Virus record (IMG/VR): IMGVR_UViG_3300030060_000729
Coordinates: 1-33,367 of that record
Length of the DNA stretch: 33,367 bases
Direction: 5' to 3' (one strand)
Source: a virus
Positions 1 through 33,367 of this stretch are shown here, piece after piece. The notes under the pieces are model-generated. The model did no database searches. It was given only the letters and a program-made list of their open reading frames with translations, and was not told where the DNA came from. Positions within the stretch are counted from its first letter, which is position 1; each line of letters starts with the position of its first letter. A program made the position numbers and the translations under genes.

Positions 1-341
1 GCTATGATTTTACACCTACACTCAAAACATTACCAATAGATGCGGCAATACAAGGTGGTCCTTTGACTGGTGAGCCTAGACAAATACCTAAAGTCGTATT
101 AGATTTGTTCTCAACACTAGCAGTAAGTGTGCAAGGACCAAGTACAACATCAACAAGTAGAGATCTTGTTATAAGAAATACAACGGATAGTGTTACTGGT
201 GGCTTTATGGAAAGGTCGGCTGTGACTGGTAAAGAAGAGTTTAGGTTATTAGGATATAGTCGTGATCCTCGAGTTATAGTATCACAGTCTTTTCCTTTGG
301 ATTTACAGATTAATGGAATGATAGTAGAGGTGGCATTTTGA
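1..341 (+). CDS. Tail tubular protein B, C-terminal fragment (cut by window start)
   Basis: The reading frame enters from base 3 and ends in TGA at 339-341. Its roughly 112 residues match the C-terminus of the complete gene at 30943-33228; every substitution between the two copies in this part is synonymous. The protein is the T7 gp12-like nozzle of the short tail. The gene is cut only because the linear window was opened here. An ATG at 63 lies inside the frame and is not a gene start. The stop overlaps the TTG start of the next gene, as it does in the right-hand copy. Confidence 0.93.
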   Translation, partial: YDFTPTLKTLPIDAAIQGGPLTGEPRQIPKVVLDLFSTLAVSVQGPSTTSTSRDLVIRNTTDSVTGGFMERSAVTGKEEFRLLGYSRDPRVIVSQSFPLDLQINGMIVEVAF

Positions 342-480
342 TAGGATTAGCAATAGCATCAGCATTAGTTTCAGCAAAAGGATATAGTGATGCGGCTAGA
401 GCGGCAAAGATGGAAGGTGCATTAACTGCTCGTAATATAAAGACACAAGCCAAAATAAGAAGGGTACAAGCCTTACAAGA
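1..480. repeat. Left copy of diverged end homology
   Basis: Bases 1-480 align without gaps to 32888-33367, with 14 substitutions (at 2, 117, 119, 174, 206, 270, 314, 332, 345, 368, 398, 400, 402 and 403). The segment holds the end of the tail tubular B gene and the start of the next internal virion gene. The homology shows that the sequence closes on itself, giving a unit of about 32887 bases. The mismatches argue against both an exact assembler overlap and an identical physical terminal repeat. Confidence 0.95.
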
Positions 481-778
481 ACATAATGATATAATGGCAA
501 ATTTACAAACATTCAAATCACAAAATGCCGCAGTAGCAGGAACAACTGGCAGGGATATGGGTTCAGACAGATCATATAAAGCATTACTAGATAAAGCTAA
601 AAAAGATAATCTTACATTAGCAAAGCGATCTAACTATCAAAATCTTGCTGAACAAAGTAAATATTCACAACAAGCAGTCATGGCAGTTACAAAAGCAAAC
701 AATATTTCAAGGGCATATAGATATAAGGCATTTGGTACAATTATAAGTGGTGGATATAAAGCGAGTACAATGGTCTAA
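338..778 (+). CDS. Internal virion protein, T7 gp14-like position
   Basis: This 146-residue protein starts at TTG 338, which overlaps the TGA of tail tubular B; the same arrangement recurs at 33225. The N-terminus is short and hydrophobic, followed by an Ala/Lys/Gln-rich helical body with a glycine-containing C-terminus. Small ejection proteins of the gp14 type have this size and composition and sit directly after tail tube B and before two very large internal proteins, as here. A later ATG at 410 would remove the hydrophobic start. The right-hand partial copy differs at three residues (G/E, V/I, A/G). Function is inferred mainly from gene order. Confidence 0.7.
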   Translation: MIGLAIASALVSAKGYSDAARAAKMEGALTARNIKTQAKIRRVQALQEHNDIMANLQTFKSQNAAVAGTTGRDMGSDRSYKALLDKAKKDNLTLAKRSNYQNLAEQSKYSQQAVMAVTKANNISRAYRYKAFGTIISGGYKASTMV

Positions 779-3700
779 TGGCAGAGTTTATAAAATCAAA
801 ACCAACAACATTTAGAAATAAACCAGTAGGTGTAGTGGCAGTAGATACTGGTGCAGTGCAACTTGGCAATGCAGTTGCAGAGTTTGGTAATTCTATGCAA
901 AAAATCTTTTGGGAAGAAGCAAGAAAAGATGCAATCAAAAAAGATATTAATACTGCCAAAACACTTGCAGTTGCAGAAGATGGTTTAATAAAGTTTGAGA
1001 AAGCCAATTTTACACAAGTAGGTACACCTTATGCTGAAAAAGTTTTGGCACAAAGATATGGTGATGCTATGGGATTATTAGCTAAAGATAGATTTGCAAA
1101 ACTACAATCTGAAAACAGATTTGATAAAGATGCGTTTGATAATGCGGCTAATTTATTTATTGATTCACATATTAAAAGTTTCAAAGATAATAAAATGGAT
1201 CAATACATTCCTGACTTTATTACAAAAGTTACTAATCAAAAGGTTTTATATTCTAATAAAATATTAAATGATACTATTGCAAGAGATGAAAGAGTAGCGG
1301 CACAAAATACATTACTTACTGCAGAAGATGATATTAATTCTTTGTCAGCTTTGGTTTATTCAAAAGCAAACTTTGATCCTGATGAAGGTGAAGATACTGC
1401 AGATATTATTAATTTAAACAATGACATTAAAAATACCGTAACTGATATTGAAACAAAGATTAATGAATTAGTTGCAGGTGGACATATTAAAGCACCTAAA
1501 GCCGCAGACATGAAAGCAAATCTAAGAAGAAGTCAGGCTCTTGGTAGTATAAATAATGTTATTGATAGACTTGGTGAGAATGGAGATGCAATAAAAGCAG
1601 TAGAACAAATATTTAATTCTAAAAGATTGTCACCTGAATTAATTAATTTTGTTGCTCGATCAGCACAAGGAAAGGTTAGACCTGCAGAATTACAAAAAGT
1701 GCATCAATTAAAAGAGGATTTAAATTTAACAAGAACAGATATGGCAGTTCTTGCTCGTGAAATAAGTAATAGATCTGGTGATGCTAGTAAACTTATGAAG
1801 GCAATGGAGTTAGATTATCAAGTTGGTGGAATATATAATTCAGATTCTATTTTAAATAATGATAAAGATACAAGAGAAAAATTAAACCTTAATTTAAATA
1901 ATGAATTTGGACAATCTATTACATCTTCAAGTTTTTTTAAATTAGATGGATCAACATATAGTAAACTTGTCAGTAAGGTAATGAGTCGAAATGTAGTGCC
2001 AAAGTTTGCTCATGACCTTTTTAAAGCAGATAACTTTTTAAATTTATCTATGTTTGAAAATGAAACACCTGCAAGTAAAAAGTTTATGGCATCAAGAGTA
2101 TTAGATCTTTGGAAAAATACTGCATATACAAGTACAGGTGCGCCTAGATTGCAAGGATATGATGATGAATATTTTAAGTTTAGTTTAATAGATGCCGCAA
2201 CTTCAGTAAATGGTAATGACATTGTTTCGGTTTTTGATTATTTTGCTAGACCTAATACAACAAAAAAAGAATTAGATAATTCTGTAATGACATCTTTTGC
2301 CAAGTTTTATCCTGACTCAACTATAACTACAGTCAATAGTGCATTGGAAGCAGTGCTTGATGATTCTGACATACCACGACATTCATGGAGTATTATGAAA
2401 CCATATGCAAATAAACTTATGGTCTTCAAAAATGCAAGATCATCAAGTGGCAATTCAGTTGAGTTTACTAAAGAGAATATGAAAGATGTCTTAGAAGAAA
2501 CATATAAAACTATGTTTATAGAAGATGAAAATGTTTTTGATTTCTATTCTAAAGATACAACAACACAAACAAGATTTACACCAAAACGTAAATATGTTGG
2601 ACCAATTTACGATAAGTTTATAAATCATGTAAATCAATATATATCTGAAACTACATCAGGATATGAAGGTTTAGGAGAAGATGTATTCTTATTACCAGAT
2701 GTAAGAAACTCACAGTTTGGAGATCAAAGATATACTCTTGTTAAGGAAGATGGCACTGTGCTTTTAAATAATGAAGCCACACCAATTACATTTACAACTC
2801 TAGAATTTGACAAACAAAATGCTATTACTGTCAAAGAATTAAAAAAACAATATGAAGATCAGGCATATAAAAAACGATTATTATCTAAAAATGCAAAAAT
2901 ACCACCACCTGATTTATCTTTGTATAATTTAGATTTTGATTCTATACCAGTTGAAAACTTTTTATCTCAACAAAATAATTCATCAGGATATAATTCAACA
3001 TTTAAATCAATTAAGAATTTAGATGCACCAGTAATTATGCCTGAAGAAAGAACAGTAGAAGAGACTTTTAGATCAGAAGATCAAAAACAATTTGAGGCAA
3101 TGACTAAATATGGTACAGGGCAAGATAAAATAGCAATTGAATCAGGACTCAAAGATTTTAGTGAGTATGTTGATGGACTTGGTGAAAACTATTTAGAGAA
3201 AAAAATTGGCAACAAAGGATTTGATAATCCTTCATGGCAACTACTATCTGAATATAGATTTACAAAAGATAGTATTAAAGATGTTGTGCAAGATGTAAAA
3301 AACTTTTTTACACCTGATGTTGCTGTTGAGGTGCAAGATTCTTTAATTGATATTATTAATTATAGTTCTGAAAAAGAAGGTTTTAGAGTTTTGCCATATA
3401 GAGATGTAAATACATTATCTATAGGTAGAGGTTTTAATGTAAGAGATTTAACAGAAAGAGACTTTAGCTTTATGCCAAATGAACTTGCTCAAGAATTAAA
3501 GGTATTACAAACAGATTTAAAAAGTAATGATTATACATTTGATGAACTAATAAAAAAAGAACGAGAGTTTAAAAGAAATCTATCTTCTAAAAATATCAGA
3601 GGACTTTTACAAGAAGCCGCAGATAAAATATATACAGCTAAGATAAAAGATATTTATAATCAATATGAAAAAGAGTTTCCTAATTTTAGTGCATTGAGTA

Positions 3701-3987
3701 GTGAAAGACAAAAGTCATTGATTGATTTTTCCTATCAACTTGGTCATGAGAATGTTAAAGGTAAATTTCCAAAGTTTTATGAATCAATAACAAATGCAAT
3801 AAATTCAAATGATATTGATATAAGAAATTATCATTTTAGACAAGCAGGATTTCATCAAGCATATAATGTAGGACAATATGGTAATACCAAAACTAAAGTC
3901 CATATGCAAACTGGATCAAGAGTTAGAGATAGAGTATCACTATTAGGATATCATGTTCGAGATATTGATTTTATGTTGGAGGATTAA
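778..3987 (+). CDS. Large internal virion protein with C-terminal GH24-like muramidase domain
   Basis: The protein has 1069 residues and its ATG overlaps the previous stop (TAATG). Most of it is a helical, Lys/Asp/Asn-rich body without a motif I recognise, in the position of T7 gp15/gp16 ejection proteins. Residues about 850-1065 look like a T4-type lysozyme. Glu867 and Asp876 are nine residues apart, as in the T4 catalytic pair, and are followed by Ser881-Ile-Gly-Arg-Gly where lysozymes have Thr-x-Gly-x-Gly. A late ALSSERQKSLIDFSYQLG stretch fits the C-terminal helical lobe. The expected role is opening the cell wall during DNA ejection. The Ser, one residue closer to Asp than the usual Thr, leaves catalysis unproven. 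Confidence 0.75.
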   Translation: MAEFIKSKPTTFRNKPVGVVAVDTGAVQLGNAVAEFGNSMQKIFWEEARKDAIKKDINTAKTLAVAEDGLIKFEKANFTQVGTPYAEKVLAQRYGDAMGLLAKDRFAKLQSENRFDKDAFDNAANLFIDSHIKSFKDNKMDQYIPDFITKVTNQKVLYSNKILNDTIARDERVAAQNTLLTAEDDINSLSALVYSKANFDPDEGEDTADIINLNNDIKNTVTDIETKINELVAGGHIKAPKAADMKANLRRSQALGSINNVIDRLGENGDAIKAVEQIFNSKRLSPELINFVARSAQGKVRPAELQKVHQLKEDLNLTRTDMAVLAREISNRSGDASKLMKAMELDYQVGGIYNSDSILNNDKDTREKLNLNLNNEFGQSITSSSFFKLDGSTYSKLVSKVMSRNVVPKFAHDLFKADNFLNLSMFENETPASKKFMASRVLDLWKNTAYTSTGAPRLQGYDDEYFKFSLIDAATSVNGNDIVSVFDYFARPNTTKKELDNSVMTSFAKFYPDSTITTVNSALEAVLDDSDIPRHSWSIMKPYANKLMVFKNARSSSGNSVEFTKENMKDVLEETYKTMFIEDENVFDFYSKDTTTQTRFTPKRKYVGPIYDKFINHVNQYISETTSGYEGLGEDVFLLPDVRNSQFGDQRYTLVKEDGTVLLNNEATPITFTTLEFDKQNAITVKELKKQYEDQAYKKRLLSKNAKIPPPDLSLYNLDFDSIPVENFLSQQNNSSGYNSTFKSIKNLDAPVIMPEERTVEETFRSEDQKQFEAMTKYGTGQDKIAIESGLKDFSEYVDGLGENYLEKKIGNKGFDNPSWQLLSEYRFTKDSIKDVVQDVKNFFTPDVAVEVQDSLIDIINYSSEKEGFRVLPYRDVNTLSIGRGFNVRDLTERDFSFMPNELAQELKVLQTDLKSNDYTFDELIKKEREFKRNLSSKNIRGLLQEAADKIYTAKIKDIYNQYEKEFPNFSALSSERQKSLIDFSYQLGHENVKGKFPKFYESITNAINSNDIDIRNYHFRQAGFHQAYNVGQYGNTKTKVHMQTGSRVRDRVSLLGYHVRDIDFMLED

Positions 3988-6900
3988 TGGCATATAATCC
4001 TTTTGATATTAAATTTGTTGACTATGAACCACAAGGCGATCAAGATTATACACCTTTACATTTAATATATCCTGATAGTGAGGGTAGAACAGATCCTTCT
4101 TTTTCAGAAGGTTTTGTTGCTAATCTTAAATATCAATGGCTTCCTATTACAAATGCTACACAAGAATATTTTGCATTTGCATCTGATCCATATGATGTAG
4201 AATTTGATTGGAAAAAAACAATTCAAGATAATGATGACTATTTATTTGCTGATGAACTATCAAGAGCAAAAAATTTAGAACATTATAATTATATAAAAAA
4301 TGATTTGTTATCTATGCAACAAAATAGAAAAGTTTTTGAAAGATCAGGCTTAGGTGCAACATTAGTGGCAGGTGTTGTTGATCCATTAAATATAGCTTTT
4401 TTTCACCCAGTTTTTAATACTGGTATCAGAGCCGCTTGGGCGGCTAAGTCAGCTTTGGGTGTGACAAAAGAAGCAGGAAAGATGGGATTTTTATTTGGTA
4501 TGGGTAGTGAAGCACTTCGATCACCATTTGATCCTTTTAATACATATCAAGAATCAGTTACTAATATTGCAGGAAATACTGTATTTGCAGGTTTACTTGG
4601 GGGTGGCTCAAGAGGTATAGCAAATAAGTTTAGTAATATAGTTACAAAACATAAAAATTTAAAAAATCCCAATCCTAAAACAGACGAAGTTTTTGCTACT
4701 GAGGAAGCAATAAATAAATCAAGTACTGATACAAATGTTAAACAACCATTAAGAAGTAGTTTGAGGGAATTACCTATTGATAGATATAATTTTGTAAATT
4801 CTTTTTTGCCATCAAGACGATTACAATTTGGCAAATATGATGGGGTTGAAGCACCTGAAATAGTAAAAGATTTTGATATGCAAATTGAATATAACGGCAG
4901 TGTATCAATGCAAGGTAAGCCTATGCAATCTATTGATATGATGCAACAAAGATATAAAGGTAAAGGGCTTCATGTAGAAGCATACCTTGATAATCTTTAC
5001 ATGGAAGAAATGTATAAAACAAAAGGAACTGGTAGAGTTGCAGGTATAGACTACATTACACCTACACAATTTGTGCAAAAAAAATTAGGAAATAAACTAG
5101 AAACTAAATATTTTAATGATGCTACACAAGATTACTTAAAAGCAATGCCATCTAAAGCTGAGTTTAAAGATGAAATAATTAGACTACAAATTTTGAATGG
5201 TAACCCTGCTTGGAATAAAGCTTACTTTTCTAGTATACCAGAATATAAACGTAAAGGTATGGAACGTATTGCACAGTTTTATAGAGAGTTTGATATTCTT
5301 GCACAAGATCAAGGTGTGTTTCATTCTAAAGAAGGAACAAAAAAAGCTATTGGTAAATTAGATAATAGAATAAATGAATTAGATAAAAAAATACTAAGAG
5401 AAAAAGATAAGATTGCAAAACAAATATTTAGGTTGAGCAAACAAAACTTATTAAAGCAAAAAAAGTTTTATGAAAGTGATTATGCACCTACACGATCTAA
5501 TTATAAATGGGCAATCTATTATGATAAACAAATGTTACTAGAAAATCCTGATAAACAAAATGAATTGGCAGATATATTTGCAAATCATTTCTTAGAAGAA
5601 GGATTTGTTACAAGATTTGTTGCAGGAGATACACCTGATCGAGTGCCAGTTACTAACTTAGCACAAGCACAAAAAGTTGGCAGAGAGTTTGTAGATACAA
5701 TATTAGAGAAAGGTGATGATCCTTATGGCTATAGTACACCTATGGGAGTAGGTAAGGCTAAACATATAATGATGAGAGCCACAAATATACCTGAATGGAA
5801 AGTGTTAGACTTCATTATAAAAGATCCTGCTATTATGTCACAATATGCTAAGATGATGGGTTTTAGAATAGAGTATGCTCGTAAATTTGGAGATGATTCT
5901 ATAGATTATATTCTTGATATGATTGAAGCAGAGATGCAGTCATCAAAGAAATATTCTCAAAAAGCTATAGCTGAAATTAAATCTGATTTTTTGGCAGGAT
6001 ACGAAAAGGTTGCAGGGCAAATAAGTAGAGATCCATCACGATTTGATACAAAATTTGCAAGAATATCAAGAAAACTTGCAGGTATGTCATATCTTACTGG
6101 AGCAGGATTAACTGCCGCTACTGAAACTGTAGCTATGCCTATTATGGAACATGGGTTAGGTAATATTCTTAGAGGTGTATTTCGTGCAGTTGATGGTAAC
6201 TTTGATAAAATAAAAGCAAATGCACAAGATCTTCAACATTCTAGTGAGGGTCTTGAGTTAACACAAAGAGCCGCAGTTGATCGTATTCTTGGTGATTTAG
6301 TTAGACCAGTCAAAGTTGGTAAAATAGAAAAAACTGCAGATGCCTTTGAAGATACTTTTTATAAATTTAATGGTTTATCTCTAATTACTGCTACTGGTAA
6401 GTTGATTGATTCGGCAATACGTATTCCTAAATTTTTCAAACAAATAAAAAACTATGATAGTTTAGATGAGTTTGATATTGAAGATTTAAATAGATATGGA
6501 ATAGATAAACAAACAGCAAAACGTTTATACGAAAATGGTGGGTGGCAATCTACAGACTCAGATATGCCATTACTTAATATACAAGGGTGGGCAGATAAAA
6601 CAAAAGCTGACAGAGATTTAAAAGCTATTATGCAAACATATCTTGTTAATGGTGCAAGGAATACTATCATTCATGCCACTGCATTTGATAGACCAAATAT
6701 AGCAGATGGTTTTGTGTATAAAAAGTGGAAACCATATATGACAAAGATGGGTATAAATCCTGACCCTCGTGCATCTGTAGGTAAATTAGCTGATGGCTCG
6801 TATAGATATCCAATAGCAAGGATTGAATCAGGTGTTATGGCATTTCCATTCCAGTTTTATAATTTTTCATTTGCGGCAAACCAAAGAATACTACGACCTA

Positions 6901-7349
6901 TGTTTGATCCACAGAAAAAGTTTAGGTTGCAAGGTGCAATAGCATTGTTAGGTATGTCATATATAATATTATCTATGAGAAAGCCTGATTGGTGGTTTAA
7001 GGATAAAGATTATCCTGAACTAATGATGCAAATAACTGATAGATCAGGGATATTAGGACTTTATTCTGAACTTGCATATAGAGGCATTGAAGCGGCAGGT
7101 GCATTTGGTTTATATAATCCTGATGATAGTTGGTTGAAGGGTAGATATAATGCAACTGGTTGGGATTCTGCTTTTGGTTTATTGGGAGCAACACCTAATA
7201 TGTATAGAGAATGGGTATTAGGTGCAAATGATTTAATCAACGACAATACTGAAGAAGGATTAAAAACAATATCGTATAATTTTCCATTATTGGGTTTATT
7301 TGGATTAGATGATGATCTACGAGCATTGGGTTCAGGTAGAAATAGATAG
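3987..7349 (+). CDS. Large internal virion (DNA ejection) protein, gp16-like
   Basis: This is a 1120-residue protein whose ATG overlaps the preceding stop (TAATG). It has hydrophobic stretches near residues 123-155 and 984-1000 and long charged helical segments between them. The C-terminal part carries aromatic-rich FPFQFYNFSFAANQR and WWFKD segments of the kind I associate with podovirus ejection proteins. Gene order (tail tube B, small internal protein, two giant internal proteins, fibre) matches the T7 plan. In that plan such proteins form the core stack and the trans-envelope channel. I see no transglycosylase motif in it; the wall-degrading activity appears to be in the previous gene. 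Confidence 0.72.
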   Translation: MAYNPFDIKFVDYEPQGDQDYTPLHLIYPDSEGRTDPSFSEGFVANLKYQWLPITNATQEYFAFASDPYDVEFDWKKTIQDNDDYLFADELSRAKNLEHYNYIKNDLLSMQQNRKVFERSGLGATLVAGVVDPLNIAFFHPVFNTGIRAAWAAKSALGVTKEAGKMGFLFGMGSEALRSPFDPFNTYQESVTNIAGNTVFAGLLGGGSRGIANKFSNIVTKHKNLKNPNPKTDEVFATEEAINKSSTDTNVKQPLRSSLRELPIDRYNFVNSFLPSRRLQFGKYDGVEAPEIVKDFDMQIEYNGSVSMQGKPMQSIDMMQQRYKGKGLHVEAYLDNLYMEEMYKTKGTGRVAGIDYITPTQFVQKKLGNKLETKYFNDATQDYLKAMPSKAEFKDEIIRLQILNGNPAWNKAYFSSIPEYKRKGMERIAQFYREFDILAQDQGVFHSKEGTKKAIGKLDNRINELDKKILREKDKIAKQIFRLSKQNLLKQKKFYESDYAPTRSNYKWAIYYDKQMLLENPDKQNELADIFANHFLEEGFVTRFVAGDTPDRVPVTNLAQAQKVGREFVDTILEKGDDPYGYSTPMGVGKAKHIMMRATNIPEWKVLDFIIKDPAIMSQYAKMMGFRIEYARKFGDDSIDYILDMIEAEMQSSKKYSQKAIAEIKSDFLAGYEKVAGQISRDPSRFDTKFARISRKLAGMSYLTGAGLTAATETVAMPIMEHGLGNILRGVFRAVDGNFDKIKANAQDLQHSSEGLELTQRAAVDRILGDLVRPVKVGKIEKTADAFEDTFYKFNGLSLITATGKLIDSAIRIPKFFKQIKNYDSLDEFDIEDLNRYGIDKQTAKRLYENGGWQSTDSDMPLLNIQGWADKTKADRDLKAIMQTYLVNGARNTIIHATAFDRPNIADGFVYKKWKPYMTKMGINPDPRASVGKLADGSYRYPIARIESGVMAFPFQFYNFSFAANQRILRPMFDPQKKFRLQGAIALLGMSYIILSMRKPDWWFKDKDYPELMMQITDRSGILGLYSELAYRGIEAAGAFGLYNPDDSWLKGRYNATGWDSAFGLLGATPNMYREWVLGANDLINDNTEEGLKTISYNFPLLGLFGLDDDLRALGSGRNR

Positions 7350-7382
7350 ACATTAGTAACAAAAAATTGTAAAGGTAAAAGC

Positions 7383-10034
7383 ATGACTATAGCATTAAGT
7401 GCAAATACACCACGAGTGAGTTACACAGTTAATCAGGGTGCGAGTCAAACCTCATTTGCTGTACCATTCGTATTTTTTACTGCATCAACGGATTTGAACG
7501 TTTTTGTAGACAATGTGGCACGGACATTTGATGCCAGTACATCAAACACATCTTTATATACTGTAAGTGGTGGCAGTGGTTCTACTGGAACTGTAACAAC
7601 AACTGTGACTGGTGCAACTGGTGGCAGTACTGTTGTCATTACTAGAGCAGTACCTCTTTCTCGTACTACTGACTTTCCAAGTTCAGGTGCATTTGAGGTA
7701 GCCAAACTAAATACAGAATTAGATACTATTACTGCTATACAGTCTGATTTTGATGATGCGGCTTCACGTGGTATAAGACTACAAGATTCTGATAGTGCAG
7801 TGTCAATGGAGTTGCCATTACTGGCTAGTCGTAAAGGTACAGTTTTAGGATTTAATGCAAGTACTGGTGCGGCAGAAGCAGGACCAACTATTGCAAATGT
7901 AAATTCTTTAGCTGATATAACTGCCAATATTAATACAGTAGCAGGTAATCAAACTAATCTTAACACAGTAGCAGGTATCAGTAGCAACGTAACTACAGTT
8001 GCAGGTATATCAAGTAATGTTACTACAGTAGCAGGTATAGCAAGTAATGTTACTACAGTAGCAGGTAAAGCCTCATTGATTACATCAGACTTTGCCGCAG
8101 ATATGGCACTGATTGATAGTACATTTGTAAGTAAAATTAACCTTGTAACAAGTGATTTTGTTGCAGACATGGCAGTCGTCACCACCGATTTTATATCTGA
8201 TTTAAATGATTTAGCTACAACAACGATTATTCAAGATTTAGATTTATTAGCAACCACAGATTTTATAAATGATCTAAATGCAGTAGAGGGTATCAAAGCC
8301 AATGTAACCACAGTAGCAGGAATTGCTAGTAATGTTACATCTGTGGCAGGTAACTCTAGTAATATTAATTCTGCAGTTAGCAATGCAAGTAACATAAACT
8401 CTGCAGTATCTAATGCCAGTAACATTAACTCTGCAGTTAGTAATGCAACCAACATAAACTCAGTAGTAAGTAATGCTAGTAATATTAATACAGTGGCAGG
8501 TGCAATAACTAACGTCAACAATGTTGGTGGGTCCATTACTAACGTAAATACAGTGGCAACTAACCTATCAGGAGTGAATAGTTTTGCAGATAGATACAGA
8601 GTAGCAAGTTCTGCTCCATCTAGTTCTCTAGATGTTGGTGATCTATACTTTGATACTACAGCAAATGAGTTAAAAGTTTACAAGTCAAGTGGTTGGGCGG
8701 CGGCAGGTTCTACTGTCAATGGTACTTCTGCTAGATTTCATTATGATATCTCAGGCACACCAACAAGTGTAACTGGTAGTGATGCCGCAGGTAATACTTT
8801 AGCTTATGATGCAGGGTTCATTGACGTATATGTCAATGGTGTTCGTATGTCTACTGCAGACGTTACGATTACAAGTGGAGATACAGTTACTTTTACCAGT
8901 GCTTTGGCTGATGGAGATGAAGTAGACATAGTGGCATTTGGTACGTTTGCAGTGGCAAACATTGTGTCTACTGGTGCATTAAATGCTGGATCAATCACAA
9001 GTGGATTTGGCAATATTGATGTAGGCTCAAGTACGATTACGACTACTGGTGCTATTACTGGTGGTTCATTAGTAGCAGACAATATAACAATAGATGGCAC
9101 AGAGATTGACTTATCTAGTGGTGACTTAACACTTGACGTAGCTAACGATATTATCCTTGATGCTGATGGTGGAAATTGGAGATTTAAAGATGCTGGTACA
9201 TCTATATTAGATTTATCTAGGGATAGTAATACATCTATTTCTTTTTTTAGTGCTGTATCTGACATGGATATGGTATTCAAAGGCAATGATGGTGGTTCTG
9301 CTATAACTGCTCTTACACTTGATATGTCTGATGCAGGAACTGCTATATTCAACAATAAATTAACTATAGGTGGAACAGACCCTCAAATAAGAACAGATAC
9401 TTCTGATGGAAGTGACAACAAAGTTTTATATATAGGTGGAGGTGGTAGTGGTTTTGATTGGAACAGAGGTGCCTTTTTATCTTTAGGTGGAAATGAAGCA
9501 GGTGGAGACTTTAATATAATTGCTGGAAATGTATCAACTGGCGATATAATATTTAAAACGACTGCCACAGAACGCATGAAAATTGATGCTAATGGACATA
9601 TAACCAAACCAACTCAACCTGCTTTTTATATAGAAACATCTGCAACACAAACTGATTTTGGACAAAGTTCTACTCATACTCTCGCTTTTGGTACAGAGAG
9701 ATTTGACCAAAATAGTGATGTCGCTTCTAATACTTTTACTGCACCAACTACAGGAAGATATTTTTTACATACAACTCTTAGATTAGAATCAGTAGATACT
9801 GCCGCAACTTATTATTTATGGGGTATAAGTACATCAAATCACGATTATTTATCTATAATTGACCCTAATTTTAGTTCTGATTTAAGTTATATATCTGTTC
9901 AACAAACAGTTCTTGCAGATATGGATGCAGGAGATACTGCTCATGTAATTTTACAACAAGTAGGGGGAGCTCAGCAAACAGACTTACAAGGTGCTGGTGG
10001 TTATTCATACTTTTGTGGAAACTTAGTAGCATAA
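7383..10034 (+). CDS. Tail fibre: T7-type N-terminus, repeat shaft, C1q-like tip
   Basis: The 883-residue protein is preceded by a weak purine-rich ribosome site (aaaggtaaaag). Residues 1-150 resemble the T7 gp17 N-terminal tail-attachment domain (regularly spaced Tyr/Phe/Val, then the DTITAIQSDFDD helix). Next comes a shaft of ten-residue repeats (TTVAGIASNV and NASNINSAVS types) that should trimerise as coil or fibre. A middle module contains FIDVYVNGVRM...DTVTFTSALADGDEVDIVAFG, a common fibre domain. Residues about 745-883 contain DQNSDVASNTFTAPTTGRYF and a final YSYFCGNLVA, typical of a C1q/TNF-like jelly roll that would touch the host receptor. It is the main adsorption candidate. Confidence 0.88.
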   Translation: MTIALSANTPRVSYTVNQGASQTSFAVPFVFFTASTDLNVFVDNVARTFDASTSNTSLYTVSGGSGSTGTVTTTVTGATGGSTVVITRAVPLSRTTDFPSSGAFEVAKLNTELDTITAIQSDFDDAASRGIRLQDSDSAVSMELPLLASRKGTVLGFNASTGAAEAGPTIANVNSLADITANINTVAGNQTNLNTVAGISSNVTTVAGISSNVTTVAGIASNVTTVAGKASLITSDFAADMALIDSTFVSKINLVTSDFVADMAVVTTDFISDLNDLATTTIIQDLDLLATTDFINDLNAVEGIKANVTTVAGIASNVTSVAGNSSNINSAVSNASNINSAVSNASNINSAVSNATNINSVVSNASNINTVAGAITNVNNVGGSITNVNTVATNLSGVNSFADRYRVASSAPSSSLDVGDLYFDTTANELKVYKSSGWAAAGSTVNGTSARFHYDISGTPTSVTGSDAAGNTLAYDAGFIDVYVNGVRMSTADVTITSGDTVTFTSALADGDEVDIVAFGTFAVANIVSTGALNAGSITSGFGNIDVGSSTITTTGAITGGSLVADNITIDGTEIDLSSGDLTLDVANDIILDADGGNWRFKDAGTSILDLSRDSNTSISFFSAVSDMDMVFKGNDGGSAITALTLDMSDAGTAIFNNKLTIGGTDPQIRTDTSDGSDNKVLYIGGGGSGFDWNRGAFLSLGGNEAGGDFNIIAGNVSTGDIIFKTTATERMKIDANGHITKPTQPAFYIETSATQTDFGQSSTHTLAFGTERFDQNSDVASNTFTAPTTGRYFLHTTLRLESVDTAATYYLWGISTSNHDYLSIIDPNFSSDLSYISVQQTVLADMDAGDTAHVILQQVGGAQQTDLQGAGGYSYFCGNLVA
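7935..8070 (+). repeat. 30-base coding repeats in fibre shaft, block 1
   Basis: Four to five imperfect 30-base units begin with acagtagcaggt and encode TVAGxxSNVT-type decapeptides. Copies differ mostly at third codon positions, so the repeat is kept at protein level. Confidence 0.85.
8311..8500 (+). repeat. 30-base coding repeats in fibre shaft, block 2
   Basis: Six imperfect 30-base units encode VAGNSSNINS and NASNINSAVS decapeptides. They extend the shaft after a non-repetitive insert at 8071-8310. Such arrays can change copy number by recombination and so alter fibre length. Confidence 0.82.
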
Positions 10035-10072
10035 GCCAAGAGTGAAACAACTCAATCATAAAGGAGATTAAA

Positions 10073-10372
10073 ATGGCAAATCACACAAAGACAATAACAT
10101 TAACAGATTTACAACAGAAGATTCTTTCTAATGATTTATACAATGATGTATCAGACAATGTAGGTATAGATGCTTGGATTGATGGTGCAATGACTGGCAA
10201 GTTAAACAACTGTTGGAAACGTATGCAACAAGAGTGGACTACAAAGTTAATGAATGACGATAGCTTCACAGATGCAATACCAAGTAATCAAGCAGACTTT
10301 GTTGCACTTGTAACTGCTAGATCAGACTATCAAACTCGTAAACAAAGAGATGATGCAAACAGCATAGGCTAG
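10073..10372 (+). CDS. Small protein between the two fibre genes, unknown function
   Basis: The protein has 99 residues and a good ribosome site (aaaggag) seven bases before ATG. The sequence is soluble and helical, with a centre reading WIDGAMTGKLNNCWKRMQQEW and a C-terminus rich in Gln/Arg/Asp. I recall similar proteins downstream of tail fibres in marine phages, but no function is known to me. Position between two fibre genes would suit a fibre adaptor or assembly chaperone; that is inference from context only. Confidence 0.7.
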   Translation: MANHTKTITLTDLQQKILSNDLYNDVSDNVGIDAWIDGAMTGKLNNCWKRMQQEWTTKLMNDDSFTDAIPSNQADFVALVTARSDYQTRKQRDDANSIG

Positions 10373-10383
10373 GAGGTCTAACA

Positions 10384-11796
10384 ATGACTAGAGCAAAAGA
10401 CATATCCAAAATACTTACTGATGCTAATATCAGTGGCACATTAGATGTGTCAGGTGCATTTACTTCTCAAGGCATAGATGACAATGCAGATTCCGTTGCT
10501 ATTACCATAGATAGTTCAGAGCATGTTGGACTGAAAACCACAACACCCTCAGATATGTATTACAATGACCTAGTTGTAAATTCTGGAGATGAGGGTGGTA
10601 TAACTATTTTAGATACAAGTAGTGGTCAAACTTCTTTAGCGTTTGCAGATGGAACAAGTGGCAATGCAAGGTATCGTGGTAGAGTTTTGTATGACCATAG
10701 TGACGATAGTATGTTTTTTGGAACTGCGGGTGATGAACGTTTTCGCATTACATCTTCAGGTCTAATTGGTCTTGGTTTATCTTCCCCACAAAAATTACTA
10801 CATTTAAAAGATGGCGATATTGTTGTGGGTAACGGCACAGCAAGTAATAACGCAGTCATAGGAAGAATTGGCTTCAGTACTGATGCATCAAACTCTCGTT
10901 TTATTGGTATAGAATCTTTTAGGGGCAGTGATGCGGCTCATGGTGATCTAAGATTTCATACTTTTGGTGGTGATAGTGATAGTGGAGAACGTTTACGCAT
11001 ATCTACGTCTGGTCGTGTTGGTATTGGTTTAAGTTCAAATATTGATAGAAAACTGCACGTTGAAAATGATAACGATTATGCTGTTAAGTTTGGAGGAACA
11101 GCGTCAGGTGATTTTGCTATAGAAATTGGTCAAGATGGTAGTAACGGAAGTCCTGGCTTTAATGCTACAGCAGGTTCTATGAAGTTTAGTATGGCAGGAA
11201 CAGAACGTATGCGCCTTAGCTCGTCAGGGGCTCTTGGCGTAAATACTAGCTCACCACAAGAACAGATTCATAGTTTTGCTACTGGTTCAAACGCATTGCG
11301 TGTGTCTGGTTCTGCAAACAATAATGCTAAAGTTGAGATTGGTTTTGATACCTCGAATGGAGCATACTTGAAATCTGGAAGCAGTGTTGTAACTAAACTA
11401 CAATTTTATGTTGATAACACTTCTTTAGCTGGTGAGTTTAGGTCAAATGGAGATTTTTATACTAATGATGGAACTGTTCACAGTTTATCAGATAGTAGAA
11501 TAAAAAAAGATATTGCTGATTTAGCAGATGGGTTAGATATAGTTAAGCAATTAAAACCTCGCACATTTAAATATAATGGTAAAGCTACGACCTTAGATGA
11601 TGACAGAACTAGATATGGTTTTGTTGCTGATGAAGTTATGGCTATAGCAAGTCAATATGTTTCTCAAGAAACTCAAACAATAGATGGTGTTGAAGTTGAT
11701 GACTTTAAGTCACTTTCTACAACAAAAATGATACCAATGTTAGTTAAAGCAATACAAGAATTAGAAGCAAGAATAACAGCACTAGAAGGAGCATAA
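10384..11796 (+). CDS. Second fibre/spike with C-terminal S74 intramolecular chaperone
   Basis: This 470-residue protein follows a strong ribosome site (taggaggt). The N-terminus MTRAKDISKIL is followed by beta-rich, Ser/Gly/Thr-rich repeats containing TERMRLSSSGALGV-type modules typical of phage fibres. From about residue 368 the SDSRIKKDIADLADGLDIV stretch starts a Peptidase_S74 (endosialidase-type) chaperone domain, continuing through RYGFVADEVMA to a C-terminal coiled coil (LVKAIQELEARITALE). In that family the domain trimerises the spike and then cuts itself off at the Ser-Asp site. Related TERMKID modules occur in the first fibre. It is probably a second receptor-binding structure. Confidence 0.87.
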   Translation: MTRAKDISKILTDANISGTLDVSGAFTSQGIDDNADSVAITIDSSEHVGLKTTTPSDMYYNDLVVNSGDEGGITILDTSSGQTSLAFADGTSGNARYRGRVLYDHSDDSMFFGTAGDERFRITSSGLIGLGLSSPQKLLHLKDGDIVVGNGTASNNAVIGRIGFSTDASNSRFIGIESFRGSDAAHGDLRFHTFGGDSDSGERLRISTSGRVGIGLSSNIDRKLHVENDNDYAVKFGGTASGDFAIEIGQDGSNGSPGFNATAGSMKFSMAGTERMRLSSSGALGVNTSSPQEQIHSFATGSNALRVSGSANNNAKVEIGFDTSNGAYLKSGSSVVTKLQFYVDNTSLAGEFRSNGDFYTNDGTVHSLSDSRIKKDIADLADGLDIVKQLKPRTFKYNGKATTLDDDRTRYGFVADEVMAIASQYVSQETQTIDGVEVDDFKSLSTTKMIPMLVKAIQELEARITALEGA

Positions 11797-11797
11797 A

Positions 11798-12112
11798 ATG
11801 GCAGTGACGTGGACAATATCCAACATGGATAGATCAATAAAACTTGATGAAAAAAATGATGTAGTAACAACTATTCATTGGACAGCAAGCGAAACAGATA
11901 GTGATGGGAATACTGGCTCATCATATGGTTCTGTAGGTGTAACATTGGGATCAGGTGCTTTTGTAGCATATGCAGATATTACACATGATAAGGCTTTGGA
12001 GTGGTGTAAAGATGCTCTTGGATCAGATCAAGTTACAGCAATAGAAACAAGTATAGCTAATCAAATAACAGAAATGAAAACACCGACAGTAGCAAGTGGA
12101 GTATCGTGGTAA
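11798..12112 (+). CDS. Small fibre-associated protein, unknown
   Basis: The 104-residue protein follows the S74 spike immediately (ribosome site agaaggag). It reads as a beta-rich domain: MAVTWTISNMDRSI, then an HWTASETDSDGNTGSSYGSVGV segment, then a short helical C-terminus (ALEWCKDALGSDQVTAIE). Similar proteins are frequent next to fibre genes in marine phages, and I recall them as a domain of unknown function. It may be a virion decoration or fibre cofactor. Nothing in the sequence shows an active site. Confidence 0.68.
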   Translation: MAVTWTISNMDRSIKLDEKNDVVTTIHWTASETDSDGNTGSSYGSVGVTLGSGAFVAYADITHDKALEWCKDALGSDQVTAIETSIANQITEMKTPTVASGVSW

Positions 12113-12348
12113 TGACTGAACAAACAAACGTAATAACTATTGATGGTAAAGAATATTCTCAAGAAGATTTATCTGTAGAGCAGATAAGATTAGTAACTAA
12201 GGTTGCCAAGTTTCAGAAGCAAACGAATGATCTCAAAGATGCTTTTGAAGATGCCAACATATTACATCAACAATATCTACAAGCATTGAAGACATCACTT
12301 AGCAATGATGAAACTACTAAGGCTATGGAAAACTCAAAGGCTAGTTAA
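12112..12348 (+). CDS. Small coiled-coil protein, DUF6447-like
   Basis: The protein has 78 residues from ATG 12112, which forms TAATG with the previous stop; a GTG two codons upstream (12106) is a less likely start. The N-terminus VITIDGKEYSQEDLSVEQ followed by a long polar helix with Leu/Gln/Asn at regular spacing matches the pattern I recall for DUF6447 phage proteins. Role unknown. It lies between fibre-associated and lysis genes and shares both ends with its neighbours by TAATG overlaps, so it is probably translated with them. Confidence 0.68.
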   Translation: MTEQTNVITIDGKEYSQEDLSVEQIRLVTKVAKFQKQTNDLKDAFEDANILHQQYLQALKTSLSNDETTKAMENSKAS

Positions 12349-12572
12349 TGGAGTTAGATTTAGTGTGGAATATAATTATTACACTTATCATCATGCCATT
12401 TGCTTGGGCATTTAATAAGATGTTTGCTGAAGTCAAACGTCTACAAATATTACTAAATAAGACAAGAGAAGAGTACGCATCTAAAGAAGATTTGCGTGAT
12501 ACATCAGGTCGTGTCATGGAAGCATTGCATAGGCTAGAAGATAAACTTGATAAGGTTCTAAATGTGAGGTGA
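12348..12572 (+). CDS. Small membrane protein with cytoplasmic coiled coil
   Basis: The protein has 74 residues. Residues about 5-22 (VWNIIITLIIMPFAWAF) form one transmembrane segment, followed by a charged helix to the end (EVKRLQILLNKTREEYASKEDL). This architecture, one N-terminal membrane segment plus a coiled coil, is found in phage holin-like or spanin-like accessory proteins. Its place at the head of a lysis cassette with a holin and an endolysin supports a lysis accessory role, but there is no diagnostic motif. Its stop codon lies within the ribosome site (gaggtga) of the next gene. Confidence 0.66.
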   Translation: MELDLVWNIIITLIIMPFAWAFNKMFAEVKRLQILLNKTREEYASKEDLRDTSGRVMEALHRLEDKLDKVLNVR

Positions 12573-12576
12573 CATT

Positions 12577-13047
12577 GTGCTTGAAATGTTAATGGTAGCA
12601 AATAGTGCCTTCGCAATTATAAAACAAACACTAGAAAATGGTAAAGATATAGCTTCAGCAGGATCTGCAATCTCTAATTTTGTAGGTGCTGAGGAGAAAC
12701 TTAGACAAGATCTACATAAAAAAAAGAATAGTATCTGGACTAATATGCTTGGCAAACAAGACAATGATCTTGAAGAGTTCATGGCACTGGAACAGATACG
12801 AGTCAAACAAGAGAAACTACGAGAGTATATGCAACTATATGGTCGTGCTAATCTATACAAAGATTACGTTCAGTTCTGTGCTGATGCTCGTAAAGCAAGA
12901 AAAGAAGCAATGATTAAACAGCAACAACGTATTGATTATATAAAAGATATGATCATGAAAATTATATTAGGTATATTAATTACTGCTCTATTGGCAGGTG
13001 TTGTGACTGTACTAGGAATTATAGCTAAGAAGAAAGGTATAATATGA
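12577..13047 (+). CDS. Tail-anchored membrane protein in lysis cassette, unknown
   Basis: The protein has 156 residues and starts at GTG 12577, placed five bases after the gaggtga ribosome site. The N-terminal half is polar and helical, with a conserved-looking stretch EEFMALEQIRVKQEKLREYM followed by ARKARKEA. A single transmembrane segment lies near residues 126-148 with a KKKGII tail. I recall proteins with the same EFxALExIRxxxxxLR signature in marine phages, annotated only as hypothetical. Position suggests lysis or virion membrane function. Confidence 0.68.
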   Translation: MLEMLMVANSAFAIIKQTLENGKDIASAGSAISNFVGAEEKLRQDLHKKKNSIWTNMLGKQDNDLEEFMALEQIRVKQEKLREYMQLYGRANLYKDYVQFCADARKARKEAMIKQQQRIDYIKDMIMKIILGILITALLAGVVTVLGIIAKKKGII

Positions 13048-13244
13048 CTGCATTTATGTTAGCTTGTTACCTAAATGGTGTGGCACAAGGTGGCATATAC
13101 TTTAGAAATGTCACTGACTGCACATTCTATACTAAGTATTTAAGTGAACAAACATATGATAGTGCTACTGGTGAGAACGTAACATATAATTGTATATGTA
13201 AACTTGTACCAAAAGTAGATGAAAAGAAAGTGAGGGTATACTAA
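13044..13244 (+). CDS. Small Cys-containing protein, possibly exported
   Basis: The 66-residue protein overlaps the end of the previous gene (ATATGA). Its N-terminus MTAFMLACYLNGVAQGG is mildly hydrophobic; later there are three cysteines (DCTF and NCICKL) and Tyr/Thr-rich segments. The Leu-Ala-Cys triplet near residue 8 is lipobox-like, but the preceding hydrophobic stretch is short and lacks basic residues, so a lipoprotein (for instance an outer spanin) is only a guess. The next gene starts within its stop codon (TAATG). Confidence 0.6.
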   Translation: MTAFMLACYLNGVAQGGIYFRNVTDCTFYTKYLSEQTYDSATGENVTYNCICKLVPKVDEKKVRVY

Positions 13245-13639
13245 TGATACAAGCATTGATAGGACCAATAGCTAATCTTGCAGGTTCATGGTTTGAAAAC
13301 AAGATTGCTAAAACAAAAGCTGATGGTCAGGCTAAAGTTGCAGAGGCAAAGGCTCGTGCTTCTGTGGCAGAGAAAGTTGCCGCAGGTGAGGTGGCTTGGG
13401 AAGGCAAGATGGCAGATGCTTCCAATGATTCTTGGAAAGATGAATTTGCTTTAGTTGTTCTTCTTGCCCCTGCCATACTGGTCTTCATTCCCAGTATGAG
13501 AGAGTACGTTAAAGAAGGTTTTGCTGTACTTGCTGATCTACCTGACTGGTATCAGTACTTATTGTATATTGCTGTGTCTGCAAGTTTTGGTATAAAAGGT
13601 GTGGGTCAAGCGGCTAAGATGATAAAGGGTAAGAAGTAA
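13244..13639 (+). CDS. Holin, GTA-type 3TM family-like
   Basis: The protein has 131 residues. An Ala/Lys-rich amphipathic N-terminal helix (residues 20-60) is followed by SWKDEFALVVLLAPAILVFIP, a first membrane segment, then ADLPDWYQYLLYIAVSASFGIKG, a second, and a KMIKGKK tail. The WKDE...P...P.WY...G pattern matches the three-membrane-segment holin of gene transfer agents and many alphaproteobacterial phages (GTA_holin_3TM). The endolysin gene begins 115 bases downstream. Expected role: timed permeabilisation of the inner membrane so that the endolysin reaches the wall. Confidence 0.8.
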   Translation: MIQALIGPIANLAGSWFENKIAKTKADGQAKVAEAKARASVAEKVAAGEVAWEGKMADASNDSWKDEFALVVLLAPAILVFIPSMREYVKEGFAVLADLPDWYQYLLYIAVSASFGIKGVGQAAKMIKGKK

Positions 13640-13794
13640 TGACTGGCAGTTATGTCATATGTTATGTTTGTAAAATAGCTATGCAACAGACAGAACTAAA
13701 AGATATTTATAAATGTTCTGCTTGTGGCATGGTAGCAGATAAAAGGGAAGAAGATGAACATAGAACAATTCAGAGAAGAACTAAAACGAGATGA
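13639..13794 (+). CDS. Zinc-ribbon microprotein in lysis cassette
   Basis: A 51-residue frame starts at ATG 13639, overlapping the holin stop (TAATG), and ends at TGA 13792-13794. It begins MTGSYVICYVCKIAMQQT and has two CxxC knuckles (CYVC at residues 8-11, CSAC near 26-29), so it should bind one zinc ion. It overlaps the first 41 bases of the endolysin gene in another frame, and its AGG GAA GAA codons provide the endolysin ribosome site. Coupling at both ends supports a real gene. Function unknown. Confidence 0.7.
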   Translation: MTGSYVICYVCKIAMQQTELKDIYKCSACGMVADKREEDEHRTIQRRTKTR

Positions 13795-14200
13795 AGGTGT
13801 TAAGAACGAGGTCTACCTAGATCATTTAGGGTTACCTACTTGTGGGATAGGACACCTTATCACTGAATGGGATACAGAATATGGTGCTGATGTAGGTACA
13901 CCAGTAGCAGAAGAAAGAGTTAACGAACTTTTTGAAAAAGATTTATCTGTAACTATTGATGAATGTAAACATATCTATCAAGACTTTGATGTATTACCAG
14001 TCAAGGTGCAACATATTGTGGCGAACATGATGTTCAATATGGGCAGACCAAGACTCTCTCGCTTTCACAAGATGAAGAAAGCAGTCGATAATCGTGACTG
14101 GAATGAAGCCGCACTACAAATGCAGGACTCAAAGTGGTATAATCAAGTACCTAACAGAGCAGATAGGCTTGTTCAAGAAATGAAAAGTGTCAGTGAATAG
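13754..14200 (+). CDS. Endolysin, T4-type lysozyme (GH24)
   Basis: The protein has 148 residues. It cleaves peptidoglycan between N-acetylmuramic acid and N-acetylglucosamine to lyse the cell. The catalytic triad of T4 lysozyme is visible: Glu14 in RDEG, Asp23 in YLDHLG, and Thr29 in PTCGIGHL. The C-terminal lobe contains VQHIVANMMFNMGRPRLSRF and ends with WYNQVPNRADRLVQEM, both typical of the family. No signal peptide is present, so release depends on the adjacent holin. The ribosome site is agggaagaag. It is the last gene of the rightward block; a terminator follows within 25 bases. Confidence 0.95.
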   Translation: MNIEQFREELKRDEGVKNEVYLDHLGLPTCGIGHLITEWDTEYGADVGTPVAEERVNELFEKDLSVTIDECKHIYQDFDVLPVKVQHIVANMMFNMGRPRLSRFHKMKKAVDNRDWNEAALQMQDSKWYNQVPNRADRLVQEMKSVSE

Positions 14201-14220
14201 ACGGTATTCTAGGGTACAAT

Positions 14221-14277
14221 CATACTAGAGGGGGTGCTTACCCCCTCTGTATGAGGCTTAAATCAAGCATTTTTTTA
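14221..14277 (+). terminator. Terminator between convergent gene blocks
   Basis: A stem of 9 pairs (AGAGGGGGT 14227-14235 with ACCCCCTCT 14240-14248, loop GCTT), extended by CATAC/GTATG across a one-base bulge, is followed by a small GCTT/AAGC hairpin and seven Ts (14270-14276). It ends the rightward late transcript. The same stem would form in leftward transcripts but lacks a T-run on that side. Confidence 0.85.
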
Positions 14278-14380
14278 CAGCTTCCTGCAATTTAGGTGGC
14301 AAATCAGCATGATCTGTAATTTTTGCAATTACTATACCATTTACGACTATGCGCCATAAATCTTTAGCCTGATTCTTCTT
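14258..14380 (-). other. Headless protein-like reading frame after the ParB-like gene
   Basis: In the minus strand, frame -1 relative to the ParB-like gene, 40 codons stay open from 14380 to TAA at 14258. They spell a globular-looking sequence including DLWRIVVNGIVIAKITDH and LPPKLQEAVKKCLI. The frame has no ATG or GTG, and its first TTG comes late (14302). It could be the 3' part of a gene that lost its start, the product of a frameshift from the ParB-like gene, or a sequence error at a strain variant. Its stop lies within the convergent terminator. Confidence 0.4.
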
Positions 14381-15078
14381 TCAGGAGTAGTCTTATGATT
14401 ATATAACTTCTCAATATTCAGTATGAAATCATTACGACTACCTTGATTGGTTAGCTTAGACGAGAAGTTCTTGAGTTTATTCTCAAAGATATTCCAGACA
14501 AATGAATTATCATTCATTGCAGATATCATGGCATGAACAAAAGACTTCTTTCTATAATGCTCAAAGTATTCACCACAGCACTCTATGCACTTGGCAATCT
14601 TCTTACCTTTCTCAAGATCATGAATAACAAACTTTCCCTCTTTAAAACTTTGCATATCAAATCCGTTGCAGTAACCTTTGCCATTGAGCATGGCGAGTGA
14701 ATCAGTGACACTGAATCCATACGTTCTGACAAACCATTCAAGGCTCATATAGTCTGGCACTTCTAGTTTGCAGTGACTCATAAGATATTCGTGCATAGTC
14801 CATTTACGATTGACTGAGTTTAGCTTTCTAATATCATGCAACTCAAGACCTTCTTTGACAATATAAGGTACTGATTTACCCAATACTTTATATGCTTCTA
14901 GTCTATGCTGACCATCACATACTTCCATTTTCTCATTGACAATGATAGGTATTTCTAAGTCACGATTTTCTATCTCACTTGATAGATCTTTCACATGCTT
15001 ATTGACTACATCTCTATTGCCTTTGAGATAAGTAAATATATGATAGTCTTTAGTATAATATATTCTATTTTTTTGCAA
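14347..15078 (-). CDS. ParB/sulfiredoxin-fold protein
   Basis: The protein has 243 residues from TTG 15078, which sits four bases after a GGAGGT ribosome site. The ATG at 15090 lies inside that site (atGGAGGT), so it is unlikely to be used. The N-terminal domain has the ParB-like signature: IPIIVNEKMEVCDGQHRLEAYKVLGKSVPYIV, where Asp-Gly-Gln-His-Arg binds nucleotide or DNA in ParB and related phage nucleases. The rest is helical with a basic C-terminus (TTPERRIRLKIY). Family members in phages act as DNA-binding or nicking proteins. It is the last clear gene of the leftward block. Confidence 0.75.
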   Translation of the reverse strand: MQKNRIYYTKDYHIFTYLKGNRDVVNKHVKDLSSEIENRDLEIPIIVNEKMEVCDGQHRLEAYKVLGKSVPYIVKEGLELHDIRKLNSVNRKWTMHEYLMSHCKLEVPDYMSLEWFVRTYGFSVTDSLAMLNGKGYCNGFDMQSFKEGKFVIHDLEKGKKIAKCIECCGEYFEHYRKKSFVHAMISAMNDNSFVWNIFENKLKNFSSKLTNQGSRNDFILNIEKLYNHKTTPERRIRLKIYGA

Positions 15079-15092
15079 TGTAACCTCCATTA

Positions 15093-15422
15093 TTATTGTT
15101 GTGTTGCATACATAACGAGTTGGCTTCTACCTGATTGACCTTTACGAGTGTCACCATTCCTAATAATCAATCCTTTCTTTTCTAGAGTGGCATATCTTGG
15201 TGTAATGCTACTCTCTTTTGGTAAAAACATTTCTAACTTTTGTGAGTCTTTACTTAGCTTCTCGTACAACTCGTCATGTGTTGCACCTATATGTCTGAAA
15301 GATTTTATACCATCAAGGACATACTTCTCTAGCCTATTAGTATCGACTCGCTCGGCAGCTTCCCACGACGTTTTGGGGTCGTGGGTTCGTGCCATCGCTT
15401 CACTAGAATGGTACTTCGTCAT
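15093..15422 (-). CDS. Winged-helix DNA-binding protein
   Basis: The protein has 109 residues from ATG 15422, with a GAGGAGGA ribosome site; the in-frame ATGs 18 bases upstream lie before that site. The N-terminus ARTHDPKTSWEAAERV is followed by a winged-helix body: IKSFRHIGATHDELYEKL, SITPRYATLEKKGLIIRNG, then TRKGQSGRSQLVMYA. Small phage proteins with this DPxTSxxAA...GATxDEL...SxRxxLxxxGLI...TRxGxSGR pattern are common in early regions and are presumed DNA-binding regulators or replication accessories. It overlaps the SSB-like gene by 20 bases. Confidence 0.72.
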   Translation of the reverse strand: MTKYHSSEAMARTHDPKTSWEAAERVDTNRLEKYVLDGIKSFRHIGATHDELYEKLSKDSQKLEMFLPKESSITPRYATLEKKGLIIRNGDTRKGQSGRSQLVMYATQQ

Positions 15423-15804
15423 GGATTTCCTCCTCATCATTGTTGTATGTTACTGGTTCATCACCGACTCGTGGTGTTTTGTCACCTATCCGTGCAGACA
15501 AGAACTTGGTATTGCCATCTTTGGATATGGTTTTCCAACAAGCAATCCTGCGACTGTCCTGATTAGGCAGTGTCACTGGACCACTGAAGTCAGGTGACTT
15601 CTCATTCATAGACTTGTCGTTCTCGTACATAGTACCGACCTTTGCATAGACATCTCGTGCAGTACCACCATCAGGTAGTGAGGCTTTGATAATGACAATC
15701 CTATGCTCTGTGCCATTACTGTCTAGTTTTCCTTGCACAAGCAGACTTTCATCTGCTCGTGGTTTGAAGAAACTACCTCTGTCTGTGTTATCATAATCCA
15801 TCAT
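15403..15804 (-). CDS. SSB-like protein with acidic PF tail
   Basis: The protein has 133 residues from ATG 15804 (a second ATG follows immediately). The body is beta-rich and could be an OB fold; the segment CWKTISKDGNTKFLSARIGD resembles the late strand region of DUF736-type small proteins. The C-terminus is NNDEEEIHDEVPF, an acidic tail ending in Pro-Phe like the DDDIPF tail by which bacterial SSB recruits exonucleases, helicases and other partners. It sits directly behind the ERF annealase and ahead of a winged-helix gene. The codons for the acidic tail (GAT GAG GAG GAA) double as the next ribosome site. Confidence 0.65.
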   Translation of the reverse strand: MMDYDNTDRGSFFKPRADESLLVQGKLDSNGTEHRIVIIKASLPDGGTARDVYAKVGTMYENDKSMNEKSPDFSGPVTLPNQDSRRIACWKTISKDGNTKFLSARIGDKTPRVGDEPVTYNNDEEEIHDEVPF

Positions 15805-16354
15805 CTTCTCCTCTTGTTCTTGGCTTTGATGTATTTATTGTAGGTTGACTTGCGACATTACCATCATCATCTTCTGAAGGTAATCCATACACAGCTTGTA
15901 GTGTGTATCTTTTTGCATATGTGATAGCTGATCCAATCTTCTGTGGATTCTTCATACTTGCATCATCAAGAATGATTGGCAGTTTTGACACATATGTATT
16001 GTCATCATTGACATGACGTACAGTAGTAACTACTACGACTTCTGATGTAGCATCTCTGTGACTAACCCATACGTAATCAATCTCTTGTGTGAAGAACAAA
16101 CCAAACTTGTTACCTTGATTGACTGCTTCAATAACAGATTCAAGTTTAGAATAGTTGCTTCTGAAATGTGGGTTCTTGCCATCTTTCTTGGCAGTCACCG
16201 ATAGTTTTTGGAACTCAAGCATTGCTTCATTCAAAGTATATTTCTTGATCGTGAATACTTTATTAGGTTTTTCTTGACGTAATTTTTCGTTATAATTATC
16301 AATAGCATCTTTACTAGGTGTCGGCTTTTTGATATTACTTTTAGTATCTGTCAT
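15791..16354 (-). CDS. erf: ERF-family single-strand annealing protein
   Basis: The protein has 187 residues from ATG 16354, behind a GGAGGTTACAC ribosome site. The ERF signature is visible: LSVTAKKDGKNPHFRSNYSK at residues 50-70, FGLFFTQEI, and PQKIGSAITYAKRYTLQAVYGLPSEDDDGN near 145-173. ERF proteins anneal complementary single strands in phage recombination and in circularising or concatenating linear DNA. With the upstream exonuclease it forms a two-component exonuclease/annealase system. The C-terminus is polar and overlaps the next gene by 14 bases. Confidence 0.92.
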   Translation of the reverse strand: MTDTKSNIKKPTPSKDAIDNYNEKLRQEKPNKVFTIKKYTLNEAMLEFQKLSVTAKKDGKNPHFRSNYSKLESVIEAVNQGNKFGLFFTQEIDYVWVSHRDATSEVVVVTTVRHVNDDNTYVSKLPIILDDASMKNPQKIGSAITYAKRYTLQAVYGLPSEDDDGNVASQPTINTSKPRTRGEDDGL

Positions 16355-16383
16355 GTGTAACCTCCATTATACAGATAGTTGAA

Positions 16384-16407
16384 GGGGTGAGTTGGGTCTA
16401 CTCACCC
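16384..16407 (-). other. Hairpin between exonuclease and ERF genes
   Basis: GGGTGAG (16385-16391) and CTCACCC (16401-16407) form a perfect 7-bp stem with a nine-base loop. It covers the exonuclease stop codon. In the direction of transcription (minus) it lacks a T-run, so it is more likely a messenger stabiliser or weak attenuator than a full terminator. Confidence 0.6.
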
Positions 16408-17199
16408 TTTCTTTGTTATACGAATTGACCCTCGTTTATCTCGCTTGATTGATAGAACATCATTGTAGATCTCTGCTTCATCAGGCTTGATCTCTTCTTT
16501 GAGTAGCTTCTTAGCACTCTCAAATTTCTTGGCAGTATCTTCGAACATCATGTAGGCATTGGTTGCTTCCGTGAAACTGTTGCTCTTGGATACATCTCGT
16601 TTTGTTTTACCATTGATAGGTATCTTGTCTGTCATAAGTCTGTCTATCACAGTGTCAACATCATCAGGTTCATTGCCATGTACTACGCAATCCCAAAACT
16701 CTTTGATACGTCTAAGCATAGTATCTTGGTATTGGTCACTGGCATCAATAACTACTGCATCATATTTGTTACCAAATATTACAGATAGTAATCCCTGCTT
16801 TGCACCTGACAGATACATATAGAACTGAATCTGCGGCATATAAAAATTTATCATATGCTCCATAGTATTCATGCTATGTGTGTGTTTACATTCAATAAGT
16901 ACATTGCTGTTGTAATCATAACCATCAAGTGTACCTTTGAGATTGATACTACCATACGTTTTTGTGAATGGTACTTGATTGGAAAAACCATAGTCGTATT
17001 CTTCTTGCGACCATCTCATATTGAATGCTTCTGTTTCTGATCCAAGTCGTACATTGAACTCACGAGACAAATCTTTGCGACCGATCTGACCCATCTTGAT
17101 CTTGTATAACTCGTTCCATTTACCTTGCATCAAAGATACCATGTCGCTACCTCTGATGAAGTCTTCTCGCATAGGCGAGTGTCGTATGTCTATTGCCAT
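16402..17199 (-). CDS. PD-(D/E)XK exonuclease, YqaJ/lambda-exonuclease-like
   Basis: The protein has 265 residues from ATG 17199, behind an AAATGGAGGTTTCA ribosome site; the longer frame starting at 17226 runs through that site and is not used. Nuclease residues are in order: Glu55/Glu57 in GSETEAF, Asp92 in GTLDGYD, then Glu103-Cys-Lys105 in LIECKHT, followed by YMPQIQFYMYLSGAKQG, the post-core helix with Gln typical of YqaJ-type recombinases. It should resect 5' ends and hand single strands to the ERF annealase encoded next. A promoter lies just upstream. Confidence 0.88.
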   Translation of the reverse strand: MAIDIRHSPMREDFIRGSDMVSLMQGKWNELYKIKMGQIGRKDLSREFNVRLGSETEAFNMRWSQEEYDYGFSNQVPFTKTYGSINLKGTLDGYDYNSNVLIECKHTHSMNTMEHMINFYMPQIQFYMYLSGAKQGLLSVIFGNKYDAVVIDASDQYQDTMLRRIKEFWDCVVHGNEPDDVDTVIDRLMTDKIPINGKTKRDVSKSNSFTEATNAYMMFEDTAKKFESAKKLLKEEIKPDEAEIYNDVLSIKRDKRGSIRITKKG

Positions 17200-17221
17200 T
17201 GAAACCTCCATTTCTGCTATC

Positions 17222-17250
17222 AGCATACACTATTTATTTAATTATATCAA
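17222..17250 (-). promoter_or_regulatory. Sigma70-like promoter before the exonuclease gene
   Basis: On the minus strand TTGATA (17250-17245) and TATGCT (17227-17222) are separated by exactly 17 bases in an AT-rich stretch, giving a leader of roughly 15-20 bases to the exonuclease ATG. Five of six and four of six consensus positions match. Confidence 0.6.
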
Positions 17251-17254
17251 GGGG

Positions 17255-17425
17255 TTATGTATAATTTCTATTGGTTGCAGTCATACCTGCAGGTTGTATG
17301 TTATCGTTTTTATCAGGATAGAATACTATATGTCTGTAGTAATCATAGTAACTTGTTATCTTGACCGATCCTGCACGATCAAGTTCGTCTAGTTCTTGTG
17401 GTACATCTTCAAATCTATCTTCCAT
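17255..17425 (-). CDS. Small acidic/aromatic protein, unknown
   Basis: The protein has 56 residues from ATG 17425, with AAAGGA as ribosome site overlapping the end of the previous gene; the longer frame upstream is out of register with that site. It begins MEDRFEDVPQELDELDRAG (acidic) and continues with a Tyr-rich strand ITSYYDYYRHIVFYPD. I do not recognise it. It is the last gene before the promoter at 17222-17250, which suggests it closes one transcription unit. Confidence 0.6.
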   Translation of the reverse strand: MEDRFEDVPQELDELDRAGSVKITSYYDYYRHIVFYPDKNDNIQPAGMTATNRNYT

Positions 17426-17426
17426 T

Positions 17427-18038
17427 TTATAATCCTTTCGCTGATAGTAGTTGTTGTGATACAGATTCAACCAATGACTTGCGATAGTAAAGTAAAGGTT
17501 GAACAAACTCGTAGATCTCTGCCAGTGATGGAAAGAACTTACTGTTCAGGCAGATCTGATTACAAGCATACTTGAGTATGTCCGCAGGTATATGTGACAG
17601 CTTACTGGCATAAACTCTAGCCTTGAGAGCCATGTCTTTTTCTGTAAGTGCTGACTGTTTGGTTGTGCAAACCATCACTTCGACAATCCATTTCTCAATG
17701 TTCTTTGGATCAGCGACAGTCATACCATTCTCCATCACAGCAACAATACTGTTTTCCATTGCAATATATTTATCACCGACATCTGATATGTGTGGCATCA
17801 CCCATCTGAAAAATATGTATTGATTGTTGACTCGTTCATTTATCTGACAGTTCAGTAAAGACTCTATGGTAGAACGAATCTGTTTCGTGAACTCGTTGGG
17901 TCTTTCTGAGTGTTGTTCCACGATTGCGTTTGCGCTGTGTCTGTTGATCACACCATTTGCTATACTCTTGATCCCAGTCGGATCTTTGATATTGGTTTTG
18001 ATTGTAGAAATGTTTGAAGTATTTAGTTTCTCTGTCAT
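17427..18038 (-). CDS. Candidate replicative helicase loader (lambda P-like pattern)
   Basis: The protein has 203 residues from ATG 18038 with a strong AAGGAGGT site. The N-terminal 70 residues are polar and low in complexity. The C-terminal half reads ALTEKDMALKARVYASKLSHIPADILKYACNQICLNSKFFPSLAEIYEFVQPLL. The pattern YAxxLxxxPxDxxxxAxxxxxxxxxFFPsxxEl is what I associate with phage helicase-loader or P-like replication proteins in alphaproteobacterial phages. No Walker motif is present, so it is not a DnaC-type ATPase. The first 203 bases overlap another open frame (17836-18105) that itself looks coding. Confidence 0.55.
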   Translation of the reverse strand: MTEKLNTSNISTIKTNIKDPTGIKSIANGVINRHSANAIVEQHSERPNEFTKQIRSTIESLLNCQINERVNNQYIFFRWVMPHISDVGDKYIAMENSIVAVMENGMTVADPKNIEKWIVEVMVCTTKQSALTEKDMALKARVYASKLSHIPADILKYACNQICLNSKFFPSLAEIYEFVQPLLYYRKSLVESVSQQLLSAKGL

Positions 18039-18105
18039 GGTTTACCTCCTTGTGTTTGTCCATGATTGCTTGGCTTGGTTGCCAATCTTTAGATAGTAGG
18101 TTCAT
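17836..18105 (-). CDS. Overlapping small gene resembling an initiator C-terminal segment
   Basis: An 89-residue frame starts at ATG 18105 with GGAG eight bases upstream and overlaps the previous gene by 17 bases. It reads MNLLSKDWQPSQAIMDKHKE then YFKHFYNQNQYQRSDWDQEY and SKWCDQQTQRKR. The F-x-x-F/Y...(K/S)DW...W pattern is the C-terminal hallmark of many phage replication initiators (lambda O-like). From 18038 to 17836 it runs out of frame inside the candidate helicase-loader gene, whose AAGGAGGT site lies within its Lys-Glu-Val codons. Either both are made, or one N-terminus is not real. An origin-binding domain is not visible. Confidence 0.5.
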   Translation of the reverse strand: MNLLSKDWQPSQAIMDKHKEVNHDRETKYFKHFYNQNQYQRSDWDQEYSKWCDQQTQRKRNRGTTLRKTQRVHETDSFYHRVFTELSDK

Positions 18106-18310
18106 TGTATTTGCTCCAGTGATCATTCCAAATTTCTGTAGCAATAGCATCACACCAGTTCTTGTCTGACTGATACTTGGGTTTCATCTTGTAGTTGATG
18201 AATCGTTTGAGTTGTGACACATCATCTGCCATCTCTAATTGTTGCTCAAGTCCTTCGATAGATACTACTTGGTCATAGTAGTCTTGCCATAATGCTTTGT
18301 ACTTATTCAT
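18089..18310 (-). CDS. Small early protein, unknown
   Basis: The protein has 73 residues from ATG 18310 with a GAGGAGGA ribosome site; ATGs further upstream precede that site. The sequence is helical: MNKYKALWQDYYDQVVSIEG, a Leu/Glu-rich centre and an aromatic C-terminus (WCDAIATEIWNDHWSKYN). I do not recognise it. It lies between a zinc-binding protein gene and the overlapping replication gene pair, which suggests an accessory role in early DNA metabolism without proving it. Confidence 0.62.
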   Translation of the reverse strand: MNKYKALWQDYYDQVVSIEGLEQQLEMADDVSQLKRFINYKMKPKYQSDKNWCDAIATEIWNDHWSKYNEPTI

Positions 18311-18311
18311 A

Positions 18312-18509
18312 TCAATCCTCCTCGTATAAGTTACCAACCATTGTCATCTTCATATCTGTTATTCTTTGTGGTGTCACAATGATATCATTGCATTTAGTAC
18401 AGCATCTACCATTAGCTATAGGTTCTGCACTATGACCTTGATCCCAATACATAACACCTTCTGCATTGTATTGTTTGTCTATTTCTTGATGGCATATCAC
18501 ACACATCAT
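18312..18509 (-). CDS. Zinc-finger protein with GRCC motif
   Basis: The protein has 65 residues. Two adjacent ATGs (18509 and 18506) follow an AAGGAGA ribosome site. Cysteine pairs are CVIC (residues 3-6) and CCTKC (near 36-40), with a GHSAEPIANGRCC stretch between them. I recall this C-x2-C...GHxAxPxxxGRCCxxCN...R pattern in small phage proteins of unknown function. It probably binds one zinc ion. The overlap with the resolvase-like gene stop (TCA at 18506-18508) indicates cotranslation. Confidence 0.68.
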   Translation of the reverse strand: MMCVICHQEIDKQYNAEGVMYWDQGHSAEPIANGRCCTKCNDIIVTPQRITDMKMTMVGNLYEED

Positions 18510-18829
18510 TTGATTATCTCCTTAAATATTTTATCTGGAATGATGGCAACCCATCTTGGATTGCCAGTCTTACGTTTATACATAGCAATGTCTTTTCCTT
18601 GTAACACCTTGAATACACTAGGAAATTTATCTACTGCTCTATATTTTATTTCGACAATATATTCTTTATTATTTATTTTAATTTTTATATCGCCAGTATG
18701 TTCCCCACCAAGACTACCTGATAGTGGAACTTTTTTTACTGGTAACTTCCATGAAGTAAATAGTTTTACAAACCAATTCTCATGATAGTTACCTTTGATT
18801 TTGCTTTTACTTGCCACTTTTATGCTCAA
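18506..18829 (-). CDS. Holliday junction resolvase-like PD-(D/E)XK nuclease
   Basis: The protein has up to 107 residues. The start is uncertain: TTG 18829, or GTG 18817 which gives 103 residues. Motifs fit the archaeal Hjc-like fold: KGNYHENWFVKLF (Glu17), VPLSGSLGGEHTGDIKIKI (Ser37, Asp47), and YIVEIKYR (Glu60, Lys62). Enzymes of this type cut four-way junctions and would resolve recombination or replication intermediates before packaging. It complements the exonuclease, annealase and SSB genes downstream. Its beginning overlaps the end of a 52-residue coiled-coil gene. Confidence 0.75.
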   Translation of the reverse strand: MSIKVASKSKIKGNYHENWFVKLFTSWKLPVKKVPLSGSLGGEHTGDIKIKINNKEYIVEIKYRAVDKFPSVFKVLQGKDIAMYKRKTGNPRWVAIIPDKIFKEIIK

Positions 18830-18965
18830 GTTTTACGAGATCAGCTTCAAGTATTATTATTTTTTCTTCCATAAGTTTCTTCATTTGCATCAAAGTTTTG
18901 ATCTGCCCATATAAGTTTGACTTCTTACAAGCATCTTCAATTATATTTGCTACTGCATTTTCCAT
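18807..18965 (-). CDS. Short coiled-coil protein
   Basis: A 52-residue frame runs from ATG 18965 to TAA 18807-18809, with a clear GGAGG ribosome site. It starts MENAVANIIEDACKKSNL and continues as one amphipathic helix with regular Leu/Ile/Met (LMQMKKLMEEKIIILEADL). A dimeric coiled coil is likely. It overlaps the zinc-ribbon gene upstream and the resolvase-like gene downstream. Function unknown. Confidence 0.62.
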   Translation of the reverse strand: MENAVANIIEDACKKSNLYGQIKTLMQMKKLMEEKIIILEADLVKLEHKSGK

Positions 18966-19122
18966 TATAGTCCTCCATATTTATTATATTATTATTTCTG
19001 TATCCTAATGCACTATGTATTTCTATTTCTAAAAATACATGGTTACATTCAGAACATTGTGCATTTTGAACTGGTCCCCAATATTCCGTACCACACTGAG
19101 AACAATGTAATTCTAAAGCCAT
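18937..19122 (-). CDS. Zinc-ribbon microprotein
   Basis: The protein has 61 residues from ATG 19122, with GGAGAG upstream. The first half, MALELHCSQCGTEYWGP, has CSQC (7-10) and then CSEC (near 23-26), a compact zinc ribbon. The second half is polar. The last 29 bases overlap the coiled-coil gene. Small ribbons like this in phage early regions may modify host transcription or nucleases, but nothing here shows a target. Confidence 0.65.
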   Translation of the reverse strand: MALELHCSQCGTEYWGPVQNAQCSECNHVFLEIEIHSALGYRNNNIINMEDYNGKCSSKYN

Positions 19123-19352
19123 TAGAACTCTCCATCATCATGTGAAATTGAAAGGTAAACTTGCAATGCTTCACACCAACATAGCAAGTTAAATAGTTTG
19201 GGTTCAACAAGTTTACGTTCCCATTGTCCAAACAGTTTTGTATTTATACCAATAGTCATAGCCAATCTTTCCTGCGAGATCTTACGTTCTTGCCGCAGTA
19301 ATATTAGTTTGTCTATCAGTGATAGGTATTGATATCGTACTGTGTTTTTCAT
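19122..19352 (-). CDS. XRE-type helix-turn-helix regulator
   Basis: The protein has 76 residues from ATG 19352. A GTG at 19370 would add six residues but lies inside an inverted repeat. The core KLILLRQERKISQERLAMTIGINTKLFGQWERKLVEPKL is a five-helix Cro/CI-like domain with its recognition helix around INTKLFGQWE. It is too short for an oligomerisation domain. The perfect inverted repeat just upstream (19363-19396) is a candidate operator, so autoregulation is plausible. It is the only clear regulator of this type in the window. Confidence 0.75.
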   Translation of the reverse strand: MKNTVRYQYLSLIDKLILLRQERKISQERLAMTIGINTKLFGQWERKLVEPKLFNLLCWCEALQVYLSISHDDGEF

Positions 19353-19362
19353 AGCTATAAGT

Positions 19363-19396
19363 GTAGCCACACACTAAGGAGATAATGCGTGGCTAC
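19363..19396. promoter_or_regulatory. Inverted repeat upstream of the HTH gene
   Basis: GTAGCCAC (19363-19370) and GTGGCTAC (19389-19396) are perfect inverted 8-mers separated by 18 bases. They lie between the preceding gene (stop at 19416) and the HTH ATG (19352). It could be a two-site operator or an RNA hairpin. No T-run follows on the minus strand, so a terminator is less likely. Confidence 0.55.
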
Positions 19397-19415
19397 TACC
19401 CAACCAACTAGGGTA

Positions 19416-19688
19416 TCAGTTGAAGCTATGTTTAATCTGAGTATCCATCATATCATTGAGGATATCAGATGCTTCTTTGCCTTGCCAATCTTTGGGTGCG
19501 TGTTGTTGCTCCCATATCTTGATTGTTTTGGCAGTCATCATGTTGATCCATACTTCAGGGTGGTAGTTGCCATATGGTTTGGCAACCTCACACATATGGT
19601 CATACATCTGTCTGAAGTCTTGTGGTATGCCAATCCGTGCAAACGTCTGGCACATTTTTAGTTCTGCTGTAGTATAAGTAATGCTCAT
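19416..19688 (-). CDS. Small early protein, unknown
   Basis: The protein has 90 residues from ATG 19688, which follows TTAATGGAGGTTAAT. An ATG twelve bases further up (19700) is part of that ribosome site and is unlikely to be the start. The protein is helical and rich in Met/Gln/Trp: CQTFARIGIPQDFRQMYDHM, then WINMMTAKTIKIWEQQ. I do not recognise it. It directly follows the DUF932-like gene and may act with it. Confidence 0.62.
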   Translation of the reverse strand: MSITYTTAELKMCQTFARIGIPQDFRQMYDHMCEVAKPYGNYHPEVWINMMTAKTIKIWEQQHAPKDWQGKEASDILNDMMDTQIKHSFN

Positions 19689-19699
19689 ATTAACCTCCA

Positions 19700-20563
19700 T
19701 TAAGCGAACATTGAGTTGGGTCGTTTCATATAGTGTAGCATTTTACTGTTGCGTTCTACAATAGCTTTGTTGTTGCTACTTACATTTTCAGGGTGAGATA
19801 TCCAATGTGTGACTGCATTGTATACACCCCATTTGTTGTTACCAATACTACGTTTGTAATCTCGCCAGTGTTGTTGTAGCTTGGCATATTGTGTTTCGTT
19901 ACGATACTTGCCATCAATCGTTGGTCGTGGTGTCCAAGAAAGTTTTGCAAATAGTTGATCTACTTGTCCTTGTGTCACTTTGGTATTGTACCACTCACGA
20001 TAGCGAGTCTCATTACTACGAAACAAATCGACTGACTGCTTTAGATGCTCAAAGTTGTATCTGAAATGTCCGTTGTGTTTGAGTCTGAAGTTTGCGACTG
20101 TATCAGGTGTAGTACATTTGTTCATACAAAACATACGAAGTCCATCAGCTTGTATCATGATAGACCAGACACCATTGTATGAGTTACGAACTGATATCTG
20201 AAATGCAACGTAGTCTTGCATTGCAGGATCATCAAAGCATATCTCTTTGAATACAAGTCTAGTGTCCATCATTGCACCATCATCAATCATGTTGATCTGT
20301 GTGACATATGGTGTTTTTAAACTGTCAGCTATGTCAATGATAGGTTCAAGTACTTGTGCATGAGTCACTGGTCTGTATGATAATGAATGACTGCCCATAT
20401 ACTGATGATTATCTGCACGGACTATCATTTGTTTATCAGGACATTTGATGATGTTACTTACACCATCAATGTCACACATACCTGCCATTGGTATTTGTTT
20501 GATAGGAAAAGCATAGTCACCTTTTCTATCTACAAGTTTTGCTAGTTGGGTCATATGATTCAT
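19700..20563 (-). CDS. DUF932-like protein
   Basis: The protein has 287 residues from ATG 20563 with AAGGAGGTAACT upstream. Features that fit DUF932 (the phage/plasmid-like TIGR03299 type) are the early YRPVTHAQVLEPIIDIAD segment, IQADGLRMFCMNKCTT, a Phe/His-rich helix and the late NKWGVYNAVTHWISH motif. Members occur widely on phages and plasmids; a defined biochemical activity is not known to me. It lies within the early block with replication and recombination genes, so a DNA-metabolism role is likely but unproven. Confidence 0.72.
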   Translation of the reverse strand: MNHMTQLAKLVDRKGDYAFPIKQIPMAGMCDIDGVSNIIKCPDKQMIVRADNHQYMGSHSLSYRPVTHAQVLEPIIDIADSLKTPYVTQINMIDDGAMMDTRLVFKEICFDDPAMQDYVAFQISVRNSYNGVWSIMIQADGLRMFCMNKCTTPDTVANFRLKHNGHFRYNFEHLKQSVDLFRSNETRYREWYNTKVTQGQVDQLFAKLSWTPRPTIDGKYRNETQYAKLQQHWRDYKRSIGNNKWGVYNAVTHWISHPENVSSNNKAIVERNSKMLHYMKRPNSMFA

Positions 20564-20578
20564 AGTTACCTCCTTGAA

Positions 20579-20677
20579 TCAGTTAGGGTTAAAAGCTACA
20601 AGTGCAAATACAAATGTAGCAAACATTAATATACAAAAAATAATGTATATTAAATAGATTATGAAGAAGTTGTTCAT
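20579..20677 (-). CDS. 32-residue membrane microprotein
   Basis: The frame runs from ATG 20677 to TGA 20579-20581. It starts MNNFFIIYLIYIIFCILMFA and continues hydrophobic to a short polar end (AFNPN), so it is one transmembrane helix. Its ATG overlaps the stop of the membrane gene upstream (ATGA), and GAGGAAAAAACA serves as ribosome site, so the two are coupled. Too short for standard gene calls. Function unknown; candidates are superinfection exclusion or membrane stress roles. Confidence 0.6.
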   Translation of the reverse strand: MNNFFIIYLIYIIFCILMFATFVFALVAFNPN

Positions 20678-20856
20678 TGTTTTTTCCTCATACATTTTTT
20701 GATATGATGTAGTCCATAGTTCAATGTAGCAATGCTAATAGTATATGCCACTACAAAAGTATATATATATGGATCTGCACCTGACCATTCATAGGCATAG
20801 ATAATTGATAGCACTGTGCCTACAGTGCCAAGTATAATACAAGTTATAAATATCAT
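20674..20856 (-). CDS. Small two-helix membrane protein
   Basis: The protein has 60 residues from ATG 20856 with TGGAGA upstream. The first membrane helix is about residues 2-21 (IFITCIILGTVGTVLSIIYA) and the second about 32-48 (TFVVAYTISIATLNYGL), with a basic tail KKCMRKKQ that should stay inside. A promoter lies 49-77 bases upstream, making this the first gene of the second leftward unit. I do not recognise the family; early phage membrane proteins of this size often alter infection by competitors. Confidence 0.65.
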   Translation of the reverse strand: MIFITCIILGTVGTVLSIIYAYEWSGADPYIYTFVVAYTISIATLNYGLHHIKKCMRKKQ

Positions 20857-20904
20857 TTTGATTCTCCAATTGAAAACGATCTGTATATTTTAGAAAAGTT
20901 TGTT

Positions 20905-20933
20905 ATTACACGCTAGAGTTGACCTTGCGTCAA
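20905..20933 (-). promoter_or_regulatory. Sigma70-like promoter for the main early unit
   Basis: On the minus strand TTGACG (20933-20928) and TGTAAT (20910-20905) are separated by 17 bases; each matches five of six consensus bases. It lies downstream of the terminator at 21025-21057 and upstream of the tandem membrane genes. The -35 box is embedded in one arm of a perfect inverted repeat, so it may be repressible. Confidence 0.72.
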
Positions 20934-20959
20934 GAGTGGGTGGGTGGGTGGACTTGACG
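20928..20959. promoter_or_regulatory. G-rich run framed by perfect inverted 7-mers
   Basis: CGTCAAG (20928-20934) and CTTGACG (20953-20959) are perfect inverted repeats. Between them the plus strand has GGGTGGGTGGGTGG (20938-20951): three G3 runs and a G2 with single-T loops, a near-canonical G-quadruplex pattern. The left arm provides the early promoter -35. A further ATACTT/AAGTAT hairpin follows at 20960-20976. Confidence 0.65.
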
Positions 20960-21024
20960 ATACTTTGTATAAGTATTTTGCAACGAGTTACGAGTGATAC
21001 GCAAAATTCCTTTACTGTTAGTAT

Positions 21025-21057
21025 AAAAAAAAGAGGTAGAGAATAAATCCCTACCTC
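21025..21057 (-). terminator. Intrinsic terminator after the first early gene
   Basis: On the minus strand GAGGTAG (21057-21051) pairs with CTACCTC (21039-21033) around an 11-base loop and is followed by eight Ts (21032-21025). It lies 11 bases beyond the stop of the 243-residue gene, isolating that gene from the next early unit. Confidence 0.9.
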
Positions 21058-21067
21058 AATATAGATG

Positions 21068-21799
21068 TTAAGCCTTGTGTTTGATTGGCTTTGATGCTGA
21101 TTTGATTGCATCTCTTAATATATCCTCAGCTTGTTTGGTTGATATCTTGCAGATATCGTTGTGTAGTACAAGTTGTGGATAGTCTTTGAATGCTTGGTCA
21201 ACCCTTGACTCAAAGTCTTTTTGTTGTTCAAGAGATCTGCCTGATTTTCTTGCTCTGATTTTGAGTAGAGCATCTGATGCAGAAGTTTTGAGCTTTGATC
21301 CTGAGTTCATAGATGAACCAAGTGTTGCAGGGTTGAAGATTTGATCGAGTAATTTCTCGTGAGCATCTGCACCTTCCCAAGCCATGTCGAGTATTGTTTC
21401 GTAAATACCTCTGAATAGGTCTTGTTCGAGTCCTGCGTTCTCGATATTGGCTTCGTTCTGTTGTACGATTGATGGTCCATTTGCATCATCTGCGTACCAG
21501 TCTTTGCCATTTTCGATTTCTTTCTCAATAGTATCACTGCGTTGTAGTGCTTTTTGATATGACTTCTCAGCCTTAGCAACGTAGCCACCTAGTCTTACGA
21601 TAAGTGATACATTCCAGAATGGATTGTCTTGACCAGTATCCGTAACTGGATTAGGTGCAGACGAGTATCTCTTTTTGCGTGACTCAGGCTCAACTTCGTC
21701 AAAGTTGAAGTTGTTGACAAACATTTCAACTTGACTTGTTATGCCTTGGTCTAGTGATACTTGTGTTGGGTTAGTAGTTGGTTGTTTAGTATTTGACAT
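21068..21799 (-). CDS. First leftward gene, 243-residue protein of unknown function
   Basis: The start ATG 21799 follows AAAAGGAGA. The protein is soluble, with a disordered N-terminus, an acidic FNFDEVEPESRKKR stretch, a central helical region rich in Glu/Gln/Asp (AEKSYQKALQRSDTIEKEIE) and a basic Lys-rich end (IKSASKPIKHKA). I do not recognise it. It is closest to the control region, has its own strong terminator and lies under a candidate promoter at 21894-21922. That resembles an early, highly expressed gene, for example a host-takeover or nucleoprotein factor. The function is inference. Confidence 0.75.
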   Translation of the reverse strand: MSNTKQPTTNPTQVSLDQGITSQVEMFVNNFNFDEVEPESRKKRYSSAPNPVTDTGQDNPFWNVSLIVRLGGYVAKAEKSYQKALQRSDTIEKEIENGKDWYADDANGPSIVQQNEANIENAGLEQDLFRGIYETILDMAWEGADAHEKLLDQIFNPATLGSSMNSGSKLKTSASDALLKIRARKSGRSLEQQKDFESRVDQAFKDYPQLVLHNDICKISTKQAEDILRDAIKSASKPIKHKA

Positions 21800-21859
21800 A
21801 TGAATATCTCCTTTTTATGTCGTTGTTGTTTGACCTTGTGGTCGGCTTCAATGAAACAA

Positions 21860-21932
21860 AATCATATCATATGATTGTCGCATTGTTCGTAGGGTCTTAC
21901 GTTTGCTCTCGGACGATGTCAATTTGTTTCCC
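21860..21932. repeat. Left arm of diverged inverted repeat
   Basis: Read on the minus strand this arm aligns with 22101-22172. The best block is 21860-21885 against 22146-22172: identical apart from a two-base gap, and it includes the motif catatgat next to tgtcgcattg. Weaker matches continue through the Tn-ACTCTC/GCTCTC and GGAAACA parts. Confidence 0.7.
21894..21922 (-). promoter_or_regulatory. Candidate promoter for the first early gene
   Basis: On the minus strand a perfect TTGACA (21922-21917) is followed after 17 bases by TAAGAC (21899-21894), a weak -10. It lies in the left inverted arm, about 95 bases before the first leftward gene. The perfect -35 and spacing are the main support. 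Confidence 0.45.
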
Positions 21933-21976
21933 TTTGAAAAAAGTAATACCTTCTTAGAATTACTTTTTTTGAAGGG
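21930..21976. other. 18-bp hairpin in the control region core
   Basis: Bases 21930-21947 pair with 21959-21976 over 18 positions, two of them G-U type, around an 11-base loop. The stem is a CCC/GGG end followed by an A6/T-tract. A second hairpin, AAAAAAAG/CTTTTTTT (21983-21990 with 22000-22007), follows. The pair could block read-through between the divergent blocks or be an origin element. Confidence 0.65.
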
Positions 21977-22038
21977 TCTGGGAAAAAAAGACTACTGTAC
22001 TTTTTTTGTCAAACAACTTTACATTGTCGGCTTACTAG

Positions 22039-22108
22039 GTTTCATTAGGATAGAATGCCTACACAAGTCTTTTGTATAGCCTCGCTTTGCATTCTATTCT
22101 TAGGAAAC
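22039..22108. other. Nested hairpin in the control region core
   Basis: The arms 22039-22058 and 22089-22108 pair at 17 of 20 positions. Inside the loop CTACACAA and TTGTATAG (22059-22079) form a second stem. The right arm overlaps the start of the right inverted repeat arm. Confidence 0.6.
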
Positions 22109-22172
22109 ATTGTAAGTGAGAGTAAACTAAAACCCGTAGGATAATCAATGCGACATATCATATGATATGATT
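22101..22172. repeat. Right arm of diverged inverted repeat
   Basis: The counterpart of 21860-21932 in opposite orientation, 168 bases away. It contains a perfect 16-base palindrome, catatcatatgatatg (22154-22169), a candidate binding site for a dimeric regulator or initiator. Confidence 0.7.
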
Positions 22173-22185
22173 AGCTCCGAATAGC

Positions 22186-22214
22186 ATTTCGTTGGCTCAC
22201 TTTGACAACGAAAT
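22186..22214. other. Perfect 9-bp hairpin
   Basis: ATTTCGTTG (22186-22194) and CAACGAAAT (22206-22214) are perfect inverted repeats around an 11-base loop, just right of the inverted repeat arm. Confidence 0.6.
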
Positions 22215-22524
22215 ACGCAGGTAGAACACTGGTAATATGTACACATCTAATGGTTTGCAACTTTTAGTTAAAGTTGAATCCGCAGGTGTGTCGTCCGTCG
22301 GTGCGTGTTCTGTAGACGAAAGGTAGAATAACGTAACGTAGGTATGACGTTAGTCTTACTGTAGTGTAGTTCTTCTACCCTAAGCTTCCGTCGCAACGGA
22401 CACCCCCAAGGATTGTGAGATATTTGCAACACCGAGCTTCGTGTGGTCTGCGAGGCGACCTGTGTAATTAGACTATATGTGTGCGTCATCATCATCATAT
22501 CCTAACCGAGATGTAGATGGTAAA

Positions 22525-22637
22525 AGCATATTCTGACAAGTATGTCAAAATGGTAGCTTTGGTCTGAATCCCCACCCTTGGGATTCAGCGAAACAAAGCA
22601 CCATGTATTTATTTTGACTTGCTTGACAGAATATGCT
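22525..22637. other. 113-base imperfect palindrome upstream of small terminase
   Basis: Four nested stems share one axis: 22525-22540 with 22622-22637 (15 of 16 pairs), 22544-22551 with 22611-22618 (8 of 8), 22552-22561 with 22594-22602 (9 pairs, one bulged A), and 22564-22572 with 22580-22588 (9 of 9) around a seven-base loop. The only large asymmetry is an eight-base bulge at 22603-22610. It could be a packaging site, a structured leader RNA or a block to read-through. Confidence 0.8.
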
Positions 22638-22671
22638 CCGCGTTTTTGTGAGTCGAATCAAGGACTTACAA

Positions 22672-23100
22672 ATGCCCTTGACAAGCGATTATGTATGGGT
22701 TTACAAAAGGGGGGTAAGGGGGGATCTCTTGTTAACACAGCAAAGAATTACAAAGAAACAGAAACTACTGATTGATACGATAGTAGCAACTGGTTGTAGT
22801 GTCAAAAAAGCTAGTGAAATAGCAGGATACGCAAAAGGTGAATCAGGTAGAGTGACAGCTAGTAAGACTTTGAGACTGCCTCATATCCAAGAGTATATGC
22901 AACAAAGGGTTAGAGAAAGTATAGGATTGAATGCTACGAAAGCCTCGAACAAGATGTTAATGCTAAGTCAAGGTGCTAAGAGTGAGTATGTTCAGCTTGA
23001 AGCCAGTAAGGATATACTAGATAGGGCAGGGTACAAGCCAATAGAGAAGTCCATGAACTTAGTGACTGGTAATATAAACGTAAGTATAGACTTGACATAG
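22672..23100 (+). CDS. terS: Terminase small subunit
   Basis: The protein has 142 residues from ATG 22672, which has AAGGA seven bases upstream. An ATG at 22633 lies in the palindrome arm without a ribosome site, and a TTG at 22729 after an AAGGGGGG run is a real alternative. The body has a phage small-terminase helix-turn-helix: LLIDTIVATGCSVKKASEIAGYAKGESGRVTASKTLR, with Gly-Tyr at the usual place, then an oligomerising helix (IQEYMQQRVRESIGLNATK). It recognises viral DNA and activates the large subunit encoded 1.3 kb downstream. Two G6 runs at 22709-22723 are unusual for this AT-rich genome. Confidence 0.82.
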   Translation: MPLTSDYVWVYKRGVRGDLLLTQQRITKKQKLLIDTIVATGCSVKKASEIAGYAKGESGRVTASKTLRLPHIQEYMQQRVRESIGLNATKASNKMLMLSQGAKSEYVQLEASKDILDRAGYKPIEKSMNLVTGNINVSIDLT

Positions 23101-23104
23101 ATTG

Positions 23105-23230
23105 ATGGGTAGAGCTACAGACATAAATGCAAATAAAGATACACTAGGGGTGGGGGTAAAAAGTAGTGCTAGTGCTACTACAACATCACCCTTACAAACA
23201 TTAATAGCTAAAAAGGTTCGATATGGCTAA
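23105..23230 (+). CDS. 41-residue basic microprotein, unknown
   Basis: The frame runs from ATG 23105 to TAA 23228-23230, four bases after the small terminase stop, and overlaps the start of the next gene by eight bases. It begins MGRATDINANKDTLGVGVKS, continues with a Ser/Thr/Ala-rich middle and ends LIAKKVRYG. The short spacing on both sides supports translation, but there is no motif I know. It is the first of a run of small Lys/Arg-rich frames. Confidence 0.5.
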   Translation: MGRATDINANKDTLGVGVKSSASATTTSPLQTLIAKKVRYG

Positions 23231-23522
23231 GACACCTGCATGGCAAAGAAAAGCAGGAAAGAATCCTAAAGGTGGACTTAATGCAAAAGGTAGGGCATCA
23301 TATAAGGGTGGCACATTAAAAGCACCAGTTAAGAGTGGTGATAATCCCAGACGAGCAAGTTTCTTAGCAAGAATGGGAAACATGAGAGGACCTGAGAAAG
23401 ATGCTAAAGGTAAACCTACTAGATTATTATTATCGCTTCGTGCATGGGGTGCTTCAAGTAAAGCAGATGCTCGTGCGAAAGCTAGAGCAATTACTAAACG
23501 AAATAAGGCAAAAAAGAAATAA
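23223..23522 (+). CDS. Small very basic protein, DUF6321-like
   Basis: The protein has 99 residues and contains MAKTPAWQRKAGKNPKGGLN, AKGRASYKGG, RRASFLARMGNMRGP and KDAKGKPTRLLLSLRAWG. This TPAWQRKxGKNPxGGLNxKGR...SFxARMxxMxGPxxDxKGKPTRxxLxLRxW pattern is one I recall from many marine phages (DUF6321). The protein is rich in Lys and Arg with few acidic residues, so nucleic-acid binding is likely. Its place between the two terminase genes suggests a role in DNA packaging or condensation. That role is inference. Confidence 0.8.
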   Translation: MAKTPAWQRKAGKNPKGGLNAKGRASYKGGTLKAPVKSGDNPRRASFLARMGNMRGPEKDAKGKPTRLLLSLRAWGASSKADARAKARAITKRNKAKKK

Positions 23523-23556
23523 GTATGAATTTCATCAACTAAAAAAGGAGACTACT

Positions 23557-23697
23557 ATGCCAATGGGTAAAGGAACATATGGAAAGACAAGAGGCAGACC
23601 ACCTGCAAAGAAGAAGATGGGTGGAGGTCTTACTGCAAAGCAAAAGACATTACCTAGTGCTTTACAGAAAAAAATTATGAAAGCAAAGAAAAAGTAA
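23557..23697 (+). CDS. 46-residue Lys/Gly-rich basic protein
   Basis: The start is ATG 23557, eight bases after AAAAAAGGAG; the frame is open further upstream, but only this start has a ribosome site. The sequence starts MPMGKGTYGKTRGRPPAKKK and ends in MKAKKK. GRPPAKKK resembles an AT-hook (Gly-Arg-Pro) flanked by lysines, which would bind the minor groove of AT-rich DNA. It is followed directly by the next basic gene (TAAATG). Confidence 0.7.
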   Translation: MPMGKGTYGKTRGRPPAKKKMGGGLTAKQKTLPSALQKKIMKAKKK

Positions 23698-23862
23698 ATG
23701 GCAGTTAATGCGGCAGGTAATTACACAAAGCCTACAATGAGAAAGGCTTTGTTTAATAGGATCAAAGCGAGTGGCAAAGGTGGCAGACCTGGGCAATGGT
23801 CTGCTAGGAAAGCACAGATGTTAGCCAAACAATATAAGGCTAAAGGTGGTGGTTATAGATAA
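23698..23862 (+). CDS. 54-residue basic protein with QWSARKAQ motif
   Basis: The start ATG 23698 abuts the previous stop. Sequence features: MAVNAAGNYTKPTMRKALFN, then ASGKGGRPGQWSARKAQMLA and a GGGYR end. I recall closely similar small proteins (NYTKPxMRKxLFxxIKAxxKGGxPGQWSARKAQxLAKxYKxxGGGY) near the terminase genes of marine phages, with no assigned function. The charge pattern fits DNA or RNA binding. Its TAA forms a TAATG overlap with an 18-codon frame downstream. Confidence 0.8.
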   Translation: MAVNAAGNYTKPTMRKALFNRIKASGKGGRPGQWSARKAQMLAKQYKAKGGGYR

Positions 23863-23918
23863 TGTTGAGATATCAACTTCAACTCTATCAACTCTCTCAA
23901 CTATTAGAGATTAAGTAA
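23862..23918 (+). CDS. 18-residue micro-ORF with TAATG at both ends
   Basis: ATG 23862 overlaps the stop of the previous gene and its own TAA (23916-23918) overlaps the ATG of the next. The peptide is MLRYQLQLYQLSQLLEIK, an amphipathic helix with Leu every two to four residues. It exactly bridges the gap between two conserved genes. It could be a functional microprotein or simply a translated spacer that keeps ribosomes moving. Confidence 0.5.
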   Translation: MLRYQLQLYQLSQLLEIK

Positions 23919-24178
23919 TGGCATTAGCAAAGTCACAGAGATCGTTACGTGCATGGACAAGACAAAAGTGGAGAACGAAATCAGGTAAACCTAGTACTCA
24001 AGGGTCAAAGGCAACTGGCGAACGTTATCTACCTGAGAAAGCGATTAAGGCTCTTTCTTCCAGTGAATACTCCAAGACTACGGCTCTTAAACGCAAAGCA
24101 ATTAGAGCAGGTAAACAAGTATCTAAACAGCCCAAAAAGATTGCAAGAAAAACGAAAAGCTATAGATCTTATTCGTAG
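23918..24178 (+). CDS. 86-residue basic protein, conserved marine phage type
   Basis: It contains MALAKSQRSLRAWTRQKWRT, KSGKPSTQGSKATGERYLPE and KAIKALSSSEYSKTTALKRK, ending in QPKKIARKTKSYRSYS. The SQxSLxxWTxQKWRTKSGKPSTQGxxATGERYLPxKAIKALSxxEY pattern is one I recall from many phages of aquatic bacteria, always as a hypothetical protein. Overall charge is strongly positive. The ATG overlaps the micro-ORF stop, so the cluster is probably translated as a chain. A packaging or DNA-organising function is possible but not shown. Confidence 0.8.
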   Translation: MALAKSQRSLRAWTRQKWRTKSGKPSTQGSKATGERYLPEKAIKALSSSEYSKTTALKRKAIRAGKQVSKQPKKIARKTKSYRSYS

Positions 24179-24187
24179 GATTACTCA

Positions 24188-24382
24188 ATGACATTTTTAC
24201 ATACTTTAAAGGTTGAAGAGAGACGAATACTTCGTGAAGTTGTGAAGCGAGTTCATCTTAAACATCACCCTGAACAATTCTGTACTGATAGGGAAGCCGA
24301 CAAAGTTATTGCAGTTATCGGTCCTGAGACTGTAGACAAACTTTTGAGAGTCGGAGTTAATACTAAAATTGATACAATTTAA
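24188..24382 (+). CDS. Small protein upstream of large terminase
   Basis: The protein has 64 residues: MTFLHTLKVEERRILREVVK, HLKHHPEQFCTDREADKVIA, then a short helical end. It is helical and mixed in charge, unlike the basic genes before it. I recall comparable ERRxLREVVKRVHxxxxPxxxxTDREADxxI proteins next to terminase genes in marine phages. No function is known to me. The last 14 bases overlap the TTG start of the large terminase. Confidence 0.7.
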   Translation: MTFLHTLKVEERRILREVVKRVHLKHHPEQFCTDREADKVIAVIGPETVDKLLRVGVNTKIDTI

Positions 24383-25889
24383 ATACAAACCTGATGGTCA
24401 AGTCCTCAAGGACTTTATGAAAGACAATACATTTTTTCGTGGCATCAGAGGTCCAGTAGGTAGTGGCAAGTCCGTTGCTTGTAGTATAGAAATATTTAGA
24501 AGAGCATTGATGCAGGAGAAAGATAGGAATGGCAAAAGAAAAAGCAGGTGGGCGATTATCAGGAATACGAATCCTCAACTCCGTACGACAACGATTAAGA
24601 CTTGGCTTGACTGGTTTCCTGAAAATGAGTGGGGGAAGTTTATGTGGTCTGTACCATATACACATTTTATTACCCAAGCTGACTTGGAGATGGAAGTCAT
24701 ATTCCTTGCACTTGACAGACCTGAAGATGTTAAAAAATTACTTTCGTTAGAACTTACTGGTGTATGGGTCAACGAAGCTAGAGAAATACCCAAGTCAATT
24801 ATTGATGCTTGTACTATGAGAGTTGGCAGATATCCTAGTGTCAAAGATGGTGGTGCATCTTGGAGTGGTGTTATCTGTGATACTAACAGTCCTGAAGAAG
24901 ATCACTGGTGGTCAATCATGAGTGGTGAAGTACCAGTACCAGACCATATAACTTTGGAAGAAAGTCGTATGTTAGTTAAGCCTGACAACTGGAGTTTCTT
25001 TACACAACCAAGTGGTATGCTTGAAGAGAAAGATGAAGATGGTAGTGTGACTGGATACAAGCCAAACAAAGATGCAGAGAATAGTAAAAATATTTTAGAA
25101 ACATACTATCCTAACTTGGTACAAGGTAAGACAAAGAGTTGGATAGATGTATATGTAATGAACAGACTGGGTAGTATCCAAGATGGTAAACCAGTTTATA
25201 ATATGTTTGTGGCAGATACCCATGTTGCAAAAGAAGAAATACCAGTAGCAGATGGTGTGCCAGTATATATTGGATTGGACTTTGGACTTACACCTGCGGC
25301 AGTCTTTGGTCAAAAGGTAAGAGGCAGATGGAATATACTACAAGAAATTGTAGCTTTTGATATGGGTATTGTTAGGTTTGCTGAGTTACTTAGAGCAGAA
25401 ATAGCAACACGATATGCAAACTGTGAGGTGCATATCTATGGTGATCCTGCAGGTGACTTCAGATCTCAAACAGATGAATCAACCCCTTTTCAGGTTTTAA
25501 GAGGTGCAGGACTAAGTGCAAGACCAACACAAAGTAATGATGTGGCATTACGAATAGAGTCTGTGGCATCTGTACTCAATAGAATGGTTGATGGCTTATC
25601 AGGAATTTTGATTGACTTTAGGTGCAAAGAATTGGTAAAAGGGTTTGAGGGTGGTTATCAATATAGACGTATGCAGGTTTCAGGTGAACGATATGAAGAT
25701 AAACCTCTCAAAGACCGATACTCACATATCCATGATGCTTTGCAGTATTTGATGTTGGGGTCAGGCGAAGGAAGGCAAGTACTAGGCATGAATAAAAAGA
25801 TAGAAACTTTTAATGCTAGAGTAGACTATGATGTCTTTAATCGCAGACCCAAGCAACAAAAAAGGCAAGGTCTATGGGCAAGAATGTAA
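24369..25889 (+). CDS. terL: Terminase large subunit
   Basis: The protein has 506 residues. It is the ATP-driven packaging motor and headful or site nuclease. The start at TTG 24369 keeps a typical N-terminus (QFKYKPDGQVLKDFMKD); ATG 24418 is the alternative. The Walker A motif is GPVGSGKS (28-35), and the Walker B region with catalytic Glu is LTGVWVNEARE (129-139). The nuclease domain shows IGLDFGLTPAAVF (Asp near 303), HIYGDPAGD and DRYSHIHDALQYLM. It resembles the large terminases of T7-like and related podoviruses of marine bacteria. The overlap with the previous gene suggests coupling. Confidence 0.95.
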   Translation: MIQFKYKPDGQVLKDFMKDNTFFRGIRGPVGSGKSVACSIEIFRRALMQEKDRNGKRKSRWAIIRNTNPQLRTTTIKTWLDWFPENEWGKFMWSVPYTHFITQADLEMEVIFLALDRPEDVKKLLSLELTGVWVNEAREIPKSIIDACTMRVGRYPSVKDGGASWSGVICDTNSPEEDHWWSIMSGEVPVPDHITLEESRMLVKPDNWSFFTQPSGMLEEKDEDGSVTGYKPNKDAENSKNILETYYPNLVQGKTKSWIDVYVMNRLGSIQDGKPVYNMFVADTHVAKEEIPVADGVPVYIGLDFGLTPAAVFGQKVRGRWNILQEIVAFDMGIVRFAELLRAEIATRYANCEVHIYGDPAGDFRSQTDESTPFQVLRGAGLSARPTQSNDVALRIESVASVLNRMVDGLSGILIDFRCKELVKGFEGGYQYRRMQVSGERYEDKPLKDRYSHIHDALQYLMLGSGEGRQVLGMNKKIETFNARVDYDVFNRRPKQQKRQGLWARM

Positions 25890-25899
25890 AGGAGATACT

Positions 25900-26127
25900 A
25901 TGTGTTTAGGTGGCAGTAGACCAAAACCTCCTCCTCCAACAGTTGAGGAGAAAGAAGAGGAAATGGAAAGAGAAGCAGTAAAAGAAGAAGAGACAAAAAA
26001 GAAAGAAGATGCTCGACAAGATGTGCTTGAAGAAAACATAACTCGAAAAAGAAAAGGTAGTGGTAGACGATCTTTGCTTAGAGGTTCAGGTGGTGGCATA
26101 GGTTTCTACAACGAATACGATAACTAA
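25900..26127 (+). CDS. Small Glu/Lys-rich protein between terminase and portal
   Basis: The protein has 75 residues from ATG 25900 with AAAGGAG eight bases upstream; the frame extends back into terL, but that part lacks a start signal. It begins MCLGGSRPKPPPPT, continues as a highly charged helix (EEKEEEMEREAVKEEETKKK) and ends RRSLLRGSGGGIGFYNE. Small proteins beginning with Met-Cys-x-Gly-Gly and Pro runs occur at this place in many podoviruses; I recall them as uncharacterised or minor structural. The stop overlaps the portal ATG. Confidence 0.75.
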   Translation: MCLGGSRPKPPPPTVEEKEEEMEREAVKEEETKKKEDARQDVLEENITRKRKGSGRRSLLRGSGGGIGFYNEYDN

Positions 26128-27674
26128 TGCACGACAAAACTGTAGAATTAATGTTGCAAAGATACGAGAAAGCTAAGTCTGTACGACTTGAGTTTGAGGA
26201 TCTTTATGATGAAATCTTTGAGTATTGTTTGCCACAACGTCAGGGATTCAAAAATTATTCTGCAGGTGAAAGACGAGATGACAAGATCTTTGACGAGACT
26301 GCAGTTGTAGGTATCCAAGAGTTTGCATCAAGACTACAGTCAGGGTTGACACCTAACTTTGCAAGATGGGCAGACTTTGTTACTGGTCAGGAAGTTCCTG
26401 AAGAAGAAAAAGATGATGTCAATAATGCACTTGATGGTGTCACTGATTATGTATTTGAGATATTGCAGACATCAAACTTTGCTCAAGAGATACATGAATG
26501 TTTTATAGACTTGGCACTTGGTACTGCAGTCCTTTGTGTTATGGAAGGTGATGCAGTCAATCCTATAAGATTCCAATCTATCCCATTGCCTCATGTAGTT
26601 TTAGATACTGGACCTGATGGCAAAGTAGATCATGTGTATCGTGAACGTATGATGAAGAATGAAGATCTACCAGTTGCATATCCTAATGCAGTAATGACAC
26701 CACAGATGGCAGAAAGAATAACAAGAAATCCTGAAGGTAAATCAAAGATACTGGAAGTATCATGTAGATTATATGATGATCCTAATGAGGAAAAGTATGG
26801 ATACTATGTCATAGATATAACAGATAAAGCTATGTTAATGTCAGAGATTTATACTGGTGTTGGATCAAATCCATTTATTGCATTTAGATGGAGCAAGGCA
26901 AGTGGCGAAGTATATGGCAGAGGACCTGCATTAAATGCACTTAGTGCAATCAAAACTTGTAACTTAACTATAGAAATGATTTTAGAAAATGCACAGATGT
27001 CTATATCAGGCATCTATCAGATTGATGATGATGGTGTGATTAATGTTGATACCATAAACCTTTTGCCCGGAACTGTGATTCCAAAAGCACCAAACTCACA
27101 AGGACTACAACCAATAAGATCAGCAGGATCTTTTGATGTGGCTAATCTAATTTTAAATGACATGAGGAATAATATAAAGAGAGCTTTGTATAATGATATG
27201 TTAGGTGATCCAAACAGAACACCTGCATCAGCTACCGAAGTTGCAGAACGTATGGCAGATCTATCTCGTAAGATAGGATCAGCATTTGGCAGACTGCAAT
27301 CTGAGATGGTGCAACCATTATTACAAAGGGTAGTCTACATATTACAGAAGCAGGGTCGGATAGAAATGCCGACAGTTAATGGTAGAGAAGTAAAGATTCG
27401 TAGTGTTTCTCCCCTAGCACAAGCACAATCCAATCAGGATATTGTGTCGTTGAATAGATTTCTACAAACTGTAGCAGGATCATTCGGTCCTGAGATTTTA
27501 AATATATTAATATCTTCAGAAGAAACTGCATTGTATCTAGCCAAGAAGTTTGGTGTACCTGATAACTTAATTAGAGATGCAGATGAAAGACAGCAGTTAG
27601 TACAGATGGCACAGCAGATGCAACAGATGCAACAACAAGGAGAGTTACCTAATGCCTCAGCACTTGGGGGTTGA
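26127..27674 (+). CDS. Portal (head-tail connector) protein, T7 gp8 family
   Basis: The protein has 515 residues. It forms the dodecameric ring through which DNA enters and leaves. Family-like features are LYDEIFEYCLPQRQ near residues 24-37, EFASRLQSGLTPNFARWADF near 61-80, a long helical clip and stem region, ALYNDMLGDPNRTPASATEV, and a Gln/Met-rich C-terminal helix (VQMAQQMQQMQQQGELP). Length and position after terL are as expected for T7-like connectors. TAATG coupling links it to the upstream small gene. Confidence 0.93.
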   Translation: MHDKTVELMLQRYEKAKSVRLEFEDLYDEIFEYCLPQRQGFKNYSAGERRDDKIFDETAVVGIQEFASRLQSGLTPNFARWADFVTGQEVPEEEKDDVNNALDGVTDYVFEILQTSNFAQEIHECFIDLALGTAVLCVMEGDAVNPIRFQSIPLPHVVLDTGPDGKVDHVYRERMMKNEDLPVAYPNAVMTPQMAERITRNPEGKSKILEVSCRLYDDPNEEKYGYYVIDITDKAMLMSEIYTGVGSNPFIAFRWSKASGEVYGRGPALNALSAIKTCNLTIEMILENAQMSISGIYQIDDDGVINVDTINLLPGTVIPKAPNSQGLQPIRSAGSFDVANLILNDMRNNIKRALYNDMLGDPNRTPASATEVAERMADLSRKIGSAFGRLQSEMVQPLLQRVVYILQKQGRIEMPTVNGREVKIRSVSPLAQAQSNQDIVSLNRFLQTVAGSFGPEILNILISSEETALYLAKKFGVPDNLIRDADERQQLVQMAQQMQQMQQQGELPNASALGG

Positions 27675-27903
27675 TGGATATCCAAGACCTAAACAAAAAG
27701 ACGAAGAGATCTCTAAAGTTATTGATTCCGTATTTAAAACACCAAATGGAAAAGAAATGTTACAGTATCTTAGATCAATAACTATTGATGCAGTAAGTGG
27801 TCCTAATATATCTGATCCTGAACTTAGACACCTTGAGGGTCAAAGATATTTAGTGGCTTTATTAGTTAAACGTATAAATCATGCAACGAGGTTAAAACAA
27901 TGA
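27652..27903 (+). CDS. Bbp19-like small protein
   Basis: The protein has 83 residues from ATG 27652, inside the last 23 bases of the portal gene. The sequence DSVFKTPNGKEMLQYLRSIT followed by HLEGQRYLVALLVKRIN matches the pattern I recall for Bbp19-like phage proteins (F-x-T-x-x-G-x-x-x-L-x-x-L...E-G-x-R). These genes lie between portal and scaffold or capsid in many podoviruses. Their function is not established, with head morphogenesis most likely from context. The ATG of the scaffold gene overlaps its stop. Confidence 0.75.
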   Translation: MPQHLGVDGYPRPKQKDEEISKVIDSVFKTPNGKEMLQYLRSITIDAVSGPNISDPELRHLEGQRYLVALLVKRINHATRLKQ

Positions 27904-28637
27904 GTGAAGAACAAGTTACACCAACAGAATCAGCTACAGATACCCCTACAGAAACCACTGCACCTCCAAGTGTTACTGAGTCTGTAGCTGAACCAACAAG
28001 ACCAGACTGGTTAAATGAGAAGTTTGAAACTGGAGCAGACTTACAAAAGTCATATGATGAACTGGCATCTAAACTTGGTAAGAACAAAGAAGATGTTAAG
28101 AGTGAGGTATTGCAGGAACTAGAAACAGAAGCATATGCTAATAGACCTGCCACATCAGGTGACTATCAGATACCTGAGATATTAGATGAAGGTGAAGCCG
28201 CAACTAATCCACTTCTTAAATGGTGGGCAGATTATTCATGGGATAATGGTTTGTCACAAGAAGAGTTTAATGAAGGTATAACAAAATGGGCAGAGCATAC
28301 TGGTAGCACTCAACCTGATCTTGAAGCGGTAAAGAAAAGTTTAGGTGATAATGCCAACTCAAGAGTAGAAGCTACAAATTTATTTGTGCAAAAATTCTTT
28401 CCTGAAGAACTCCGAGATGCTGTGGCAGAACTTGGCACAAGTGCAGAAGGCATTAAAGCCTTAGAACTTATACAAAGATCTATGCAACAGACAAATGTAA
28501 ATGCACAAGCATCTGCTCCTGCTAAAACAACTATTGAAGATCTTATGACTAAGATGAGAGATCCTAGATACTATGATCCTACAAGACGAGATAAGGCATA
28601 TGTTCAAGAAGTAACTGATGGCTTTAAGAGAATTTAG
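27900..28637 (+). CDS. Scaffolding (capsid assembly) protein
   Basis: The protein has 245 residues. The N-terminal 35 residues are Thr/Pro/Glu-rich and disordered, followed by RPDWLNEKFETGADLQKSYDELASKLG, the signature start of phage scaffold proteins of the T7 gp9 type. The body is acidic and helical, and the C-terminus is basic and helical (MRDPRYYDPTRRDKAYVQEV), the part that usually contacts the capsid. Position between portal and capsid supports the call. The last 20 bases overlap the next gene in another frame. Confidence 0.9.
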   Translation: MSEEQVTPTESATDTPTETTAPPSVTESVAEPTRPDWLNEKFETGADLQKSYDELASKLGKNKEDVKSEVLQELETEAYANRPATSGDYQIPEILDEGEAATNPLLKWWADYSWDNGLSQEEFNEGITKWAEHTGSTQPDLEAVKKSLGDNANSRVEATNLFVQKFFPEELRDAVAELGTSAEGIKALELIQRSMQQTNVNAQASAPAKTTIEDLMTKMRDPRYYDPTRRDKAYVQEVTDGFKRI

Positions 28638-29151
28638 TGGCGAGGGTATCTATGATGGATATCCTATAGTCAAAGCTAATGCAAGTCATGTAAATCATTT
28701 GCAAAATAATCTACGAGATAGTGATGTAAGAGAGTGCATTATACATGGTGCAACTCCTTTCCGTGCATTGATGGCAGGTTTGAGAGAGCCAAAAGGCGAA
28801 AGCTATACTGTTATTGTTAACAGAAGACCTGCTTTGATGTTTGGTTGTAGTCCTATATGTGACAATATGATTGGTAAAATATGGGCATTGGGATCATATG
28901 ATATTAATAAAATACAAAGAAAGTTTCTTAAATGGTGCAATCCAGTCGTAGATTATTATCAAAAACAATATTATCAGCTTGAAAATGTAGTACCTGCAGA
29001 TCATGCACATACGTTAGCATGGCTTGATTTTGTTGGATTTGAGATATTAGATCCACCAGTAATGGTAAATGGTTTTCAGGTTTTGCGATTTGTACGTTGC
29101 AAAGGTAAAGAAATTTTGCTAAATAAAGAATATAGCCCAGTTGTTAGCTGA
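28618..29151 (+). CDS. T7 gp13-like internal virion protein A (GNAT-like)
   Basis: The protein has 177 residues from ATG 28618 inside the end of the scaffold gene. Features: VNHLQNNLRDSDVRECIIHG near the start, MFGCSPICDNMIGKIWALGS in the middle, and HTLAWLDFVGFEILDPP near the end. This layout (NLRxxDxxE...G...P...WxLGS...L.N.V...H..WLxxxGF) is that of the T7 gp13/DUF2833 family, whose fold resembles GNAT acyltransferases. In T7 the gene follows tail tube B; here it precedes the capsid gene, a rearranged position. It may act as an assembly factor rather than an enzyme. Confidence 0.75.
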   Translation: MALREFSGEGIYDGYPIVKANASHVNHLQNNLRDSDVRECIIHGATPFRALMAGLREPKGESYTVIVNRRPALMFGCSPICDNMIGKIWALGSYDINKIQRKFLKWCNPVVDYYQKQYYQLENVVPADHAHTLAWLDFVGFEILDPPVMVNGFQVLRFVRCKGKEILLNKEYSPVVS

Positions 29152-29232
29152 TAGCCCTTACGGATAACTAGATGAAGCTAAGATGGATAACTTGATAAAA
29201 TGTAATATTAACTTTTAAGTGGAGAACGTACT
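29152..29232 (+). promoter_or_regulatory. Capsid gene leader with direct 8-mers
   Basis: This 81-base gap is one of the larger ones within the late block. It contains GGATAACT twice (29162-29169 and 29185-29192) and a TAATAT at 29203-29208 without a matching -35. A local promoter or processing signal for the highly expressed capsid gene is possible. AGTGGAGAAC provides the ribosome site. Confidence 0.4.
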
Positions 29233-30045
29233 ATGGCTAATACAATAGACACAGCCTTTATTACGCAGTTCGAGACTGAAGTTCATTTAGCTTATCAGAG
29301 AATGGGTAGTAAATTAAGAAATACTGTCCGTACTGTAGCGAATGTGAGTGGAAGTACAGCACGATTCCAAAAGATCGGCACTGGTACTGCATCAACTAAA
29401 TCAAGAAACGGACAAGTAACACCAATGGAATTGGCACACACCACAGTAGATGTGAGTATGTCTGACTTCTATGCGGCAGAATTTATCGACAAGTTAGATG
29501 AAATCAAAACCAACATAGATGAAAGACAAGCTATCGCAACATCTGCGGCGGCGGCTTTAGGTCGAAAGACTGACGAGATTCTATACACAGCTATGGACTC
29601 AGGTGCTAACTCAACTCAATTACACGACACAAGTTCTGCAGTAGAGAAAGCAGACTTGCTTAGTGCATTTGAAACCTTTGGTACAAATAACATACCTGAA
29701 GATGGTGGCAGATATATTGCTATGCACCCAAAGGGATATGCTGACTTATTTTTAATTAATGAGTTTGCATCATCTGACTTTGTTGGTGAGCAGAACTTAC
29801 CATTTGCAGGTGGCATGAGTATGAAAGAATTTTTAGGATTTAAAATATTTTCTACTGCGGCAATCACTGCAGGAAAGAATATGGTCTATCATACAACTGC
29901 TGTTGGATTAGGTATAGGTGCTGACGTAAGTACAGAAATAAACTATATACCTGAGAAAGTATCACACTTAGCAACCTCAATGATGTCAATGGGTGCTGTT
30001 GTTATAGATAACAATGGTATCTTTGAACTTCTTGACAACAATTAA
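29233..30045 (+). CDS. Major capsid protein
   Basis: The protein has 270 residues, shorter than T7 gp10 (345). It begins MANTIDTAFITQFETEVHLA, followed by a beta-rich, Thr-rich arm (TVANVSGSTARFQKIGTGTA) and then HK97-fold elements: ERQAIATSAAAALGRKTDEI (spine helix), DGGRYIAMHPKGYADLF, and a conserved-looking EFLGFKIFSTAAI segment before the C-terminal strands. It follows scaffold and gp13-like genes and has a leader of its own. I recall similar compact capsid proteins from pelagic podoviruses. It should be the most abundant virion protein. Confidence 0.9.
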   Translation: MANTIDTAFITQFETEVHLAYQRMGSKLRNTVRTVANVSGSTARFQKIGTGTASTKSRNGQVTPMELAHTTVDVSMSDFYAAEFIDKLDEIKTNIDERQAIATSAAAALGRKTDEILYTAMDSGANSTQLHDTSSAVEKADLLSAFETFGTNNIPEDGGRYIAMHPKGYADLFLINEFASSDFVGEQNLPFAGGMSMKEFLGFKIFSTAAITAGKNMVYHTTAVGLGIGADVSTEINYIPEKVSHLATSMMSMGAVVIDNNGIFELLDNN

Positions 30046-30057
30046 TAGGAGGGAAAG

Positions 30058-30324
30058 ATGGCTTATAGTGCAAGTGGTTTACACAGAATTGGTGGAGCAA
30101 GTGGTGTAAATCTATGGATTTATCAAACTACAGATACAATAGCTACTGTAAACTCAGCAGGTTATTTTACTGGTGAATCTGTAAATATGTTAAATGTTCG
30201 TGACTTAGTAATAGTACAAGACACGAATACACCAACAACAAACTTTGTAACTGTCTTATCAAACAATGGTACTACTGTAGATGTTTCAGATGGTACTGCT
30301 GTTGCAGAAACAGACGGAGATTAG
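30058..30324 (+). CDS. Small head-associated protein, unknown
   Basis: The protein has 88 residues with TAGGAGGG seven bases before ATG. It is beta-rich: MAYSASGLHRIGGASGVNLW, then TTDTIATVNSAGYFTGESVN, then VLSNNGTTVDVSDGTAVAE. Proteins of the form W.Y.T.D..A.V...GYF........GD.........VxSNNGTxVDVSDGT are common just after phage capsid genes, probably as head decoration or completion factors. I have no exact family name. A strong ribosome site suggests substantial expression. Confidence 0.75.
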   Translation: MAYSASGLHRIGGASGVNLWIYQTTDTIATVNSAGYFTGESVNMLNVRDLVIVQDTNTPTTNFVTVLSNNGTTVDVSDGTAVAETDGD

Positions 30325-30347
30325 GAGTAGGGGGAGCAATCCCCCTA
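30323..30347 (+). promoter_or_regulatory. Hairpin that shortens the SD-to-start distance for tail tube A
   Basis: AGGAG (30323-30327) lies 27 bases before the ATG at 30355, too far for normal use. Directly after it TAGGGGG (30328-30334) and CCCCCTA (30341-30347) form a perfect 7-bp stem with a six-base loop. Folding would leave seven bases (30348-30354) between stem and ATG, an ideal spacing. A terminator is less likely because no T-run follows. Confidence 0.65.
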
Positions 30348-30354
30348 ACTTTAT

Positions 30355-30942
30355 ATGGCAAGTACAGTAGCAAACTCGGCAATAGATATTGCATCAAGAG
30401 CCTTAGTTTTGATTGGTGCAGAGCCTATTACTTCATTCGATTCATCTAGTACAGAAGCATTAGTGGCAAGTAATATGTATGAGGATACAGTACGAGCCAT
30501 GTTGTCTACTGCAAGATGGAGATTTGCTACAGAACAAGCTATATTAAATCAATTATCAGATGTGCCTACTGGCAGATTTGATATTGCCCATCAACTGCCC
30601 AGTAATTTACTTGTCCTGCATGGTGTGACAATAAATGACAGACTCATAGAATATACTGTTTATGGTGACAAAGTATTTAGTGACAGTACAACTGCGGATA
30701 GTTTGATAGCAGATTTTACATTTAGAGCAGAAGAAGTAAACTTTCCAAGTTACTTTTCATTGGCATTACAATACTCACTGGCATCTATCTTTGCTACATC
30801 TATAGCAAGAGATGATAGACTCATGCAGTTAATGGAAACTAAAGCTAATCAACTTATGGCAAAAGCAAGAAATATAGATGCACAACAACAGACTACAAGA
30901 AAGTTATCTACATCAAGATTTATAACTAATAGGAGAAGTTAA
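30355..30942 (+). CDS. Tail tubular protein A (gatekeeper), T7 gp11-like
   Basis: The protein has 195 residues. It forms the ring below the portal and the upper part of the short tail. Typical features are the N-terminal AIDIASRALVLIGAEPITSF helix, SNMYEDTVRAMLSTARWRFA, PSNLLVLHGV, and a helical C-terminus FSLALQYSLASIFATSIARD. No ribosome site lies at normal distance from ATG; a hairpin upstream may deliver one. The end of the gene contains AGGAG for the following tail tube B gene. Confidence 0.93.
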   Translation: MASTVANSAIDIASRALVLIGAEPITSFDSSSTEALVASNMYEDTVRAMLSTARWRFATEQAILNQLSDVPTGRFDIAHQLPSNLLVLHGVTINDRLIEYTVYGDKVFSDSTTADSLIADFTFRAEEVNFPSYFSLALQYSLASIFATSIARDDRLMQLMETKANQLMAKARNIDAQQQTTRKLSTSRFITNRRS

Positions 30943-33228
30943 ATGGCAAGAGTACGAGTGCCATTAAATAACTTTCAGTTTGGAGAAGTTAGTCCATCAC
31001 TTACATCAAGGACAGATACAAAGGTTTATACAAATGCCGCAGAGCAGGTAAGAAACTTTTTTATTAGATCAGAAGGTGGTTTAAAGAAAAGAACTGGCAC
31101 AAAAAGGATAGCTAACTTTGGTAGTAATCCTAGCTTTACTGCATTGGCAAGTCTAAGACAGAGTGTTAGAATAGAACCATTTATATTTTCAGATGATGAA
31201 AAATATATAATAGCATTTAGTAATACACGAATAGAGATATTCCAAATCAGTCCTACTGATGGCACAGTGTCATCTATCCAGTCACTCACAAGTCAATCAT
31301 GGTTAGTCAATACAACATCAGCATCTTATCTTGAAGAGATTACCTTTGCACAACAAGGTGATCTTATGTTTATATGTCACAATACATTCCAGACTAGAAT
31401 ACTGGAACGTACTGGTTTAACAACATTTGCAGTATCTACATTTAACTTTGATACATCAAGAGATGGCAACGATATATTTCAACCATATTTTCCATTTCAA
31501 TCATTAGGCACAACTATTACGTCAAGTTCTACTGGTGAAAGTGTTGTTGCCACAACGTTAACAACATCATCAGATTATTTTGTAAGTGGTCATGTTGGTA
31601 CAGATTTAGTAATTGGAGAAACTAGAGCAAGAATAACTGCTGTTACAAATGCAACAACTGCTTCAGCCACATTGCAAGATGTATTAACACAACAATTAGA
31701 AATAGATAGTTTAAAAACATTTGAAGGTAGTGGTACTGTTAGAGTTACAAAAGCTTTGCATGGTTTAGCTACTGGAGCTTCTGTCAAGTTTGAAAGGTCA
31801 GGTGCAGTTGGTGGTATTGCTAATAGTAATATTAATGGTACGAGATCTATAACTGCTGTTCCTGATGAAAATACATTTGAATTTACTGCAGGTGGCAGTG
31901 CTACTGCTACATCAAGTGCCATTGGTGGAGGTAGTCCACGAATAGTTACTGGTGCGGCAACTACAGAATTTAGCGAACAAAGTTATTCATCGCTAAGAGG
32001 ATACCCTGCCGCAGTTACGTTTCATCAAAATAGACTGTGGTTTGGTGGCACATTGGCACAACCTGATGGTATATGGGGTAGTAAGTCAGGACAGTTCTTT
32101 AACTTTGATGTAGGTGATGCCGCAGATAATGATGCTCTTGATCTAACAGCAAACGTAGGTGAGATATTTTCTATAAGACATTTAGTATCAAACAGAGATT
32201 TACAAGTTTTTACTACTGGTGCTGAGTTGTTTGTTCAAGCACCAACTGATAAACCAGTTACACCTGCTAACGCACAGATACGCAGACAAACTCCGTATGG
32301 TGCATCATTTGTAAAACCGACAGTGTTTGATGGTGCGACTTTATTTATACAGAAAACTGGTAGTGCATTGAGAGAGTTTTTATTTACAGACTCAGAAGCG
32401 GCATATACATCTGTGGCTGTGTCAGGTCTTGCACCTCATTTGATATTAGATCCAGTACAGATGACATCAATAAAAGGTGCATTGAATCGAAGTGAGTCAT
32501 ATGCTTTTCTTATAAATAATGATGGCACTATAGCTGTATTCTATTCTGTAAGAGGAGATCAAAAAGCAGGGTGGACATTGTGGGATACGCAGGGATCATG
32601 GCACAGTATATGTGCAGTACATGAAAGATTGTTTGTAGTTTGTGCCAGAGATGATGGATCAGGTACAACCAAGTACTTTCTTGAGGAGTTTCAGACAGAT
32701 ATGCCAATGGATTTCTGTGATACATTCAGTGGTAGCAGTAGTGTTTTTGGTAGTTTGGGATCACACTTTGCTAATAATGCAGTAGTCAAAGCTACAAATG
32801 GTAATGACTTTCTTGGTAGCTTTACTGTAGCAAGTGCAGAGATAGATGCCAGTGCAGTAAAGAGTGGATTGTCTCAGGCTTTTATTGGGTATGATTTTAC
32901 ACCTACACTCAAAACATTACCAATAGATGCGGCAATACAAGGTGGTCCTTTGACTGGTGAGCCTAGACAAATACCTAAAGTCGTATTAGATTTGTTCTCA
33001 ACATTGGCAGTAAGTGTGCAAGGACCAAGTACAACATCAACAAGTAGAGATCTTGTTATACGAAATACAACGGATAGTGTTACTGGTGGCTTCATGGAAA
33101 GGTCGGCTGTGACTGGTAAAGAAGAGTTTAGGTTATTAGGATATAGTCGTGATCCTAGAGTTATAGTATCACAGTCTTTTCCTTTGGATTTACAGATTAA
33201 CGGAATGATAGTAGAGGTAGCATTTTGA
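30943..33228 (+). CDS. Tail tubular protein B (nozzle), T7 gp12-like
   Basis: The protein has 761 residues, with AGGAGAAGTTAA before ATG. The start is diagnostic: VPLNNFQFGEVSPSLTSRTD, then VRNFFIRSEGGLKKRTGTKR. The body is beta-propeller-like, with repeated FxxxxxxLWFGGT, DIxxFxxSxxGxFFxF-type segments and RRQTPYGASFVKPTVFDGAT. Residues about 300-320 contain an inserted beta module (FEGSGTVRVTKALHGLATGA). It forms the lower tail tube that contacts fibres and the host envelope. The final 341 bases are repeated, slightly diverged, at the left end of the window. Confidence 0.95.
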   Translation: MARVRVPLNNFQFGEVSPSLTSRTDTKVYTNAAEQVRNFFIRSEGGLKKRTGTKRIANFGSNPSFTALASLRQSVRIEPFIFSDDEKYIIAFSNTRIEIFQISPTDGTVSSIQSLTSQSWLVNTTSASYLEEITFAQQGDLMFICHNTFQTRILERTGLTTFAVSTFNFDTSRDGNDIFQPYFPFQSLGTTITSSSTGESVVATTLTTSSDYFVSGHVGTDLVIGETRARITAVTNATTASATLQDVLTQQLEIDSLKTFEGSGTVRVTKALHGLATGASVKFERSGAVGGIANSNINGTRSITAVPDENTFEFTAGGSATATSSAIGGGSPRIVTGAATTEFSEQSYSSLRGYPAAVTFHQNRLWFGGTLAQPDGIWGSKSGQFFNFDVGDAADNDALDLTANVGEIFSIRHLVSNRDLQVFTTGAELFVQAPTDKPVTPANAQIRRQTPYGASFVKPTVFDGATLFIQKTGSALREFLFTDSEAAYTSVAVSGLAPHLILDPVQMTSIKGALNRSESYAFLINNDGTIAVFYSVRGDQKAGWTLWDTQGSWHSICAVHERLFVVCARDDGSGTTKYFLEEFQTDMPMDFCDTFSGSSSVFGSLGSHFANNAVVKATNGNDFLGSFTVASAEIDASAVKSGLSQAFIGYDFTPTLKTLPIDAAIQGGPLTGEPRQIPKVVLDLFSTLAVSVQGPSTTSTSRDLVIRNTTDSVTGGFMERSAVTGKEEFRLLGYSRDPRVIVSQSFPLDLQINGMIVEVAF

Positions 33229-33367
33229 TAGAATTAGCAATAGCATCAGCATTAATTTCAGCAAAAGGATATAGTGATGCGGCTCGTGGTGCAAAGATGG
33301 AAGGTGCATTAACTGCTCGTAATATAAAGACACAAGCCAAAATAAGAAGGGTACAAGCCTTACAAGA
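32888..33367. repeat. Right copy of diverged end homology
   Basis: This is the partner of bases 1-480, with 14 substitutions and no gap. Nine changes lie in the tail tube B part, at least eight of them within its final third and all synonymous. In the following gene the copies differ at three amino acids. Confidence 0.95.
33225..33367 (+). CDS. Internal virion protein gp14-like, N-terminal fragment (cut by window end)
   Basis: This is the second, partial copy of the gene at 338-778, starting at TTG 33225 in the stop of tail tube B. Its 47 residues match the left copy except Glu3 for Gly, Ile for Val near residue 11, and Gly for Ala near residue 22. It is not a second gene in the virus; it arises because the linear sequence overlaps itself. 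Confidence 0.9.
   Translation, partial: MIELAIASALISAKGYSDAARGAKMEGALTARNIKTQAKIRRVQALQ

Follow-up and report, generated by a model that had tools for sequence, protein, structure and literature searches.

The nested palindrome upstream of the small terminase gene (terS) in this phage genome is real, but it is just the last of three domains in a structured element of about 790 bases. We assign a probability of roughly 0.6 to the reading that it constitutes the 3′-terminal domain of a noncoding RNA that is large (~790 nt), structured, and modular and is encoded by the + strand of the gap between the divergent early and late genes. The element is most likely a large and previously undescribed noncoding RNA that belongs to marine relatives of the SAR11 (Pelagibacter) phages, and less likely a DNA packaging site. 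A search of the literature library on pelagiphage hairpins or noncoding RNAs returned nothing relevant.

The divergent gap and the start of terS

The window (the whole stretch of DNA analyzed) is 33,367 bases long and corresponds to a virus record. Among its relatives is Pelagibacter phage EXVC031P Hodr, with 65% identity in TerL and 58% in TerS. Leftward genes, including RecE-like, Erf-like, and ParB-like ones, extend up to position 21799, while terS, terL, and the portal gene run rightward; ~830 noncoding bases separate the leftward genes from terS. The left border of the gap is formed by the first leftward early gene in the list of open reading frames (21068–21799, − strand, 243 aa), which had no Pfam or PHROG match. 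Another early gene, at 19700–20563 (− strand), encodes a DUF932 domain (Pfam E = 7e-17).

The palindrome had been described as ending inside the first possible ATG of terS. This ATG, at 22633, is not the likely start: it belongs to an over-long reading frame, and the TTG at 22729 is the likelier start, yielding a protein of 123 residues (22729–23100, + strand; Pfam Terminase_2, E = 4e-7; PHROG terminase small subunit). In many relatives, TerS homology begins near this TTG, at various residues past ATG 22633. The ribosome-binding site, AAGGGGGG (22716–22723, + strand), is conserved in close relatives, all of which share the arrangement AAGGGGGG-N5-TTG/GTG/ATG. A promoter-like motif, TTGACA-N17-TTACAA (22678–22706, + strand), lies between the palindrome and terS. 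It is missed by a consensus promoter scan, which requires a better second hexamer; CTTGACA is nonetheless kept in nearly all terS relatives, whatever their upstream sequence. Because the likely start is TTG 22729 and TTGACA intervenes between hairpin and gene, we regard the overlap of the hairpin with the ATG as incidental.

Three domains and a conserved core

The whole element, a putative large noncoding RNA (21855–22640, + strand), fills the divergent gap from the leftward early genes to the rightward terS. The + strand of 21850–22640 (791 nt) folds at −288.5 kcal/mol, compared with −194.5 kcal/mol (sd 6.5) for shuffled sequences (z = −14.4); the corresponding values for the − strand are −255.2 kcal/mol and z = −13.0. 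The asymmetry between the strands was considered as proof of RNA and discarded, because the shuffles attribute part of it to base composition. The left boundary was placed at 21855 because the BLAST alignments of four relatives (L004, L006, L039, and L064) to the window start exactly there, where the fold also begins, and the sequences farther left are unrelated. Two of these relatives (L004 and L039) carry an insertion of ~260 nt at this left edge (window 21844/21855) that includes an additional small, leftward reading frame. The full stretch could be aligned in 11 sequences (alignment A1), and double substitutions keep base pairing in all three domains, which we term H1, H2, and H3. A protein-coding role for the gap was considered and rejected: short − strand reading frames overlap it, but their translations differ and their frames shift between relatives. 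Scans found no intrinsic terminator (a GC-rich stem with a T run on its 3′ side), and the 5′ edge of the element showed no clear + strand promoter; both negatives count against an RNA.

H1 (21855–22172, + strand) is a branched domain with inverted arms. Its closing helix joins 21860–21885 to 22146–22172, and side hairpins are located at 21930–21976, 21979–22011, and 22030–22117 (+ strand). Among relatives, six pairs of the closing helix and five pairs of a second helix (21912–21928/22012–22028) exhibit double changes; L095 carries a diverged H1. H2 (22237–22486, + strand), delineated from the fold and alignment A1, holds the conserved core described below.

H3 is the 113-nt nested hairpin itself (22525–22637, + strand), the 3′ domain of the larger element as defined by folding, self-comparison, and covariation. 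The architecture given for it by the sequence-only reading was borne out, with ~41 pairs in total. The 16-bp outer stem (22525–22540 with 22622–22637) has a single A·A mismatch, both inner stems are perfect (GTCAAAAT/ATTTTGAC, 8 bp; CTGAATCCC/GGGATTCAG, 9 bp), and GGTAGCTTTG pairs further with CAAAGCACC. The segment 22505–22660 folds at −59.1 kcal/mol on the + strand (z = −7.4) and at −54.7 kcal/mol on the − strand (z = −6.3); none of 200 shuffles was as low in either case. Self-comparison of the 33-kb window (E ≤ 1e-4) uncovered only two inverted repeats, 22525–22637 (E = 4e-9) and 22031–22116, both of which sit in the divergent gap upstream of terS.

Is the pairing in H3 maintained among relatives? 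In alignment A3 (10 relatives), 91% of the cells are paired, compared with 34–46% when the alignment is slid. Compensatory change across relatives, which the sequence-only reading had put forward as a check on the palindrome, is present: pairing is kept through 21 double-change cells, versus 8.4 in shuffles. In H3 of the L003 type, the inner stems are rebuilt from other letters. A T run 3′ of H3 is short and lacks conservation in A3.

A covariance model of H2 gave weak matches in other families at the same genomic place. We delimited a conserved core helix of 66 nt, GGUAGAAUAAC[GNA]AY[GUA]..hairpin..[GUA]RU[GUA]GUUCUUCUACC (22318–22383, + strand; alignment A5 and model R2). Alignment A5 comprises the window family plus L086, L095, L035, L036, L041, and L043; R2 was built with the other-family loci first matched weakly by the H2 model; an earlier model (R1) had also given faint matches on the minus strand, which echo the palindrome of the core and were excluded from R2. 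Across families (A5), 88% of the core is paired, as opposed to 33–60% when slid, with 25 double-change cells versus 9.6 in shuffles; within the window family, the figures are 96% paired and 13 double changes versus 3.7. The unpaired positions are also conserved in sequence (AACG.A..G ... GTAGTT), and core pair 24–43 is G·U in 10 of 15 sequences. R2 matches two loci outside its training set, L115 (E = 4e-13) and L117 (E = 1e-11), and finds further loci besides. Degenerate patterns match 18 + 7 viral contigs (~25), and none of the 84,980 prokaryote genomes in GTDB. The core model had no match in Hodr, Lederberg, HTVC034P, HTVC010P, or MEP301. At every locus with a visible terS, the core lies on the terS strand, 201–359 nt upstream, and it is retained across TerS proteins of 66–100% identity.

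The sequences around the core are exchanged between phages. L086 has the core with unrelated flanking hairpins, and L043 has the core together with another family's 3′ domain (GCAAGAGGGGAAGAGGUUGGGC...GGGGAACUCUUGC) where the window has H3. This alternative 3′ domain combines an invariant AGAGGGGAAGAGGUUGGGC...GGGGA with variable, covarying stems; it was observed upstream of terS in L014, L016, L019, L020, L021, L040, L043, L067, and L111. In L043/L049, L086/L179, L095, and L117/L183/L185/L186, the core lies inside a framework, GAAGCAAC...GGACUGGA, which in L042 encloses a replacement hairpin instead. H3 is thus a terminal domain for which several others can stand in. With a small conserved core as the constant, this swapping of domains provides a natural experiment as to which of the parts are important.

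RNA, DNA element, or leader

If the element is an RNA, it would be transcribed rightward during infection and act as RNA. Its core may bind a protein or another RNA, or may drive self-assembly as in GOLLD and ROOL, while the outer hairpins, H3 included, could serve as stabilizing or spacing arms in which length and shape outweigh sequence. The sequence-only reading had offered a pac-type signal, a cruciform, and a packaging or leader RNA as possibilities. The RNA part of that proposal is supported by stems with double changes, by a core that is always on the terS strand, by the conserved unpaired positions and the G·U pair of the core, and by an excess of G-U over A-C mismatches across families. 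On the terS strand of 27 representative inverted repeats, 268 mismatches are G-U and 134 are A-C; G-U exceeds A-C in 20 loci and the reverse is true in 3. Among the bases of all other mismatches, C is scarce (14%). Since several of the 27 repeats come from a single upstream cluster, the set is not fully independent, and the G-U excess is weak when judged against the composition of the other mismatches (p = 0.02 when only isolated mismatches are counted, 0.21 when all are). Taken over the representatives, the asymmetry favors RNA on the terS strand, short of proof.

The window family alone has almost equal numbers of the two mismatches (G-U 42, A-C 38). This lack of an RNA preference is compatible with a DNA cruciform, and an element acting as DNA, either a cruciform or single-stranded hairpins that serve to start replication or as a structure-specific, pac-like initiation point for packaging, is the foremost of the rival explanations, albeit an unlikely one. 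Its location beside terS, between divergent operons, would suit it, as would the strong hairpin of some kind found at this place in most relatives. Packaging (cos or pac) sites often lie within or beside terS, and the element likewise adjoins that gene. They would be expected to keep step with their terminase, however, and here phages whose TerS proteins are almost identical share neither sequence nor structure at this place. In L013, TerS is 98% identical over residues 26–155, yet the upstream region is wholly different; L017, L023, and L025 have TerS identities of 94–95% and unrelated upstream sequences. Over such phages, TerS identity spans 92–98%. Because the upstream sequences of these four relatives are unrelated, a site recognized by TerS through its sequence is unlikely here, and this part of the earlier proposal is not supported. 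These phages come close to having no conservation upstream of a conserved terS, one of the circumstances that the sequence-only reading had named as refuting it; nearer relatives do, however, keep a compensated hairpin. The fixed orientation of the core relative to terS at all loci, along with the G-U excess on one strand and the scarcity of C in the loops, both seen across families, also argues against an element that acts as DNA.

Somewhat less probable still is a cis-acting 5′ leader, in which transcripts begun upstream would traverse the element and continue through terS and the late genes, their fold controlling terS translation or read-through. The core does lie on the same strand as terS and at a near-fixed distance from it. 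The apical loop of H3 (window 22564–22588) reads CACCCUU, with CCCUU or CUCUU in relatives, and is complementary to AAGGGGGG (22716–22723), the ribosome-binding site of terS; even where the stem has been replaced, the loop keeps both its richness in C and U and this complementarity. In the leader version, this loop could pair with AAGGGGGG. Yet the terminal hairpins of other families lack such a loop, the size of the element is far above that of usual leaders, and the conserved, promoter-like TTGACA between H3 and the ribosome-binding site weakens the case for a terS leader. As terS has its own downstream promoter-like motif, the candidate RNA is probably a transcript separate from the terS mRNA. 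Least probable of all, in our judgment, is a functionless mutational by-product: recurrent inverted duplications at the gap, kept palindromic by hairpin-templated repair. Hairpin-templated (quasipalindrome) mutation can generate paired changes even when no RNA is under selection, and it could mimic the covariation of long hairpins. Paired changes do outnumber wobble intermediates, and in some relatives repeats of up to ~1.4 kb extend their left arm over the leftward gene, both of which accord with such an origin. This process leaves the conserved unpaired loops of the core and of the alternative 3′ domain unexplained, and it comports poorly with a core that is retained across divergent TerS proteins, fixed in orientation, and asymmetric between strands.

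Known structured RNAs and giant repeats in relatives

Very large structured phage RNAs are few (GOLLD and ROOL), and their role is unsettled. GOLLD is a very large, ornate structured phage RNA with a conserved and a more variable region, many examples exceeding 800 nt; it is often found near tRNA islands, its function is unknown, and it assembles into an RNA-only nanocage (PMC12286853). ROOL is a large structured RNA of phages and prophages, without a known protein partner and often near tRNAs (PMC12286853). The present element, a candidate large structured phage RNA, resembles both, and GOLLD also in its ornateness and in combining a conserved region with a more variable one. It differs in that neither family's covariance model matched in the window, the region, or 11 relatives, for GOLLD even at a loose threshold. 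The sequence and genomic place of ROOL also differ from those of the element, whose neighbor is terS; ARAGORN finds no tRNA genes in the window. The phi29-type pRNA is shorter than 200 nt and serves phages that have a phi29-type ATPase and no TerS. It, too, is a structured phage RNA with packaging genes nearby, but the element described here spans ~790 nt, is accompanied by an ordinary TerS and TerL, and matches no Rfam pRNA family. No credible Rfam match came from covariance scans at gathering-free thresholds, whether of the window and the region (E cutoffs as loose as 1 and 10) or of 11 relatives. A mir-2755 match at 13396–13489 (+ strand; 24.9 bits, gathering threshold 76) was regarded as chance. 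The element is a member of neither GOLLD nor ROOL and is most aptly treated as a large structured phage RNA candidate, so far unclassified. If this is correct, marine phages have a further such family, unrelated to those two and with a defined location upstream of the terminase genes.

A broader proposal is more tentative: the element may belong to a previously unrecognized class of phage RNAs, giant and modular, with a small conserved core amid exchangeable hairpin domains, that elsewhere takes the form of hairpins of 400–1400 nt with a left arm antisense to the first early gene, possibly self-assembling like GOLLD or ROOL and tied to the early/late switch or to packaging. Inverted repeats of 300–1381 nt (~1.4 kb) were observed upstream of terS in many relatives, among them L114, L076, L082, L078, L080, L135, and L083 (Hodr). 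The giant repeats of these seven span ~770–1400 nt, adjoin terS, are 64–71% self-complementary, and have arms that covary within families; in several relatives, the left arm overlaps the leftward gene on the opposite strand. The core and framework motif was looked for in several giant-repeat families, and neither was found; the giant repeats may therefore be a different element. In HTVC010P (L178), the divergent gap that precedes the terminase contains an inverted repeat of ~390 nt, which spans the junction of the record (34563 to 31); this repeat may be due to chance and, being very AT-rich, was left out of the counts. The cultured relative Pelagibacter phage Hodr carries its giant hairpin at the place that corresponds to the element in the window.
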